Source: an uncultured Lachnospiraceae bacterium (GTDB lineage Bacteria; Bacillota; Clostridia; Lachnospirales; Lachnospiraceae). From it: DNA of 61,250 bases. Of this stretch, positions 1 to 61,250 are shown piece after piece. A program made the position numbers and the translations under genes. Each line of letters starts with the position of its first letter. The first letter of the stretch is position 1. The notes under the pieces were generated by a model. The model saw only the letters and a program-made list of their open reading frames with translations. It ran no database searches and was not told the origin of the DNA. The DNA is taken from contig CANRFJ010000019.1 in the NCBI GenBank assembly GCA_947629865.1, positions 1 to 61,250 on the forward strand, given 5' to 3'.

Positions 1-64
1 GGTCTGGAGTGGAAGTACAGTAATGTATGGAGCGGACAGATACTAATAGGTCGAAGGCTTGACC
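1..64 (+). rRNA. 23S rRNA, 3' end only
   Basis: The first 64 bases match the conserved 3' terminus of bacterial 23S rRNA, including the GATACTAATAGGTCGA stretch and the closing CTTGACC that pairs with the 5' end of the molecule. The rest of the gene lies outside the window. No 5S rRNA follows; the next 94 bases hold only spacer before the first tRNA. Confidence 0.93.
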
Positions 65-158
65 TTACAGGAGACTGAATGGAGATGTCGGCAGTGTGCA
101 GTTTTGAAGGTACAGAAGTATTTTCAAAGATATATTCAATGCGATATGATTCGCAGAT

Positions 159-232
159 GGCCTAGTGGCTCAGTTGGTTAGAGCGCCGCCCTGTCACGGC
201 GGAGGTCGTGGGTTCGAGTCCCATCTGGGTCG
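159..232 (+). tRNA. tRNA-Asp (GTC)
   Basis: Full cloverleaf with a 7-bp acceptor stem (159-165 with 225-231), anticodon GTC at 193-195 and a TTCGAGTC T-loop. CCA is not encoded. It is the first of seven tRNAs behind the 23S gene and probably belongs to the rrn transcript. Confidence 0.97.
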
Positions 233-319
233 TAAGGGAAGGATTATTTTTACAGATAAAATAATTTTTCTCAGTGAATTTAATATTGAGCGTTTGTATC
301 TATTGAGTTCATTTTGCAT

Positions 320-392
320 GGGGTCTTAGCTCAGCTGGGAGAGCATCTGCCTTACAAGCAGAGGGTCATAGGTTCGAGCCCTATAGGCCCCA
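320..392 (+). tRNA. tRNA-Val (TAC)
   Basis: Acceptor stem 320-326 pairs with 385-391, the anticodon is TAC in the CTTACAA loop, and the T-arm is canonical. CCA is not encoded. Confidence 0.97.
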
Positions 393-398
393 TTCATT

Positions 399-471
399 GC
401 CGACGTGGCTCAATTGGCAGAGCAGCTGATTTGTAATCAGCAGGTTACCGGTTCAAGTCCGGTCGTCGGCT
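399..471 (+). tRNA. tRNA-Thr (TGT)
   Basis: Perfect 7-bp acceptor stem GCCGACG/CGTCGGC (399-405 with 464-470) and anticodon TGT in the TTTGTAA loop. It sits only 6 bases after tRNA-Val, consistent with co-processing. Confidence 0.97.
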
Positions 472-494
472 TCATCAATAAGATTGATGCTTAT

Positions 495-576
495 GGGCGG
501 ATTCCCGAGTGGCCAAAGGGGGCAGACTGTAAATCTGTTAGCTACGCTTTCGAAGGTTCGAATCCTTCTCCGCCCA
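495..576 (+). tRNA. tRNA-Tyr (GTA)
   Basis: Class II tRNA with a long variable arm. Acceptor stem GGGCGGA/TCCGCCC (495-501 with 569-575) and anticodon GTA in the CTGTAAA loop. Confidence 0.97.
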
Positions 577-588
577 CTTAGAAATTAT

Positions 589-662
<74 letters not shown>

Positions 663-667
663 TTTAT

Positions 668-740
<73 letters not shown>

Positions 741-747
741 TTTTTAT

Positions 748-774
748 AAAAGGAACTATAGCAGTTCCTTTTTT
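748..774 (+). terminator. Rho-independent terminator after tRNA-Phe
   Basis: Stem AAAGGAACT (748-756) pairs with AGTTCCTTT (763-771) and runs into a T tract. It lies between tRNA-Phe and tRNA-Lys, so tRNA-Lys needs read-through or its own promoter. Confidence 0.8.
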
Positions 775-776
775 AC

Positions 777-849
777 GGGGCATTAGCTCAGGTGGTAGAG
801 CACTTGACTTTTAATCAAGTTGTCCGGGGTTCGAGTCCCCGATGCCTCA
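777..849 (+). tRNA. tRNA-Lys (TTT)
   Basis: Acceptor stem 777-783 with 842-848 and anticodon TTT in the CTTTTAA loop. It stands between two terminator hairpins. Confidence 0.97.
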
Positions 850-854
850 TTTTC

Positions 855-881
855 AGAACTGGTTAAACCAGTTCTTTTTTT
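855..881 (+). terminator. Rho-independent terminator closing the tRNA cluster
   Basis: Stem AGAACTGG (855-862) pairs with CCAGTTCT (868-875) around a 5-base loop, followed by seven T residues. It ends the rrn/tRNA block. Confidence 0.88.
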
Positions 882-998
882 GTTCTCTAAAAAGGTTGCC
901 TTTTGAGGGTTAAAAAGGCGGGCGGCGGAGCAGGGATTTCCGGCACATAAAAACTCCGGTTTCTGTAAAAACTAACGGGCAGAAAAGGAGTTGATGCG

Positions 999-2159
999 AT
1001 GCTTATAACCAATGGAAAAATTTTTACCATGGCGGGACAGACTTACGAGAACGGCTATGTCCATATCGAGGGAGGAAAAATCCGCGCCGTGGGCGATATG
1101 GCAGAAGCGCCGGAGGAAGCGGGCCCTGCGCTGGATGCAGGCGGCGCCTGGGTTATGCCGGGACTGATTGACGCCCATTGCCATGTGGGGATAACCGAAG
1201 AAAAATGGGGCATGGTGGGAGAGGACTGCAATGAGCGAACCTGCCCGCTGACGCCGCATCTTCGGGCGTTAGATGCGGTAAATCCCATGGACGCCGCGTT
1301 TCATGATGCGGTGATGGCGGGAATTACATCTCTGATGACAGGGCCCGGCAGCTCCAATGTGGTGGGAGGGCAGTCCCTGTTTATGAAAGTACAGGGCCGC
1401 TGCATGGACAATATGGTAGTGAAGGCGCCGGCGGCCATGAAGATAGCCTTTGGGGAAAATCCCAAAAAGGATTACGGTGAAAACGGAAATACGCCTGGCA
1501 GCCGGATGGCCATTGCGGGACTGCTGCGGGAGGAGCTGCAGAAGGCCCGACGGTATCAGTTAAAAAAGGAAAAGGGGGAGATTGCTCCGGAAGACGAGGA
1601 TTTCCGCATGGAGTGCTGGCTTCCGGTATTCCGGAGGGAAATTCCGCTGAAGGCGCATGTGCACCGGGCGGACGATATCCTGACGGCGATACGCATTGCA
1701 AAGGAATTTCAGCTGGATATGACGCTCGACCACTGCACCGAGGGGCATCTGATCGCAGATGAAATTGCGGAGTCCGGATTTCCGGCAATCGTGGGGCCGG
1801 ATCTGAGCTCCCGCTCCAAAATAGAGATTAAAAATATGAGTTTTAAGACGGCCGGCGTGTTAGAGCGGGCAGGGGTAAAAACGGCAATCATGACCGACCA
1901 CCCCGTATCGCTTATACGCTATCTGCCGCTCTGCGCCGGTCTCAGCGTGAAACAGGGGCTCTCCCTCGAAGGCGGTCTTCGGGCTATCACAATCCATGCG
2001 GCGCAGATCTGTCGGGTAGCTGACAGGGTTGGCTCGCTTGAACCGGACAAAGACGCCGACATAGCTATTTTCAGCGGAAACCCAATGGAAACATTTACCA
2101 AGACGCTGTATACGATTATAGATGGAGAGATTGTGTATAGGGAGGGTGAACAGGGATAA
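999..2159 (+). CDS. amidohydrolase family metallo-hydrolase
   Basis: A 386-residue member of the cytoplasmic amidohydrolase superfamily (TIM-barrel metal-dependent hydrolases of the imidazolonepropionase/dihydroorotase type). Metal-site motifs are visible: H60-x-H62 in DAHCHVG, H220 and H222 in KAHVHRAD, H245 and H250 in LDHCTEGH, and D300 in MTDHP. The small flanking beta domain is formed by the N-terminal LITNGKI stretch and the C-terminal GSLEPDKDADIAIF stretch. An AGGAG at 987-991 supports the ATG at 999. The gene stands alone between the tRNA cluster and the GntR operon, so context does not reveal the substrate; hydrolysis of a cyclic amide is the family expectation only. Confidence 0.88.
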   Translation: MLITNGKIFTMAGQTYENGYVHIEGGKIRAVGDMAEAPEEAGPALDAGGAWVMPGLIDAHCHVGITEEKWGMVGEDCNERTCPLTPHLRALDAVNPMDAAFHDAVMAGITSLMTGPGSSNVVGGQSLFMKVQGRCMDNMVVKAPAAMKIAFGENPKKDYGENGNTPGSRMAIAGLLREELQKARRYQLKKEKGEIAPEDEDFRMECWLPVFRREIPLKAHVHRADDILTAIRIAKEFQLDMTLDHCTEGHLIADEIAESGFPAIVGPDLSSRSKIEIKNMSFKTAGVLERAGVKTAIMTDHPVSLIRYLPLCAGLSVKQGLSLEGGLRAITIHAAQICRVADRVGSLEPDKDADIAIFSGNPMETFTKTLYTIIDGEIVYREGEQG

Positions 2160-2173
2160 ATAAGAGACGCACT

Positions 2174-2220
2174 TATTAGAGGGCTGGCACTTTCTGCCGG
2201 CCCTCAACTGCCCTCTAATA
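2174..2220 (+). other. mutually exclusive hairpins downstream of the amidohydrolase
   Basis: GAGGGCTGGC (2179-2188) can pair with GCCGGCCCTC (2196-2205). The overlapping TATTAGAGGGC (2174-2184) is instead perfectly complementary to GCCCTCTAATA (2210-2220). The same GAGGGC is used in both, so the two structures exclude each other. Confidence 0.55.
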
Positions 2221-2227
2221 CATAGCA

Positions 2228-2250
2228 GCGGCGTTCCGGCCGCCTTTTTT
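2228..2250 (+). terminator. probable terminator before the GntR operon
   Basis: Short stem GCGGC (2228-2232) with GCCGC (2239-2243), followed by C and six T residues. The stem is only 5 bp, so strength is uncertain. Confidence 0.5.
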
Positions 2251-2270
2251 AATATAACTGTAAGAAACGG

Positions 2271-2302
2271 TTGACAACTGATATATACTGTTATATACTG
2301 TT
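2271..2302 (+). promoter_or_regulatory. promoter and direct-repeat operator of the GntR operon
   Basis: Perfect -35 TTGACA (2271-2276), 17-base spacer, and -10 TATACT (2294-2299). A perfect tandem duplication of ATATACTGTT (2283-2292 and 2293-2302) covers the spacer and -10. The repeat sits exactly one helical turn apart, which makes it a likely binding site for the GntR repressor encoded 54 bases downstream. Confidence 0.75.
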
Positions 2303-2355
2303 TATAACCTGGGTTGATTAAACATGGGAGGAGACCTCCCGGAAATGGAGAAAAT

Positions 2356-2733
2356 ATGCGCATTATAGTAAACCATTCATCAATGACGCCCATTTATGAG
2401 CAGATTATGGAACAGATAAAGGCAGGAATTATGAGCGGAGAGCTGCTGGAGAATATGGTTCTTCCCTCTGTGCGTGCGCTGTCGAAGGAGTTAAGAATAA
2501 GCGCCCTCACGGTCAAGAAGGCCTATGACGCCTTGGAGGAGGAGGGCTTTGCCGTTACAGTCCACGGAAAGGGAACCTATGTGGCGGCCACGAACCGGAA
2601 GGCGCTGCGGGAGGAGCGATATCGGGAGGTGGAGAGAGAGATGGAAGGGGTAATCGCAAAGGCCGGAAGATACGGTCTTTCCGCTGAAGAAATCCGCAGT
2701 CTCTTTGAAATTCTGATGGAGGAAAGAGAATGA
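2356..2733 (+). CDS. GntR family transcriptional regulator, YtrA-like
   Basis: A 125-residue DNA-binding repressor of the short GntR (YtrA) type. The N-terminal winged helix-turn-helix is clear (PIYEQIMEQIKAGIMSGEL, then LPSVRALSKEL and the TVKKAYDALEEEGF recognition helix), ending in the HGKGTYV wing. The C-terminal tail is only about 50 residues, with no large ligand domain, as in regulators that control a linked ABC transporter. The start at 2356 was chosen because GGAG lies at 2345-2348; an in-frame ATG at 2314 would add 14 poorly conserved residues. The stop overlaps the ATPase start (ATGA), so translation is coupled. It probably represses its own operon. Confidence 0.93.
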   Translation: MRIIVNHSSMTPIYEQIMEQIKAGIMSGELLENMVLPSVRALSKELRISALTVKKAYDALEEEGFAVTVHGKGTYVAATNRKALREERYREVEREMEGVIAKAGRYGLSAEEIRSLFEILMEERE

Positions 2734-3581
2734 TAAAAGTAGAAAATCTGAAAAAGAAGTATGATAAATTTACCCTGGACTGCTCGCTGGAGGTGCCGTC
2801 GGGCAGAATCAGCGGTCTGATCGGCGCCAATGGAGCGGGGAAAAGCACCACTTTTAAGGCTATTCTCGGATTGATCCGCAGGGACGGCGGCAGCATTGAG
2901 TTTCTGGGGAAGAAGACGGAGCAGATTACGGCGGAGGACAGGCAGCGTCTGGGAGTAGTCATGTCCGATTCCGGATTCAGCGCCTATCTGACGGCAAAGG
3001 ACGTCGCCATTATATTGAAAGCCATGTATAAACGCCAGGACAACGAAAAGTTTTTTGCCTGGTGCGAGCAGTTTGGCCTCCCGCTGGACAAAAAGATCCG
3101 GAAATTTTCCACGGGAATGAAGGCGAAGTTGAAATTGATTACCGCGCTGAGCCACGAGGCGGAGGTGCTGATCCTCGATGAGCCGACGGCGGGACTGGAC
3201 GTGATGGGGAGAGAGGAGATTCTCTCTCTGATGCGGGATTATATGGCGGAAGATGAGAACCGCACCATTCTTATCAGCTCCCATATCTCCACGGATCTGG
3301 AAGAACTCTGTGATGATTTTTACATGATTCACGAGGGGAGGATTCTGCTGCACGAGGACACAGATGTACTTCTGAGCAGGTACGCCCTTCTCAAGGCAGA
3401 TGCAGAGCAGTTTGAAAAACTGGATAAGAAGTATCTGCTGCGATACAGAGAAGAACCGTACGGCTACAGTGTGCTGACAGACCAGCGCGATTTCTATCGG
3501 GAGAACTATCCGGAACTGGTGACAGAGAAGGCCGGCCTGGATACGCTTATCCGGATGATGACAGGAGGGACGGAAATATGA
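2730..3581 (+). CDS. ABC transporter ATP-binding protein (GntR-linked)
   Basis: A 283-residue ATPase that would power the permease encoded next. Walker A GANGAGKST spans residues 32-40, the signature is the divergent STGMK instead of LSGGQ, and Walker B with the D-loop is LILDEPTAGLD. The switch histidine is in ISSHIS. The roughly 70-residue C-terminal extension after the nucleotide-binding domain is usual for YtrB/CcmA-like subunits of ABC-2 systems. It overlaps the regulator upstream and the permease downstream by 4 bases each. The substrate is not evident; relatives work in cell-envelope stress or antibiotic resistance. Confidence 0.92.
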   Translation: MIKVENLKKKYDKFTLDCSLEVPSGRISGLIGANGAGKSTTFKAILGLIRRDGGSIEFLGKKTEQITAEDRQRLGVVMSDSGFSAYLTAKDVAIILKAMYKRQDNEKFFAWCEQFGLPLDKKIRKFSTGMKAKLKLITALSHEAEVLILDEPTAGLDVMGREEILSLMRDYMAEDENRTILISSHISTDLEELCDDFYMIHEGRILLHEDTDVLLSRYALLKADAEQFEKLDKKYLLRYREEPYGYSVLTDQRDFYRENYPELVTEKAGLDTLIRMMTGGTEI

Positions 3582-4237
3582 AGGGAATGTTGATAAAAGA
3601 CACCCGCCTGCTGTTGCAGCAGAGGCGCTTTATCGTACTGGTTATCGTGGGTACAATTGTGTGGGCCTGTACGCAGGAGAACGGGTTTGCGATTGGCTGG
3701 CTGATGAGCATGTGCGCTATATGGGCCGGTGGAACGATCAGTTATGATGAATTTGACAACGGATTTCCGTTTCTGATGACGCTTCCCGCGGAGCGGAAAA
3801 CCTATGTCCTGGGGAAATATGTATTTGGAGTCCTTTTGATGGCAGGCTCCCTTCTCGTGTATGAGGCGGTATTGGCGGGGGCGCTGCTGGCAAAGGGGGC
3901 GCCGGATCTTTCGGCGAAACTTCCGGAGGAACTGTTGGGAGATGTCGGGGGATTTTCCGTATGCCTGCTTTTTTTGGCTATTATGATACCCATACAGATA
4001 AAGTTCGGGGTGGAGCGGGGGCGGGTGATTCTTTTGTTTGTTTTCGCCGCAACCGCCCTGGTCGGGCAGGTGGCGTTACGCTCCGGTCTGGCAGAGGAGC
4101 TGGCTCAGGGAATCCGTCAGGCGCTGACAGGCGTGCCAGGCGGCGTTTTGGTTGTTATCGCGCTTGCGGCGGCGCTGTCACTTCTGCTGCTGTCCGCTCT
4201 CATCAGCATATCCATCATGAACAGGAAAGAATTTTAA
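3578..4237 (+). CDS. ABC-2 type transporter permease
   Basis: A 219-residue integral membrane protein with about five to six hydrophobic segments, starting with FIVLVIVGTIVWACT, then the YVFGVLLMAGSLLVYEAVLAG and VCLLFLAIMI stretches, and ending in a long C-terminal helix around residues 190-213. The central YDEFDNGFPFLMTLPAERKT stretch is the cytoplasmic element typical of ABC-2 permeases. It is the third gene of the GntR operon, overlapping the ATPase by 4 bases. Function in export is inferred from the family; the cargo is unknown. Confidence 0.88.
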   Translation: MKGMLIKDTRLLLQQRRFIVLVIVGTIVWACTQENGFAIGWLMSMCAIWAGGTISYDEFDNGFPFLMTLPAERKTYVLGKYVFGVLLMAGSLLVYEAVLAGALLAKGAPDLSAKLPEELLGDVGGFSVCLLFLAIMIPIQIKFGVERGRVILLFVFAATALVGQVALRSGLAEELAQGIRQALTGVPGGVLVVIALAAALSLLLLSALISISIMNRKEF

Positions 4238-4242
4238 ATGGA

Positions 4243-4270
4243 TTGCTTTTTTGGGAAAATGCGTTATAAT
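4243..4270 (+). promoter_or_regulatory. promoter for the ABC exporter/LytTR operon
   Basis: -35 TTGCTT (4243-4248), 16-base spacer and consensus -10 TATAAT (4265-4270), 73 bases before the exporter start. An 8-bp inverted repeat AAATGCGT/ACGCATTT lies around the -10 and just downstream. Confidence 0.6.
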
Positions 4271-4342
4271 AGCAGATAATAGTCTGACTAAAAAAACGCA
4301 TTTGCTTTTGGAGCGGAGCGGGAAGGGATACAGTGAGAACCG

Positions 4343-6085
4343 ATGAAGATGAGAACGGCATTGAGGAAGATGATCGGTTACTACAAACCGTACAGAAAGG
4401 TATTTTTCGCCGATATGTTTTTTGCCCTTGCGGAGGCGGGGGCGGTGCTGGTGCTGCCGGTGCTGGTGCGCTATATTACCCAGGACGTCATTTACCGTCC
4501 GATGGAGGAGGCGCTACATACTATCGCCGTGCTGGGGATTGTCATGGCGGGACTGGTGGCGGTCGAGTGCTACTGTAAATTTTTTATTTCCAATTACGGG
4601 CATGTCATGGGGGCGAAGATGGAGTACGATATGCGGGCAGAGATTTTTGCCCACTATCAGAAGCTGTCTTTTTCCTTCTACGACGACCAGAAGGTAGGGC
4701 AGCTGATGTCCCGCATCACATCGGATCTGTTTGACATTACGGAGCTTCTGCACCACGGCCCGGAGAATCTGGTGATTTCTCTCATCAAGATAATAGGAGC
4801 GTTCATCATACTTATGGTGATCAGCCCGTGGCTGACGCTGGCCGCCTTTGCGCTGGTTCCGGTGATGTTTGTCTATGCGTATTATTTTAACAGGAAGATG
4901 AAGCGGGCGTTCCGGCGCAACCGGGAGCAGATTGCGGAAATCAACGCGCAGATCGAGGATAACCTGTCGGGTATTCGGGTGGTTAAATCCTTTGCCAACG
5001 AGGGCATCGAGAAGAAAAAATTCCGCCGTGGCAACGACGGCTTCCTCCGCGCCAAAAAGGACAGTTATCTCTATATGGGAGGCTATCAGGCGGGGCTGGG
5101 CGCCTTCACAATGCTGATCCAGATTGTGGTGCTGGTGGCGGGCGCCGTCCTCATCACCAGAGGCATGGTAGATGTGACGGATCTGGTTACATTTCTGCTC
5201 TATATCAACATTTTCACAGAGCCAATCCGGACGCTGATAGATTTTACCGAGCAGTTTCAGAACGGATATACCGGATTTGAGCGGTTTATGGAAATACTGA
5301 GTATTCAGCCGGACATAAAAGACCGGCCGGGCGCCAGGGAGATTCATGATGTGAAGGGAGCTATTGAGTTTAAGGACGTGGCTTTTCACTATCAGGATAA
5401 TGAGGAAATGGTATTGAACCATGTCAATCTCTCCGTGGAGGCCGGTTCCTATATAGCGCTGGTGGGGAGCTCCGGCGCCGGAAAGAGTACGCTGTGCAGC
5501 CTGATCCCCCGCTTTTATGAGGTGACGGAGGGGAGTATCTGTATCGACGGGACGGACATTCGGGATATCAAGCTTAAAAGCCTGCGGGATCACATCGGGA
5601 TTGTGCAGCAGGACGTGTATCTCTTTGTGGGGACAATCTATGACAATATCCGCTATGGCAGGCCGGGGGCTACCCGCGGGGAAATCATACAGGCGGCAAA
5701 AAATGCGAACGCCCATGAGTTTATCATGTCGCTGCCGGACGGCTACGAGACAGACATCGGACAGCGGGGCGTCAAATTGTCCGGAGGACAGAAGCAGCGT
5801 ATTTCCATCGCGCGGGTATTTCTCAAAAACCCGCCCATACTGATTTTTGACGAGGCTACTTCGGCGTTAGATAATGAGAGTGAAAAGGTAGTACAGGAGT
5901 CGTTGGAAAAGCTGGCGAAGAACCGTACTACATTTGTGATAGCGCACCGGCTGTCCACCATCTATAACGCGGAAAAAATCCTTGTGCTGACGGAGGACGG
6001 AATTGCAGAGAGCGGTACCCATGAGGAGCTCATGGCAAGGGACGGCGTGTACCGCCACTTATACGAGGTAAATAAAACGGTTTAG
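4343..6085 (+). CDS. ABC exporter, fused membrane and ATPase domains (MdlB/MsbA-like)
   Basis: A 580-residue half-transporter. The N-terminal ABC transmembrane domain (about residues 1-310, six helices) is followed by a nucleotide-binding domain with Walker A GSSGAGKST, Q-loop VQQDVYLF, signature LSGGQKQR, Walker B LIFDEATSALD and H-loop AHRLST. It would work as a homodimer at the cytoplasmic membrane, exporting a lipid, drug or peptide; it has no peptidase C39 domain. The start codon is weakly supported: GGAAGGGA lies about 15 bases before 4343, and ATG at 4349 is an alternative. The response regulator gene begins 18 bases after the stop, suggesting one operon. Confidence 0.93.
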   Translation: MKMRTALRKMIGYYKPYRKVFFADMFFALAEAGAVLVLPVLVRYITQDVIYRPMEEALHTIAVLGIVMAGLVAVECYCKFFISNYGHVMGAKMEYDMRAEIFAHYQKLSFSFYDDQKVGQLMSRITSDLFDITELLHHGPENLVISLIKIIGAFIILMVISPWLTLAAFALVPVMFVYAYYFNRKMKRAFRRNREQIAEINAQIEDNLSGIRVVKSFANEGIEKKKFRRGNDGFLRAKKDSYLYMGGYQAGLGAFTMLIQIVVLVAGAVLITRGMVDVTDLVTFLLYINIFTEPIRTLIDFTEQFQNGYTGFERFMEILSIQPDIKDRPGAREIHDVKGAIEFKDVAFHYQDNEEMVLNHVNLSVEAGSYIALVGSSGAGKSTLCSLIPRFYEVTEGSICIDGTDIRDIKLKSLRDHIGIVQQDVYLFVGTIYDNIRYGRPGATRGEIIQAAKNANAHEFIMSLPDGYETDIGQRGVKLSGGQKQRISIARVFLKNPPILIFDEATSALDNESEKVVQESLEKLAKNRTTFVIAHRLSTIYNAEKILVLTEDGIAESGTHEELMARDGVYRHLYEVNKTV

Positions 6086-6103
6086 GAGGAGGCCGGGGAG
6101 TGC

Positions 6104-6835
6104 ATGAGAATCGGAGTCTGTGACGACGAAAAAGAAATACGGGATTCTATTGTCGGGGGAGTGAAAGAGCGTTTCCCCGCAGCGGAGGTCTGTGCCTTCT
6201 CATCAGGCGAGAGCCTGTTACAGGAGGGGAGGAAACTGGATCTGCTCTTTCTGGATATCCAGATGCCCGGCAAAAACGGAATGGAGACGGCCAGGGAATT
6301 CCGCCGGAGAAATCCGGAGGGGCTTCTTGTATTTGTCACCGCACTGCCGGAATATGTATTTCAGGCCTTTGACGTGGGGGCCTTTCACTATCTGGTGAAA
6401 CCGTTTACCGGAGAGAAATTCCAGGAGGTTCTCACAATGGCGGAGAGCCGCCTGTCCGACAGGGGAGAACAGCCGGAGAACCGTCAGGGAGAGGGAGACT
6501 GTCTGCTCGTAAAGAGCGGGGCGGAGCATATTCGGGTGAACTGGGAGGATATTCTCTATGCGGAGGTGTTCAACCGGAAGGTAATGCTCCACAGGAGGGA
6601 GTCCGACGTCGAGTATTACGGAAAACTGTCCGCGCTGGAGGAGATGGCGGGAGACGGATTTTTTCGGGTGCACCGCTCCTATCTGATTAACCTTGCCTGT
6701 GTGGAGCGGTACGATTCCGCGCAGGTCTGGCTGGAGGACGGAAGCTGCGTGCCGGTTGCCAGACAGAAATACAGCGGGTTTGTCAGACAGTATCTGAGGT
6801 ATATCCGGGAGGAGGCAGAGAATGGAAAATCCTGA
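6104..6835 (+). CDS. LytTR family response regulator
   Basis: A 243-residue AgrA-type two-component regulator. The receiver domain (about 1-120) has the acidic pair in CDDE, phosphoacceptor D51 in LLFLDIQMP, and the conserved lysine in YLVKPF. A LytTR DNA-binding domain (about 135-240) begins at LLVKSGAEHIRV and carries FFRVHRSYLINL. It overlaps the histidine kinase gene by 14 bases, so the two form a cognate pair. Likely targets are its own operon with the upstream ABC exporter, but I found no convincing binding repeat. Confidence 0.94.
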   Translation: MRIGVCDDEKEIRDSIVGGVKERFPAAEVCAFSSGESLLQEGRKLDLLFLDIQMPGKNGMETAREFRRRNPEGLLVFVTALPEYVFQAFDVGAFHYLVKPFTGEKFQEVLTMAESRLSDRGEQPENRQGEGDCLLVKSGAEHIRVNWEDILYAEVFNRKVMLHRRESDVEYYGKLSALEEMAGDGFFRVHRSYLINLACVERYDSAQVWLEDGSCVPVARQKYSGFVRQYLRYIREEAENGKS

Positions 6836-8198
6836 TTTTTATTATGCAGCCGCTACCCACGGTTGCCATTTTCTTGTCCAGGCCGCTGTCAGCGGGCTAC
6901 TCGTCTGTTATCTGGCGCCTTTCTTGCGGGTGCGGCGCCATGCCTGGGCCGCCGGGGGCGCATATTGTGCCGTTGTCCTTTTCCTCTATGTAATACCCTA
7001 TAGTATGAGCGGATTTGTGGCGTATGGGCTGGGCTGCCTGGCCGCCTTTTTTGTCCTGTGCTGGCTGGAGCGTGAAAATATCTGGCAGAAACTGTATCTG
7101 ATGATGGTGTTCTTTTCATTCCGGTGGCTGCTCGTCAAAATGGCCAGCGCGCTGTATGCCAATTTATATCACTACTTTTTCCTGCTGCCCTATACTTCGG
7201 GCAGCCAGTGGGCCGACTGGTGGCGGTGTGTGGGAGCTTTGCTGGCGGAGAATCTGTTTTACCTGGTTTTCTTCGATCTGGCGGTGCGCCTGTTCCACCG
7301 GGCGCACAGAGACAAAAAGGAGCGGATAACCGGTAGGGAGTTCGCTGTCATGGCCTGTCCCTGTCTGGCTATGGTTTTGTGGTGGAGGCTTCTGATATTT
7401 GAATACGATGCCTATGAGAGGGGAACCGGACAGAGCCCCTTTGACTGGTATGGCGCCTACCAGTGGATAATATTTTTCTACTGCGGCGTGTCTGTGATAA
7501 TCATTCTGGTTATGGCGATGGTGCTTCAGAGGCTGAAAAGGGAAATACGGGAGCAGAGGCTCACGGAGCACTTACAGGGCCAGGTGGAGGAGATAAAGCG
7601 GCACGTCCGGACAGTGGAGGCGCTTTACCGGGACGTACAGGAAATGAGGCACGACATGAAAAATCATCTCGTGACACTGGAGAGGCTGTATGAAAAAGGA
7701 AATTATACAGAGGCGGGCCAGTATGTGGCGAGGCTCAGGGAAATAAGCGGCGACTCCGCAGAGGCGACGGGGATCCACAGTGGACACCCGGTGACAGATG
7801 TGATTTTGCGGGAAAAGGAAAGTCAGGCGCTTGAGCAGGGCATTGCCTTTGAGTGCCGGTTCTTCTATCCGGAGCAGGGAGGGGTGGACGCCTTCGACGT
7901 AAGCGTGATTTTGAACAATGCGCTTGACAACGCTATTGAGGCGGCGGGAAAATGCGAGGGGCCGGAGATTTCCCTCGTCTCCCGCTGCCGCAGGAGGGCA
8001 TATCTGATAGAGATTACCAACACCTGCAGGAGCGCGCCGGTGACAGACGGGGAGTTTCCCGTCAGCACCAAGGCTGGTGAGGGACACGGGATCGGGCTTG
8101 TCAGTATCCGGCGGGTGGCGGAGAAATATCACGGAACGGCGGAGGTTGTGTGCGACGGGGAGCGCTTTACGCTGACGGTATTGCTGATGACGGAGTAA
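6822..8198 (+). CDS. sensor histidine kinase, GHKL/AgrC type
   Basis: A 458-residue membrane kinase. About six hydrophobic helices fill residues 15-235, with no large extracellular domain, as in AgrC and ComD peptide receptors. A coiled-coil linker leads to the dimerisation segment with phosphoacceptor H277 in MRHDMKNHL. The GHKL ATPase domain shows the N-box LNNALDNAIEAA and G-box GHGIGLVSI. It pairs with the overlapping LytTR regulator upstream. The signal is unknown; no peptide precursor gene was seen next to it, unlike the agr locus further on. Confidence 0.93.
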   Translation: MENPDFYYAAATHGCHFLVQAAVSGLLVCYLAPFLRVRRHAWAAGGAYCAVVLFLYVIPYSMSGFVAYGLGCLAAFFVLCWLERENIWQKLYLMMVFFSFRWLLVKMASALYANLYHYFFLLPYTSGSQWADWWRCVGALLAENLFYLVFFDLAVRLFHRAHRDKKERITGREFAVMACPCLAMVLWWRLLIFEYDAYERGTGQSPFDWYGAYQWIIFFYCGVSVIIILVMAMVLQRLKREIREQRLTEHLQGQVEEIKRHVRTVEALYRDVQEMRHDMKNHLVTLERLYEKGNYTEAGQYVARLREISGDSAEATGIHSGHPVTDVILREKESQALEQGIAFECRFFYPEQGGVDAFDVSVILNNALDNAIEAAGKCEGPEISLVSRCRRRAYLIEITNTCRSAPVTDGEFPVSTKAGEGHGIGLVSIRRVAEKYHGTAEVVCDGERFTLTVLLMTE

Positions 8199-8253
8199 TT
8201 CGCAACGAAAATCCGCCCGTTCGCGACATTTCGCTTTATGATGTGTTTCCATA

Positions 8254-8262
8254 TCCGATATA
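8254..8262 (+). promoter_or_regulatory. sigma-28-like -10 element (CCGATATA)
   Basis: TCCGATATA lies 50 bases upstream of the FlxA-like gene and resembles the flagellar sigma factor -10 (GCCGATAA). The -35 position reads TTTA rather than TAAA, so the match is partial. Confidence 0.3.
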
Positions 8263-8311
8263 CAATATACAGAACAGGCGCTTTGGCGCGCAAGGAAAGG
8301 AGTCCGATAAT

Positions 8312-9043
8312 ATGGTAAAAGTACAGGGAATTGGTAATGCGGGTGCGGAAGTGATGGAAAACGTCCGCATGTCCGGGAACTCCGATGCGCAGATAAAGAG
8401 CATCGAGAGGCAGATCGCGGCGGCACAGAAGGAATTACAGGAGTTATCCTCCAATAAAGAGCTGAGCATGGAACAGAAAATGGAAAGGCGCAAGCAAATC
8501 AACCAGCAGATCATGGATCTGCAAAACCAGCTGCGGGCGCGGCAGATTGAACTGCGTCGGGAGAGGCAGCAGACGGAGGGCGCCACTATGGAGGAGCTGT
8601 CCGGCGGAAAGAGAGCGCAGGGAGAGGCGGACGGCGGCGTCTCCGTGGGAATATCCAAAGCTGGCATGGAGGCCATGATCTCAGCAGATACAGCGATGAA
8701 TCAGGCCGGGGTGCTCGGTCAGGTAAAGAATAAATTAGAGGGCCAGGCAGACATATTGAAATCGGAAATTGCAACGGATGGAGCCCGCGGCGCTAATGTG
8801 GAGGACAAGGAAAAGGCGCTGGCAGATCTGGAGCAGAGAGCCGAGAGAACCGGAAAAGACCAGATAGAGTCTCTGACTCAGGCGGGCAGGGAGATTGCGG
8901 AGACGGATTCTTCCGCAGAGGAATCGGATAGAAAGGAAACGCAAAAGGACGGAGACTCTGCGGAACCGGAAAAATCCGGCGAGGGCCAAAAGGGGACAGA
9001 GGCCGGAGCGGAAAACCGCAGGACGGTAGATGTAAAAGTGTGA
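8312..9043 (+). CDS. FlxA-like coiled-coil protein
   Basis: A 243-residue hydrophilic protein. Residues 25-90 form a long coiled coil rich in Q, E and R (SIERQIAAAQKELQELSS, then MEQKMERRKQINQQIMDLQ), the pattern of the FlxA-like family. The C-terminal half is acidic and low in complexity (SAEESDRKETQKDGDSAEPE). No signal peptide or membrane helix is seen. In E. coli flxA belongs to the flagellar sigma regulon; the function is unknown. The start at 8312 has AAGGAG at 8297-8302; the open frame extends 54 codons upstream into the kinase gene but without a ribosome-binding site. Confidence 0.82.
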   Translation: MVKVQGIGNAGAEVMENVRMSGNSDAQIKSIERQIAAAQKELQELSSNKELSMEQKMERRKQINQQIMDLQNQLRARQIELRRERQQTEGATMEELSGGKRAQGEADGGVSVGISKAGMEAMISADTAMNQAGVLGQVKNKLEGQADILKSEIATDGARGANVEDKEKALADLEQRAERTGKDQIESLTQAGREIAETDSSAEESDRKETQKDGDSAEPEKSGEGQKGTEAGAENRRTVDVKV

Positions 9044-9071
9044 AGAAATAAAAAAAGTATCGGCGTTCCCC

Positions 9072-9099
9072 TAAACAAATAACAAACGTTATCCGATAT
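9072..9099 (+). promoter_or_regulatory. candidate sigma-28 (SigD/FliA) promoter before blaI-like gene
   Basis: TAAA (9072-9075), a 16-base spacer and TCCGATAT (9092-9099) fit the flagellar sigma consensus TAAA-N15/16-GCCGATAA. It lies 103 bases upstream of the BlaI-type regulator. The assignment is inference from sequence likeness. Confidence 0.4.
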
Positions 9100-9126
9100 A
9101 TGATATAGATAGCAGAATAACTGTCT

Positions 9127-9150
9127 CCTCTGTGGGGCTCCCCGCAGAGG
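9127..9150 (+). other. strong hairpin in the blaI-like leader
   Basis: CCTCTGTGGGG (9127-9137) pairs with CCCCGCAGAGG (9140-9150) to give a stem of about 10 bp with a tight loop. No T tract follows, so it is more likely an mRNA-stabilising or attenuating structure than a terminator. Confidence 0.55.
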
Positions 9151-9201
9151 GCGGACATTCTGCCAGGCTATTTATTTTACAGAAATTCGGAGGACGGCCT
9201 G

Positions 9202-9603
9202 ATGGCGAAAGAGGAAACGATGCCAAGTGAAAGCGAATGGCTGGTAATGGAGGTTTTATGGGACGGCACGGCGCCCCTGACGTCTACGGAAATTATCCGG
9301 CGGATACAAAAGAGCCGGAGTATGTCTGATAAGACGGTGCGGGTGTTGATTAACCGGCTGTGCCAGAAACAGATGATTGACTATGCCATCGACAAAAATG
9401 ATGCCAGAGTATATCATTATTTTGCGGTTAAGTCCAGAGAGGAATGTCTGAGGGAAAAGAGCCGGAAGTTTATCGACAGTTATTTTTCCGGCAATTCAGC
9501 CAATGCGCTGGCGGCACTGATTCAGAGCAAACCGCTGACAGAGGAACAGATCCGGCAGCTGGAGCAGATCCTTGAGAACAGCAGGGAGAGTGAGCGTCCA
9601 TGA
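9202..9603 (+). CDS. BlaI/MecI family transcriptional repressor
   Basis: A 133-residue winged-helix repressor of the penicillinase repressor family. SESEWLVMEVLWDGTAPLTS opens the N-terminal domain; the recognition helix region is MSDKTVRVLINRLCQKQ, followed by the wing. The C-terminal dimerisation part carries the region cleaved in the family after activation by the partner protease. GGAGG (9188-9192) supports the ATG. It overlaps the M56 peptidase gene by 4 bases, the normal blaI-blaR1 arrangement. No beta-lactamase or PBP2a gene lies nearby, so the regulon here is unknown. Confidence 0.93.
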   Translation: MAKEETMPSESEWLVMEVLWDGTAPLTSTEIIRRIQKSRSMSDKTVRVLINRLCQKQMIDYAIDKNDARVYHYFAVKSREECLREKSRKFIDSYFSGNSANALAALIQSKPLTEEQIRQLEQILENSRESERP

Positions 9604-10859
9604 CGGTGCAGATATATCTGGCGAAGCTGGATTTTTGCGCGTCCTACATCACATTGAAAGCGGGGCGGTGTATTGCCTGTTCCGTGCTGATGGCGGCGCT
9701 GATACTGCTTCTTCGCCGGACGGTGTTAAAGGACAGTACGTTTGGCCGCGGGATAATCTGGTGCCTTTTGATTCCGGCGCTGTTTGTCGGGAAACTTCGG
9801 TTTTTCTATGAGAGCCGCATGGGAGTCCGTCTGTTTTTCTGGTGGCACAATATCAGCCTGGGAATCCCCTGGGTGCGGGTGGTATATATGACCGGCCTGT
9901 TAGTATCCGGCATTTTTTTCCTGTACCGCCGCCGGAAGCTCAGGAGTTTTACCCGTCGCCTCCGAAGGGGCGAGCTCGCCGGAAACAGGGTGCTGTTTTG
10001 CGACATATCGGTTTCGCCCTTTGCTACGGGGCTGTTCCGGCCGCGTATCGTAGTGCCGGAGACGCTCTGTTGGGAGCTGTCAGAGGAAGAACTTCAGATG
10101 CTCCTGCTCCATGAGAGGACGCATATCCGTCTGGGGCATCTGTGGATATATCTGCTGTGGGACATTCTCAGAATCGTCCTGTGGCCCAACCCGCTGATTC
10201 ATTTCTGTACCAGGCATTTCCGCCAGGATATGGAGGATATATGCGACAGAATTACTATACAGAGGAGCGGGGAGAGAGCGAGGGAATACGGAGGGTTTCT
10301 GCTCCGAAGCCTGCGCCTGCAGCAGGCGGATCTCGCGGCCGCACACAATTCAGTTACGCTGTCCGGAGGGGACGGGTATCGGGATATAAAGGCCCGCCTG
10401 GAGAAGGTCGAGGGGTTTTGCCCCTATAAAAGGGTGCGGGTAGCCGGTATGTGTCTTGCCGCCGCACTGGTTTTGTCAGGGCTGATTTTCGGGCTGCATC
10501 GGGCCTCCTATCCGCGGTACAGCGAGATGGAGGACATAGCGCTATACAGCATGGACGGGAGGACGCGCCTGATTGACAGCGAGAGTTCACCGGAGCTTGC
10601 GGAGGCAATTACGATAGAGCCGGAGCGGATCCTCGTGGATTCGAAGGTTATGAACCGGCTGTTGGAGAAAAAACACATCACAAGCCAGACCTTTGTTCTC
10701 TCATTCGGAACTTTTTATAAGGTGCCCGGCGTGGGCGGCGGAGGCAACGCAGTCTTTATCGACTACGGGCCGAAACTGAGCGCTCCGGATATACTGGAGG
10801 TACCCTATATCGACGCCTCAAAGAGCTGGGAGAACTGGCTGTACCGGAATCTTTTGTAA
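9600..10859 (+). CDS. BlaR1-type M56 family membrane metallopeptidase
   Basis: A 419-residue integral membrane protein. Several N-terminal helices precede the M56 protease domain with the zinc motif HERTH in LLLHERTHIRLGH (H-E-x-x-H), at about residue 164, and a following helix WIYLLWDILRIVLWPNPL. After a membrane segment near residue 290 only about 110 extracellular residues remain, too short for a penicillin-binding sensor. The ligand is therefore probably not a beta-lactam, or the sensing mode differs. It would cleave or trigger cleavage of the overlapping BlaI-type repressor. Confidence 0.9.
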   Translation: MTVQIYLAKLDFCASYITLKAGRCIACSVLMAALILLLRRTVLKDSTFGRGIIWCLLIPALFVGKLRFFYESRMGVRLFFWWHNISLGIPWVRVVYMTGLLVSGIFFLYRRRKLRSFTRRLRRGELAGNRVLFCDISVSPFATGLFRPRIVVPETLCWELSEEELQMLLLHERTHIRLGHLWIYLLWDILRIVLWPNPLIHFCTRHFRQDMEDICDRITIQRSGERAREYGGFLLRSLRLQQADLAAAHNSVTLSGGDGYRDIKARLEKVEGFCPYKRVRVAGMCLAAALVLSGLIFGLHRASYPRYSEMEDIALYSMDGRTRLIDSESSPELAEAITIEPERILVDSKVMNRLLEKKHITSQTFVLSFGTFYKVPGVGGGGNAVFIDYGPKLSAPDILEVPYIDASKSWENWLYRNLL

Positions 10860-10966
10860 GAGAGATTGCATAAAACGCTCAGAAATGAGGTTTTATATAA
10901 AAAAATACAGGGACGTAGCCTGCGGACAGTCGTGTGCGCAGGAAAGAAGAAAGGAAGGTTGATAAC

Positions 10967-11716
10967 ATGTCAGAGATTAACAGTTTCAGTGATTACGCAA
11001 ACCAGTACGATACCACGCCGGATTATTCTGTGTTGTTTGGCTCCTCGACCGGCGGCGCTTCCAGCACCGGAAACGCACTGGGCGATTACACAGCGATTCA
11101 GAACGGCAGTTACAAAAAACTGATGAAGGCGTATTATGCACAGCAGAAGGAAACGGAATCCGGAGAATCCGCCGCTTCTCTCACGATGACAAAGAGTTAT
11201 GCGGATGATTTGAAAAAATCCGTGACGGCGCTGATGGATAATTCCCTCTGGGAGAAAAAGAAGATCAAGAAAAAGGACGAGGAGACCGGCGAGGAAGTTG
11301 AAGTGGTGGACTATGACAGAGACGCCATTGCTAAGGCGCTGGACGATTTTGTCTCCGCTTACAACAAACTGGTTGAGAAGACCGGCGAGTCCGACACAAG
11401 GGACGTTTTGCGCGAGGCAGTCTGGATGACCGGCAAGGTGGGCGCGTCCTCCGCTCTGCTTGCGAAGGTGGGCATTTCCATCACGGAGGGGAACAAACTG
11501 GAGATTGACAAGGATAAGCTGGCGAAGGCAGACATCAATGATCTGAAGACCTTGTTCACCGGTGCGAATTCCATGGCGGATTATCTCTCCCAGAAGGCAG
11601 GGAAAATTTCCACAGCAGCGGCAGCCGCCACGGGGAGCAAGACTTACACGAGCAGCGGAAGTTATTCAAATGCTGTGTCCCAGTTAGTGTCCGGTAAAGT
11701 GGACGAGGAAGTATAA
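10967..11716 (+). CDS. FliD C-terminal-like protein
   Basis: A 249-residue protein without signal peptide or membrane helix. The N-terminus is low in complexity (SSTGGASSTG), followed by GSYKKLMKAYYAQQ, a stretch I recall from uncharacterised proteins of flagellated Lachnospiraceae. Residues about 90-220 resemble the C-terminal part of the flagellar cap protein FliD: alpha-helical segments around LDDFVSAYNKLVEKTGE, then LLAKVGISITEGNKLEIDKD and INDLKTLFTG. The start at 10967 follows AAGGAAGG at 10951-10958; an upstream GTG at 10934 lacks one. It is followed by the coiled-coil gene after 25 bases. A role in a flagellar or related surface structure is inference. Confidence 0.72.
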   Translation: MSEINSFSDYANQYDTTPDYSVLFGSSTGGASSTGNALGDYTAIQNGSYKKLMKAYYAQQKETESGESAASLTMTKSYADDLKKSVTALMDNSLWEKKKIKKKDEETGEEVEVVDYDRDAIAKALDDFVSAYNKLVEKTGESDTRDVLREAVWMTGKVGASSALLAKVGISITEGNKLEIDKDKLAKADINDLKTLFTGANSMADYLSQKAGKISTAAAAATGSKTYTSSGSYSNAVSQLVSGKVDEEV

Positions 11717-11741
11717 CGACAGTTGCAGGAAGGTGATGGAT

Positions 11742-12323
11742 ATGAATATTACCTTTTCCGGCGGAACCCGATTTTTTCCGGCGCTCTCCATGGGAGGCTT
11801 AAAGAGCGTTCGGGAAAAAGCGGAGCGGCAGCAGGAATGTGAAAATCAGATAGCCTATTGGGAGGCAAAAAAAGAGAATCTGAAGGATATCAAATGCAAC
11901 AGCATCGAGGACGTTGAGAAAAAGCTGCAGTTGTTCCACTCCTATGAGGACTCCATAGCGGCGGCCAGGGAAAGCTATAATAATTCCCAGATGTGGCACA
12001 TACTGGACGAGGCAAAGGAGAAGGCCGAGAAGATTGCCAAAGAAGCGGAAAAACTGGAGCCGAAGACAGCAGAGGAAAGACAGGAGGATATGGCCAGGGA
12101 AGCGGCACAACAGGCGGCCGGAACCGAAGAAAGCGAAGGCGTTCTGAGCGAAATGATGGAAGAAAACACCGAGGCCATGGAAGAATTGACCGAGGAGATG
12201 CAGGAGGAAATGGCCGGAGAGGAACTGGAGCAGACAGCAGGGGAACAGGCCGACAGCATAGAGGAGACCATGGAAGAAATCATGGAGGAAAAACGACACC
12301 AGGGCATTGATATCCGCATATGA
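11742..12323 (+). CDS. acidic coiled-coil protein of unknown function
   Basis: A 193-residue protein I do not recognise as a named family. After a short N-terminus (NITFSGGTRFFPALSMGG), nearly everything is charged helix: a basic/acidic segment to about residue 80, then long glutamate-rich heptads (EMMEENTEAMEELTEEMQ) with no hydrophobic core beyond coiled coil. ATG at 11742 is preferred, since AGGAAGG (11727-11733) lies 8 bases before it; GTG 11733 and ATG 11736 overlap or crowd that site. It probably shares an operon with the FliD-like gene just upstream. Confidence 0.7.
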   Translation: MNITFSGGTRFFPALSMGGLKSVREKAERQQECENQIAYWEAKKENLKDIKCNSIEDVEKKLQLFHSYEDSIAAARESYNNSQMWHILDEAKEKAEKIAKEAEKLEPKTAEERQEDMAREAAQQAAGTEESEGVLSEMMEENTEAMEELTEEMQEEMAGEELEQTAGEQADSIEETMEEIMEEKRHQGIDIRI

Positions 12324-12439
12324 GAGCGGGGCTGTGAGATGGAAATAATGGATATTTCTGTCGCGCAGCCTTTCTTGTGTGCGGAGGCCGCATATTTTTT
12401 TTGGGCGAAAAATGCCGATATATATTACAGATTGTTTTT

Positions 12440-12470
12440 ACAGGAGGCAGGATATATTCCTGCCTCCTGT
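12440..12470 (+). other. perfect 13-bp hairpin in the leader of the agr-type operon
   Basis: ACAGGAGGCAGGA (12440-12452) and TCCTGCCTCCTGT (12458-12470) form a perfect stem with loop TATAT. The 5' arm contains an AGGAGG and the 3' arm its exact complement. It ends 25 bases before the LytTR start, and no T tract follows. Confidence 0.65.
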
Positions 12471-12495
12471 CGTTTATGGAAAGGGAGGCGGGAAA

Positions 12496-13206
12496 ATGAT
12501 AGAAGCAGCTATTTGTGATGATGAGCGCGAGGACGCGGAGAAACTGGCGGGCTGTCTGTGTGAAAATTTTCCGGACGTGCACACGGAAATTTTTACCGAG
12601 GCGGATAAATTTCTCAGCGACGACAGGGAGTATGACGTCATATTTCTGGACTATTCCATGCCGGAACTGACGGGGGAGGAGCTGGCGGTCGCGCTGCGTG
12701 AAAAGGGGATAAAGAGCCTTCTGGTGTTCTTTACCGCGAGCCAGGAGCCGACGCCGGAGATTTTCCGAGTGGAGCCGTTCCGCTATCTGCTGAAGGGCAT
12801 GGAGCCGGACAAACTGATACGGGAGCTGGAGGAAATTATCAATAAGTGTCATGAGAGGCGGGCCGCCCACTACATTTATGCCAGGCAGAAGGGAGATATT
12901 ATCCGGATCCCCGTATACGACATTTCCTATATTGAGCTCGCCAAGCATGGCTGTACGATCCACACAGTGTGTAACGGTGAGAGCAGGGAGTATTCCATCA
13001 AAAAGAATATACGCCAGCTGGACGGGGAGCTGAGGGATTCCGGATTTGCCAGGGCGCACAACAGTTACCTGATTAGCATGGAGCATGTGGCGAGTTACAA
13101 CAAATCCTATGTGCAGATGGACGATAAGACGGAGTTGAATGTATCCAGGGCATACCGCAGAAATTTTGATATGGCATTTAAGAAATTTATGTTGGAAAAA
13201 AATTGA
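12496..13206 (+). CDS. LytTR response regulator, first of the agr locus
   Basis: A 236-residue AgrA-like regulator. The receiver shows CDDERED, the phosphoacceptor aspartate in VIFLDYSMPEL and the lysine in RYLLKGM. The LytTR DNA-binding domain begins near residue 135 (HYIYARQKGDIIRIPVYDI) and includes RAHNSYLISMEHV. ATG 12496 is set by GGGAGG at 12483-12488; the open frame runs 39 codons further upstream through the hairpin without a start signal. Its stop nearly abuts the kinase gene, so it is the first gene of an operon with kinase and second regulator. Confidence 0.92.
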   Translation: MIEAAICDDEREDAEKLAGCLCENFPDVHTEIFTEADKFLSDDREYDVIFLDYSMPELTGEELAVALREKGIKSLLVFFTASQEPTPEIFRVEPFRYLLKGMEPDKLIRELEEIINKCHERRAAHYIYARQKGDIIRIPVYDISYIELAKHGCTIHTVCNGESREYSIKKNIRQLDGELRDSGFARAHNSYLISMEHVASYNKSYVQMDDKTELNVSRAYRRNFDMAFKKFMLEKN

Positions 13207-13220
13207 AAGGAAAGAAAAGC

Positions 13221-14546
13221 ATGGCATGGTTGTTTGAAAATCTGCTGGTCTTAGTAAATTTGTGCATCAGCAGTTTTGAAGCGTTTATGCTGTGGGAGAC
13301 GGGAAGGAGTTTTTTTCATGCCAGGTATCAAAGTGGGTGGAAGAATTTTTTTGTGTTGACGATTATGGTGCTTGCGAATTTTACCGCCGGCGTCCTGCTG
13401 ACGGGTGAGATTTTGCTGCCCCTCTATTTTCTGATAGATCTGGGCGCAATCATGATTCTGTTTGACAACAATATTCTGTGGAAGGGCGTATACACTATTT
13501 TCTTTATTGTCGTCCAGTGTGCCAGCGAGCTTTTGCTCCATGTGTTGTCCGGTATGGGGCTGTGGGCGGAGCAGCTGGCGGAGGATACGAATACGCTGTG
13601 GCTTTACACAATATCCGCCATGAGCTGCAAACTCATTGCCTTTTGTATTCTTCTCCTCGCCGCAAAGGGGCTGCTGAGGGGACGGATCGGAAGGCTCCCC
13701 TGCAGGGTGTTTGTATCCTATCTGATCATGCCGGTTTCCTCGCTGGTGATTCTGTTTCTGGTCGCCTCTTACTATGCGGGAGTTTCCAGGCAGTCGATCG
13801 ACGTCGGGCTGATAGTCGGCAGCATCGGGGTGCTGATAGCCAATGCCATACTATTATACATTTTTGAGGGATATGCAGAGAGCATGGAACTGAAAAAGGC
13901 CGTCGCCCTGAGCGAGCAGAAGGCCTCGCTGGAGGCGAAGCATTATCAGCAGTTGGAGGAGATAAATCAGAAAAATCTGGAGTATCTGCACGACATCAAG
14001 CACATTCTGCAATCGGCGGGACACCTGATTGAAATCGGGGAGGACGGAAAGGCCAGAGAGGTTCTCGATAGCATGAATGAACGGATTGCGCGGACGAATG
14101 ACGTCCGGTTCTGTCAGCACAGTATCATCAATGCCGTCCTGAACAGTAAAAAGGAATGGGCCGAGAAGCTGGCGCTGGAGTATCGGGCGGAGGTAGATGC
14201 GGTGCTCCAGAGCGGAAGCATAAAGCCGGAGGAGCTTATCGTGGTACTGGGGAATCTTCTGGACAATGCAATTGAGGCGGCGTCACAGGTGCCGGAGGGA
14301 GGGTATGTGCACATAAAGATCCAGATGAAAAACCATGGCACATTTATGCTGCTCAGTGTGGAAAACAACTATGAAAAAGAACCGAAGATGGCGGGAGGAA
14401 GGCTGCTCAGCAGTAAGGGAGACGCCCAGATGCACGGACTCGGCCTGCGGAGTATACAGAAGACGGTAAAGAGTCGGAACGGGCTGGAGAGCATCTGCTA
14501 TGAAAACAAGGTATTTATTCATCAGGTGCTGCTGAGCACCCGATAG
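13221..14546 (+). CDS. sensor histidine kinase, AgrC-like (GHKL)
   Basis: A 441-residue kinase with about six to seven transmembrane helices in residues 5-225 and no extracellular domain, the layout of peptide-sensing AgrC. The dimerisation segment has LEYLHDIKHILQSAG with the phosphoacceptor histidine. The ATPase domain has N-box LGNLLDNAIEAASQ and G-box MHGLGLRSIQ. ATG 13221 is preferred over TTG 13203 because AAAGGA lies 9 bases before it. Flanked by two LytTR regulators and followed by agrD and agrB, it is the likely receptor for the peptide made here. Confidence 0.92.
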   Translation: MAWLFENLLVLVNLCISSFEAFMLWETGRSFFHARYQSGWKNFFVLTIMVLANFTAGVLLTGEILLPLYFLIDLGAIMILFDNNILWKGVYTIFFIVVQCASELLLHVLSGMGLWAEQLAEDTNTLWLYTISAMSCKLIAFCILLLAAKGLLRGRIGRLPCRVFVSYLIMPVSSLVILFLVASYYAGVSRQSIDVGLIVGSIGVLIANAILLYIFEGYAESMELKKAVALSEQKASLEAKHYQQLEEINQKNLEYLHDIKHILQSAGHLIEIGEDGKAREVLDSMNERIARTNDVRFCQHSIINAVLNSKKEWAEKLALEYRAEVDAVLQSGSIKPEELIVVLGNLLDNAIEAASQVPEGGYVHIKIQMKNHGTFMLLSVENNYEKEPKMAGGRLLSSKGDAQMHGLGLRSIQKTVKSRNGLESICYENKVFIHQVLLSTR

Positions 14547-14572
14547 AAAGGATAAAAGAGGAGTGATGAGAG

Positions 14573-15280
14573 ATGAAGGTATGCCGGATTGGTATATGTG
14601 AGGACGACGAGGACTACCGCACCTATCTGACAAAGATAATCCACAGCTGTATGCCGATGGGAAAGTGGGTGAGGATTTTCTTCTATGGAGACGGCAGAAG
14701 TCTTTTCTCCGCACCGGGGCGGAGGGAACTCGATATTCTGTTTATGGACGTGCAGCTGCCCGACGGGGACGGCAACGTATTTGCGGAGAGGTTCCGGAGG
14801 GAGAATTCCAGGGCGCTGATAAACTTCTGCACCAACAGGGGAACTCCGGCCACAGAGACGTTCAAAATCAATATATTCCGCTATATCCGCAAGGACGGGG
14901 GAAAGGAGCAGGTGGAGAGACAGGTGGCCGAGGTGCTGGAGGAGTATATCCGGAGGCGGCAGTATGCGAAATTCCATACCGGACAGGGACGGGTGTATCT
15001 GGAGGTGCCGGAGATCATATACTGCGAGAAGCAGAAGCGGGGGACGAGAATACATTTGACCGGAGGAAGGGAGATTCTGGTATCGGAGCACCTGAGCGAT
15101 ATTTACGGGCGGGTGGGCGCCAGCGGTTTTGCCTGTCCCCACGCCAGTTATATTGTCAATATGGAGCACATAACCGGAGTAAATAAAAAGGTGATCCGGC
15201 TCGGCGACGCTGGAGAACTGGGAATCGCGCCGCGGAAGTGGAAACAGTTCCAGGAGGATTTTAAGAGATTTATAGAGTGA
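14573..15280 (+). CDS. LytTR response regulator, second of the agr locus
   Basis: A 235-residue LytTR regulator, distinct from the one at 12496. The receiver has CEDDEDYRTYL, the aspartate in ILFMDVQLPDGDG and the lysine in RYIRKDGG. The DNA-binding domain starts near residue 130 (KFHTGQGRVYLEVPEIIYCEK) and has PHASYIVNMEHI. It follows the kinase by 26 bases. Having two LytTR regulators with one GHKL kinase is unusual; either both are phosphorylated by it or one answers another kinase. Promoter-bearing spacer separates it from agrD. Confidence 0.92.
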   Translation: MKVCRIGICEDDEDYRTYLTKIIHSCMPMGKWVRIFFYGDGRSLFSAPGRRELDILFMDVQLPDGDGNVFAERFRRENSRALINFCTNRGTPATETFKINIFRYIRKDGGKEQVERQVAEVLEEYIRRRQYAKFHTGQGRVYLEVPEIIYCEKQKRGTRIHLTGGREILVSEHLSDIYGRVGASGFACPHASYIVNMEHITGVNKKVIRLGDAGELGIAPRKWKQFQEDFKRFIE

Positions 15281-15353
15281 TTTTACGCCGTGGCGTGTCA
15301 ACGGCAAAATGTTACCAAAATCGCCTAAAAATGATACAATTTTTCCATCTGCC

Positions 15354-15382
15354 TTGTAAATCAAACGGAAATTCTGTATAAA
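15354..15382 (+). promoter_or_regulatory. agrD promoter
   Basis: -35 TTGTAA (15354-15359), a 17-base spacer, and -10 TATAAA (15377-15382), 50 bases before agrD. ACGG-containing blocks lie upstream (TCAACGGCAAAAT near 15298) and inside the spacer (CAAACGGAAATT), possibly LytTR contacts on the other strand. The promoter is seen; regulator binding is inference. Confidence 0.6.
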
Positions 15383-15431
15383 GAAAGTGTAAAAAACAAA
15401 ATTACCTAAGAAGTTACAAGGAGGTGATATG

Positions 15432-15581
15432 ATGAAGAATTTTTGCAGAAAAATCATGAGCAGCAGCGCTGTTGCAACACTGGCGCTGGCACTCACAATC
15501 TTGTCGGCTAATTCCTGCTGTCATTGGTTCTACGGACAGTCAGAGGAGCCGGATGCTGTAAAAGCGCTGCGCAGGTTCTAG
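15432..15581 (+). CDS. agrD: AgrD-like cyclic thiolactone autoinducer precursor
   Basis: A 49-residue peptide. An N-terminal amphipathic/hydrophobic helix (residues 3-26) is followed by NSCCHWFY and an acidic tail GQSEEPDAVKALRRF containing E-E-P and a terminal A-L. By analogy with staphylococcal AgrD, where the proline is the sixth residue after the cut, AgrB would cleave after Y34. That predicts a five-residue thiolactone C30-H-W-F-Y34 with C29 in the exocyclic tail. AAGGAGGTGAT (15418-15428) points to ATG 15432; ATG 15429 also fits the frame. It lies between the second LytTR regulator and agrB. Confidence 0.85.
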   Translation: MKNFCRKIMSSSAVATLALALTILSANSCCHWFYGQSEEPDAVKALRRF

Positions 15582-15593
15582 GAGAAAGTTTTA

Positions 15594-16253
15594 ATGCAGT
15601 CAACTAACAGAAAAGAAAAAGGAGGAAGTGTGCCAGTGGGTGATATTATTTTAGTGGAATATGAAAAAATGAGAGAGACAACTACTGTTAGACGGGAGAA
15701 AACGGAACAGCGGGGATTATTTCTTCTCGTATTAACAATTTTATTGCTCGTATTGAATCAGTTGTACACACAAAATTTATTTGTGCAGACAGGATTAAAT
15801 CTGTTCGGACTGATTTTATCGTTTCTGTTATTCTATTGTATGCGCCGTGTGGGTAATGGGAAATCTGCCAGAAGCCTGGCAGAATACGCCAGCGATATGG
15901 AATGTATGGAAAAGGTTCTATATTGCCTGGACATTGACACCTACAACAAACTCGGTCTTGTGATCGACGAGGTAAAGGCGAGAATCACAGCAGATGAGCA
16001 GGAGCGTGAGAGAAAAGAAAAAATAGTTTGTTTTCTTGTTATTGCCCTGGCTGGCACAGTATCCATTTCCTGTCTGTGCTGGAGAAAAGGAATTCTCTCG
16101 TATGTGGAGATCGGAAGTGTGCTGAACTTCTTTCTTGTAGTTTCTGCACTGCTGTTTGCGTGCGCGTATGTATGTGCCAGAATTGTTTCCTCAAACCGGA
16201 AATATAAGTGGCTGTACGAAATACTGCTGAATGTGATGATAACAAAATTTTAG
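15594..16253 (+). CDS. membrane protein of unknown function between agrD and agrB
   Basis: A 219-residue protein I do not recognise. Residues about 42-85 form two hydrophobic helices (LFLLVLTILLLVLNQLY, then a second ending in FYCMRRV), a central soluble helix contains YASDMECMEKVLYCLD and TADEQERERKEK, and two more helices occupy about 140-200. This gives a four-helix membrane protein with a cytoplasmic charged middle. ATG 15594 has AGGAG 9 bases before it; GTG 15636 behind AAGGAGG is an alternative start. Position 12 bases after agrD and before agrB suggests a role in peptide maturation, export or immunity, but nothing proves it. Confidence 0.7.
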   Translation: MQSTNRKEKGGSVPVGDIILVEYEKMRETTTVRREKTEQRGLFLLVLTILLLVLNQLYTQNLFVQTGLNLFGLILSFLLFYCMRRVGNGKSARSLAEYASDMECMEKVLYCLDIDTYNKLGLVIDEVKARITADEQERERKEKIVCFLVIALAGTVSISCLCWRKGILSYVEIGSVLNFFLVVSALLFACAYVCARIVSSNRKYKWLYEILLNVMITKF

Positions 16254-16263
16254 CAGGGTGATT

Positions 16264-16292
16264 TTCCCATCGGCAGTCCATGCCGATGGGAA
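16264..16292 (+). terminator. stem-loop between the membrane protein and agrB
   Basis: TTCCCATCGGCA (16264-16275) pairs with TGCCGATGGGAA (16281-16292), a 12-bp stem with a 5-base loop. Only a short T run (TTT) follows. It may reduce rather than end transcription into agrB. Confidence 0.5.
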
Positions 16293-16344
16293 TTTCCGTG
16301 TAAGGGGATACGGGAGAACAATATGACGGAGGAGGCGGACATCT

Positions 16345-16950
16345 GTGACGGGAGAAGATGCAAAGAGAAAGATGATGGAGGATGCAGAGCTGAGACGGTA
16401 CGCCATGGGCCTGCTAAAGAGTCAGGCTGCCAATCTGGCAGCGACGCTTCTTATCGCGGCGATCAGCGGGCGGTGGCTGGAAATCCTGCTCTTTGAGGCG
16501 GCTTTTATGACGCTGCGGCGCTATGCCGGCGGATATCACAGCAGCAGCTCTACGCGGTGTTTCTTCGTCTCCCTCGGAGTTCTTCTGGCAGTGGTGGCCG
16601 GAGACGTATGGGTGCTTTGCTCCCCTGCGACGGCGGGGGCGGGTTCTGTCCGTGTTCTTCTGCTGTGGGGATTGGCGGCGTGCGCATTTATCTTTTTGTT
16701 TTCGCCGGTAGAGGCCATAAACAAGCCTCTGGACGGGACAGAGAGGAGAGTATATGGAAGGAGAGCCAGAATCGTCGCGGCGGTTCAGGTGGCGGTCGAG
16801 TATATACTTCTGCTTTCCGGATTTAAGTCAGCGGGCGGCGTGGTGGTTCTCACCCACACGGCCATTGTGCTTTCGATGATTGCCGGTATGTGGCTACAGC
16901 ACGCCGAACGAGCGGAGGAGAAAAATCCACAGCGTGAGGGTGACAGATGA
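16345..16950 (+). CDS. agrB: AgrB-like peptidase/exporter
   Basis: A 201-residue integral membrane cysteine peptidase that should cleave and cyclise the AgrD precursor. The family motif RRYAGGYHSSS carries H65, and C72 follows seven residues later, the same spacing as the catalytic pair H77/C84 of S. aureus AgrB. The later SPVEAINKPLD motif is also typical. About five to six hydrophobic helices are seen. GTG 16345 is chosen with GGAGGAGG upstream (about 16327-16334); ATG 16372 is the alternative. The 3' end overlaps the convergent AEC gene by 57 bases. Confidence 0.93.
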   Translation: MTGEDAKRKMMEDAELRRYAMGLLKSQAANLAATLLIAAISGRWLEILLFEAAFMTLRRYAGGYHSSSSTRCFFVSLGVLLAVVAGDVWVLCSPATAGAGSVRVLLLWGLAACAFIFLFSPVEAINKPLDGTERRVYGRRARIVAAVQVAVEYILLLSGFKSAGGVVVLTHTAIVLSMIAGMWLQHAERAEEKNPQREGDR

Positions 16951-17862
16951 CAGCAGTGTCGTCAGGACAATAATGCTGGAGGTCAGGACGCTGTCGTTGC
17001 CGGTATTTTTGGCCATGATGTAGCAGGAGACGGTGGCGGGGGAGGCCAGCATAATGAGAATCGCCATTAGTTCCTGGTTGCGGTAGCCGAAGTGCACGGC
17101 CAACGGGAGAAACAGCGCCGCCGGCAATATAAGCTTGATAAAAGAAGCCACGAGAGTGGGCTTTATTTTTTTTATGGCCTTTCTCCCCTCAAAACTTGCC
17201 CCAATGGAAATCAGCGCCAGAGGAGTGGCGGTGTTGCCGATGCTGCCGATGGCCTTATCAATAAATACCGGAAAGTGCAGGTTGAGGAAGGCAAAGGGGA
17301 GGGCAATCAGGATGCTGAGCAAAATGGGATTTTTGAAAACCTCGATTACGGTTTTCAAAAAGGCGGAGGACGCGGCGCCCTCTCCGGCAGGGGAGTCCGC
17401 GGTCTCTTTTTTTCCCTTTATGGTGAGTATGACGACGGCAAAGATGTTGAACAGAGGAACGGCGCCAATAATCATCAGCGGAGCCATTCCGGCGCCGTCG
17501 TACATATTGTTGATAAAAGCCAGTCCCAGTATGGCGGCGCTGCTGCGGTAGGAGGCCTGGATAAAGGCTCCCTTTTCCTCCTCCTTCTTCATAAACAGTT
17601 CGGTCAGGCCCCAGATGGCGAGGATCATCACCAGAGTCACAAGAAAGCAGAACAGCACATAGCCGCCGTCGAAGCTTTGGCGTATATCGTTTTCTGTCAG
17701 ATCCTTAAATACCAGGGCGGGCAGAGCCACGGTAAAGACATATTTGTCGGCCGTTTTGGTAAAGCGGTCGTCAATGAGATGAATGTAACTGAGGAACCGG
17801 CCGAGGATTATCATGAGAAAAATCGGCAGGGTTGCGTTAATACTGTATATAAAATTATCCAT
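16894..17862 (-). CDS. AEC family transporter
   Basis: A 322-residue membrane protein of the auxin efflux carrier family, about ten transmembrane helices, with the duplicated five-helix pattern. Family features include the N-terminal PIFLMIILGRFLSY, a central loop after IKGKKETADSPAGEG, the GNTATPLALISIGASF helix and LASPATVSCYIMA near the C-terminus. It likely exports or imports a small carboxylate such as malate; specificity is not visible. The start at 17862 is preferred because GGAGG sits 5-6 bases before it; upstream ATG 17874 contains that site. It converges on agrB with a 57-base overlap. Confidence 0.88.
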   Translation of the reverse strand: MDNFIYSINATLPIFLMIILGRFLSYIHLIDDRFTKTADKYVFTVALPALVFKDLTENDIRQSFDGGYVLFCFLVTLVMILAIWGLTELFMKKEEEKGAFIQASYRSSAAILGLAFINNMYDGAGMAPLMIIGAVPLFNIFAVVILTIKGKKETADSPAGEGAASSAFLKTVIEVFKNPILLSILIALPFAFLNLHFPVFIDKAIGSIGNTATPLALISIGASFEGRKAIKKIKPTLVASFIKLILPAALFLPLAVHFGYRNQELMAILIMLASPATVSCYIMAKNTGNDSVLTSSIIVLTTLLSSVTLTLWIFLLRSFGVL

Positions 17863-18011
17863 CATAACCTCCATTCCAGAGTAAAGCGTTCGATAGTCAC
17901 TCAGAACAGTGTATCACAAAAAGCGGGCGGAAACCAGAGAAATTGAAAAATAAAGACGGAGGAAAACGAGGCGGAGACAGCAAAAATTTTCCGGCGGCAG
18001 ACATGGTTTCA

Positions 18012-18040
18012 TTGACTTTTCCGTGCAGGTGTGTTTTAAT
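18012..18040 (+). promoter_or_regulatory. promoter of the GH43/araD operon
   Basis: -35 TTGACT (18012-18017), 17-base spacer and -10 TTTAAT (18035-18040), 73 bases before the GH43 gene. No clear catabolite-repression palindrome was found beside it. Confidence 0.6.
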
Positions 18041-18113
18041 GAAAACAACCAGTTCATCTGGAAATTCTGCGAGGTGTTTTCCCGTATAAGCGCCTTAGAA
18101 TGGAGGAGAAAAA

Positions 18114-19091
18114 ATGAGTAAGCAGAGAGAGCCTCTGGTAACAAATATTTTTACGGCAGATCCGTCTGCCCATGTATTTGACGGGAAGATATACATATAT
18201 CCTTCCCATGACCTTCCCCACGACGGGGAGGACAACGACGAGGGCGATGAGTACCGCATGGAGGATTACCATATTTTATCCATGGAGAGTCTGGATGCGC
18301 CCTGTGTGGACAACGGGGAAGCGCTCCACATGAAGGACGTGCCGTGGGTGAGCAAGCAGATGTGGGCGCCGGATGCCGCCTGTAAAGACGGCGTGTATTA
18401 TCTGTATTTTCCGGCCAGGGACAAGGACGGTATTTTCCGCCTGGGCGTGGCGACCAGCGAGAGTCCGACGGGCCCCTTTAAGCCGGAGCCGAATTATATT
18501 GAGGGGAGTTACAGCATCGATCCGGCGGTGATGGTCGATGATGACGGAAGGGCCTATATATATTATGGAGGACTCTGGGGCGGCCAGTTGGAGAAATGGC
18601 AGACCGGTGTTTTTGCGGACACGCCGGGGCCGGAGGGGGACGAACCGGCGCTCGGCCCGATGTTTGCCGAGCTGTCAGAGGATATGAAATCCTTTAAGAG
18701 CGAGCCGAAGCATCTTGAGATTCTGGACGAGAACGGACAGCCGATTACAGCCGGTAATGAGGACTGCCGTTTCTTTGAGGCGTCCTGGATCCACAAGTAC
18801 AATGGACTGTACTATTTTTCCTATTCCACGGGGACAACCCATTACATCGTGTACGCGACCAGTGAAAATCCGGACGGCCCGTTTACCTATCGGGGACGGA
18901 TTATGGAGCCGGTCATCGGCTGGACAACCCATCACTCCATCGTGGAATACAATGGTAAATGGTATATTTTCTACCATGACTGTGAACTCTCCAACGGAAT
19001 CAACCACAGGCGGACGGTAAAATATACCGAGTTGCACTACAATGAGGACGGCACCATTCAGACAATAAAACCCTACGACCATAAGGGCTGA
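18114..19091 (+). CDS. glycoside hydrolase family 43 protein
   Basis: A 325-residue five-bladed beta-propeller enzyme, cytoplasmic (no signal peptide). Family elements are the N-terminal FTADPSAHVFDGKIYIYPSH with the likely catalytic-base aspartate, the central IDPAVMVDDDGRAYIYYGG with the pKa-modulating aspartate, and FFEASWIHKYNGLYYFSYS with the likely catalytic acid glutamate. Such enzymes remove arabinose or xylose from oligosaccharides taken up by the cell. GGAGGAG directly precedes the ATG. It is followed by araD after 18 bases, which supports an arabinose-linked role. Confidence 0.9.
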   Translation: MSKQREPLVTNIFTADPSAHVFDGKIYIYPSHDLPHDGEDNDEGDEYRMEDYHILSMESLDAPCVDNGEALHMKDVPWVSKQMWAPDAACKDGVYYLYFPARDKDGIFRLGVATSESPTGPFKPEPNYIEGSYSIDPAVMVDDDGRAYIYYGGLWGGQLEKWQTGVFADTPGPEGDEPALGPMFAELSEDMKSFKSEPKHLEILDENGQPITAGNEDCRFFEASWIHKYNGLYYFSYSTGTTHYIVYATSENPDGPFTYRGRIMEPVIGWTTHHSIVEYNGKWYIFYHDCELSNGINHRRTVKYTELHYNEDGTIQTIKPYDHKG

Positions 19092-19109
19092 TGAAAGGGA
19101 GGGAGACAG

Positions 19110-19805
19110 TTGTTAGAGCAGTTGAAAAAAGAAGTATACGAAGCGAATATGGAACTCAAGGAGAGAGGACTGGTCATATATACCTGGGGAAATGTCAGTG
19201 GAATCGACCGGGAAAATAACTATATAGTTATCAAGCCGAGCGGCGTGGAGTATGATGAGCTGACGCCGGAGGATATGGTGGTGGTCGACTTTGAGCAGAA
19301 GGTAGTGGAGGGGCGGTACCGCCCGTCTTCGGACACAGCCACGCATATCGAACTGTATCGGGCCTGTCCGTCTCTCGGCGGAGTTGTCCACACGCACTCT
19401 ACCTGGGCGGTGACTTTTGCCCAGGCGGGAATGGCGATTCCGGCCCTTGGAACCACCCACGCAGATTATTTCTATGGAGATATTCCCTGCACCAGGGATC
19501 TGACAGCGGAGGAGATCAATCTCGATTATGAGAGGAATACCGGCCTGGTGATCATTGAGACTCTTGAGGACAGGGATCCGATGGAGATACCGGGCATTAT
19601 AGTCAAAAACCACGGCCCCTTTGCCTGGGGCACCTCTCCGGCCAATGCGGTTTACAATGCCGTAGTCCTGGACAAAGTGGCGGAGATGGCGCACCACACG
19701 CTGACGCTGAACCCGCGGGTAAAACATGCGCCGCAGTATTTATTGGACAAGCACTATTTCAGAAAACACGGAGCCAACGCCTACTATGGACAGGACAATC
19801 TTTAA
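19110..19805 (+). CDS. araD: L-ribulose-5-phosphate 4-epimerase
   Basis: A 231-residue class II aldolase/epimerase that interconverts L-ribulose 5-phosphate and D-xylulose 5-phosphate, linking arabinose to the pentose phosphate pathway. Visible motifs: GNVSGID and [10 protein letters not shown] (phosphate binding), [11 protein letters not shown], the zinc histidines of VVHTHSTWA, and HGPFAWG. The length is normal for AraD (about 230). It starts with TTG behind AAGGGAGGGA. It follows the GH43 gene closely, and its last 20 bases overlap the next gene. Confidence 0.94.
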
Positions 19806-20520
19806 TCAGGCGGCGGCGAAAATTCTATCCAGAGAACGCGAAAACCACGGCATCGGGACGCTGGGAGAAAAGACGCTCCATGCCGTGGTTAAAAATTATG
19901 TGGAGCCGGACGAGGATTTTCATGAGGTGCCGCTGAATGGATATGTAGCGGACGTATACAGGGAGGGACAGGTATTTGAGATCCAGACTGCAAATTTCAA
20001 TACGATGCGGGAAAAACTGAAGACTTTCCTGCCGCAGTACCGCGTCACGATTGTATATCCGGTGCCCGCCACAAAGTGGCTGCGCTGGATCGATGAGGAG
20101 ACGGGCGAGGTAACGGATCGAAGGAAATCCCCAAAGAGGGGGACGCCCTACGAGGTATTCAGGGAATTATATAAGATAAAAGGTTTTTTGAGAGAGCCGG
20201 GGCTCGCCCTTTGGATCCTCCTGATCGATGTGGAGGAGTACCGGCTGCTCAACGGTTGGAGCGAGGACAGGAAAAAGGGCTCCTGCCGTTACGACCGGAT
20301 ACCCCTTGGGCTGGCAGAGGAAATACATGTGGAATGTCTGGAGGATTACCGGCTGTTTGTCCCGCCGGAACTGGAAGAATTTGGCGCCAGGGAGTATGCA
20401 AAGGCGACAAAACTGACGGTGAAACGGGCGCAGACAGCGCTGAATGTTCTCTGTCATGTCGGCGCAGTAAGGAGAACCGGCCGACAGGGGAGACGCTATA
20501 TGTATGAAGCAGTGGAATGA
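19786..20520 (+). CDS. uncharacterised protein, nuclease-like N-terminus and winged-helix-like C-terminus
   Basis: A 244-residue protein of no family I can name. Residues about 50-90 read [19 protein letters not shown], a D...E-x-Q pattern preceded by predicted strands and followed by [15 protein letters not shown]. This resembles the core of PD-(D/E)XK nucleases with the E-x-Q variant. The C-terminal 70 residues ([19 protein letters not shown], then [20 protein letters not shown]) look like a winged helix. ATG 19786 overlaps araD by 20 bases with only a weak GGAG upstream, suggesting coupled translation. Link to arabinose use is only positional. Confidence 0.65.
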
Positions 20521-20561
20521 AAAGAGAGGTTGAGAGCCGCGTTTTTCGAGAGCTGCGGTTC

Positions 20562-21929
20562 TCAGCCGCCTCTGGTGCGCGAGAGAGTAACTGTGTCAGC
20601 CAGTACCTCCTGGCCGCCGTCCGTAAAGCGCAGGATAATGGAGTAGGTGCCGCTGTGCATCTCGGTAAACGGCACGGCCATGGTGTAGGCGTAGTTATCA
20701 TAACGATCGTCCTCCTGCGGCAGACCGGACAGATCCAGTTGATAGATGCGGTCATATTTGGTAAAGAGTATCTCCAGCAGTTCGCCGCCCCTGGTAGTCA
20801 GGTAAAGGGCGTCGCCGGAGACAAAGAAGCGCATATTATAATTTTCCGCCATATATTCCTGGGATACGGCAGCCGCCGTCTGGATAGAAGCGCCTTTGTA
20901 GAGTACCGGTGCGGAAAGCCACCCGCACATTGCGTAAGCGGTCTCTGTGAGCGAGCGCCCTGTCCGGTAAAAGGCCTCCGGATTCTCAGAGGACAGCGCT
21001 TCTAGATGGGAGCGCTCAATGGCAGTGCGGGGCTGGACGGCTCCGTTTTTTGATATGGAAGCGGGCGCGCTGGCCTTTGTGACAGCGCCGGTCTGACGAT
21101 CCAGCTCCAGCATGGTTTTTCCGTTTTCCCTGGGGTGGGAGCCGGTGACAATACAGAAGTTGCCGGAGGCTTCCCTCTCTCCATAAATCTCATCGATTCC
21201 GCTGCCAATGTAATAGGTGTGGTAAAATCTTCCCAGCAGATCAAATTCGTAAAGATGGGTGGGAAGGGGAAAGCGTCCCGTGCGCGTCCGGACACGGGCG
21301 TCCGCCATCAGGAAGCGGTCATCGGAAATGGCTGTCAGTCCGGCGTCGCTGGAGGGCACGTTGAGAAAATAGCGGATATCGCCCGCACAGTCCCGCCAGA
21401 AGGGATAAAAAGAGCCGTCGGGACTGTCTGCCAGAGGGTGCGGCAGGGGACTGGTCTTGATGCGGATTGTGCGGCTTGCGATAACGGTATTCTCCGCTGT
21501 AAGTTCCAGAGTAAGTATGTTGTCCGTATCGGGATAGAGGCCGAAGATCGGCGCTATGTGGGTAGTTACCGGTTCGCTGAAGGAGTGGCGGTAGTCCGTG
21601 TCAGGGGAAGCGCCCTTAACCGTATAGGAAAGACAGCAGGGGGTATCCGTGTGGAATACTGCCATGGCTGTCAGCGGAGCCAGTCCGTAGGGATTTGTCA
21701 CTATTTTCATTGTGTCAAAGGTCAGGGATTTATCCTGTATAAGCGCCTCAAGCTCCGCCTCTTTTTCCCTGGTGAGTTCCGTATAGGGCGTCCGCTCCGG
21801 GATTCCGCCGTTTATATTCAGATTCAGGCGGAGGCGGTTTAAGCTCATAAAATCTATCTTGAAGGATGAAAAGTGAAATTGCGTCCATTCTTTGATTCTA
21901 TCGGAAAGTGTAGTCAGTCTGCCGGACAT
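20562..21929 (-). CDS. arylsulfotransferase-like protein lacking catalytic residues
   Basis: A 455-residue protein clearly related to the sulfotransferase encoded at 29041: both share an N-terminal domain (NPYGLAPLTAMAVFHTDTP here, NPFGEAPLTALALFVTDAP there) and the start of the propeller (MLELDRQTGAVTK versus LILEIDRQSGQIVKK). The paired histidines of the active enzyme (GAHHTVEE) are replaced by GIDEIYGE, and the WAHINS and QQHAVFE segments are absent. The C-terminal part is unrelated or eroded. No signal peptide. It looks like a truncated pseudoenzyme; the frame is intact, so it may still bind a ligand. Confidence 0.72.
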   Translation of the reverse strand: MSGRLTTLSDRIKEWTQFHFSSFKIDFMSLNRLRLNLNINGGIPERTPYTELTREKEAELEALIQDKSLTFDTMKIVTNPYGLAPLTAMAVFHTDTPCCLSYTVKGASPDTDYRHSFSEPVTTHIAPIFGLYPDTDNILTLELTAENTVIASRTIRIKTSPLPHPLADSPDGSFYPFWRDCAGDIRYFLNVPSSDAGLTAISDDRFLMADARVRTRTGRFPLPTHLYEFDLLGRFYHTYYIGSGIDEIYGEREASGNFCIVTGSHPRENGKTMLELDRQTGAVTKASAPASISKNGAVQPRTAIERSHLEALSSENPEAFYRTGRSLTETAYAMCGWLSAPVLYKGASIQTAAAVSQEYMAENYNMRFFVSGDALYLTTRGGELLEILFTKYDRIYQLDLSGLPQEDDRYDNYAYTMAVPFTEMHSGTYSIILRFTDGGQEVLADTVTLSRTRGG

Positions 21930-22052
21930 ATGATTCTCCTTTGCTTGTCTGGACGGCGTCTCCTTATGTAAAAAACACAGGATTCCACAGTCTGTATCGT
22001 ATTATCTATGTTGTAATTATAATACAAAAATTATGTAAAAACTATGTTAAAA

Positions 22053-23531
22053 TTATAAAAATTTTGAATCCACGGCTGTTCGGGTTTTGCGTCTGCCGGA
22101 AGTCCTGCGTCCGGAAACCGTGCATTTTAACTCGTTCCGGCAGCAGAGCAGCATATAAAAGGAGGGCAGAAACAAAAAGAGATTGATAAAATCCGTCAGT
22201 TCCCACACCAGAGACAGCGGCATGACGCCGCCGACAAAGATCATGACGACATACAGGCCATGGTACAGGCGGCGCCCCCTTTTGTGAAAGAGAAAATCAA
22301 AACCCTGGCGGCCAAAGTAGCTCCAGCCAACCAGAGTGGCCAGGGCAAAGCATACAATGGCGGCGGCGAGCATCTCCTCGCCGAAAAAGGGAAGTTTGGA
22401 GAAGGCGGCCGCCGTCAGGGAACCGGCGGACAAAAAGGGCCACTCAGCCGGATATTCCAGCTGGAAGGCGACCAGGACAAGGCCGGTGACGGCACAGAGA
22501 ACCACGGTGTCCCAGAAGGCTGCGCTCATGGAGATGAGAGCCTGATTCTCCGCCCGCTTCTCGGAGGCATTACCGGCGACGAGGCCGGCGGTGCCGAGAC
22601 CGGCCTCATTGGTGAAAAGCCCTCTGGCGATGCCGTAGCGGACGGCTTTTCCTATGGTAAAGCCAGTGAGACCTCCGCCGATCTGCGAGAATCCGAAAGC
22701 GGAGCGGATGATTTGGGACAGGGCGGGCAGCAGATAGGCGGCGTGGAGGATCAGATACAGAATACAGCCCCCGAAGAAGTAAATGGCCATGGTGGGGACG
22801 ACCGCCATGGAAAATTTTTCGATCCAGTTTCTTCCCTGCATGAGGATCAGTCCTACCAGGAAAGCGGTAACGATGGCGGTGACGGCGGGCATGACGCCAA
22901 AGACCTGGGAGCAGGTGTCTGCGATGGCGTTGCTCTGGGTGGTGCAGCCGATGAAAAAAGCGGAGAGGCAGAGGGCGGCGCTGTAGAGTGCGGCCAGTCC
23001 TTTTTTGCCGAGGAAGCCGGAGAGGACATACATGGGGCCTCCCTGAAGCCGTCCGCTCAGATCGGCGCAGCGGTGGCGCGCGCAGAGCCATGTCTCCGCA
23101 TAGGTGGTGGCCATGCCGAAGACGCCGGTGAGCCAGCACCAGAAAACGGCGCCGGGGCCGCCTAGATAGACGGCGGTGGAGATTCCCACGATATTGCCGG
23201 TGCCGAGGGTGGCGGCCAGAGTGGTGGTCAGCGAGCCAAAACGGGAGAATCCGCGGGAGGGGGCGCTCCCCTGTCCGGAGGCATTTCCCGCCGGCGCAGC
23301 TTGGATAGAGCTGCCCCCTGCCGGATTGCTCTTTTCCGGATCGTTCTCCGCCGGATTGTCCCCTGTTCGGTTGCCCCCTGTGGGGTTATCCCCTATGGAG
23401 AGCCGGATACCCCGCACAACATGGCGCTGGACAAAGGAGAGCCGGATGGTGTGGTACAGGTGCAGTCCCATGAGGAGAATGAGCATGGGGCCGCTCCACA
23501 AAAACTGATTGACGGATAAGAGAAACTGCAT
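22053..23531 (-). CDS. sodium:alanine symporter (AGCS family)
   Basis: A 492-residue cytoplasmic-membrane symporter for alanine or glycine with sodium. Family motifs are LATLGTGNIVGISTAVYLGGPGAV (with the sodium-site glycine-rich helix), ETWLCARHRC, and the later GLFTNEAGLGTAGLVAG. About ten to eleven helices are seen. It carries an unusual insert at about residues 47-90 in the loop before the first motif, built of degenerate five-residue units (DNPTG, GNRTG, DNPAE, NDPEK, SNPAG). The C-terminus is basic. Upstream gene DUF5662 is divergent. Confidence 0.9.
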   Translation of the reverse strand: MQFLLSVNQFLWSGPMLILLMGLHLYHTIRLSFVQRHVVRGIRLSIGDNPTGGNRTGDNPAENDPEKSNPAGGSSIQAAPAGNASGQGSAPSRGFSRFGSLTTTLAATLGTGNIVGISTAVYLGGPGAVFWCWLTGVFGMATTYAETWLCARHRCADLSGRLQGGPMYVLSGFLGKKGLAALYSAALCLSAFFIGCTTQSNAIADTCSQVFGVMPAVTAIVTAFLVGLILMQGRNWIEKFSMAVVPTMAIYFFGGCILYLILHAAYLLPALSQIIRSAFGFSQIGGGLTGFTIGKAVRYGIARGLFTNEAGLGTAGLVAGNASEKRAENQALISMSAAFWDTVVLCAVTGLVLVAFQLEYPAEWPFLSAGSLTAAAFSKLPFFGEEMLAAAIVCFALATLVGWSYFGRQGFDFLFHKRGRRLYHGLYVVMIFVGGVMPLSLVWELTDFINLFLFLPSFYMLLCCRNELKCTVSGRRTSGRRKTRTAVDSKFL

Positions 23532-23669
23532 GGCTGCCTCCCGGTGTCTTTTCTGCTTTCAGTTTATGCGGGGAGGTGCGGTGTTCATGTCAGGGAAAGT
23601 TCAATTGCTAAAGTTTTCTTCTTATGATAAGATAATAGAGACGAGATATGGACGAAGTGAGGAAGACAT

Positions 23670-24224
23670 ATGAATATTTTGAGACATTTTGTTACGATAA
23701 CCAGACACCGGCATAAGGTTATCCGTCACTGTTTTCTGGCGGGGATATTCTGGCAGGGGCTCCGGCACGATCTGTCGAAGTACAGTCCGGCGGAGTTTAT
23801 TCCGGGAGTCAGATATTATGCGGGAGATCAGAGCCCCAATGTAAACGAGCGGAAGGCGAAGGGGTTTTCCAGGGCCTGGCTCCATCATCAGGGAAGGAAT
23901 AAACACCATTTTGAATACTGGGTGGACTACGATGTAGAGATACACCGCAAGGAGCCGGTAAGGATGCCTACAAAATATCTGATTGAGATGTTTTGCGACC
24001 GGGTGGCCGCCAGCAAGATTTACTATGCCGACGACTATGATGAAGGTAAACCATACGAGTATTTTAAAAAGGGCCGTGCCGGACGAATCATGCACCCGGA
24101 GACCGGAAAGCAGCTGGAGGAGATGCTGATTATGCTGCGGGATAAAGGGGAGAAGGAGACTTTTTCCTATATTAAAAATGTTATTCGGGTTCAGGGAAAG
24201 AGGGATAAAGAGCATTGGAAGTGA
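23670..24224 (+). CDS. DUF5662 family protein
   Basis: A 184-residue cytoplasmic protein of a conserved Firmicute family with no known function. Histidine and aspartate clusters are visible: HRHKVIRHC near residue 12, RHDLSKYSPAEF near 33 and WLHHQGRNKHHFEYW near 73, with D/E residues in WVDYDVEIH. The H...HD...H order recalls HD-domain metal hydrolases and is my inference. GAGGAAG precedes the ATG. The next gene starts 10 bases before this stop, so the two are probably co-transcribed. Confidence 0.85.
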   Translation: MNILRHFVTITRHRHKVIRHCFLAGIFWQGLRHDLSKYSPAEFIPGVRYYAGDQSPNVNERKAKGFSRAWLHHQGRNKHHFEYWVDYDVEIHRKEPVRMPTKYLIEMFCDRVAASKIYYADDYDEGKPYEYFKKGRAGRIMHPETGKQLEEMLIMLRDKGEKETFSYIKNVIRVQGKRDKEHWK

Positions 24225-25555
24225 CAGATTTCAGCAAGGGGAGCGTCAGGAAAAACATTATGCGCCTGGCAGTTCCCATGACATTGGCCCAGATTATCAA
24301 TGTACTCTATAATATTGTAGACCGCATCTTCATCGGGCGCATGGAGTCAGGATCCTCGCTGGCGCTGACCGGTGTGGGCGTCTGTCTGCCGGTCATAACG
24401 ATTGTGATTGCCTTTGCCAATCTGATTGGAATGGGAGGCGCTCCCCTGTTTTCCATCGAGAGGGGAAAGGGGGAGGAGCGCGAGGCGGAGTATATACTCG
24501 GCAACTGCTTTGTCCTCCTGATTGTCCTGGGCGTCCTTTTGACGATTCTGGGACTGCTTCTGAAGCGGCCGGTGCTCTATCTGCTGGGGGCCAGCGACGC
24601 CACCTTCCCCTATGCGGACGAGTACATCACCATCTATCTGCTTGGAAACATATTTGTACTGCTGAGTCTGGGCCTGAACAATTTTATCAATGCCCAGGGC
24701 TTCGGGCGCACGGGCATGTTCACAGTGGCGATTGGCGCCGGACTCAATATCGTACTGGATCCGGTCTTTATTTTTGGTCTGGGACTTGGCGTGCGGGGAG
24801 CGGCGCTGGCTACGGTCTTGTCCCAGTGCGCAGCCATGGTGTGGACGCTGCGGTTCCTCTGCGGGAAAAAGGCGGTAATCCGTCTGCAGAAAAACCGTCT
24901 GGCGCTGAGGCTGAAGCGGGTGATGAGGATTTTCGGTCTGGGCGTGTCGGGCTTTACCATGTCCGTGACAAATTCACTGGTACAGATGGCGTGCAATGCC
25001 ACCCTTCAGACCTATGGCGGCGACATCTATGTGGGAATCATGACGATTATCAACTCGGTGCGGGAGGTTGTCCAGATGCCGGTGTCCGGTATCGGCTCCG
25101 GAGCGCAGCCCGTGATGGGATTTAACTACGGGGCGGGGCAGAGCGACAGAGTAAAGAAAAGCATCTCCTTTATGTCCCTGTCCATGATTCTCTACACGCT
25201 GATGATTTGGCTTCTGCTCTTTTTGTTTCCGAGGTTTTTCCTGGGGATATTCAGCAGCGATCCGGAGGTGCTGGAGGCGGGCGTAAGCTGCCTGCACATA
25301 TACTTTTTCGGGTTTTTTATGATGGCGCTGCAATTTGCCGGACAGACTACCTTTACCGGTCTGGGCTTCAGCCGGAGGGCCGTATTTTTTTCTATTTTCC
25401 GCAAAGTGATTATCGTGGTGCCGCTGACGCTGCTTCTGCCCCAGGTGGCAGGGCTCGGCGTACGAGGCGTTTTTCTGGCGGAGCCGGTCTCCAATTTTAT
25501 CGGGGGCGGAGCCTGTTTTTTGACAATGATTTTCAGTGTTTACCGAAAATTGTAA
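24215..25555 (+). CDS. MATE family efflux transporter
   Basis: A 446-residue protein with twelve hydrophobic helices in two homologous halves, the multidrug and toxin extrusion layout. Typical elements: PMTLAQIINVLYNIVDRIFIG in helix 1, GMGGAPLFSIERGKG after helix 2, and SGIGSGAQPVMGFNYGAG in the second half. It should expel cationic drugs or metabolites using a sodium or proton gradient. The start is TTG at 24215, overlapping DUF5662; GTG 24221 is possible. Confidence 0.92.
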   Translation: MEVTDFSKGSVRKNIMRLAVPMTLAQIINVLYNIVDRIFIGRMESGSSLALTGVGVCLPVITIVIAFANLIGMGGAPLFSIERGKGEEREAEYILGNCFVLLIVLGVLLTILGLLLKRPVLYLLGASDATFPYADEYITIYLLGNIFVLLSLGLNNFINAQGFGRTGMFTVAIGAGLNIVLDPVFIFGLGLGVRGAALATVLSQCAAMVWTLRFLCGKKAVIRLQKNRLALRLKRVMRIFGLGVSGFTMSVTNSLVQMACNATLQTYGGDIYVGIMTIINSVREVVQMPVSGIGSGAQPVMGFNYGAGQSDRVKKSISFMSLSMILYTLMIWLLLFLFPRFFLGIFSSDPEVLEAGVSCLHIYFFGFFMMALQFAGQTTFTGLGFSRRAVFFSIFRKVIIVVPLTLLLPQVAGLGVRGVFLAEPVSNFIGGGACFLTMIFSVYRKL

Positions 25556-25568
25556 AGACTGCCAGACT

Positions 25569-25597
25569 ATGACATAATTGTAACAAATTTATATTAT
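25569..25597 (+). promoter_or_regulatory. candidate promoter of the sulfate-activation operon
   Basis: -35 ATGACA (25569-25574), a 17-base spacer and TATTAT (25592-25597). Downstream, CGTTATGAAATAA (about 25610) and GTTATGTAACGAAAT (about 25638) are related AT-rich blocks, the second containing the palindrome GTTAtgTAAC. They could be operator sites; the regulator is unknown. Confidence 0.4.
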
Positions 25598-25687
25598 AAA
25601 ATAAGGCGTCGTTATGAAATAATTTAAAGTGGGAATGTTATGTAACGAAATAAAAAATGCACCCGGTGTGCAAAATGGAGGAAGCAA

Positions 25688-26569
25688 ATGGATCATTTGG
25701 ATATGTTGGAGTACAAAAGTGTGCACATTTTGAGAGAAGCGTACAGTGAGTTGGGAAATCTGTGTATGTTGTGGTCGATCGGTAAGGATTCAACCGTGCT
25801 GCTCTGGCTGGCAAGGAAAGCGTTTTTCGGGCATGTGCCGATTCCGCTGGTTCATATTGACACCCATTTTAAAATTCCTGAAATGATAGAGTACAGAGAT
25901 CGTCTGGCAGCAGAGTGGAATCTTGATATGATTTACGGAGAGAACACGGACGCCCTGGAGAAGAAGGAGACCTTTCCCGATGGAAACGTGTCCCACATCG
26001 ACTGCTGCATGAAGCTGAAGACAGAGGCGCTGACAAACACGCTGAATGCGAACTGGCCCCGATTCCGCTATAACCACAACAAGGGAGTCTATGAGAAGGA
26101 CACGAACTGCGAGCCGTACACAGGCGTTATCGTAGGCGCCCGCGCCGACGAGGAGGGAAGTCGTTCCAAGGAGCGCTATTTCTCCCCGCGGGATAAAAAC
26201 AACGACTGGGACGTGGGAGACCAGCCGCCGGAATTCTGGAACCAGTACAAGACGGATTTTGCGCCGGGCACCCATGTTCGGGTACACCCTCTGCTGGACT
26301 GGACGGAGTTAGACGTATGGGAATATATTGAGAGAGAAAATATTCCGGTGGTATCCCTCTATTTCGATCAGGGAAACGGTACGCGGTACCGCTCTCTGGG
26401 CTGCGGCCCCTGCACGACGCCGGTGGATTCCACGGCGAAGAATGTGCATGAAGTGATTGAGGAGTTAAAGACCGGTAAATTTGCCAACATCGCAGAGCGC
26501 TCCGGCCGCGCCCAGGACAAAGAGGGCGGCGGCGGTCTGGAAGAACTCAGGCGAAACGGTTATATGTAA
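25688..26569 (+). CDS. cysD: sulfate adenylyltransferase subunit 2
   Basis: A 293-residue PP-loop enzyme that forms adenosine 5'-phosphosulfate (APS) from ATP and sulfate, driven by GTP hydrolysis in its partner CysN. The nucleotide-binding PP-loop is [10 protein letters not shown] (about residues 28-37). Other CysD signatures are [24 protein letters not shown] and [13 protein letters not shown]. Length matches the family (about 300). GGAGG precedes the ATG. It is the first gene of cysD-cysN-cysC-sulfotransferase; no APS or PAPS reductase follows. Confidence 0.96.
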
Positions 26570-26584
26570 GGAGGGCCATATCAG

Positions 26585-28375
26585 ATGATGGAAAAAGAGG
26601 ATATGAATATTGTTATCGTAGGTCATGTGGATCACGGTAAATCTACATTGATGGGACGTCTTCTGGCTGATACGGACTCTCTGCCGGAGGGAAAGCTGGA
26701 GCAGGTCAAGGAGACCTGCCGCCGGAATTCCAAACCGTTCGAGTACGCGTTTTTGCTGGACGCCTTAAAAGACGAGCAGTCACAGGGTATCACGATTGAC
26801 ACGGCGCGCTGTTTTTTCAAGACGGAGAAGCGGGATTATATCATTCTGGACGCGCCGGGACACATTGAATTTTTGAAAAATATGATCACCGGAGCCTCCC
26901 GCGCGGAGGCGGCCCTTCTGATGATCGACGCCAAAGAGGGAGTTCAGGAAAACTCCCGGCGCCACGCCTATATGCTCTCCATGCTGGGAATCAACCAGAT
27001 TGCCGTAGTCATCAATAAAATGGATTTGGTGGACTATGACGAGAAAGTGTATGAGAGCGTCAAGGCGGAATATCTGGAATTTTTGAAGCAGATCAACATC
27101 ACGCCGAAATTCGTCCTGCCGGTAAGCGCATTTATGGGCGAGAACATTGTGAAGAAAAGCGATAAGATGCCGTGGTATGACGGCATGTGCGTCCTGGAGG
27201 TTCTGGACAACTTTGAGTGCGAACAGGCAAAGGAGGATCAGCCGTTCCGTATGCCGGTACAGGACGTCTATAAATTTACCCGCAACGGAGACGACCGCCG
27301 GATTGTGGCGGGAACCATTGAGGCCGGAACAGTTCGGCCGGGCCAGGAAGTCGTATTCTATCCGTCGGGCAAAAGAAGTCATGTGAAAAATATCGAGGTG
27401 TTTAACGCGCCGCCGATTGAGGAGGGAAAGCCGGGCATGGCCATTGGCTTTACCATGGTGGAGCAGATTTATATTACGAGGGGAGAGCTGATGAGCGTTG
27501 TCGGTGAGCCGACGCCAAAGACGGCCTCCCGCATAGCGGCCAATATTTTCTGGCTGGGCAGGAAGGATTTTGCGCCGGGCAGGGTATATTATCTGAAAAT
27601 CGGCGCAGAGAAGGTGAAGATGGAGCTTGAGAGCATAAAGGGCGTCATCGACTCATCCAATCTCTCCTCGACTGGCGAGAAGACGGCCGTGGGAAGAAAT
27701 GAGGTGGCGGAGTGTATTCTGCGCACCGATAAGCCGATTGCTTTTGACACGGTAGAGGATCTGGCCGGAACCAGCCGCTTTGTCATTGTGGACGACTACG
27801 AGATCGCCGGTGGCGGTATCATCACGGCGCCTCTGGAGGATGAGGAGCAGGAGATCCGGCAGGGCACGATGCTGCGCAACTACAAGTGGGAGGTCAGCGA
27901 CGTGTCGGTGGAGGAGCGGATCGAGCATTACGCCCAGAGGCCAAATCTGATTGTCCTCACCGGGCCGGAGGGAACCGGCAAGAAGAAGCTGGCGAAGCTT
28001 CTGGAGAGGGAATTGATGAACTGCGGGCGCTATGTATACTACATGGGCATCGGCTCTTATCTGTACGGAGTGGGCGCGGACACGAAGAAGGCTAGTATTC
28101 AGGATCACACGGAGCAGATCCGGCGGTTTGGCGAGGTGGCGAATCTTATGCTGGACGCCGGCATGATACTGATAGTGACAGCCACAGGACTGACACAGTC
28201 GGATTATAAAATTATGAAAACGATTGTGGAGAGGGAGTTTGAGGTAATCTGGGTAGGCAGCGAACTGACGACGGATATTTCGCCGGATATCCAGCTGGCG
28301 GATAAGGACTATGAAAAGAGTATCCATACCATTAAGAATATGCTGAAGGATTCCGGTTCAATATTTAGGGCATAG
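26585..28375 (+). CDS. cysN: sulfate adenylyltransferase subunit 1 with fused degenerate APS-kinase domain
   Basis: A 596-residue GTPase subunit of ATP sulfurylase. The GTP-binding domain has [10 protein letters not shown], the switch element [17 protein letters not shown] and NKMD; elongation-factor-like beta barrels follow to about residue 430. The last 150 residues resemble an APS kinase. Its P-loop reads GPEGTGKKK, with lysine where CysC has serine/threonine, and the DGDN(I/V)R substrate motif is missing, while [17 protein letters not shown] is kept. The kinase domain is probably inactive, and a complete cysC follows. It could be regulatory or structural, as in fungal ATP sulfurylase whose kinase-like domain binds PAPS. 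Confidence 0.93.
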
Positions 28376-28390
28376 AGGAGACAGGCTTTC

Positions 28391-29008
28391 ATGGAGAAAA
28401 ATTTTTCCGCGGAGAAAAACGAAAATATAATCTGGCATTCCAATAAAGTATCCTACAAAGACCGCTGTCGGGTTCTGGGACAAAGGGGCCTGGTAGTGTG
28501 GTTTACCGGACTGTCCGGCTCTGGCAAGTCCACCATCGCAGTGGAGCTGGAGAAGATGCTCAACGAAGCGGGCCGGGCGGTATATCTTCTGGACGGGGAT
28601 AATATCCGCTGTGGGATTAATTCCGATCTGGGCTTCAGCGACGGGGACAGAAATGAAAATATCCGGCGCATCAGCGAAATTGCGGCCCTGTTCTGTGATG
28701 CAGGCATTATCACACTGGTTTCCTTTATCTCCCCGTTTCGGAAAATGCGGGAATTCGCCAGGGAGAGAGCCGGCGAGGGAAATTTTATCGAGGTGTATGT
28801 GAGCACGGATTTTGAGACCTGCCGGAGACGGGATCCGAAGGGGCTGTATCAGAAGGACATTAAAAATTTTACCGGAAAGGACTCCCCCTATGAGGAGCCG
28901 GAAAATCCGGAGATCGTACTGGACACGGTGAATAGAGATCCGATGGAGTGCGCCGGAGAAGTTCTGCGTGAAATTGAAAGGTATCTGACAGGGAAAGGCG
29001 ACATCTGA
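28391..29008 (+). CDS. cysC: adenylylsulfate kinase
   Basis: A 205-residue kinase that phosphorylates APS to PAPS, the universal sulfuryl donor. All key motifs are intact: P-loop GLSGSGKST (about residues 39-47), DGDNIRCGINSDLGFS for APS binding, RRISEIAALFCDAG, VSFISPFR, and the lid DPKGLYQKDIKNFTG. It follows cysN by 15 bases and precedes the arylsulfotransferase by 32. Its presence beside a CysN already carrying a kinase-like tail supports that tail being inactive. Confidence 0.96.
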   Translation: MEKNFSAEKNENIIWHSNKVSYKDRCRVLGQRGLVVWFTGLSGSGKSTIAVELEKMLNEAGRAVYLLDGDNIRCGINSDLGFSDGDRNENIRRISEIAALFCDAGIITLVSFISPFRKMREFARERAGEGNFIEVYVSTDFETCRRRDPKGLYQKDIKNFTGKDSPYEEPENPEIVLDTVNRDPMECAGEVLREIERYLTGKGDI

Positions 29009-29040
29009 GAAGGAATAACCGCGAGACGGAGGACAGCGAG

Positions 29041-31053
29041 ATGAAAAAACTGACGGTTTCGTGTAAGAAGGGTGTTGAAAAACTGAAAAAAAGAAAAACC
29101 GGACACTCCTCGAAAAAGAAGCGGGTTCTTCATCTCAAGGACGGAGGGACTGTCACCGTATGCAATTTTTACTGGCTGCAAAAAAAAGCGAGGCGCTTCG
29201 AGAAAAATTTTACTCGTCCGGAGGGGCTGCAGGTGCGGACAAATATCGAAAAACAGTCCATGTATGCTCCGCTGTCCCAGGCCAGGGATTATTATCTGGA
29301 GCATCTGCTAAGGAGTCGGGGCTATACATTCCGCGATATGTTTTTGATTAAAAACCCCTTTGGGGAGGCCCCGCTGACGGCGCTGGCGCTGTTTGTCACC
29401 GACGCCCCCTGTCGGGTGCGTGTCACGGTGAAGGGGAATATACCTGAGACGGATTTTACATCGGTTCTTCCGGAGACGCGGTACCACCGGGTGCCGATCC
29501 TCGGCCTCTATCCGGGCCGCCGGAACCGGATTCGTTTTGAACTGCTGGATTCAGAATCCAGGGTGACGGCAGAGCGGACAGTTCCGCTCCGGACAAGGCC
29601 GCTTCCCCAGGATTTGCAGAAAATCATTAAGGTGAGGAAGGTTTCGGACAATCCGGCATTTGAAAATATTCTGATTGCCGGGGGGATCGACATAAAAACC
29701 TGCGTCTTTGACAGGCAGGGAGAGATCCGCTATTATCTCAAGCGCAAACCAAAGGGCTACGGGATTTTTCCGCTGTCCGGAGGGCGTTTTATTTTCATGG
29801 AGCGGGAGATTTCCGCGCCATCTTTTACCAATCCCCACTCGGTGCAGAGCTACGATATGGACTATCTGGGGCGGGTACGCAAAACCTATCTGGTGAAGAA
29901 CGGCGCGCATCACACCGTGGAGGAAAAGACGTCCGGCGGCAATATTATGACGGCCGGCAGCAGTATGGAGGGCCACTCTGAGGATCTGATCCTGGAAATC
30001 GACCGCCAGAGCGGTCAGATCGTGAAGAAGGTAAAACTGGGAGATATATTTGACGAGACGTATCAGGATATGATGGACTGGGCGCATATCAATTCCGCCT
30101 CCCATTATGCGGAGAACAACTCCGTTCTGGTATCAATGCGGAATATCCATTCCATAAGCAGCGTGGACTGGGAGACCGGCGAGATGCGATGGCTTCTCGG
30201 GGATCCCCGCTTCTGGGAGGGAACCAGCATGGAGGACAAACTGCTAAAGCCAGTGGGAGAGGTGCCGTGGTTTTATCAGCAACATGCGGTGTTTGAACTG
30301 AAGGAGGATTTTGACGGCAATCCGGATACGAAGCACATCATTGTATTTGACAATCACTGGCATAAACGGCGCAAGGTCAAATTTTTCGACAAGGACGCAA
30401 ACAGTTATATCAGTTTTTATACAATCAATGAAAAAGAGAAGACGGTGAGCTTCCATAAGCGGTTTCCGTGCCCCAAATCCAAGATCCGCTCCAATGCTAT
30501 CCTGTGCGGGGAGAAAAACCGCCTCTATTCCATGGCCGGTTCGCTGGTTACGCCCATAGACGGCAGCATCGGAATCGTCCAGGAATTCGATTTTACGTCC
30601 GGCGAGGTTCTCAGTGAATTTGCCGTTGAGCCGGGATTTTTCCGGGCGCACGGATTTGAGCCGGATGTGGAGGCGCTGGCGAAGCCGATGTTGGCCTGTC
30701 GGGACTATGTGTGCGGCGATTTGAAGCGGCCGGAACCTCTGAGCGATGAGGAGTACGGCAAGTTGGATTTGCAGGAAAAGCGTCGGGTTACGGAGGAGAG
30801 CATTGACTATGTGATGCAGGAGGATCTGCTCTATATCCACGAAATCGACCATTCCATTCGCAGGGTATACCTGTTTGGGAAAAAGGGCAAATATTTTGTG
30901 GAGTTTGCGGACACCTACCAGACCATGTCGGTATTTGAGGAGGCGGAGTATTACATCGCCATGTGGTTAGATACCCTGCCCTCCGATTATTATGAGCTGT
31001 ACCTGGATGTAAAGGGAGAAGTGCAAAATACCGGTAAATATATTTCCAAGTAG
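29041..31053 (+). CDS. arylsulfate sulfotransferase (ASST family)
   Basis: A 670-residue enzyme of the arylsulfotransferase family. A lysine-rich N-terminus without signal peptide suggests a cytoplasmic location. The N-terminal beta domain (NPFGEAPLTALALFVTDAP) is followed by the propeller with active-site segments GAHHTVEE, MDWAHINSASHY, VSMRNIHSISSVDWETG and QQHAVFELKEDFDG with the likely transient sulfo-histidine. Known relatives move sulfate between phenols and do not use PAPS. Here the gene is the last of a PAPS-making operon, so either the donor differs or the product enters a sulfation pathway. GGAGG precedes the ATG. Confidence 0.9.
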   Translation: MKKLTVSCKKGVEKLKKRKTGHSSKKKRVLHLKDGGTVTVCNFYWLQKKARRFEKNFTRPEGLQVRTNIEKQSMYAPLSQARDYYLEHLLRSRGYTFRDMFLIKNPFGEAPLTALALFVTDAPCRVRVTVKGNIPETDFTSVLPETRYHRVPILGLYPGRRNRIRFELLDSESRVTAERTVPLRTRPLPQDLQKIIKVRKVSDNPAFENILIAGGIDIKTCVFDRQGEIRYYLKRKPKGYGIFPLSGGRFIFMEREISAPSFTNPHSVQSYDMDYLGRVRKTYLVKNGAHHTVEEKTSGGNIMTAGSSMEGHSEDLILEIDRQSGQIVKKVKLGDIFDETYQDMMDWAHINSASHYAENNSVLVSMRNIHSISSVDWETGEMRWLLGDPRFWEGTSMEDKLLKPVGEVPWFYQQHAVFELKEDFDGNPDTKHIIVFDNHWHKRRKVKFFDKDANSYISFYTINEKEKTVSFHKRFPCPKSKIRSNAILCGEKNRLYSMAGSLVTPIDGSIGIVQEFDFTSGEVLSEFAVEPGFFRAHGFEPDVEALAKPMLACRDYVCGDLKRPEPLSDEEYGKLDLQEKRRVTEESIDYVMQEDLLYIHEIDHSIRRVYLFGKKGKYFVEFADTYQTMSVFEEAEYYIAMWLDTLPSDYYELYLDVKGEVQNTGKYISK

Positions 31054-31071
31054 AATATCGTGTCCTATGAT

Positions 31072-31109
31072 AAAAAGGCGGGCCCTCAAAAAAGGGGCGC
31101 CGCCTTTTT
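31072..31109. terminator. bidirectional terminator
   Basis: AAAAAGGCG (31072-31080) pairs with CGCCTTTTT (31101-31109), with a further inner GCCC/GGGC pairing. The A and T runs on both sides let it serve the sulfotransferase operon on the plus strand and the chloride channel gene on the minus strand. Confidence 0.85.
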
Positions 31110-31118
31110 GCCGTCTCG

Positions 31119-32465
31119 TTATTCCGCTTTTTCCAGGCCGGCTGTGAAGCGCTCGGACAGGGAATCGTAAATGGGGCGGTTCCCCGTCAGGCTGGCAGTG
31201 GCGCAGGCTAAGAGGGCGACGATGCAGAGCTCGGGCAGATGGTCGGCGGCGCCTGTCATCTCCGCCACCAGCACCACGGCGGTAACGGGAGTCCGCAGGA
31301 TCCCCGCAAAGAGTCCGGCCATGCCAAGGGCGATAAACAGGGGCCAGTGGCTTCCATCCAGCGGGAGCCAATCGACAGCCAGCGCGCCGCAGACGGCTCC
31401 AAGGAAGGAGCCGAGCGTCAGAAGCGGGAAGAAGATGCCGCCCGGCAGACCGGAGCCGAAGGAGACGCCGGAAAAGATAAACTTGGCAAGAAGCAGGAGC
31501 AACAGGGTGGAGAGGGCGGGGCGCCCCACTTCGAGCAATGTCACCATGGCGTTTCCGCCTCCCAGAATACGGGGCAGGAAAAGGCCGGCCGCACCGGCCA
31601 CGAAAAAGACGGCGATGAAACGAACGGTGACAGGTATTTTCTTCATGGAGCGAAACAGCGTCTGCGCCCCCAGCATGGAAGCATTGTAGCCCGCTCCGGC
31701 GAGGCCGCACAGGATACCAAACGGAATCAGCAGCCAGTACCAGCTCAGCGGCAGGGAGGCGAAGCGGTAATGGAAGATAGGCGCTGCGCCAAAGAAAAAG
31801 CTGGCGACCACATCGGCAGTTAGGGAGGCCGCTAATCCCGCTGTCAGAAGGGTGCGGTCAAAACTCCGGTGGATTTCCTCCAGGACAAAGAGAATACCGG
31901 CCAGAGGAACCTGAAAGGCGGCGGCCAGTCCGGCTCCCGCGCCGCAGGATAACAAGAGGAGACGCTCCCTTCCGGCGCGGGAGGGGAAAATCCTGTCTCG
32001 GAGCCGGAGAAACCCTTTGGCGGCCATGGTTCCCAGATGTATGGAGGGGCCGGAACGGCCCATGGAAAGTCCGCCCAGAATACAGATCGTGCCGCCGCTT
32101 ATGCGGGCGATGAGGACACGGAGCCAGTTCTCCTCCAGACGGCCCTTTGTCTCCTCCATAACCTGAGGGACGCCGGAGGCGCCGGCCATCGGTTCCCAGC
32201 GAAGAAGGCCGTTGGCGGCGAGCGCCAGTCCGGCCAGAACAAGGAACCAGAACAAGACTGACAGGGCGTTGCCACGGATCAAGTCCTGTATGAAAAATAA
32301 AAGAGCTTCTGCCCAGGTAAGGCAGTACCGGTACAAAACGACAACCAGACCGGCGAAAAGGCCCACGAGAATCCCCTCTCCCAGGAGAAGCAGCGTATAT
32401 CCATGGGCGGTAGGACGGGCGGAGCCCGCCGGTGCGCTTTGGCAGTTTTTCATTCGTTTCTCCAA
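31119..32465 (-). CDS. ClC-type chloride channel/antiporter
   Basis: A 448-residue ClC family membrane protein. Selectivity motifs are recognisable: GMGRSGPSIHLG-like GRSGPSIHLGTM (here GLSMGRSGPS), then the glutamate-bearing position after it reads S-I-H-L-G rather than the usual G-(K/R)-E-G-P, and GSGLPGGIFFPLLTLGS in the second half. Loss of the gating glutamate suggests an uncoupled or differently gated transporter. About sixteen helical segments are seen. It is monocistronic, convergent with the sulfotransferase gene across a shared terminator. Confidence 0.88.
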   Translation of the reverse strand: MEKRMKNCQSAPAGSARPTAHGYTLLLLGEGILVGLFAGLVVVLYRYCLTWAEALLFFIQDLIRGNALSVLFWFLVLAGLALAANGLLRWEPMAGASGVPQVMEETKGRLEENWLRVLIARISGGTICILGGLSMGRSGPSIHLGTMAAKGFLRLRDRIFPSRAGRERLLLLSCGAGAGLAAAFQVPLAGILFVLEEIHRSFDRTLLTAGLAASLTADVVASFFFGAAPIFHYRFASLPLSWYWLLIPFGILCGLAGAGYNASMLGAQTLFRSMKKIPVTVRFIAVFFVAGAAGLFLPRILGGGNAMVTLLEVGRPALSTLLLLLLAKFIFSGVSFGSGLPGGIFFPLLTLGSFLGAVCGALAVDWLPLDGSHWPLFIALGMAGLFAGILRTPVTAVVLVAEMTGAADHLPELCIVALLACATASLTGNRPIYDSLSERFTAGLEKAE

Positions 32466-32614
32466 TCCGGAGCGTCCGAAGACGGCTCCTCACGATAGTA
32501 AATTACAAATTGCAGACAATCCCTTTCCCTGTTATTTTACAACTGCCCGCAAAATTTGGCAATAACCCCTCTCATTACTTCTGATTTTGATTTGATGATT
32601 TTAGTCCGCGCCGA

Positions 32615-33643
32615 TTATTTTACCACGACGCGGCAGCGCTCTTTCGTTCCGTCCTCAGAGGCGTAAATCGTGCAGACGCCCTTTTTCTTTGCAGTGACCT
32701 TTCCGGATTTATCCACTGAGGCCACGCTTTTTTTGCTGCTTTTCCAGGTCGGGCATATGCCGGAAGAAACCCTGGCTGTCAGGGTGCGGCTGCCTCCCTT
32801 TTTCAAGGTAATCTCATCTGCGCTGAGCTCGATATCCGGCGGCTCTACGGTGACGTCGCAGCTTTTTGTGACGCCGTCAATTTTGGCGGTGATCACCGTC
32901 GTCCCGTGCTTGCGGGCAGTGACCAGCCCGTCTTCATCGACGGTGGCCACGCTTCGCCTTCGGGATTTCCATGTCGGCGTGCGTCCGGAAGAAACTTTGG
33001 CTGTGAGCCGGATTGTCTGCTTCCGGTAAAGAGAGGCCTCGGTGCGGTTTAACGACACCCTGGGTTTCTTTACTGTTACCAGACAGGTGGCCTTAGAGCC
33101 GTCGGCAGACGCCGTGATGGTCGTATCGCCGGGTTTGGTGCCTGTGATCCGGCCGTGTTCGTCAACGGAGGCCACGCTTCGCCTGGAGGATTTCCAGCTC
33201 AGCGGCGCGCCGTTGGAGGTCGTGCCGCGAAGTGTGACGGAAGCGCCGTTTTCCATAGTGATGTGTCCGGCGTCCAACCGGATAACGGTTGGAGATACCG
33301 TGACGAGACAACTTGCCTCCGCGCCGCCGGAGCGGGCGGTAATGCGGCAGGAGCCCTTCCTTTTGGCAGTGACCTGTCCGCAGCGGCTGACCGAGGCTAT
33401 TCGGGAGCTGCTGCTTTTCCAGGTAATCTTTTTGCCTGATGAAGAAATGCCAATGAGCGGAAAGGTCTGCCGGATATTTACGGTTTTTCTGTAACAGGAT
33501 AAGATAACGACAGAAAAAGACGCGGCCTGCGCCCTCGGCGGCGAAGGATTGAACAGTGTAGTAGTCGTCAGTGTAAACAGTAGCAGGACAGCCAGTATGC
33601 GTACCGGCGCTGTCCGTGAATTTTCAGAATGTGAATGATTCAT
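32615..33643 (-). CDS. secreted protein with four Big_2 (Ig-like) repeats
   Basis: A 342-residue exported protein. A basic N-terminus and hydrophobic ILAVLLLFTLTTTTLF core end at the likely signal cleavage PPRAQA|AS. Four bacterial Ig-like domains of the Big_2 type follow, each with W-K-S...(S/T)VA(S/T)VD...G.(V/I)TA..KG...I.A and ending in C-x-V-T-V. No cell-wall sorting signal or catalytic domain is seen. ATG 33643 is behind AAGGAGGGAG; the frame extends 24 codons further without support. Possibly a surface-binding or matrix protein. Confidence 0.86.
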   Translation of the reverse strand: MNHSHSENSRTAPVRILAVLLLFTLTTTTLFNPSPPRAQAASFSVVILSCYRKTVNIRQTFPLIGISSSGKKITWKSSSSRIASVSRCGQVTAKRKGSCRITARSGGAEASCLVTVSPTVIRLDAGHITMENGASVTLRGTTSNGAPLSWKSSRRSVASVDEHGRITGTKPGDTTITASADGSKATCLVTVKKPRVSLNRTEASLYRKQTIRLTAKVSSGRTPTWKSRRRSVATVDEDGLVTARKHGTTVITAKIDGVTKSCDVTVEPPDIELSADEITLKKGGSRTLTARVSSGICPTWKSSKKSVASVDKSGKVTAKKKGVCTIYASEDGTKERCRVVVK

Positions 33644-33709
33644 AGATAACTCCCTCCTTACATGAAGTAACGAGAGGGTGATTAAAAATATAGCACACAA
33701 CGGGGAGGA

Positions 33710-33738
33710 TTGCAAGAGTCATTTATTCGTGGTATACT
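33710..33738 (+). promoter_or_regulatory. promoter of the NUDIX gene
   Basis: -35 TTGCAA (33710-33715), 17-base spacer and extended -10 TGGTATACT (TATACT at 33733-33738), 37 bases before the ATG. Confidence 0.65.
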
Positions 33739-33774
33739 TTTTCCACCAAATCAAGAGAGGACGGGCGAACAGAT

Positions 33775-34344
33775 ATGAAATTCCAATCCATTCAAAAGGT
33801 ACACAGCGGTTCGTATATTCACCGCTACGATGTGACCTATCAGACGGCGGCGGGACATGAGAAGGTATATGAGATGATCAGCCGGAATCCCTCGCTGAAG
33901 ACGTTAGCCGACTTAAAGAAAGGGCAGGCGGACGCCGTGGTTATGATTCTGCATGACGGGAGCGGGGAACGGCTGCTTCTCAACCGAGAGTTCCGCATGG
34001 CGCTGGGGGACTGGGTGTATAATTTCCCCGCGGGGCTGATGGAGCCGGGGGAGACGCCGGAGGAGAGCGCGAGGCGGGAGCTGAGAGAGGAGACCGGCCT
34101 GACGCTGACAGCGGTTCGGGAGTATCTTCCGCTGAGTTATAGTGCGGTGGGGTTTTCGAATGAGACAAACATCTGTATTGTGGGGACGGCGGAGGGAACT
34201 ATCCGTGAGAGCGACTCCGAAGTAGAGGAGATAGAGGCCGGATGGTTTACCAGAGAGGAAATCCGGCAGTTGTTTGAAAAGGGGGAACTCTTTGCAGCAA
34301 GAACCCAGGCATACAGCTACTTGTGGAGCCGTATGCCTGGGTGA
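33775..34344 (+). CDS. NUDIX hydrolase (ADP-ribose pyrophosphatase-like)
   Basis: A 189-residue cytoplasmic hydrolase of nucleoside diphosphate derivatives. The NUDIX box is complete: GLMEPGETPEESARRELREE with TGL following, preceded by NFPAG as in ADP-ribose pyrophosphatases. The N-terminal strand domain (residues 1-50) also fits that subgroup. The 3' end of the gene, including the TGA, forms one arm of a 12-bp perfect inverted repeat. The gene converges on putP. Confidence 0.92.
   Translation: MKFQSIQKVHSGSYIHRYDVTYQTAAGHEKVYEMISRNPSLKTLADLKKGQADAVVMILHDGSGERLLLNREFRMALGDWVYNFPAGLMEPGETPEESARRELREETGLTLTAVREYLPLSYSAVGFSNETNICIVGTAEGTIRESDSEVEEIEAGWFTREEIRQLFEKGELFAARTQAYSYLWSRMPG
34303..34342. 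repeat. 12-bp perfect inverted repeat at the end of the NUDIX gene
   Basis: ACCCAGGCATAC (34303-34314) and GTATGCCTGGGT (34331-34342) flank a 16-base loop. The second arm reaches into the TGA stop. It may act as a two-way terminator or RNA-processing hairpin for the NUDIX and putP convergent pair; no T tract is present. Confidence 0.6.
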
Positions 34345-34373
34345 CAGGGTGCGGGGGTTTAAGCGCTGAAAAC

Positions 34374-35903
34374 TTAATCCTCGCTGTATGTGCTTACCGC
34401 TTCAAATTCCTCCACAATCGAGGCGTCCGGAGCCTTCGTACACAGGCTGACGACAACGATGCAGATGAGGCTGATAAAGAAGCCGAGGAGCAGGGAGTAA
34501 ATGCCGGTTACTGTATACAGCGTCTGTCCGCCGACAAGAGGGAGATAGTCCCAGATAATGACGAACAGGCCACCGGATATGATACCGGACACGGCGCCCG
34601 GAAGGTTAGTGCGCTTCCAGAACAGGGAGCATACGACCAGCGGGCCGAAGGCGGAGCCGAGGCCGGCCCAGGCGTCGGATACCAGATTCATGATACTGCT
34701 CTCCGGATCCCAGGCGATGAAGAAGGCTAACAGAGCCACGACCACTACGGTAATCCGGCTGATGTTCAGCACCTTTTTGTCGTCCGCATCCGGATTTAAG
34801 ATATTCTTATAGATATCCTTGGAAGCGGAGGAGGCGCAGACTAAGAGCTGGGAATCCGCCGTAGACATGATGGCCGCCAGAATACCGCACAGGAACAGAC
34901 CGGCGATAAACGGAAGGGCAAAGTCCACGGTAAAGAGCTGCTGGATCATGGAGATAAAGACCGTCTCCGTAGAGCTGTCGGTGAGTACGTCCTGTAGGAA
35001 GGCCCGACCGACAACGCCGATGACGCAGGCGGCAAATAAGGAGATAGCCACCCATACAATGGCAATGATGCTGGATTTTTTCAATTCCTTTTCACTCTTG
35101 ACCGCCATGAAACGGACTAAGATGTGGGGCATTCCGCAATAGCCAAGGCCCCAGGCCACCTGAGAGAGTATATCAATCAGGGAATAGGGCTTGCCGCCGT
35201 TGGAGAACAGGCTCATATAGTCGCCGGCATTTACCACGTCATGGCTGAGCAGGGCGGTGGAAAAATCTCCGTTTATGAGACTGTAGGCGAGAATCGGCAC
35301 AATCATCAGGGCAATCAGCATCAGAGTACCCTGTATAAAGTCGGTGGTGCACACAGCCAGGAATCCTCCTAAGAAGGTGTAAATCAGAATAACCGCAGCG
35401 CCAATTGCCAGGGCGAGGTGGTAATCAATTCCGAATACGGTATTAAACAGTTTTCCGCCGGAAGCCAGCGCAGAGGCGGTATATACCAGGAAAAATATCA
35501 CAATCACGATCGACGAGATACCTAAAAGGATCTTTTTGCGGTCGTGATAACGGTTTTCAAAAAACTCCGGCAGTGTCAGAGAGTTATTGGCTACAATCGT
35601 ATAGCGGCGGAGCCGTTTGGAGATGATGAGCCAGTTGAGAACTGTTCCGATAAAGAGGCCGATGGCAATCCAGGCCTGGCCGGTACCCAGTGCATAGACG
35701 GAACCGGGAAGTCCCATCAGAAGCCAGCCGCTCATGTCGGAAGCCTGCGCAGACAGAGCCGCTACCCAGCTGTTGAGGCCGCGGCCGCCGAGGAAATAAT
35801 CCTCTGTGCTTTTTGTTTTTTTCATGGAAAAAATTCCAATGCCAATCATCAGCAGGAGATAAAAGGCAAAGGCAGCTAAAATAGCAATCGTTGTTGTTGA
35901 CAT
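34374..35903 (-). CDS. putP: sodium/proline symporter
   Basis: A 509-residue sodium:solute symporter with about thirteen transmembrane helices. PutP hallmarks are DYFLGGRGLNSWVAALSAQASDMSGWLLMGLPG near the N-terminus, the RLRRYTIVANNSLTLPEFFENRY loop, and AIMSTADSQLLVCASS in helix 8 with the sodium-site serine/threonine. ATG 35903 is chosen because GGAGG lies 6 bases upstream; ORF codons further out lack a site. It imports proline with sodium. It borders the AT-rich island. Confidence 0.93.
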   Translation of the reverse strand: MSTTTIAILAAFAFYLLLMIGIGIFSMKKTKSTEDYFLGGRGLNSWVAALSAQASDMSGWLLMGLPGSVYALGTGQAWIAIGLFIGTVLNWLIISKRLRRYTIVANNSLTLPEFFENRYHDRKKILLGISSIVIVIFFLVYTASALASGGKLFNTVFGIDYHLALAIGAAVILIYTFLGGFLAVCTTDFIQGTLMLIALMIVPILAYSLINGDFSTALLSHDVVNAGDYMSLFSNGGKPYSLIDILSQVAWGLGYCGMPHILVRFMAVKSEKELKKSSIIAIVWVAISLFAACVIGVVGRAFLQDVLTDSSTETVFISMIQQLFTVDFALPFIAGLFLCGILAAIMSTADSQLLVCASSASKDIYKNILNPDADDKKVLNISRITVVVVALLAFFIAWDPESSIMNLVSDAWAGLGSAFGPLVVCSLFWKRTNLPGAVSGIISGGLFVIIWDYLPLVGGQTLYTVTGIYSLLLGFFISLICIVVVSLCTKAPDASIVEEFEAVSTYSED

Positions 35904-36169
35904 AATATCCTCCATTCTTATAGGTGATTGTAAAGTATACCCAAAAAACATGGTATTACATTAACCTCTAATATACCATAATCCGGCTGCTCTGGCAAGT
36001 AAAGGAAGGATTTATGCTCTTTTCTGCTTGTAGATTTATGCTTTTTTTGAAACAGCGATGGGATACCCGGATATTTCAAATGATACAATATCACTGAAAA
36101 AATCATTGGGCATCACTCACCGGTATTTGCACCTCTTTCATACGGTCGCAAAATTATCCACTGGCCAGC

Positions 36170-36859
36170 CTATGCGGGATTAAGTATATTTCCATCCCAA
36201 ATTTCTATTTTTCGTTCGCAATTCGCTACGACATTTTTATCATGTGTTACAACCAGAATCGTCTGTCCTAATTCTTGTTGCAGCTGAATCAACAATTCCA
36301 TTACCTCTTTCCCATTTTTTTCATCCAAATTCCCTGTCGGTTCATCGCACAGGAGGAGTTTGGGGGAATGTATGATTGCTCGCGCGATTGCAACTCGTTG
36401 CTTTTGTCCGCCGCTTAATTCGCCTGGATAATGAGAGAGCCGTGTCTGTAGATGGAGTTTGTCTACAATGTATTCAAAAAAGGCCATATCTGTTTTCAAA
36501 TGGTTTATAGTCATTGGTAATAAAATATTCTCTTTCGCCGTTAACTCCGGAATCAATTCAAAATTTTGAAATACAAACCCGACATTTTTTTTGCGATAAT
36601 CCGCCAGTTCGCGGTCAGAGGCTGTACAAAGATTTTTAACCTCGTTTTCCATTTGATAATAAAGGATTTTCCCAGAAGTCGCATGATCCATCCCGCCAAT
36701 CAAATGGAGGAGAGTGGATTTTCCACTTCCGCTCGTTCCAATTACCGCCACAGATTCTTTTTTGTACAAGTTGAAACTAACATCATTTAATGCGAGTACC
36801 TTTGTACTCCCACTTCCATAAGTTTTAGTTAATCCACATATATTTAATAAGATTTCCAT
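36170..36859 (-). CDS. ABC transporter ATP-binding protein of the AT-rich island
   Basis: A 229-residue ATPase of the MacB/LolD/FtsE class. Walker [11 protein letters not shown]-loop [20 protein letters not shown], signature LSGGQKQR, Walker [12 protein letters not shown] and H-loop VVTHD are all intact. It pairs with the 932-residue FtsX-type permease whose gene ends 19 bases upstream. Such pairs couple ATP hydrolysis to extracytoplasmic conformational work, for example peptide expulsion or immunity. It is the last gene of the LytTR-controlled unit. Its codons are more AT-rich than those of flanking genes. Confidence 0.94.
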
Positions 36860-36878
36860 GTCATTTTCCCCCTTTTTA

Positions 36879-39677
36879 TTAATACCGGTTTATTTGCATG
36901 ATATCTACTAAAGATTTTTTCTTCAGTGGATTTGTAATCAATATCACCGAAATACCTACCAGTAGGGATGTCAATAAAATGATAGTCAAATAAATAGGTA
37001 CAAAATGGTGCTCAAATATATGATATTGATAAGGAAAAATCTTTGCCAGCCCCGTCACATCAAAGTCAATCCCGTCATATTTCTGTCTGTATTTGACGCA
37101 TACAAAATCAAAACACTTTGCGGGAATCCACGCAATGAGTGATATAAATAATATGCCTTTGATAAAGTATAGTATAATGCGAAAACGCAATTTTTGTAAT
37201 GACAGTCCCATACACCTAACTATTCCAATATTTTTGCTTTTTAGGTGAATGGTCCGGTGGATAGAATTAATAATGGTACTTTCTCCAATCAGTAAGAGCA
37301 GAATAATGAGTAATGCTAAAACCCCCCAATATGAGACTCTGCTATCACGCATATCTTTTTGGATATCATAGGTATTAACTGTGGTAAGATCATCGCAATT
37401 GCCCAATATCTCATGCCAGTTTGCCAAAAATTCAGTGTTCTCATCAGAACTGTTTAATTTGATGCCGAGAAGTGTTGCATTATGATCCGGAAGGCCCCAC
37501 TTGGTAAATGCATTTTCCCCACATACAAAGTTAAAATTATTTTCCCCAACTAAACTGTCACATAGGTAATAATTCGACAATTCAAATTCTTTTAGATTTA
37601 CGATAGCACCGACAATGGCAAAATAATCTCTACGTTTTCCCAGTGCATATCCATCTGTTTTTTCGCCATAATAATCATAAGTGAAAGAGGGTGGAAGATT
37701 ATCTGGCACACTGCCGGATGAAAAATCATAATTTTCAATTTCTGGCTCTGTTATGACTACATCGGACATTTGAATTTTGTCTCCCACATGAAAGGGAAGC
37801 GGATCTTCCGTGGCAGTTACAATTAAAATTTCCCGTCCTTCATTCAGAGCGGCCATATCTATATGACCTGTCTGGACAAAAGGCGCTAATTTTTTTAACT
37901 GGCTACGGTTTACTCCTACTGTTGCAATATTAAATAGTTCCTCGTTTTTTTTATATCCTTGTGCTTGCAGTGTTTTCTCATAGAGTTCAGACAAGCCGCT
38001 TGTATTATCTATATTATTCTTCAAATTAGAGTCATATAAAGCTTGTTGGAGTTTTTTGTTACTATTTGTTAAAAGTAGTTTTGTACTTTTGGCCTGAATA
38101 CTATAGTTTACGTTCTCTACATCCGGCATACTTTCTATTTGTTTGATTTTTTCTATCGGAATTCCGCCTGAATGGCGGTTTGACTGCCCTGCTGCGCATG
38201 TGCTGATTTCAAAATCCTTTTCTGCCAGATAATCAATATCCCCAAGCTCATACTCATCTAGTGATGCCCGGATTATTTCATATTCCTGGGATGTCCGTTC
38301 CAAAAAATACAGAATACTAAAAAAAGCAGATGACATAATAATAAAAATAGATAAGAAGATACAGATAATTCCTGATTTTTCGGAAAAAAAGATTTTTTTA
38401 ATCGTCCGATTTCCCGATGTTTGAACAGATATGCGCAGATGCCGAAAATGTTTAACGGACGGATTTAACATATCATCTTTCCAGTTTATAAGTACAAGTA
38501 TAACAGAACAAATTGCAGTTATTCCACATATAAGAACCGGGAACACAAAAGGATTAAGTGTAATTTTAGCAATTAGGGGATCCACTGTTAAAACCGGAAT
38601 CAATTCGATGTGCAAAAAATTCGTGCCTATGGCATAGATAAGCACATAAAAAGCTGTGCCTGCTACAACACCAATTCCCAGCCCGGCCAGGACAATAACT
38701 AATACCTCACAAAGCACAGTAGTTTCCGCTTTCTTTTTTGTCAACCCTATGCAACGGTACAGATTCATCTGTGTTTTTCTTTCATTCAACACTATCCATA
38801 AATTTGAAATAACAGATATAAATACCACAATTGCCACTATAATAGAGAACAGTGGAATCAAAATAGTGGAATCAAAATCTTTTAATGTAGATTCAGTCAT
38901 GTGCGCGATGCCTTCATATGACAATTCTTCGTAGGTATCCACATTTAGCATCATCTGTTGCGCCATATAGTACACTGGAAGATTAAAACATTCCTTGCCG
39001 TCTTTTATTATTCTATCCGAAATATCATCAACGGAATATCCTGCCCTTTCTCTGGCAAGCAAACAAAATGTACCTAAATTTTTATCTTGAAAATATTCAT
39101 TGTAAAAAAACACTTCCGGTACGGATAATTCAAGGTCGGGATCTTGAAAACTTCTTTCGACTTCTATTGTTTTTAGTATTCCCGAAATTCTGAAGACTTT
39201 TTTATCTACCTGTTTGTGATTTTTATCGTAAATTGACAACTCTACATTTGTTCCGACTTCCGGTGTAGCGCCCATCGCTTCCAGCGTTTTTCTGGACGCT
39301 ACAATTTCATCCGGATTCTGCGGATAGTCTCCTTCACGACAAGGATAATGATATAATTCCCTTCCAGTTTCATCTAAAGTTCCCGCTATAAATGAATTGT
39401 TGGTTTTTCCCTTACATTCCCCCCCAATTCCAAGCGCACCAATTTTTTCAAATTCATCGAAATGTTCATACTTTTCATAATCTTCCTGCGAAATCTGTGG
39501 AATGAGAAAATTATAAGCGCCCCATGAATCCAGCAAGTTTTCGTACTTTAATAAAGTGGCCGTCCGGGAGAAAAAAATTGCACACATCAGTCCACTTACA
39601 CCTAAAACAAGTGAAAGTTCCAGAGAAAACAATCGTCTTTTATGTTTGAACCAATATTTTGCCACCACTTTGTACAT
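36879..39677 (-). CDS. large FtsX-type ABC permease (932 residues)
   Basis: A 932-residue permease with two FtsX-like units. The first helix is at residues 12-35, a large extracellular domain follows (about 40-275), and three helices lie near 280-400. A second anchor (IICIFLSIFIIMSSAFFSILY, about 440-465) leads into another extracellular domain (about 470-780), then three C-terminal helices. This ten-helix shape is shared by MacB-type and bacteriocin-associated immunity permeases. It partners the downstream ATPase. The gene lies immediately after the two small secreted proteins, which may be its cargo or the toxins it counters. Confidence 0.9.
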   Translation of the reverse strand: MYKVVAKYWFKHKRRLFSLELSLVLGVSGLMCAIFFSRTATLLKYENLLDSWGAYNFLIPQISQEDYEKYEHFDEFEKIGALGIGGECKGKTNNSFIAGTLDETGRELYHYPCREGDYPQNPDEIVASRKTLEAMGATPEVGTNVELSIYDKNHKQVDKKVFRISGILKTIEVERSFQDPDLELSVPEVFFYNEYFQDKNLGTFCLLARERAGYSVDDISDRIIKDGKECFNLPVYYMAQQMMLNVDTYEELSYEGIAHMTESTLKDFDSTILIPLFSIIVAIVVFISVISNLWIVLNERKTQMNLYRCIGLTKKKAETTVLCEVLVIVLAGLGIGVVAGTAFYVLIYAIGTNFLHIELIPVLTVDPLIAKITLNPFVFPVLICGITAICSVILVLINWKDDMLNPSVKHFRHLRISVQTSGNRTIKKIFFSEKSGIICIFLSIFIIMSSAFFSILYFLERTSQEYEIIRASLDEYELGDIDYLAEKDFEISTCAAGQSNRHSGGIPIEKIKQIESMPDVENVNYSIQAKSTKLLLTNSNKKLQQALYDSNLKNNIDNTSGLSELYEKTLQAQGYKKNEELFNIATVGVNRSQLKKLAPFVQTGHIDMAALNEGREILIVTATEDPLPFHVGDKIQMSDVVITEPEIENYDFSSGSVPDNLPPSFTYDYYGEKTDGYALGKRRDYFAIVGAIVNLKEFELSNYYLCDSLVGENNFNFVCGENAFTKWGLPDHNATLLGIKLNSSDENTEFLANWHEILGNCDDLTTVNTYDIQKDMRDSRVSYWGVLALLIILLLLIGESTIINSIHRTIHLKSKNIGIVRCMGLSLQKLRFRIILYFIKGILFISLIAWIPAKCFDFVCVKYRQKYDGIDFDVTGLAKIFPYQYHIFEHHFVPIYLTIILLTSLLVGISVILITNPLKKKSLVDIMQINRY

Positions 39678-39692
39678 GTTGTTTTATCCCTC

Positions 39693-40061
39693 TTATTCTC
39701 TTTCGTATAGTAAATTTCCTGTAACCCGGCCACTCACTGCTGCTATGCTGGTTGTATAACTGACATTTTTCTTTAAGAAAACTGTCATTGGAGAACGTGA
39801 AGTATGAAAAGGAAAAGTTTCTATTTTACTATAAGAATTGCTTCCCGCTACCCATACTTTTGCACCACTTGTACCACTGGCAGGTCTGGTATTTAATTTC
39901 ATAGTTGAATTTGTACTTTTTGTTCTTGTTACAGAAAAAAGTGCTCTAAATGTTGTACCCACATCATATGAATAATTTTTAGATGTTGCTGCCGAAACAA
40001 TTACAAAACTCAAACTTGAAACTAATATACACACTAAGGCAATATTTAATATTTTTCGCAT
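39693..40061 (-). CDS. small secreted protein, paralogue 2
   Basis: A 122-residue exported protein. A signal peptide (hydrophobic core IALVCILVSSLSFVIV) probably ends at VSA|AT. The mature part of about 97 residues shares a core with the neighbour at 40087: LNTRP..GTSG.K, WVAGSN, ETFPFHTSR..MTV and a KKN...T.IAA.SG..TG.L tail. It is rich in S, T, K and aromatics, with no cysteine in the mature part, suggesting a beta-sheet protein. Length, secretion and the linked permease/ATPase recall lactococcin 972-type bacteriocins, but the sequence match is weak. It ends 16 bases before the permease gene. Confidence 0.78.
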   Translation of the reverse strand: MRKILNIALVCILVSSLSFVIVSAATSKNYSYDVGTTFRALFSVTRTKSTNSTMKLNTRPASGTSGAKVWVAGSNSYSKIETFPFHTSRSPMTVFLKKNVSYTTSIAAVSGRVTGNLLYERE

Positions 40062-40086
40062 ATAGATACTCCTTTCTATTTAGTAA

Positions 40087-40473
40087 CTATATAGTTACTT
40101 TTGTATGTAGTTTTCCTGTTGCTGTACCTGAAATAGCAGCAATGTGCGTTATATATGTTATGTTCTTTTTCATTTTTATTGTCATTGCAGCACGACTTGT
40201 ATGATATGGGAACGTTTCTGTCTGGCTTTTGCCATTGCTCCCTGCCACCCATATTTTTACACCACTTGTGCCTGTGGTTGGTCTTGTATTCAAACTTAAT
40301 ACAGCCCCCGATTCCTTACATTTGAGCGAGTGCATTGCTATATAAGCTGTTTTTACGTTATAATCTTTATAACTATCTTCTAAGGTTTTTCCAAATGAAA
40401 CCGTGCTGACTGAGAACACAAAAATTAAACAGATAAACATTTTTATTACATGTGATTTACGATTTGATTTCAT
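40087..40473 (-). CDS. small secreted protein, paralogue 1
   Basis: A 128-residue exported protein. The hydrophobic core MFICLIFVFSVSTVSF ends at a likely cleavage VSFG|KT. The mature core is closely related to the next gene: LNTRPTTGTSGVKIWVAGSN, ETFPYHTSRAAMTIKMKKN, then IAAISGTATGKL. Differences concentrate in the first 40 mature residues, which here include two cysteine-free basic stretches and C-K. It is the first gene behind the promoter at 40650-40678 and its upstream repeats. AGGAGGAAAAAAAT precedes the ATG. Function is unknown; bacteriocin or signal-type peptide is an inference from context. Confidence 0.78.
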   Translation of the reverse strand: MKSNRKSHVIKMFICLIFVFSVSTVSFGKTLEDSYKDYNVKTAYIAMHSLKCKESGAVLSLNTRPTTGTSGVKIWVAGSNGKSQTETFPYHTSRAAMTIKMKKNITYITHIAAISGTATGKLHTKVTI

Positions 40474-40649
40474 ATTTTTTTCCTCCTGTAATTAAATAAG
40501 GTATAGCTGGTCTTTGCCGCTCTTTTATTATGAGTAGCCTTTGGGATGTTCGGTTCATCATGCAGTTTTCAAGGTGCGGCAATCCATGCTTGTCTTTTTT
40601 TATCTGAAATGCCTTTTGGCAATTCATTCAGAAGTTTTTGTTTTACTTA

Positions 40650-40678
40650 ATAATAATTAAACCTTACTGAAAAATCAA
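40650..40678 (-). promoter_or_regulatory. promoter of the secreted-protein/ABC operon
   Basis: On the minus strand, -35 TTGATT (40678-40673), a 17-base spacer and -10 TATTAT (40655-40650) point to the small secreted-protein genes, leaving a leader of about 170 bases. Confidence 0.62.
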
Positions 40679-40690
40679 TATAAGATACAA

Positions 40691-40719
40691 AATCAGGCAA
40701 AAAGTTACATAATCGGGCA
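40691..40719 (-). promoter_or_regulatory. direct-repeat operator, LytTR type
   Basis: Two 9-bp copies, AATCGGGCA (40711-40719) and AATCAGGCA (40691-40699) on the plus strand (TGCCCGATT and TGCCTGATT on the minus), are separated by 11 bases, a period of 20. The nearer copy ends 12 bases before the -35. This is how AgrA/PlnC-type LytTR regulators bind, and the LytTR gene lies directly upstream. Binding is inference. Confidence 0.6.
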
Positions 40720-40745
40720 TCACTTTTCTTTAATAAATTTCTGGA

Positions 40746-41459
40746 TTAGTCCCTGTATTGCAGGAAACACTCTTTTACAGTTCTGTACCTGCTTTTTGCC
40801 ACTGGTAGTACCATTCCATTTGATAGTGCTAAGGAATATCGTCCTATCTTGTCAATATATTGTAAGTTCACCAGAAAACTCTGGTGTGTTCTCACAAAAT
40901 CGTACAAAGCCAACTTGTCAGCCAATTCAGAAATTTTACCATACATATATAATGTCTCGCCCTTTCTTTCGAAGCAAAGTTTATGGGCGTTGCTTTCAAT
41001 GTAAAGGAGTTCGTTCAATGTAATCCTCCTCTTACCGTCTATAAACTTAAACGACATCTTTGATCCCTTTCTTTGTTGTCTCTCCAGGATGGCATGAATA
41101 CATTCTGGTAACATTCTGTTCAAATTATCCTTTAAAATATAGCGAACAGCATTTAGCCGATAACCTTCCGGCGCATAATCCGTTATAGAGGAAATAAAAA
41201 CAATATCAATCTTTTGATTCCTTTTCCTGATTGTATATGCGGTTTTAATACCATTCATTCCGGTCGCATCAATATCAAGGAAAATAACGTCGAATGTATA
41301 AAGCTGTAGTTCGTCTTTGCAAAACTCCATTTCATTTTGAAAGAACTCAACATGACATGTAATTTCTTTTTTCTGTGAGTATCTTTCGATTTGTCCCTTT
41401 ATGCACCTTCTGGAATATTCCTCATTACTGCAAACAGCTATTCGCAATGGGAAACTCAT
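40746..41459 (-). CDS. orphan LytTR response regulator with altered acidic pocket
   Basis: A 237-residue regulator: receiver domain at about 1-120 and LytTR domain from about 130 (FKFIDGKRRITLNELLYIES through FVRTHQSFLVNLQYI). The phosphoacceptor aspartate is kept (VIFLDIDATGMNG) and so is the lysine (RYILKDN). The metal-binding acidic pair usually written DD or ED is C-S-N-E here, so phosphorylation may be weak or unnecessary. No histidine kinase gene is in the island. ATG 41459 follows AGGGG by about 6 bases. It sits directly upstream of the direct-repeat operator and is presumably its activator. Confidence 0.88.
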   Translation of the reverse strand: MSFPLRIAVCSNEEYSRRCIKGQIERYSQKKEITCHVEFFQNEMEFCKDELQLYTFDVIFLDIDATGMNGIKTAYTIRKRNQKIDIVFISSITDYAPEGYRLNAVRYILKDNLNRMLPECIHAILERQQRKGSKMSFKFIDGKRRITLNELLYIESNAHKLCFERKGETLYMYGKISELADKLALYDFVRTHQSFLVNLQYIDKIGRYSLALSNGMVLPVAKSRYRTVKECFLQYRD

Positions 41460-41694
41460 ATGTATCACCCCTCTACCCTCAACAACGTGTTAAAACAGAG
41501 ATTTGTTGCACTAACTGGAAAAGAATTTAAAATTCTTATTTCCGCGGCCAAAGACCATGCCAAAACTTTCTTGAATAAGCGGCGGGAAAGTAGTAAAATA
41601 TCTCCCAGAGAGAGTGTGTTAAAAATACATTTTTGGCACAGACATTCCTGCGGAGGAGCAGGTGCAGACAACTTTGTCATCAGGAGGGAGATTT

Positions 41695-42639
41695 GTGAAA
41701 GGGAAGATAGTATCTGTCTTATTAGTTCTGGCGGTGTTGATATCATCGACGGGCCGGTCCGGTAATATTGCCAGTGCGTTCATCGCCAACAAAGACGGCT
41801 GTATTGATTTTGAAGATGCATTCTATGATGTATCGAATATGTTCGAGCCTTTATATATCAATGTTGACGGTTTGAGCAGTGAAAGAAAAATACATTTATA
41901 TAATAATAATGAAAAAATTGACGACGGCGATCTGACCATTATAGAAAATAAAATATCCACAGACAGTGATTGTATTAAAATTTTAAATATAGATAAAAAC
42001 GGTAATTTTCTGGGAGACAACTGGTACAGAATCGTTGCTGTAAAGCCAGGGGAAGCAAATATGACCTACAGCGTAAAGGTAAAGCATAAAAAAGAAATAG
42101 CAGATAAAAGTATCAATGTAAAGATTTATGTATTAAATCGCAGGCCTAACCGAAAAGATATAAAATTTTTAGTCTCAAATGAAATTACCGAAAAGGGAAA
42201 GAAGAAAATCTGTAAACTAAACTTTGATTATGATATTTTAAATGCTGAAACCTATGAATATTTTTTGGATTCGTATGGGAGCTTTACTTTTCTGAATAAA
42301 AAACATAAGAAACTCGGAAAAATATCCAATGTTTCGCTCAGAGATTTTTGCGAGTTAACGGAGATCCTATATACAAAGAAGGGGAATAAAAAATGGAACT
42401 ATGTAGACTATAAATGGCAGTTGAAATGTGCGGAAAAGAATGGAAAGAGGATAATTAAAAAGATAAAAAAATATGGAATGAAAATAAAATATGTGAGGAT
42501 AAATAATTTATATTTTAAGGATAAAGACAAAAAAACATCCATAAAAAAACATTATAAAAAGGCGTATAACTATTGGAAAAGGTTGAATTTTGTAAATAAA
42601 GTTTATTTTCATACGCCCATACGGCGGTGCTTAGAATAA
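41695..42639 (+). CDS. secreted lysine-rich protein of the AT-rich island
   Basis: A 314-residue protein I do not recognise. The N-terminus is a signal peptide (IVSVLLVLAVLISSTGRSGNIASA|FI). Residues about 30-140 look like a beta-sandwich ending in PGEANMTYSVKVKHKK, similar in style to bacterial Ig-like repeats. The last 170 residues are rich in K, N and Y, with no wall anchor (KKYGMKIKYVRINNLYFKDK). GTG 41695 follows AGGAGGG at 41682-41688. It is divergent from the LytTR gene and shares the AT-rich composition. It could be a surface or immunity protein of the same module. Confidence 0.75.
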   Translation: MKGKIVSVLLVLAVLISSTGRSGNIASAFIANKDGCIDFEDAFYDVSNMFEPLYINVDGLSSERKIHLYNNNEKIDDGDLTIIENKISTDSDCIKILNIDKNGNFLGDNWYRIVAVKPGEANMTYSVKVKHKKEIADKSINVKIYVLNRRPNRKDIKFLVSNEITEKGKKKICKLNFDYDILNAETYEYFLDSYGSFTFLNKKHKKLGKISNVSLRDFCELTEILYTKKGNKKWNYVDYKWQLKCAEKNGKRIIKKIKKYGMKIKYVRINNLYFKDKDKKTSIKKHYKKAYNYWKRLNFVNKVYFHTPIRRCLE

Positions 42640-42651
42640 GGGAGGGTTAAT

Positions 42652-43962
42652 ATGAATCACGGACGTTTCCCCGACATTATCGGGAAGAAGAAGCAGGGAT
42701 TGGCGCTGAGCGATGAGGAGATTCGGGATATGATTGCGGATTACACCGCAGGAAAGATACCCGATTATCAGATGTCGGCCATGCTTATGGCCATATGCTT
42801 TCGGGGACTGACAGATCGGGAACTGACTACCATGACTATGGCCATGAGGGATTCCGGCGAGGTGCTGGATCTGTCTGAAATTCCGGGCGTCAAGGTGGAT
42901 AAGCACTCCACAGGGGGTGTGGGAGATAAGGCCACCCTGATCGTGGGGCCCATGGTGGCGGCCTCCGGCGTGCCGGTGGCAAAGATGAGCGGCCGTGGGC
43001 TTGGATTTACGGGCGGGACAATCGACAAACTGGAATCCATACCGGGCTTTTGCGGGGAGATAAGCAATCGGGAATTTTTCCGGGCAGTCAGAAAAAACGG
43101 AATAAGCATCAAGGGGCAGACGGGCAATCTGGTTCCGGCGGATAAAAAGATGTATGCGCTCCGCGACGTCACTGGAACCGTGGACAGTATTCCCCTGATA
43201 GCAGCTTCCATCATGAGCAAGAAGCTGGCGGCGGGAGGCGATAAGATTGTGCTGGACGTGACGACCGGCAGCGGGGCGCTGATCGGAGATCTTGAAGGTT
43301 CGGTGGAGCTGGCCCGGCGCATGGTGGCAATCGGCAACGGAGCCGGACGGGAGACCGTGGCGATGATCACTAGTATGGAGGAGCCGCTCGGCTTTGCTGT
43401 GGGGAACCGCCTGGAGATACGGGAGGTCGTGGAGACTTTGCGGGGCGGCGGGCCGGAGGATGTGCGGATTGTGTGCACGGCTCTTGCCGGAATGATGCTC
43501 TCGCTGGGGAAAGGAATCTCCTATGAGGAGGGAAAAGAGCAGGCGCTGGAGGCGCTTGTGAGCGGCCGGGCTTATGAGCGGTTTCTGGCAATGGTGGAGA
43601 CGCAGGGAGGCGATGTGTCCTGCATCGAATATCCGGAACGGCTCGCCATAGCGGAGATAAGCGGGGAATTGCTGGCGGAGGAGGACGGATATCTTGCCGG
43701 AGTGGACGCCGGAAGGATAGGCGCCGCGGCCGGAATCCTGGGCGCCGGACGTGAGACGAAGGAGAGCGAAATTGATGCCGGAGCCGGAATCGTGATGAAA
43801 AAGAAGGTGGGAGACAGGGTGCGCGCCGGAGAGCCGGTGGCTGTCCTGTATACATCGCAGGAGGAGCGGCTTGAGCGGGCGCTCGCACATCTCAGAGGGT
43901 GTTGTACGGTTGCCGGGGAGAAGCCGGAGCCGCTAAAATTAGTGGTGGATATTATCCGGTAA
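42652..43962 (+). CDS. pdp: pyrimidine-nucleoside phosphorylase
   Basis: A 436-residue homodimeric enzyme that splits thymidine/uridine with phosphate into base and (deoxy)ribose 1-phosphate. The family signature SGRGLGFTGGTIDKLES is at about residues 113-129, and DKHSTGGVGDKATLIVGP binds phosphate. The C-terminal pyrimidine-nucleoside phosphorylase domain (AGIVMKKKVGDRVRAGEPV) is complete. AGGGAGG precedes the ATG. It is the first gene of normal composition after the island. Confidence 0.96.
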   Translation: MNHGRFPDIIGKKKQGLALSDEEIRDMIADYTAGKIPDYQMSAMLMAICFRGLTDRELTTMTMAMRDSGEVLDLSEIPGVKVDKHSTGGVGDKATLIVGPMVAASGVPVAKMSGRGLGFTGGTIDKLESIPGFCGEISNREFFRAVRKNGISIKGQTGNLVPADKKMYALRDVTGTVDSIPLIAASIMSKKLAAGGDKIVLDVTTGSGALIGDLEGSVELARRMVAIGNGAGRETVAMITSMEEPLGFAVGNRLEIREVVETLRGGGPEDVRIVCTALAGMMLSLGKGISYEEGKEQALEALVSGRAYERFLAMVETQGGDVSCIEYPERLAIAEISGELLAEEDGYLAGVDAGRIGAAAGILGAGRETKESEIDAGAGIVMKKKVGDRVRAGEPVAVLYTSQEERLERALAHLRGCCTVAGEKPEPLKLVVDIIR

Positions 43963-44011
43963 GTCTGCTACAATTGAAATAGAGTGTGGGGAGGAAGGAG
44001 AACAGCAGCGA

Positions 44012-45160
44012 ATGTATGATAGCATTGTAATTGGAAGCGGCTTTGCCGGAGCCGTTGCCGCCAGGGAACTGGCGGAACAGAAGGGCCAGAGGGTGCTGGT
44101 GGTGGATTCCCGAAGTCATATCGGCGGGAACTGCTATGACCGGCCGGACGAATACGGCATACTGATTCATCAGTACGGCCCCCATATTTTTCACACCAAC
44201 AGCGAGCGGGTATACCGCTATTTATCCCGTTTTACGGAGTGGTATGAATATCGTCATGAGGTAGTGGGAAATATATATGGCAGGGAACTGCCGATTCCCT
44301 TTAACCTGAATACGCTGGAGATGGTCTACGGAGAGAGGGCTCCCCATCTTGAGAGACTTCTTGTGGAAAACTTCGGCGAGGGCGCCCGCGTGCCCATTCT
44401 GGAATTGATGAACCATGAGGACGCGGAGTTGCAGGAGATCGCCCAGTACGTCTATGAAAATATTTTCCTCAAGTATACCATGAAGCAGTGGGGGAAATCC
44501 CCGAAGGAGATCGATCCCGCTGTGTCGGGGCGGGTTCCGGTGCTCTTATCCAGAGACAACCGGTATTTTCAGGATAAGTACCAGGGGCTGCCGCTGCATG
44601 GCTTTACGCCGCTCTTTGAGAAAATGCTGGATTTCGAGGGAATCGATGTGAGGCTGGACTGCGAGGCGAAGACGGTGCTCACGATCGCGCCGGAAGCGGA
44701 GCATCCGGTTCTCTTTGAGGGAGCGCCCTTTACGGGCAATGTCATTTTTACCGGCGCGCTGGACGAATTGTTTGACTGCCGTTTTGGGAGACTGCCATAC
44801 CGATCCCTGCGCTTTGATTTTGAACACTTCGACAGACAATTTTACCAGAGCCACGGCGTGGTGAATTACACCGTGTCGGAGGACTTCACCCGCATCACGG
44901 AATTTAAGTATCTGTCGGGGCAGTTAGATCTGCCGGGTACTACAATCGTCAGGGAATATCCGATGCCCTACCAGGGCGGCGGGGGAGAGATACCTTACTA
45001 TGCGATTAATAACGAGGAAAACGACGGATTGTTTGCCAGGTATAAGGAACTGGTGGGACGCATACCGAATTTTTATCTGTTGGGCAGGCTGGCGGAGTAC
45101 AAATATTACAATATCGACGCCATTGTGGAGAGAGCGCTGGATCTGGCCGGAAATTTATAA
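44012..45160 (+). CDS. glf: UDP-galactopyranose mutase
   Basis: A 382-residue FAD enzyme that converts UDP-galactopyranose to UDP-galactofuranose for surface polysaccharides. The N-terminal FAD dinucleotide fold is SIVIGSGFAGAVAARELAE, followed by DSRSHIGGNCYD and the family segment YGPHIFHTN. Arginine-containing substrate motifs such as EYPMPYQGG and EIPYYAINNEENDGL are kept near the C-terminus. The glycosyltransferase gene follows after 27 bases, suggesting one surface-glycan unit. Confidence 0.96.
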   Translation: MYDSIVIGSGFAGAVAARELAEQKGQRVLVVDSRSHIGGNCYDRPDEYGILIHQYGPHIFHTNSERVYRYLSRFTEWYEYRHEVVGNIYGRELPIPFNLNTLEMVYGERAPHLERLLVENFGEGARVPILELMNHEDAELQEIAQYVYENIFLKYTMKQWGKSPKEIDPAVSGRVPVLLSRDNRYFQDKYQGLPLHGFTPLFEKMLDFEGIDVRLDCEAKTVLTIAPEAEHPVLFEGAPFTGNVIFTGALDELFDCRFGRLPYRSLRFDFEHFDRQFYQSHGVVNYTVSEDFTRITEFKYLSGQLDLPGTTIVREYPMPYQGGGGEIPYYAINNEENDGLFARYKELVGRIPNFYLLGRLAEYKYYNIDAIVERALDLAGNL

Positions 45161-45187
45161 TATAACGGAGAAAGGAAAGAGTTTGCG

Positions 45188-46204
45188 ATGAAATTATTGA
45201 CAGTGGCAATCCCCTGTTATAATTCACAGGAGTATATGCGCCATGCGGTGGAGACCGTACTGGTGGGTGGGGAAGATGTGGAAATTATCCTGGTGAACGA
45301 CGGCTCGCAGGATGATACGGGGAGGATAGCGGACGAGCTGGCGGCGGAGAATCCCTCCATCGTGCGGGCGGTACATCAGAAAAACGGCGGCCATGGCGCA
45401 GCGGTGAATACGGGACTCTCCTATGCGAAGGGAGTGTACTTTAAGGTTCTGGACAGCGACGACTGGATGGACAGGGAGGCCCTTTTGAAGGTGCTGGACG
45501 TACTGCGCGGATTTGTGCAGGACGGACACGGGGTGGATATGCTCCTTGCCAATTATGTATATGAAAAGCCGAGCCTCCACAAGCACAAGGCCATTCGTTA
45601 CGACGGGGTATTTCCGGAAAACCAGGTGTTTACATGGAGCGACGTAAAGCGGTTTAAGACGAGCCAGAATATACTGATGCACTCTGTCATATACCGCACC
45701 AAACTGCTGCGCGACTGCAAGCTGGAGCTGCCGAAGCACACATTCTATGTAGATAATATTTTTGTCTACAATCCGCTGCCCTTTGTGAAGACCATGTACT
45801 ATCTGAATGTGGATCTGTACCGCTACTTCATCGGCCGTGAGGATCAGTCGGTGAACGAGAAAGTCATGATCGGCCGCATCGACCAGCAGCTCAAGGTGAA
45901 TAAACTGATGATCGACGCCTACGACCTGACAAAGATAAAGAATAAAAAACTGCGGGCATATATGGTGAAATACCTGACTATGATGATGACGATAAGCTCT
46001 GTTTTCCTGATTAAAGAGGGAAGCGAGGAGAGTCTGGCCAAGCGGGAGGAGCTCTGGGCTTATCTGAAAGCCCAGAACAAAGGTATGTACCGCATGGTAA
46101 ATAAACTGGCGCTCAGCAAGCCTATGCAGTTCCGCGGCAAGGCCGGACGCAAGATCGTGGTGTGGGGATATTCCCTGTCCCAGAAAATTTACGGGTTCAA
46201 CTAG
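45188..46204 (+). CDS. family 2 glycosyltransferase
   Basis: A 338-residue GT-A-fold enzyme. The N-terminal domain has TVAIPCYNSQEYMRHAVET, nucleotide-binding VNDGSQDDT, and the metal motif DSDDWMD (about residue 94). The C-terminal half contains WGYSLSQKIYGF at the end and no membrane helix. Next to glf, it could add galactofuranose or another sugar to a surface polymer; the acceptor is unknown. The stop lies 3 bases from the convergent pncB stop. Confidence 0.9.
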   Translation: MKLLTVAIPCYNSQEYMRHAVETVLVGGEDVEIILVNDGSQDDTGRIADELAAENPSIVRAVHQKNGGHGAAVNTGLSYAKGVYFKVLDSDDWMDREALLKVLDVLRGFVQDGHGVDMLLANYVYEKPSLHKHKAIRYDGVFPENQVFTWSDVKRFKTSQNILMHSVIYRTKLLRDCKLELPKHTFYVDNIFVYNPLPFVKTMYYLNVDLYRYFIGREDQSVNEKVMIGRIDQQLKVNKLMIDAYDLTKIKNKKLRAYMVKYLTMMMTISSVFLIKEGSEESLAKREELWAYLKAQNKGMYRMVNKLALSKPMQFRGKAGRKIVVWGYSLSQKIYGFN

Positions 46205-46207
46205 AGG

Positions 46208-47653
46208 TTATTCTTTATAATGGTCTAAAAGGGACGCCTTGATCTGATACAGTTTATCCGATAAATCCACATATACCTCCTGGGGATTAACCAGACGTCT
46301 CGTCTCCTCCCAGAGGGTTTCCAGCTGCTCCTTGCAGTAGGTCTGTATCTCCATGACGCTCGGCGTCTCGTAAATGCACTGTCCGTTTTTGAAAATAGGA
46401 ACGAGGATCTCCTTCATCTCATAGGTGCCGCCGGTAAGTTTTGTTTTCTTCCAGGTAGCGTTCGGATCGAACAGAAGGAGGTCTTTCGCTGTGTCAAAGG
46501 TCTCTCCGGCCAGGGTGATATAATCCGCGCGGATCTTGCCGGTCTCCTTATCATAAATCCGGTATACGGTCTTATTGCCGGGGTTAGTGATCTTGGCGGG
46601 ATTTTCGGAGAGCTTAATCTTAGGAATCATTTCCCCGTCCGCTTCCACCGCGGCCAGTTTATATACGCCGCCAAAAGCGGGCGTGTTTTTGGATGTAATC
46701 AGATTGGTGCCGACGCCCCAGGAATCGATGCAGGCGCCCTGCGAGAGCAGGGAGTCGATGAGGTACTCGTCCAGATCGCTGGAGGCGCATATGGCGGCGT
46801 CCTCAAAGCCTGCTGCATCTAACATTTTACGGGCCTTTTTTGACAGATAGGCCAGATCTCCGCTGTCGAGGCGTATACCGTATTTTGACGGCATCTTTCC
46901 GGCGGCGCGGAGTTCCTCAAACACCTGAATGGCGTGGGGGACGCCGGAGCGCAGTGTGTCATAGGTATCTACCAGCAGGGTGGTATTTTCGGGATAGAGC
47001 TCCGCGTACTTGCGAAAGGCAGTCAGTTCGTCCCCAAAACTCATAATCCAGCTGTGCGCATGGGTTCCCAGCGCGGGGATTCCAAATTCCTTTGCGCAGA
47101 TGACGTTGCTGGTGCCGATGCAGCCTCCGATGACAGCTGCCCTGGCGCCGAAGGTACCGGCGTCCGGCCCCTGAGCCCGCCGAAGGCCAAATTCCATGAC
47201 GCTGCCGCCCCTGGCTGCATAGCAGACTCTGGCGGCTTTTGTGGCGATCAGGCTTTGGTGGTTGATGAGGTTGAGCAGGGCTGTCTCCACTAGCTGCGCC
47301 TCCATGATGGGCGCCACTACCTTTACAAGGGGCTCCCTTGGGAAGATGACCGTGCCCTCCGGTATGGCATATATGTCGCCGGTAAAATGAAAACTGGCAA
47401 GATAGTCTAAAAAATCTTCGCGGAACGTGCCGAGACTGCGGAGATAATCGATGTCGTCATAGTCAAAATGAAGGCTCTTGACATAGTCGATGACCTGTGC
47501 GAGTCCGGCGCACACGGCATATCCGCCGTCGTCCGGATTCTGCCGGTAAAACAGGTCAAAAACCACGGTTTCCGTCGCGCCATTCTGAAAATATCCCTGC
47601 ATCATTGTCAATTCATAAAAATCCGTAAGAAGGGTAAAATTTCTGTTATCCAT
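46208..47653 (-). CDS. pncB: nicotinate phosphoribosyltransferase
   Basis: A 481-residue enzyme joining nicotinate to PRPP in NAD salvage, with ATP. Recognisable elements: DFYELTMMQGYFQNG near the N-terminus, FGLRRAQGPDAG with the PRPP loop, HSWIMSFGDE carrying the regulatory histidine, LVDTYDTLRSG and the C-terminal barrel end. The length matches long-type bacterial PncB. The gene is single and convergent with the glycosyltransferase gene. Confidence 0.95.
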   Translation of the reverse strand: MDNRNFTLLTDFYELTMMQGYFQNGATETVVFDLFYRQNPDDGGYAVCAGLAQVIDYVKSLHFDYDDIDYLRSLGTFREDFLDYLASFHFTGDIYAIPEGTVIFPREPLVKVVAPIMEAQLVETALLNLINHQSLIATKAARVCYAARGGSVMEFGLRRAQGPDAGTFGARAAVIGGCIGTSNVICAKEFGIPALGTHAHSWIMSFGDELTAFRKYAELYPENTTLLVDTYDTLRSGVPHAIQVFEELRAAGKMPSKYGIRLDSGDLAYLSKKARKMLDAAGFEDAAICASSDLDEYLIDSLLSQGACIDSWGVGTNLITSKNTPAFGGVYKLAAVEADGEMIPKIKLSENPAKITNPGNKTVYRIYDKETGKIRADYITLAGETFDTAKDLLLFDPNATWKKTKLTGGTYEMKEILVPIFKNGQCIYETPSVMEIQTYCKEQLETLWEETRRLVNPQEVYVDLSDKLYQIKASLLDHYKE

Positions 47654-47729
47654 ATCGTTTCCCGTATCCTTTCATTAACTACAGCCTGCGGTTCCATGCG
47701 GCAGACATATAATCTGCCGGATTAAAGGT

Positions 47730-48287
47730 TCAAAAGGGCAGTTGTGTCTCCCTCAGCGGCTTCCAGTTGCGATCCCGCTCCAGAAGAACCGGTTCCATGC
47801 CGGACAGAGAGGGCCACTGGATCCCGATGTCGGGATCGTTCCAGAGGATTCCGCCCTCATCTCCAGGGTGGTAAAAATCCGTCACCTTGTAACAGAATTC
47901 CGCCTCCTCGGAGAGGACGAGATAGCCGTGTGCGAAGCCCTCGGAGATATAAAACTGTTTTTTGTTTTCCGCGGACAGTTCAAGACCGTACCACTGTCCA
48001 TAGGTCTCTGAGTCCCTGCGCAGATCGACGGCCACGTCAAAGACAGAACCCCGAATCGCGCGCACCAGCTTTCCCTGCGGGTGCTCCTTCTGGAAGTGAA
48101 GGCCCCGGAGGATTCCCCTTGTGGACATGGACTGGTTGTCCTGGACAAAATCCATGTTCAGTCCCTCCTCCTCCATCTCCCGCTTGTTATAGGTCTCCAT
48201 AAAGTAGCCCCGCTCGTCGCGAAATACGGTGGGCTCAATGATATACAGTCCCTCGATGGGGCATCTGCTCACTGTGATTTTTGCCAT
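47730..48287 (-). CDS. rfbC: dTDP-4-dehydrorhamnose 3,5-epimerase
   Basis: A 185-residue cupin-fold epimerase of the dTDP-L-rhamnose pathway. Motifs include FRDERGYFMETYNKREM, DNQSMSTRGILRGLHFQ with the catalytic histidine, FDVAVDLR with the aspartate, and the YISEGFAHGYLVL strand. It lies directly downstream of rfbA. The other pathway genes, rfbB and rfbD, are not in this window. Confidence 0.95.
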   Translation of the reverse strand: MAKITVSRCPIEGLYIIEPTVFRDERGYFMETYNKREMEEEGLNMDFVQDNQSMSTRGILRGLHFQKEHPQGKLVRAIRGSVFDVAVDLRRDSETYGQWYGLELSAENKKQFYISEGFAHGYLVLSEEAEFCYKVTDFYHPGDEGGILWNDPDIGIQWPSLSGMEPVLLERDRNWKPLRETQLPF

Positions 48288-48306
48288 GTGTCGCCTCCCT
48301 CATTAT

Positions 48307-49185
48307 TTATATCAGATATTTGCCGCTGATGACGTCCATCAGATATTGGCCGTACTGATTTTTTTTCAGTATCTCATAGGCCGCCAGCACATCCTCTCTG
48401 GAAATCCACCCGTTAAGGTAGGCGATTTCCTCCAGACAGCCAATCTTGCGGTGCTGGTGCTGCTCTACCGTCTTGACAAAGTTGGTGGCCTCCACTAACG
48501 ACTCATGGGTGCCGGTGTCCAGCCAGGTAAATCCCTGCCCCAGGAGAGATACGTTTAATTCTCCCTGAGCCAGATATATTTTGTTCAGGTCGGTGATCTC
48601 CAGTTCACCCCGCTTGGACGGCTTTAAGCTGCGGGCGTATTCCACAACCCGATTGTCGTAGAAATAGAGTCCGGTGACACAGTAATTGCTTTTTGGGTGC
48701 TGCGGCTTCTCCTCGATAGAAACTGCCCTTCCCGTCGAGTCAAACTCCACGATGCCAAAGCGCTCCGGATCGTCGACATAGTATCCGAAGACCGTGGCGC
48801 CCCGCTCGACAGCGGCGGCCGTGCGCAGCAACCGCGTCAGCCCGTGCCCGTGGAATATGTTGTCGCCCAGTATCATTGCCACCGAGTCGCCGCCGATAAA
48901 GTCTGCTCCGAGGATAAAGGCCTGTGCCAGACCGTCGGGGCTTGGCTGCACCTGATACGACAGGGAGATGCCAAACTGGTGCCCGTCGCCTAACAGCTCC
49001 TCAAAGCGCGGCAGATCCTCCGGCGTGGAAATGATCAGGATATCCCGTATGCCGGCCGTCATGAGGACAGACAGGGGATAGTAGATCATTGGCTTGTCAT
49101 AGACAGGCAGCAGCTGTTTGGAGGTCACGCAGGTCAACGGGTAGAGACGCGTACCGGAGCCGCCAGCCAGAATAATGCCCTTCAT
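48307..49185 (-). CDS. rfbA: glucose-1-phosphate thymidylyltransferase
   Basis: A 292-residue nucleotidyltransferase making dTDP-glucose for rhamnose synthesis. The nucleotide loop is [16 protein letters not shown] at the N-terminus, followed by [12 protein letters not shown] and, for the metal site, [11 protein letters not shown] 49185 gives the family-typical start; TTG 49191 is nearer to the AAAGGA site and cannot be excluded. It precedes rfbC by 19 bases. An upstream TATAAT (49237-49232) lies in the leader. Confidence 0.95.
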
Positions 49186-49302
49186 AAACAAATAATTCCT
49201 TTCATTTTATAATTTATTAACTGATTCCACTATTATAGCAGATAATGGAAGAAAAGGAAACGCCAAATTATATCGGTTTTCCACCTGTTAAAAAAAATGT
49301 AC

Positions 49303-49330
49303 TTGAAACATTTTCCATATCCAGTATAAT
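49303..49330 (+). promoter_or_regulatory. promoter of the aquaporin gene
   Basis: -35 TTGAAA (49303-49308), 16-base spacer and consensus -10 TATAAT (49325-49330), 34 bases before the ATG. Confidence 0.7.
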
Positions 49331-49363
49331 TAAAAAAGAATAAAGATTTAAGGAGGTAATTTC

Positions 49364-50038
49364 ATGAATTCACTCAAAAAGTATGTAGCAGAATTTATTG
49401 GAACCTTTGTACTTGTGTTGTTTGCCTGCGGGACGGCCGCTGTGGTCGGCTGCTCCTCGGAAAACGGAACCGGCTATCTGCTGACGGCCCTTTCCTTCGG
49501 ACTGGTGATCGTAGCCATGGCATATTCCATCGGCAACGTGTCCGGCTGTCATATCAATCCGGCCGTGTCCATTGCCATGCTGGTGAGCAAAAGAATGAGC
49601 GTCACGGATTTCGTCGGCTATGTAGTGGCCCAGTTCCTCGGCGCGATTGCCGGAGCCGCCGTGCTGATGGGATTTGTGGGCAGAGAGAGCGGGCTTGGTG
49701 CCAATGCTCTTTTCAATGACGATATTCTTCGCTCGCTTTTGATCGAGATTATCCTGACCTTTGTATTTGTCATTGCCGTCCTCGGCGTGACTTCCAAGAC
49801 AGAAAACAGTGCAGTGGCGGGACTCGTCATCGGTCTGACGCTGACGCTGGTACATATTCTCGGCATATCCTTTACCGGCACCTCTGTCAATCCGGCCAGA
49901 AGCTTTGGCCCGGCTCTGTTAGTGGGCGGCGACGCACTGGCCAACGTGTGGGTGTTTATCGTGGCTCCGCTGATCGGAGGCGTTCTGGCCGCTCTGGTAT
50001 ATCAGTTTCTGAGCGGCGGCGAAGACACCGCCAGCTAA
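49364..50038 (+). CDS. aqpZ: aquaporin/MIP family channel
   Basis: A 224-residue membrane channel with six helices. Both NPA boxes are present: GCHINPAVSIAML and GTSVNPARSFGPAL. The serine and arginine around the second box, with a short length, fit water-type AqpZ more than glycerol facilitators. AAGGAGG precedes the ATG. A single-gene transcript is likely. Confidence 0.93.
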   Translation: MNSLKKYVAEFIGTFVLVLFACGTAAVVGCSSENGTGYLLTALSFGLVIVAMAYSIGNVSGCHINPAVSIAMLVSKRMSVTDFVGYVVAQFLGAIAGAAVLMGFVGRESGLGANALFNDDILRSLLIEIILTFVFVIAVLGVTSKTENSAVAGLVIGLTLTLVHILGISFTGTSVNPARSFGPALLVGGDALANVWVFIVAPLIGGVLAALVYQFLSGGEDTAS

Positions 50039-50073
50039 GAGCGGGAATGTATACGGCAGAAAGCGGCAGTATA

Positions 50074-50103
50074 AGGCGGACAGGGAAGACCTCCCGTCCG
50101 CCT
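50074..50103. terminator. hairpin between aqpZ and hydE
   Basis: AGGCGGAC (50074-50081) pairs with GTCCGCCT (50096-50103), extended by inner GGGA/TCCC. It covers the last base of hydE. Without a T tract, its terminating ability is uncertain. Confidence 0.45.
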
Positions 50104-51149
50104 CATCGGATTCGGCTGTCTCCTCGGCTTACAGCCAGTTTGTAACCGACGGATCCCACCCGAAGATTAAGACAGTTTTTACATTGTGCGGACTCCTCGC
50201 CAGTACAGATTTTATTGGCGTAGAGTTCGTATTTTTTTCGCACTCCTGTGGGGGAGAGGTTCGGCATGACTACGTTGGCGCCCGCTAAGAGGCCCTGTTC
50301 CCTTCCGTCCGGGGCAATCGTGCCAAGCGCTGTAGTGGCGGGGAGCAGGACGCCCGGAAACAGGAGGCGGAGGGTGGCCAGGAGAATCAGAGTACGGGAG
50401 AAAGAGCCGTTCTCCCTGTCGGCAAACGGCGTGTCCGGATGAGTCAGGAAGGGGCCTATGCCAATCATATGCGGTTTTAAATCCTGTAAAAAGCGGATAT
50501 CCGATACCAGGTTGTCCACTGTCTGGCCGGGGGAGCCCACCATAAAGCCCGCTCCCACCTGATAGCCGATTTCACGGAGGGTATACAGGCATTCCTTCCG
50601 GTGTGCCAGGCTCATCGTCTCCGGATGCAGATACCGGTAGTGGCTCTCGTCCGCAGTCTCATGCCGCAGCAGATACCGGTCGGCTCCGGCCTCAAACCAC
50701 GCCTCGTATTCTTCCCTCGTCCGCTCCCCCACCGACAGGGTGATGGCGCAGTCAGGGAATTCCTTTTTGATCTGGCGGATTATATCCGCCAGACGGCTCT
50801 CCGTAAACCAGGCGTCCTCGCCGCTCTGCAATACGAAGGTGCGGAAGCCCAGACTATACCCTTCTCTGGCGCAGGAGACAATCTCCTCCGGCGTAAGCCG
50901 GTAGCGCTCCAGATTTGCGTTGCTTTTGCGGATACCGCAGTAATAGCAGTCATTCCGGCATATATTGCTGAATTCGATCAGCCCGCGGATATAGACGTCC
51001 TTACCGTATTCTCTCTCCCTGACGGCTCTGGCCCTGGCGAAAAGAGCCTGCGACTCTCTTTCGCTCAGGCCCTCTATTATCCGGACAAATTCCCCGTCTG
51101 TCAGATTTTTTTCTCTCTCCAGTTTCTCAATCAAATCCATATTTGTCAT
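50103..51149 (-). CDS. hydE: [FeFe] hydrogenase maturase HydE
   Basis: A 348-residue radical SAM enzyme that helps build the hydrogenase H-cluster. The radical SAM cysteines are in FSNICRNDCYYCGI (C-x3-C-x2-C), and the barrel continues with QSGEDAWFTESRLADII, LSVGERTREEYE and GFMVGSPGQTVDNLV. Near the C-terminus, ATTALGTIAPDGRE and VVMPNLSPT match HydE. ATG 51149 has AGGTGA about 7 bases upstream; GTG 51158 is possible. HydF and HydG are not in the window. A small gene of unknown function lies just upstream on the same strand. Confidence 0.93.
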   Translation of the reverse strand: MTNMDLIEKLEREKNLTDGEFVRIIEGLSERESQALFARARAVREREYGKDVYIRGLIEFSNICRNDCYYCGIRKSNANLERYRLTPEEIVSCAREGYSLGFRTFVLQSGEDAWFTESRLADIIRQIKKEFPDCAITLSVGERTREEYEAWFEAGADRYLLRHETADESHYRYLHPETMSLAHRKECLYTLREIGYQVGAGFMVGSPGQTVDNLVSDIRFLQDLKPHMIGIGPFLTHPDTPFADRENGSFSRTLILLATLRLLFPGVLLPATTALGTIAPDGREQGLLAGANVVMPNLSPTGVRKKYELYANKICTGEESAQCKNCLNLRVGSVGYKLAVSRGDSRIR

Positions 51150-51164
51150 CGGTCTCACCTATCC

Positions 51165-51611
51165 TTATCCGCAGTCCGACGGCGGCGCGGGCTGTCCGTG
51201 CAGTCTTCTGGCCCGGTCAAACTTCAGAATCTGCTTTCTTCTCACATTATGGCCCACGGCGTCCCGGTATTCCTCGTTGACGTAGTGGAGGATACAGGGA
51301 AGCGTCTCCGACACGCCCGGCACATCATAGTATACCGCCACCACCACATAATTCATGGGGCCGGTCTGATATAACTGCAATCCGGCAAAGTATCCGGCAT
51401 AGTTTTTTTTCAGATACCGGTCAATGCGCTTTACCAGTTCGCAATACCTCTCCTGCCACCCCGGATTGACGTAGGACATACTGACGTCATATAAATAATT
51501 ACAGGTTTCCATAGATACCCCGGCAAAATAGATTTGCTTCCAGTATATGCGGGGTAGGGCCGGACGGTTCTTTCCGTCCCGCTCACCATAATGATAACGC
51601 AGGGTGGGCAT
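51165..51611 (-). CDS. hypothetical protein upstream of hydE
   Basis: A 148-residue soluble protein without recognised family. It has aromatic-rich segments (NYLYDVSMSYVNPGWQERYC; KKNYAGYFAGLQLYQTGP) and a basic tail. No signal peptide or membrane helix is present. The first ATG has no good ribosome-binding site; a start at 51512 behind GGGG is equally likely. It ends 15 bases before hydE on the same strand, so co-transcription is probable. Confidence 0.55.
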   Translation of the reverse strand: MPTLRYHYGERDGKNRPALPRIYWKQIYFAGVSMETCNYLYDVSMSYVNPGWQERYCELVKRIDRYLKKNYAGYFAGLQLYQTGPMNYVVVAVYYDVPGVSETLPCILHYVNEEYRDAVGHNVRRKQILKFDRARRLHGQPAPPSDCG

Positions 51612-51712
51612 ATTTTCAAGTTTTAACTTAAGAGGCGAGAAAAAAGAGATAACTACAGAGGCGCGGAAAAGGAGCCGGATTTTTCCGGTGATGGTTCCCT
51701 ATGCCCCGCTTA

Positions 51713-52564
51713 TCACTTCCCTGTTGCTAAAAGGGAAATGTCCCCGCTGACGGTGTCAAAATCATATCGACGGGAAGTATTCTCCCCGTCGCCGCAGAGG
51801 AGGGAATCGCCGCCCAACGACCGAGAGGGGAAGTTACAGTTGAAATCCCCGCTCACCGTATCATAATCGGCCAGAAAGTCCGAGTCCGGAGGCAGTCTCA
51901 GCAGCAGATCGCCGCTGACGCTCTCCAGATCCACCGACTCCGGAGCGGAGGAGAAATTACATTCGCCGTTGCCGCTCACTGTCTCGCCGTCGAAGTTCCT
52001 GGCTGCGCCGTCAAAGGTAAAATCCCCGCTTACGGTCTCAAGACTGAGACTGTCGGTGCTGAGTCCGGTAAAGGACAGAGTTCCGGATACGCTGCCGCAG
52101 GAGATGTCTTTCAGGCCGGAGGCCAGTGCGTCCGGAATCCGGATTTCCAGATCCTTTTTCGAATTTCGGGCAAAGAGAAAGATTTTGCTGGCCTCGGGCC
52201 GGATATGCAGGGTACGGCCGTCAAAATAGTAATGTACCTTTGTTTCTTCTGTCAGGGCGTCCGGAGAGGTCTCCGCAATCTGTATGCTGTCTCCCAAATA
52301 ACGGGCGACGGTTACGGAACCGGATTTCCAGTCAATGTCCAGCGCCTCCAGCGCCTCGGCGTCAATCTCTCCGTTTCCGGCCGTATACCGGTCGGCATTG
52401 TCATAATGGGAGGAGAAGAAGCCTATGCCTCCGCTAAAGAAGCCGCCGGAGAAGATATTTTCTCCGGAGATTCCGATGATCAAAACGGCAGTGAGAAAGA
52501 CCGCCAGTACAGAGGAGGCAATCAGACGGATCCATGTACTTGTTTTTCCTCTCAATGTATACAC
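51713..52564 (-). CDS. DUF4097 family beta-solenoid protein, membrane anchored
   Basis: A 283-residue protein with an N-terminal membrane anchor (about residues 12-33, LIASSVLAVFLTAVLIIGIS) and a long DUF4097 beta-strand repeat region. The repeats appear as ETVSGDF, ETVSGNG, ESVSGDL, DTVSGDF and DTVSGDI, each about 20 residues apart, forming a parallel beta solenoid. Family members are third in PadR operons and may act outside the membrane in envelope-stress sensing. It follows the HAAS-domain gene by 1 base. Confidence 0.86.
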   Translation of the reverse strand: MYTLRGKTSTWIRLIASSVLAVFLTAVLIIGISGENIFSGGFFSGGIGFFSSHYDNADRYTAGNGEIDAEALEALDIDWKSGSVTVARYLGDSIQIAETSPDALTEETKVHYYFDGRTLHIRPEASKIFLFARNSKKDLEIRIPDALASGLKDISCGSVSGTLSFTGLSTDSLSLETVSGDFTFDGAARNFDGETVSGNGECNFSSAPESVDLESVSGDLLLRLPPDSDFLADYDTVSGDFNCNFPSRSLGGDSLLCGDGENTSRRYDFDTVSGDISLLATGK

Positions 52565-52565
52565 C

Positions 52566-53231
52566 TCATTTCCTCAGATTAAAAATTGCTTTTATAATGG
52601 ATTCCACCGCGGCTCCAATCAGGAAAATCACCCAGGTAATGTACCAGGCCATGGTGGAAAAGCTGATGACAAAATACAACACGACGATAATGCACCACAG
52701 GGCGCTCACGATTGCTTTCATCGCCTGGCGGTCAGAATCGTTTCGGCTGTTCCACTTCTTAAAGTCCTCCATCATCGTGTCGTCTCCCACGGAGGGGGCG
52801 GGCTTGCTCAGATGGTTGTAAACTAAAATGCCGGTGGCGACAGCGATTATGGCAAACATGCCGCAGGCTCCAAAGGCGGCATTGATGTGCATGACCTCCT
52901 CGGTCAGAATCGGGGGAATCAGGCTTACGATATAGAGAATGACGGCAACGGTAATCCGCATGGCGGAAGCGCTTTTCCAGCGCCTGTATTCTGCGCTGTA
53001 TGTCCCGCTGCTATCGCCGCTTTCCATTAGGGACGCTAACAGCTCGCTCAGATCCCCAATGCTGGCAATGGCGATGTTATAGGCGGCCTCCTCGGATTTT
53101 CCCTCCGCCAGCAGGTCGTGGTATTTATCCACAAGATTTTGCAGGATCTCCTCCTTTATCTCGACTGCTTTTTTGCTCTCCGGCACCTTCCGGAATAAGT
53201 AGTCCATGTGGGCTCTTAATTTATCTTCCAT
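52566..53231 (-). CDS. HAAS-domain (DUF1700-like) membrane protein
   Basis: A 221-residue protein. The N-terminal 70 residues (YLFRKVPESKKAVEIKEEI, then AYNIAIASIGDLSELL) form the HAAS helical domain seen after PadR regulators. Four hydrophobic helices follow in two pairs, at about 95-150 and 170-215. Its role is probably to link regulator and DUF4097 partner at the membrane, but no activity is known. Confidence 0.85.
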   Translation of the reverse strand: MEDKLRAHMDYLFRKVPESKKAVEIKEEILQNLVDKYHDLLAEGKSEEAAYNIAIASIGDLSELLASLMESGDSSGTYSAEYRRWKSASAMRITVAVILYIVSLIPPILTEEVMHINAAFGACGMFAIIAVATGILVYNHLSKPAPSVGDDTMMEDFKKWNSRNDSDRQAMKAIVSALWCIIVVLYFVISFSTMAWYITWVIFLIGAAVESIIKAIFNLRK

Positions 53232-53283
53232 AATCTACCTCATTTCTGCACAGTAAGTGCGTGTATTCAAAATAGTCTGTCGG

Positions 53284-53628
53284 CTATGACGGATCTTCTG
53301 TGTCCGATTGGATCAGTAAATCGATCAGCTGCCTGGAAACCCGCCACTCCTCCTTCATACGGCGGCAGGCCTTCCGTCCCTCCGGCGTAATGGTGTAATA
53401 GCGCCGTCTGGCGCCGGTGTGCTCGTTTCCCCAGTATGAACAGATATAGCCGGCCTCCTCCAGCCGCCGGAAGGCGGAATAAAGAGTGGCCTCCTTCAGT
53501 TCATATTCGTGATTGGTCTTTTCCTGAATGGTTTTATTGATCTGATAACCGTAACTGTCTCCGGCGCAAAGCTGCGATAAAATAATGGTGTCCGTATGGC
53601 CGCGGATCAGATCGGAAGTAATGGACAT
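53284..53628 (-). CDS. PadR family transcriptional regulator
   Basis: A 114-residue winged-helix repressor. The N-terminal GHTDTIILSQLCAGDSYGYQ and LKEATLYSAFRRLEEAGYI recognition segment, then the GARRRYYTITPEGRKA wing, match PadR-s1 regulators. It is the first gene of the PadR-HAAS-DUF4097 operon and should bind the palindrome at 53707-53733 that overlaps its own promoter. Confidence 0.93.
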   Translation of the reverse strand: MSITSDLIRGHTDTIILSQLCAGDSYGYQINKTIQEKTNHEYELKEATLYSAFRRLEEAGYICSYWGNEHTGARRRYYTITPEGRKACRRMKEEWRVSRQLIDLLIQSDTEDPS

Positions 53629-53696
53629 GGGCGATCCCCCCTCTTGCCGGCCGGTGTTTCCCGCAGGGCCGGTTCTAACCGTTTCTGATTAGGTAC

Positions 53697-53733
53697 ATTA
53701 AAACACAATATACCTCGCCTGTCAAGGTATATT
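53697..53733 (-). promoter_or_regulatory. padR operon promoter with operator palindrome
   Basis: On the minus strand, -35 TTGACA (53725-53720), 17-base spacer and -10 TTTAAT (53702-53697). An inverted repeat AATATACCT (53707-53715)/AGGTATATT (53725-53733) with a 9-base centre overlaps the -35 and spacer, a classic arrangement for PadR self-repression. Confidence 0.78.
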
Positions 53734-53823
53734 TATATTTTTCTTTTTCTGCCGCGCAATCCGTGGTATACTTACATACAGGTATTACGGAGAAAAAAAG
53801 GAAGATGGAGGGCGTTGCGATTA

Positions 53824-54303
53824 GTGGATTCTATGACAGCGATTATTGCCGCCGTGGCAAAAAACGGAGTGATCGGCAGGGACGGGAAGATCCCGTGGCA
53901 GCTGCCGGAGGACAGAAAATGGTTCAGGGAACAGACGATGGGGCATATGTTGGTTATGGGGCGGAGAACGTACGAGGAGATTGGGCGCCCGCTGCCGGGG
54001 CGGAGAATCTGCGTGCTCTCCTCCCGTCTGCAGATGACGGAGCCGGACTGCTTCACGGCGCGCTCTCTCAGCGAGGCGCTTAAGAGGGCCGGCGGAGAGG
54101 ACGTCTTTATCTGCGGCGGCGCCGGCCTCTACGAGGAGGCGCTCCCCCTCGCAGACCGTCTCTACCTGACGGAGCTGGACAGGGAAGTGAGCGGCGACAC
54201 TTTTTTTCCGGAAATACCAGAGGGGGAGTTTGCGGTTAAAAAAAGGGTGGAGAAGGAGGGGTATGCCTTTGTGGTGTATGACAGGAAACTTTGGCGATAT
54301 TAG
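53824..54303 (+). CDS. folA: dihydrofolate reductase
   Basis: A 159-residue enzyme reducing dihydrofolate with NADPH. Family motifs are IIAAVAKNGVIGRDGKIPWQLPEDRKWF, MGRRTYEEIG, and the NADPH segment VFICGGAGLYEEAL; the catalytic acid is the aspartate in LPEDRKWF. The start is uncertain: GTG 53824 has GGAGGG 11 bases upstream, TTG 53815 is too close to it, and ATG 53833 is further. A TGGTATACT extended -10 lies at 53764-53772. It is followed by the hybrid kinase. Confidence 0.92.
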   Translation: MDSMTAIIAAVAKNGVIGRDGKIPWQLPEDRKWFREQTMGHMLVMGRRTYEEIGRPLPGRRICVLSSRLQMTEPDCFTARSLSEALKRAGGEDVFICGGAGLYEEALPLADRLYLTELDREVSGDTFFPEIPEGEFAVKKRVEKEGYAFVVYDRKLWRY

Positions 54304-54387
54304 TGGATTTTTCGGATAAACTGTGGTATGATGGTAAACGGGCCGGATATACCGGCTGTGTTAGTTGAAGGAGGGGACAGGGAACTC

Positions 54388-56949
54388 ATGAAATCAAAGA
54401 AAAAGTCTATTTTGAAGGACAAAAGCCTCACGGCGACAATCATTATGATTTTGTTTATTTCCGTGCTTTTTGTCATTGCCTATTTTAAAATTGCCAGTCT
54501 GATGAAAGACCGCTGTCTGGAGCGGATGGAGGAAGGAGTAAACACGGCTACTGTGGACATTGCCGCAAAGCTGAGCCGGGACAGCCAGCTTCTCAACGCC
54601 ACGGTGGATATTATTTCCTCCGGAGACGATATGGAAGTGAACGCTATACGGGACACGCTGGGAAATATGTCGTCGCTCATGCAGACCATGAAAGTAAACG
54701 TGCTGCTGCCGGACAACCGGGTAATCAGTCCGCAGGGAGAGGTGACTGACAGGACGGGCGTTCTCTCGTTTGATGAATTGAAAAAGGGAGGAGAGAGCGT
54801 GTCCAACCGGATCACCGCATCGGATGGAAAGACGCAGATTCTCCGCCACTATGTGCCGGTGAAAAAACACGGCGAAGTCGTGGCGATTCTCTATGGAGTG
54901 ACACGGCTGGAGGAGCTGCCGGAGATCATGAATATATCGAACATCTATAATGCCAGCGCCAATGTGTATATCATTGACACAGAGAACGGCGATTTCATTA
55001 TGGACACCTGGCACAAAAAACTGGGGACAGTAGATGATTTTAACGACAGCGACAGCAAGGGAGACGTCAACTGGGAGCAGACGGTGGAGAAAATGAAGAA
55101 AGGGGAAAAGGGCTATACGGTTATCCGCCCGGAGGGAGCGGAGGACTGGATGTATATGTACTATGCCTCGGCCGGAATCAACCAGTGGAGCATCGCCATA
55201 TCCGTGCCGGAGGATACAGCCTTTGCCAACCTGTATGCCATACAGAGGGTATTCTGGGTTATCTGCCTTCTGCTGCTGCTTGTCGTGGGCTGCTATTATC
55301 TGTGGGTATACAAAAATACCAGGCAGGCGGTGGCCAGAGCGGTGGAGCAGGCGGTGCTGGAGGAAAAACTCCAGAAGGCGGAGGCGGCAGAGCGCGCCAA
55401 GACCATGTTCCTGTCCAATATGTCCCATGACATACGGACGCCGATGAATGCGATTATCGGCTTTACCACGCTGGCGGAGACCAATATCGACAATAAGGAA
55501 AAGGTACAGGAGTACCTCACCAAGATTTTATCCTCCAGCAACCATCTGCTGAGCCTGATTAATGACGTGCTTGATATGAGCCGCATTGAGAGCGGACGGC
55601 TGAATATAGAGGAAAAGGAATGTTGCCTCTCGGATATCTTCCGCGACATGAGGAATATTATCCAGACGCAGATGAATGACAAGCAGCTGAATTTCTTTAT
55701 GGATACCATTGATGTGGTAGACGAGGATATCTACTGCGACAAACTGCATGTGAATCAGATTCTTTTGAATCTTCTGAGCAACGCCATCAAATTCACACCG
55801 GCGGGAGGCTCCATCTCGCTCACCGTCCGGCAGAAAACCAACGCGCCCAAAGGGTACGGGGCCTATGAGATTCGGGTGAAGGATACCGGAATCGGAATGA
55901 GCCAGGAGTTTGTCCAGTATCTTTTTGAACCGTTTGAGAGGGAGCGCAACACTACCGTCAGCGGTATACAGGGAACGGGCCTGGGTATGCCGATCACAAA
56001 GAGCATCGTGGAGGCTATGGGCGGAACAATCCAGGTCGAGACGGAGAAGGATAAGGGAACCGAATTTGTCATAAATCTGGAATTCCGTCTGGCGACAGAG
56101 AGCAAAAGGGCAGAGACGATACAGGAGCTTGAGGGGCTGCGCGCCCTGGTGGTGGACGACAACTTCACCACCTGTGACAGCGTCACCAAGATGCTGCGCC
56201 AGATTGGTATGCGCTCGGAGTGGACGCTGCACGGCAAGGAGGCGCTTCTCCGCGCGAGACAGGCGATGGAACTGGGCGATGAATTTTATGTCTATATCAT
56301 CGACTGGGCGCTGCCCGATCTGAACGGTATCGAGGTGGTGCGGAAACTCCGTGAGATCGTCGGCGAGGATATACCGATTGTGATTCTGACTGCCTATGAC
56401 TGGAGCCTGATTGAGGAGGAGGCGCGGGAGGCCGGTGTTACCGGATTCTGCAACAAGCCGATTTTCATGTCCGAGCTGCGGGATACACTGTGCGATATCA
56501 TCCGGAAACCGACAGAGGCCGCAGAGGATAAGATCCTGCCTGTCATGGCGGAGGAGCTGAGGGGGAAACGGCTCCTGCTGGTAGAGGACAACGAATTGAA
56601 TCGGGAGATAGCAGAGGAAATTCTCACAGAGAGCGGCTTCGTCGTGGAATGTGCCGAGAATGGAGATGTCGCCGTCGGCATGGTGAAGAATTCGCAACCG
56701 GGTTATTACGAGCTGATTCTGATGGACGTGCAGATGCCGGTTATGGATGGATATGACGCTACGCGGGCAATCCGCCTGCTCGACAATCCGGCGCTGGCCT
56801 CTATCCCGATCGTGGCTATGACGGCGAACGCCTTTGAGGAGGATCGGAAGATGGCGATAGAGAGCGGTATGGACGCCCATGTAGCCAAGCCGATCAATGT
56901 GGAGAAGCTGATGGGGATCCTTCATGATATTTTGAAAGAGAAAAAGTAA
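54388..56949 (+). CDS. hybrid sensor histidine kinase with two receiver domains
   Basis: An 853-residue transmembrane kinase. Helix 1 (about 12-35), a large extracellular Cache-like sensor (about 36-290) and helix 2 lead to the HisKA domain with NMSHDIRTPMNAIIGF. The ATPase domain has NLLSNAIKFTP, VKDTGIGM and GTGLGMPITKSIVE. Two receivers follow. Receiver 1 has VVDDN, D in IIDWALPDLNG and K in CNKPI; receiver 2 has LVEDN, D in LMDVQMPVMDG and K in VAKPI. No output domain exists, so a separate partner is needed. ATG 54388 follows AAGGAGGGG. Confidence 0.93.
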   Translation: MKSKKKSILKDKSLTATIIMILFISVLFVIAYFKIASLMKDRCLERMEEGVNTATVDIAAKLSRDSQLLNATVDIISSGDDMEVNAIRDTLGNMSSLMQTMKVNVLLPDNRVISPQGEVTDRTGVLSFDELKKGGESVSNRITASDGKTQILRHYVPVKKHGEVVAILYGVTRLEELPEIMNISNIYNASANVYIIDTENGDFIMDTWHKKLGTVDDFNDSDSKGDVNWEQTVEKMKKGEKGYTVIRPEGAEDWMYMYYASAGINQWSIAISVPEDTAFANLYAIQRVFWVICLLLLLVVGCYYLWVYKNTRQAVARAVEQAVLEEKLQKAEAAERAKTMFLSNMSHDIRTPMNAIIGFTTLAETNIDNKEKVQEYLTKILSSSNHLLSLINDVLDMSRIESGRLNIEEKECCLSDIFRDMRNIIQTQMNDKQLNFFMDTIDVVDEDIYCDKLHVNQILLNLLSNAIKFTPAGGSISLTVRQKTNAPKGYGAYEIRVKDTGIGMSQEFVQYLFEPFERERNTTVSGIQGTGLGMPITKSIVEAMGGTIQVETEKDKGTEFVINLEFRLATESKRAETIQELEGLRALVVDDNFTTCDSVTKMLRQIGMRSEWTLHGKEALLRARQAMELGDEFYVYIIDWALPDLNGIEVVRKLREIVGEDIPIVILTAYDWSLIEEEAREAGVTGFCNKPIFMSELRDTLCDIIRKPTEAAEDKILPVMAEELRGKRLLLVEDNELNREIAEEILTESGFVVECAENGDVAVGMVKNSQPGYYELILMDVQMPVMDGYDATRAIRLLDNPALASIPIVAMTANAFEEDRKMAIESGMDAHVAKPINVEKLMGILHDILKEKK

Positions 56950-56985
56950 ACAGTGCGGGCTTTAGCCCGGCAAAGGGAGGTCTAT

Positions 56986-57909
56986 GTGAACGATAAGAGA
57001 TTTGCAGTGCTGATTGATTCGGACAACATATCGGCGCGTTATATTGACTGCATACTGGACGAGATGACCAGGCACGGCGTGGCGACTTACCGCCGGATCT
57101 ACGGGGATTTTACCAATAATCAGATGCACCGGTGGAAAAGCGAACTGGCGGAGCGCTCCATTACTCCTATCCAGCAGTTCCAAAATACGACGGGAAAGAA
57201 CGCCACGGACTCGGCGCTGATTATCGACGCCATGGATATTCTCTATACTGGTAGCGTAGAGGGGTTCTGTCTGGTCTCCTCCGACGGGGATTTTACGAGA
57301 CTGGCAAGCCGTCTGCGGGAGTCCGGCATGGAAGTCATCGGCATGGGAGAGAGTAAGACGCCCAAGTCCTTCAAGGCGGCCTGTTCGGTCTTTACAAACC
57401 TGGAGCTCCTGATTGAGGGCGACAGCGAAAAAAATGAGGACAAGCAGGAAAAGAAAAATGTTGTCACCCGAAAAAAAATCGCGGATGCCATTGTGGAGAT
57501 CATAACGACCAACGAGAACAACGGGAGGGACACCGGACTGGGAGAGATCGGAAGCGCACTGGTGAAAAAATATTCCGATTTCGACGTGCGCAACTACGGC
57601 TACAGTTCCCTCTCCCGCTTTATTGAGGAGATAGACAACTTCGAGCTCCGGCGCAACAAAACGAGTATCAGCGTAGTGCTGAAAAACGACGCCAGGGAGA
57701 TTGAGGAGTATACGGTGGAGACAGTGAAGAAAGCCGGTGTGACGGGGATCGATATCGGGCAGCTGGCCCAGAAGATATACGACCGCTATCCCAATTTTAA
57801 GGTAAAGAAACTGGGATATGCCACATTCCAGAAATTTATCCACAGCTTAAAGGAATTACAGATAGAAAATCTCGGAAATAACCAGAAGAATGTGTATATG
57901 AAGCGCTGA
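56986..57909 (+). CDS. NYN-domain RNase-like protein with two LOTUS/OST-HTH domains
   Basis: A 307-residue protein. The N-terminal NYN (PIN-like) domain has AVLIDSDNISARYID, YGDFT, NATDSALIIDAMDILY and FCLVSSDGDFTRLASRLRE, so the acidic metal residues are present. Two winged LOTUS domains follow: one at about 160-225 (IVEIITTNENNGRDTGLGE), one at about 230-300 (GVTGIDIGQLAQKIYDRYP), both with the G-Y-x-x(F/L) element. It probably binds and perhaps cuts RNA. GTG 56986 is preceded by AAGGGAGG; an earlier GTG at 56953 lacks it. A small CGGGC/GCCCG hairpin (56956-56969) lies before it. Confidence 0.9.
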   Translation: MNDKRFAVLIDSDNISARYIDCILDEMTRHGVATYRRIYGDFTNNQMHRWKSELAERSITPIQQFQNTTGKNATDSALIIDAMDILYTGSVEGFCLVSSDGDFTRLASRLRESGMEVIGMGESKTPKSFKAACSVFTNLELLIEGDSEKNEDKQEKKNVVTRKKIADAIVEIITTNENNGRDTGLGEIGSALVKKYSDFDVRNYGYSSLSRFIEEIDNFELRRNKTSISVVLKNDAREIEEYTVETVKKAGVTGIDIGQLAQKIYDRYPNFKVKKLGYATFQKFIHSLKELQIENLGNNQKNVYMKR

Positions 57910-57922
57910 GGAGGGAGCGGGT

Positions 57923-59398
57923 ATGGGAAAGAGCTTACGGACGACCGTCTTATTGGCGGTTATGACTGCGCTTTTGAGCGCGGGCTGTGCCCAAAATACG
58001 GCGGGAGAGGTATCGAACGTGTCCGGCGGCGCCGTGACCGGAGGGGCGGTGTCAGGGGAGGCTGTGTCAGGGAAGACGGAGGCCGGACAGACGGGGAGAA
58101 TGGGCCCCGGAATAGAGGGCTGGGATTTTTATGCCAACAGCGCCTGCGTGTATCGGGAATATATTGACAAAGACGAAACGGTAAAGGGAATTACCCAGTA
58201 TGCCAAATCGGGTGAGGAGAAAAAAACCTACAAAATAGAAGATTGCGAAGGTCTGCTGGCAGTGACGGACAGGGAGGTATACTATGCCGGAGGCAAGGAC
58301 GGAAGCACGGCGACGAGGCTCTGCCGGATTCCGGTATCAAAGACGGCAGACGGCGAAGAACTTCAGATAGATAGGACGGAGGTAGTCCTCACGGACAAGA
58401 AGGGAATCCAGACCGATGACAGCGGGGAGTACTATGGGGGCGGGGATTTTTATATGGACGAGGATTATATAGTCTGGATCTCCGAGGGAGACTATATAGG
58501 AAAGTATGACCGGAAGACAGGGAAAAAAGTCAAAATACCCACGGAAGATAATATGAACTATATTTGTGGCACCTGTCCGGACGGCCTCATAATTATCCAG
58601 TACCACGAGGGAGATGGCATTTTCAAACTGCCCCTGACCGGTGATAAGCTGGAGGAGATTCTTCCTCCGTTGACGTACAACACATATTACAACAGAAAGT
58701 GGCTGACGTCGGGAGACGGGAAGTTCTTTTATCAGGAGTGGGACGATGCAAATTCGGCGAGTGATCCCTGCAGCGATATATGGGTATGGCAGGGAGATAC
58801 CGGCAAGAAGCAGCTCCTTGTGCCTGTGGAGCGGATTAAGGACGCCATCGCCGGACTGGCGGTGCCGGACAACCCGTATCAAATAGGGACAGAGGGGAGA
58901 GATGCATGGCAGACTCGTCTGGTCAGTGCCTTTTACCAGAGAGGCGCGCTGTATCTTCAGTTTCAGACAATGTGGTGGGCGGACAAAAAATGCTGGGATC
59001 AGAATGTGGTATTCAGCGTGGATATATCCGAATGGGACGGGAAAGAGGCGCCGCTTCACTACGAGAAGACAATAACGGAATTATTCAGCAGGGAAGGCGA
59101 CAGTCAGATCGATCGTCTGGACAAGGATGACGAGGCAATGTATGGCGAGGAGATATACGCCTGGAATTCGTCGGAAATTCTCGGAATGGAAGATGGCAAG
59201 GCCATTCTGAACCTGTACCAGAGCGATGGAAAATACAAGGGCCTTACCTGTTATGACCTGGCGACTGGTAAATATTACCGGATTGAGAGGGATAAGAGCG
59301 GGGAATATCTTCTTTTATTCTACAATGAGAAGAACCCGCTGGGCATGGACGAGTCCAGATTAGAGGGATATCTGGAATATCAACCGCCTTATCTGTGA
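57923..59398 (+). CDS. lipoprotein of unknown function, propeller-like
   Basis: A 491-residue exported lipoprotein. The lipobox is LLSAG|C at residue 22, followed by a flexible linker containing GGAVTGGAVSGEAVSG. The rest is a beta-rich body with repeated strand-turn segments such as CVYREYIDKDET, EDYIVWISEGDYIG and SSEILGMEDGKAILN, compatible with a beta-propeller of five to six blades. I do not recognise a family. It begins 14 bases after the NYN gene and may be co-transcribed. Confidence 0.82.
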   Translation: MGKSLRTTVLLAVMTALLSAGCAQNTAGEVSNVSGGAVTGGAVSGEAVSGKTEAGQTGRMGPGIEGWDFYANSACVYREYIDKDETVKGITQYAKSGEEKKTYKIEDCEGLLAVTDREVYYAGGKDGSTATRLCRIPVSKTADGEELQIDRTEVVLTDKKGIQTDDSGEYYGGGDFYMDEDYIVWISEGDYIGKYDRKTGKKVKIPTEDNMNYICGTCPDGLIIIQYHEGDGIFKLPLTGDKLEEILPPLTYNTYYNRKWLTSGDGKFFYQEWDDANSASDPCSDIWVWQGDTGKKQLLVPVERIKDAIAGLAVPDNPYQIGTEGRDAWQTRLVSAFYQRGALYLQFQTMWWADKKCWDQNVVFSVDISEWDGKEAPLHYEKTITELFSREGDSQIDRLDKDDEAMYGEEIYAWNSSEILGMEDGKAILNLYQSDGKYKGLTCYDLATGKYYRIERDKSGEYLLLFYNEKNPLGMDESRLEGYLEYQPPYL

Positions 59399-59450
59399 GG
59401 AAAGTAGGAATATAGTGATTTTTTTATAAAAGTCAGGAGGAATCAACCAG

Positions 59451-61193
59451 ATGGCAAAACAGAAGATTATGCTGGGCAATGAGGCCATTGCCCGCGGCGC
59501 CTACGAGGCAGGCGTCAAGGTGTCCGCCGCTTATCCGGGGACGCCGAGTACGGAGATCAGCGAAAACATCGTAAAGTATGAGGAGATTTATGCGGAGTGG
59601 TCGCCCAATGAGAAGGTGGCCGCCGAGGTTGCAATCGGCGCGTCTATCCGGGGTGTTCGGGCCATGGCGTCCATGAAGCATGTGGGGCTCAATGTGGCCA
59701 GCGATCCGCTTTACACGGCTTCCTATATCGGGGCGAACGGCGGCCTGGTATTCGTGGTGGCCGACGATCCGGGACTTTACAGTTCCCAGAACGAACAGGA
59801 CACCCGCTGTGTGGCGCGCGCTGCTCAGGTGCCGGTGCTGGAACCGGCCGACAGCGAGGAGGCCCGAATTTTTATGAAAGAGGCCTTCCGCATCAGCGAG
59901 GAGTATGATACGCCGGTGATTCTGCGCACGACCACGCGCCTGGCGCACTCCCAGGGCCCGGTTACACTGGAGGAGAGAGTGGAGCCGGACGATAAGCCCT
60001 ATGAGCGCAATGCGGCTAAAAATGTGATGATGCCGGGAATGGCCAGACAGCGCCACCTCCATGTGGAGGCGAGAATGAACCGGCTCGCAGAAGACGGCAG
60101 CGGATTTGCCATGAACCGGATAGAGGAGGGGGATCGCTCTATCGGATTTATCACAAGCGGTATTCCGTACCAGTATGTGAAAGAGGTCTGTCCGGAGGCG
60201 TCGGTGCTGAAGCTTGGCATGGTGTATCCGCTCCCGAAAAAACTCATTGAGGAATTTGCCTCCAAGGTGGATAAACTGTATATTTTTGAGGAGCTGGAAC
60301 CGCTCATTGAGGAGCAGGTAAAGGCGTGGGGCATCGAATGTAGCGGCAAGGAGCTTTTTACCCGCCAAGGCGAGTACAGCGCCAATCTTCTGAGGGAGAA
60401 GATATTGAACCAACCGGCGGAGACAAAGCCCTATGAGGATCTTCCGGCCCGTCCGCCGATTCTCTGTCCGGGCTGTCCGCACAGGAGTACCTTTACCGTG
60501 CTGAATAAATTAAAAATCCATGCGGCGGGCGACATCGGCTGCTATACCCTGGGGGCGGTGGCGCCGTTGAACGTCATTGACACCACCGTGTGTATGGGAG
60601 CCAGCATCTCCACCCTGCACGGCATGGAGATGGCGAAGGGCAAGGAAGGAATCAAAGACTGGGTGGCTGTTATCGGGGATTCGACTTTCATGCACACAGG
60701 AATTAATTCCCTGATGAATATGGTTTACAACCAGGGGACGGGCACCGTGATCATCATGGACAACTCCACCACCGGCATGACCGGACACCAGGATCACGCG
60801 GCCACCGGCAAAACCCTGCAGGGAAAAGAAGTGCCGGCCATCAGCATTTATCATATGTGCCGGGCCATGGGGATCGAGCATGTAGTCGAGGTGGACGCCT
60901 TCGATCTGGAGGCCATGGAGAAGACGATTCGGGAGGAGGTTGCGAGGGACGCGGTATCAGTCATTATCGCCTGCGCTCCCTGCGCCCTGTTAAAAGGAGT
61001 AAAATTCCCGAACATCTGCGTGCCGGACGAGAGCCGCTGTAAAAAATGCGGCATGTGCCTGAAACCGGGCTGTCCGGCTCTCACGAAGAAGAAAGATGGA
61101 ACCATTGCCATTGACGACACCATGTGCAACGGCTGCGGCCTGTGCAGACAACTCTGCAAGTTTGGTGCCATTGATTTGAAAGTCTGCAAATAA
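59451..61193 (+). CDS. iorA: indolepyruvate ferredoxin oxidoreductase, alpha subunit
   Basis: A 580-residue thiamine pyrophosphate and iron-sulfur enzyme subunit that oxidatively decarboxylates aryl pyruvates to aryl-acetyl-CoA, reducing ferredoxin. The N-terminal TPP-fold part has GNEAIARGAYEAGVKVSAAYPGTPSTE; the TPP-binding part has GCPHRSTF, GDIGCYTLG and IGDSTFMHTG with MDNSTT. The C-terminal [4Fe-4S] motifs are CKKCGMCLKPGC and CNGCGLCRQLC. AGGAGG lies ahead of the ATG. The beta subunit iorB, normally downstream, would lie outside the window. Confidence 0.96.
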   Translation: MAKQKIMLGNEAIARGAYEAGVKVSAAYPGTPSTEISENIVKYEEIYAEWSPNEKVAAEVAIGASIRGVRAMASMKHVGLNVASDPLYTASYIGANGGLVFVVADDPGLYSSQNEQDTRCVARAAQVPVLEPADSEEARIFMKEAFRISEEYDTPVILRTTTRLAHSQGPVTLEERVEPDDKPYERNAAKNVMMPGMARQRHLHVEARMNRLAEDGSGFAMNRIEEGDRSIGFITSGIPYQYVKEVCPEASVLKLGMVYPLPKKLIEEFASKVDKLYIFEELEPLIEEQVKAWGIECSGKELFTRQGEYSANLLREKILNQPAETKPYEDLPARPPILCPGCPHRSTFTVLNKLKIHAAGDIGCYTLGAVAPLNVIDTTVCMGASISTLHGMEMAKGKEGIKDWVAVIGDSTFMHTGINSLMNMVYNQGTGTVIIMDNSTTGMTGHQDHAATGKTLQGKEVPAISIYHMCRAMGIEHVVEVDAFDLEAMEKTIREEVARDAVSVIIACAPCALLKGVKFPNICVPDESRCKKCGMCLKPGCPALTKKKDGTIAIDDTMCNGCGLCRQLCKFGAIDLKVCK

Positions 61194-61250
61194 AAAGTCA
61201 AGAAGAAATTTGTGAACTTTGAAAATTTTATACAGGTTGAATAAAAAGCA

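Follow-up and report, generated by a model that had tools for sequence, protein, structure and literature searches.

Mediterrocin of M. gnavus is an 89-aa bacteriocin with a predicted Sec leader and beta-fold, and its low-GC gene is clustered with those of a DUF1430 membrane protein and an ABC protein (PMC12345188). This mobile bacteriocin is an accepted member of the lactococcin-972 family, although it is only 18% identical to lactococcin 972 (PMC12345188). A ComE site is reported to drive the streptococcin B locus, which is lactococcin-972-like; according to the same source, no lactococcin-972 locus has had the function of its membrane protein or ATPase verified by experiment (PMC11796350). 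Type VII ABC transporters typically have a periplasmic partner and include YbbP, a single-chain duplicated permease with 10 transmembrane helices (PMC12646458). Some type VII systems protect against antimicrobial peptides or are encoded in bacteriocin loci: the MacB-type YknXYZ guards against an endogenous toxin, and AS-48EFGH is listed with possible bacteriocin export (PMC5985334).

Here we describe a 6.5-kb, AT-rich island of six genes (36170-42639) in the window, i.e., the whole 61,250-nt stretch of DNA analyzed, from an uncultured Lachnospiraceae bacterium. The island encodes two small secreted paralogs (A and B), a single-chain double-FtsX permease, an ABC ATPase, a response regulator, and a divergent secreted protein. 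The module is real, accessory, and recurring, and a published description of it was not found in the open-licence literature. With a probability of roughly 0.45, we favor the reading that A and B are LytTR-controlled, Sec-secreted antagonism proteins, accompanied by a type VII ABC transporter that would serve in self-protection. The question posed is whether a type VII machine protects the producer from its own secreted beta-protein.

The island as an accessory insertion

The GC content of the island is 0.356 and that of the remainder of the window is 0.528, while the 84 sliding windows of equal length clear of the island all gave values of 0.500-0.549. This bears out the AT-richness claimed in the original prediction, and all six of its genes were found where it had placed them. 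The insertion (35952-42651) lies between putP on the left (34374-35951) and a pyrimidine-nucleoside phosphorylase gene on the right (42652-43962), both named by sequence reading. The phosphorylase was detected at E ≤ 1e-100 in 37 of the 39 genomes of the host genus searched, the host's own included, and the stretch from putP to the phosphorylase gene was read in 10 of the 36 others, picked from the best-scoring matches. The two genes are direct neighbors in eight of these 10 same-genus genomes, with their aligned parts ~120-220 bp apart, and other cargo lies between them in the remaining two (~7.5 kb in G028 and ~3.7 kb in G031); A, B, the permease, and the ATPase had no match at this site in any of the 10. 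Because the flanks adjoin in eight genomes and enclose other cargo in two, the site is one of accessory-gene gain, and the island is an accessory insertion. Between the junctions (35901-36200 versus 42561-42700), the longest common direct word is 9 bases, and no inverted word of at least 9 bases was found.

The cargo of G028 at the same site (L057, 2901-9468) looks like a phage-defence island: read by eye, it encodes an AAA-type ATPase, a protein that resembles subtilisins and has the pattern HGT...GTSFASP, and a two-part methylase-like pair containing NPPY. That of G031 (L058, 5761-8625) starts with a LytTR-type regulator, 26% identical to that of the window, followed by three ORFs, two of them membrane-like by eye, and is devoid of ABC genes. 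Seven consecutive tRNA genes stand at the start of the window (158-849).

At the right end of the island, the divergent secreted protein is encoded on the forward strand (41695-42639) and has a signal-like segment. Its ORF runs from GTG 41662, and the likeliest start, judged by eye, is GTG 41695 behind AGGAGGG, which gives 314 rather than 325 residues; the gene itself had been foreseen correctly, and only its start had to be moved. The protein scored 25.6 bits against DUF5081, under the cut-off of 27, and had only two weak matches (E = 2e-4 and 4e-4) in 144 other genomes.

Secreted proteins A and B and the lactococcin-972 layout

Protein A (128 aa; 40087-40473, reverse strand) has a signal-like N-terminal sequence, and protein B (122 aa; 39693-40061, reverse strand) has a signal sequence that ends near ...VSA by eye, with a hydrophobic segment at residues 7-21. 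That they are small secreted paralogs, as had been claimed, agrees with these N-termini and with an identity of 43% across the alignment (46% across the local match). The gaps between the genes of A, B, the permease, and the ATPase are 25, 15, and 19 bp, so the four are likely one operon, and we infer from this spacing that they would be read as one transcript.

A homolog of A/B was found through the permease in the distant Lachnospiraceae bacterium UBA4292, in which the ORF directly before the permease gene (124 residues) has a signal-like sequence and contains TNTRPAAGTGGV...LFPYYT, and an ATPase gene comes after the permease gene. Against an HMM of A and B alone, this protein scored 22.8 bits and ranked first of 5001 sequences, of which 5000 were shuffles (best shuffle 15.4), and it was still first after removal of its signal peptide (21.6 versus 12.0 bits for the best shuffle). 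An NTRP protein, a permease, and an ATPase are thus found together, in the same order, in two distant loci. This trio of secreted protein, permease, and ATPase recurs, with two loci known, and the neighborhood check proposed in the original prediction came out in its favor. Secreted relatives lacking the ABC pair, which would have spoken against it, were not found, in what is a weak test with two A-like loci only. In UBA4292, no LytTR gene was seen beside the trio (ORF list, by eye), and a second NTRP protein was not found in the genome. N-T-R-P-x-x-G-T-x-G and F-P are conserved in all three proteins. FP[YF]HTSR..MT is present in both A and B but reads FPYYTGVSDLT in the UBA4292 homolog, so that the HTSR motif pointed out earlier is common to the paralogs and not kept beyond them. 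On the 3' side of the trio, UBA4292 (L022, 11609-18718) encodes two secreted proteins, one of 419 residues with NCNSYVW...IHSVKV and the other a C39-like peptidase (PF13529). Further downstream lie two genes of sigma-factor type, with an anti-sigma-like gene after each (by eye).

Neither A nor B reached any family of Pfam, NCBIfam, or PADLOC, not even lactococcin_972 or mediterrocin, and the pair would add a secreted-protein family missed by every family library tried. Sub-threshold rows in NCBIfam (EF0750_LPXTG, E = 0.033; mini-MOMP, E = 0.1) and seven in PHROGs (best E = 0.014, a virion structural protein) are taken as chance. Apart from chance matches, searches of 195, 397, and 126 partly overlapping genomes returned no A or B outside the host's own genome: weak matches in three genomes (E = 0.004-0.007) were dropped as chance and have stop codons in all three, weak partial matches in eight (E = 0.002-0.01) were dropped as chance without one-by-one inspection, and a weak match in one more was dropped as the antisense of an RND-type gene (by eye). 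Scans with query A1 (genome contigs and viral contigs), query A3 (viral contigs), and protein A (plasmids) gave nothing related; because the A1 scan of genome contigs missed the UBA4292 homolog, which is present in the same collection, absence there is weak evidence.

A cluster in G114 (L026, 4839-11809) combines an FtsX ABC pair with a BlaI-like regulator (by eye), a BlaR1/M56 peptidase, and two small secreted proteins. The C-terminal part of its M56 protein is similar (37-44%) to the two small secreted proteins of the cluster; the sensor looks as though it had its own version of the secreted domain. The G114 proteins resemble A and B by eye; homology between A/B and either the small proteins or the BlaR1-type C-terminal domain was rejected (hhalign E = 0.12), and in the ranking of 884 reported sequences by an HMM of the G114 proteins, A (48th), B (103rd), and the UBA4292 protein (820th) fell among shuffles.

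The AlphaFold2 model of mature A, computed from three sequences with the UBA4292 homolog included, confidently predicts an eight-stranded beta-sandwich (pLDDT 84.2) and supersedes a poor model from two sequences (pLDDT 63.7). Its best PDB matches, among the 50 listed, are mixed jelly-roll-like domains, in which toxin domains such as PirA and HA3 are mixed with many non-toxin domains, several lipid-, glycan-, or collagen-binding ones included, and no function is indicated. Lactococcin 972 is absent among these 50 matches, which are a re-ranking of Foldseek's own list only and hence exclude nothing. The counter-evidence named beforehand, a structure unlike small beta-sheet toxins, was not obtained, as the model shows a small, all-beta fold.

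The order of secreted protein, membrane protein, and ATPase is that of lactococcin-972-type loci, as had been pointed out, and occurs in both the window and UBA4292. Like lactococcin 972, mediterrocin, and streptococcin B, the module would combine a small unmodified secreted beta-protein bearing a signal-type leader with a large membrane protein and an ABC ATPase; it is of low GC and accessory, like mediterrocin, and its putative LytTR control resembles the ComE control of streptococcin B. Unlike those loci, it has two secreted paralogs, without detectable sequence relation to the family, an FtsX double permease as opposed to the DUF1430 protein, and an ATPase nearer LolD.

In its gene order the locus is built like lactococcin-972/mediterrocin loci, while membership in the family is not shown; the suggestion of membership failed with the sequence models of A/B, with DUF1430, and with TIGR03608 alike. 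A and B had no match to TIGR01653, mediterrocin NF052268, or Pfam at E ≤ 1, and aligning mediterrocin with a profile built from A, B, and the UBA4292 homolog gave nothing meaningful (hhalign E = 0.28). In a control, mature mediterrocin itself gave E = 0.0029 against TIGR01653, under the cut-off, and no Pfam family; because it escapes Pfam, the Pfam membership test is insensitive. We consider it very unlikely that this is a true but very diverged lactococcin-972 locus. The gene order, the signal-type leader, the predicted beta fold, the 18% identity of the accepted member mediterrocin (PMC12345188), and the failure of Pfam with mature mediterrocin would fit such a locus, but no TIGR01653 or mediterrocin-model match was obtained, the hhalign value is poor, FtsX stands in place of DUF1430, and the ATPase is under the TIGR03608 cut-off. 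The caution that this could be a different, undescribed system was the better half of the original interpretation.

The permease, the ATPase, and type VII ABC systems

The permease (36879-39677, reverse strand), anticipated as a 932-residue FtsX protein, was confirmed as such, with the correction that FtsX (PF02687; 50.1 bits, cut-off 25.5) covers two stretches. Pfam gave FtsX only and NCBIfam lolCE only, sub-threshold, and DUF1430 was not found in a search run without a DUF1430 positive control. By hydropathy, the window permease has nine hydrophobic segments and each of four relatives has eight, and all have two long parts between membrane segments that are taken as extracellular. A profile of the window permease and three relatives matched LolF, BceB, YbbP, and PsdB in the PDB at E = 4e-5 to 3e-4, with weaker rows that include chance matches such as histones. 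The ATPase (229 aa; 36170-36859, reverse strand; ABC_tran 114.5 bits) is of the LolD/MacB type. Its four best NCBIfam matches are LolD (two models), DevA, and MacB, all under their cut-offs; LolD, the best, scored 220.2 bits (cut-off 307.75), higher than TIGR03608 (185.8 bits, cut-off 254.85).

Judging from domain and layout, the permease belongs with type VII ABC systems: an FtsX permease domain and a MacB/LolD-like ATPase are present, and a long, presumably extracellular part after the first membrane segment is repeated in the single chain, according to hydropathy. The module shares an FtsX permease with long inter-segment parts and a LolD/MacB-like ATPase with YbbAP-TesA, MacB, LolCDE, FtsEX, and BceAB, and a possible extracytoplasmic partner with YbbAP-TesA and other type VII systems. 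It differs from them in that this partner would be a small beta-sandwich without a known catalytic family, in its LytTR regulator, and in the weak similarity of the permease profile (E = 4e-5 at best).

Full-length relatives of the permease were found in the host's own genome (C28, 27%), in a genome of the same family as the host (G078, 23%), and in UBA4292. Searches of 99, 397, and 250 partly overlapping genomes and one genome-contig scan gave no further full-length ones, with scoring limited to the two or three best candidates of each genome in the two larger genome sets, and none was found in viral contigs or plasmids. G033 and G114 gave partial matches only; the G033 permease was rejected as a general FtsX protein, with the ATPase gene preceding it and no secreted neighbor among ORFs of at least 90 aa. 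The C28 and UBA4292 permeases are 44% identical, and that of the window is 23-25% identical to each of the three others. In C28 (L018), an LRR-type lipoprotein gene precedes the permease gene and no A-like protein is present, and in G078 a short secreted-looking ORF without visible similarity occupies this position.

The variable protein before the permease bears on the main rival to our reading, which we regard as somewhat unlikely: A and B would be extracellular partners dedicated to a type VII ABC machine and working on the cell's own envelope, and conformational change of the permease would make them bind a lipid or wall precursor, move it, or present it, on the models of YbbAP with TesA and FtsEX with hydrolase partners. 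The typical pairing with a periplasmic partner and the single-chain duplication of YbbP (PMC12646458) argue for it, as do the two long inter-segment parts of the window permease, the lipid-, glycan-, or collagen-binding fold neighbors, and a signal-like ORF (by eye) directly 5' of the permease in four of four close loci (window, L018, L020, and L022), that of L020 being short and possibly broken. However, the 5' protein varies by locus (NTRP protein, LRR lipoprotein, unrelated short ORF), which would be odd for a structural partner; A and B are a tandem duplication in an accessory island; and the 10 transmembrane helices of YbbP (PMC12646458) contrast with eight hydrophobic segments per relative. 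Because the partner habit and the antimicrobial-guarding habit of type VII systems both fit, the antagonism and partner readings are not separable here.

Regulation and possible function

The regulator gene (40746-41459, reverse strand) encodes a REC-LytTR response regulator, both domains of which exceed the Pfam cut-offs (Response_reg 38.7 bits; LytTR 60.7 bits); its ORF opens at GTG 41468, and ATG 41459 behind AGAGGGG is the likelier start by eye. Its earlier description as an orphan LytTR regulator holds for the LytTR domain and for the lack of a histidine kinase among the six genes of the island, and is amended in that the protein is a complete response regulator. It lies 272 bp from gene A. 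LytTR regulators, of which ComE is one, use repeats spaced about two helical turns. A candidate site (40684-40719, reverse strand) consists of the direct repeats TGCCCGATTATGTAAC and TGCCTGATTTTGTATC, which are identical at 13 of 16 bases and 20 bp apart from start to start, and a promoter-like TTGATT-17-TATTAT (40678-40650) follows directly downstream, before A. Shuffles matched the repeat pair at spacings of 20-23 in 20 of 2000 cases, with length and spacing picked after the repeat was seen; the second-best match to the repeat consensus within the island was 12/16; and promoter-like sites are frequent in this sequence (37 found versus 26.6 expected). Control of the A-B-permease-ATPase operon by the regulator through these candidate repeats is suggestive only. 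REC and LytTR domains and candidate repeats about two helical turns apart before a secreted-protein operon recall AgrA/ComE-type response regulators, but the genes of the island include no cognate kinase or pheromone gene. The ComE site at streptococcin B (PMC11796350) is a precedent for the LytTR control that had been proposed for such a locus.

A response regulator adjoining an FtsX ABC pair, together with repeats that suggest its control of the operon, might also indicate a signaling or self-sensing loop, in which A and B would be secreted signals or decoys read via the ABC pair, which would inform the regulator in the manner of BceAB. We find this improbable, given that no histidine kinase is among the genes of the island, that A and B are predicted to be folded proteins of ~100 residues and not peptides, and that no regulator was seen beside the UBA4292 trio.

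Returning to antagonism, the island would be a horizontally acquired module in which the response regulator, once activated through its abundance or by a kinase whose gene lies elsewhere, would bind the direct repeats before A and switch the operon on. A and B would then be exported by Sec, lose their signal peptides, fold as small beta-sandwiches, and target the cell envelope of competing bacteria, perhaps as alternative versions or as a pair of partners. In this scheme, the double-FtsX permease with its ATPase would be the type VII machine that protects the producer, possibly by pulling A/B, or a molecule held by A/B, off its own membrane. The recurrence of the trio in UBA4292, the patchy low-GC accessory island, the tandem divergent paralogs, the lack of a catalytic family for A/B, their small all-beta predicted fold, and the type VII relatives of the permease point to antagonism. 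Against it we count that no family model ties A/B to any bacteriocin, that the related ABC pair of C28 (25% permease identity to that of the window) has an LRR lipoprotein and not an A-like protein, that the island has no separate small immunity gene, that the fold matches are mixed, and that no LytTR gene is beside the UBA4292 trio.

A wider reading, conceivable though doubtful, is that a Gram-positive type VII ABC core, consisting of a double-FtsX permease and a LolD-like ATPase, has a swappable 5' slot for secreted effectors; the lactococcin-972 layout would then have arisen more than once, from unrelated proteins, and A/B would be a new bacteriocin family. In the window the slot would hold two NTRP beta-sandwich proteins, in UBA4292 one, and in C28 an LRR lipoprotein. 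The same layout with unrelated secreted proteins and a recognizable type VII permease would make the roles of the lactococcin-972 membrane protein and ATPase testable.

In C28, two very similar LRR-type lipoproteins (L018, 2104-3276 and 8338-9576) flank the permease-ATPase pair. LRR_5 was found in the copy at 2104-3276, and a larger LRR-type protein (by eye) is next to it (101-1966).
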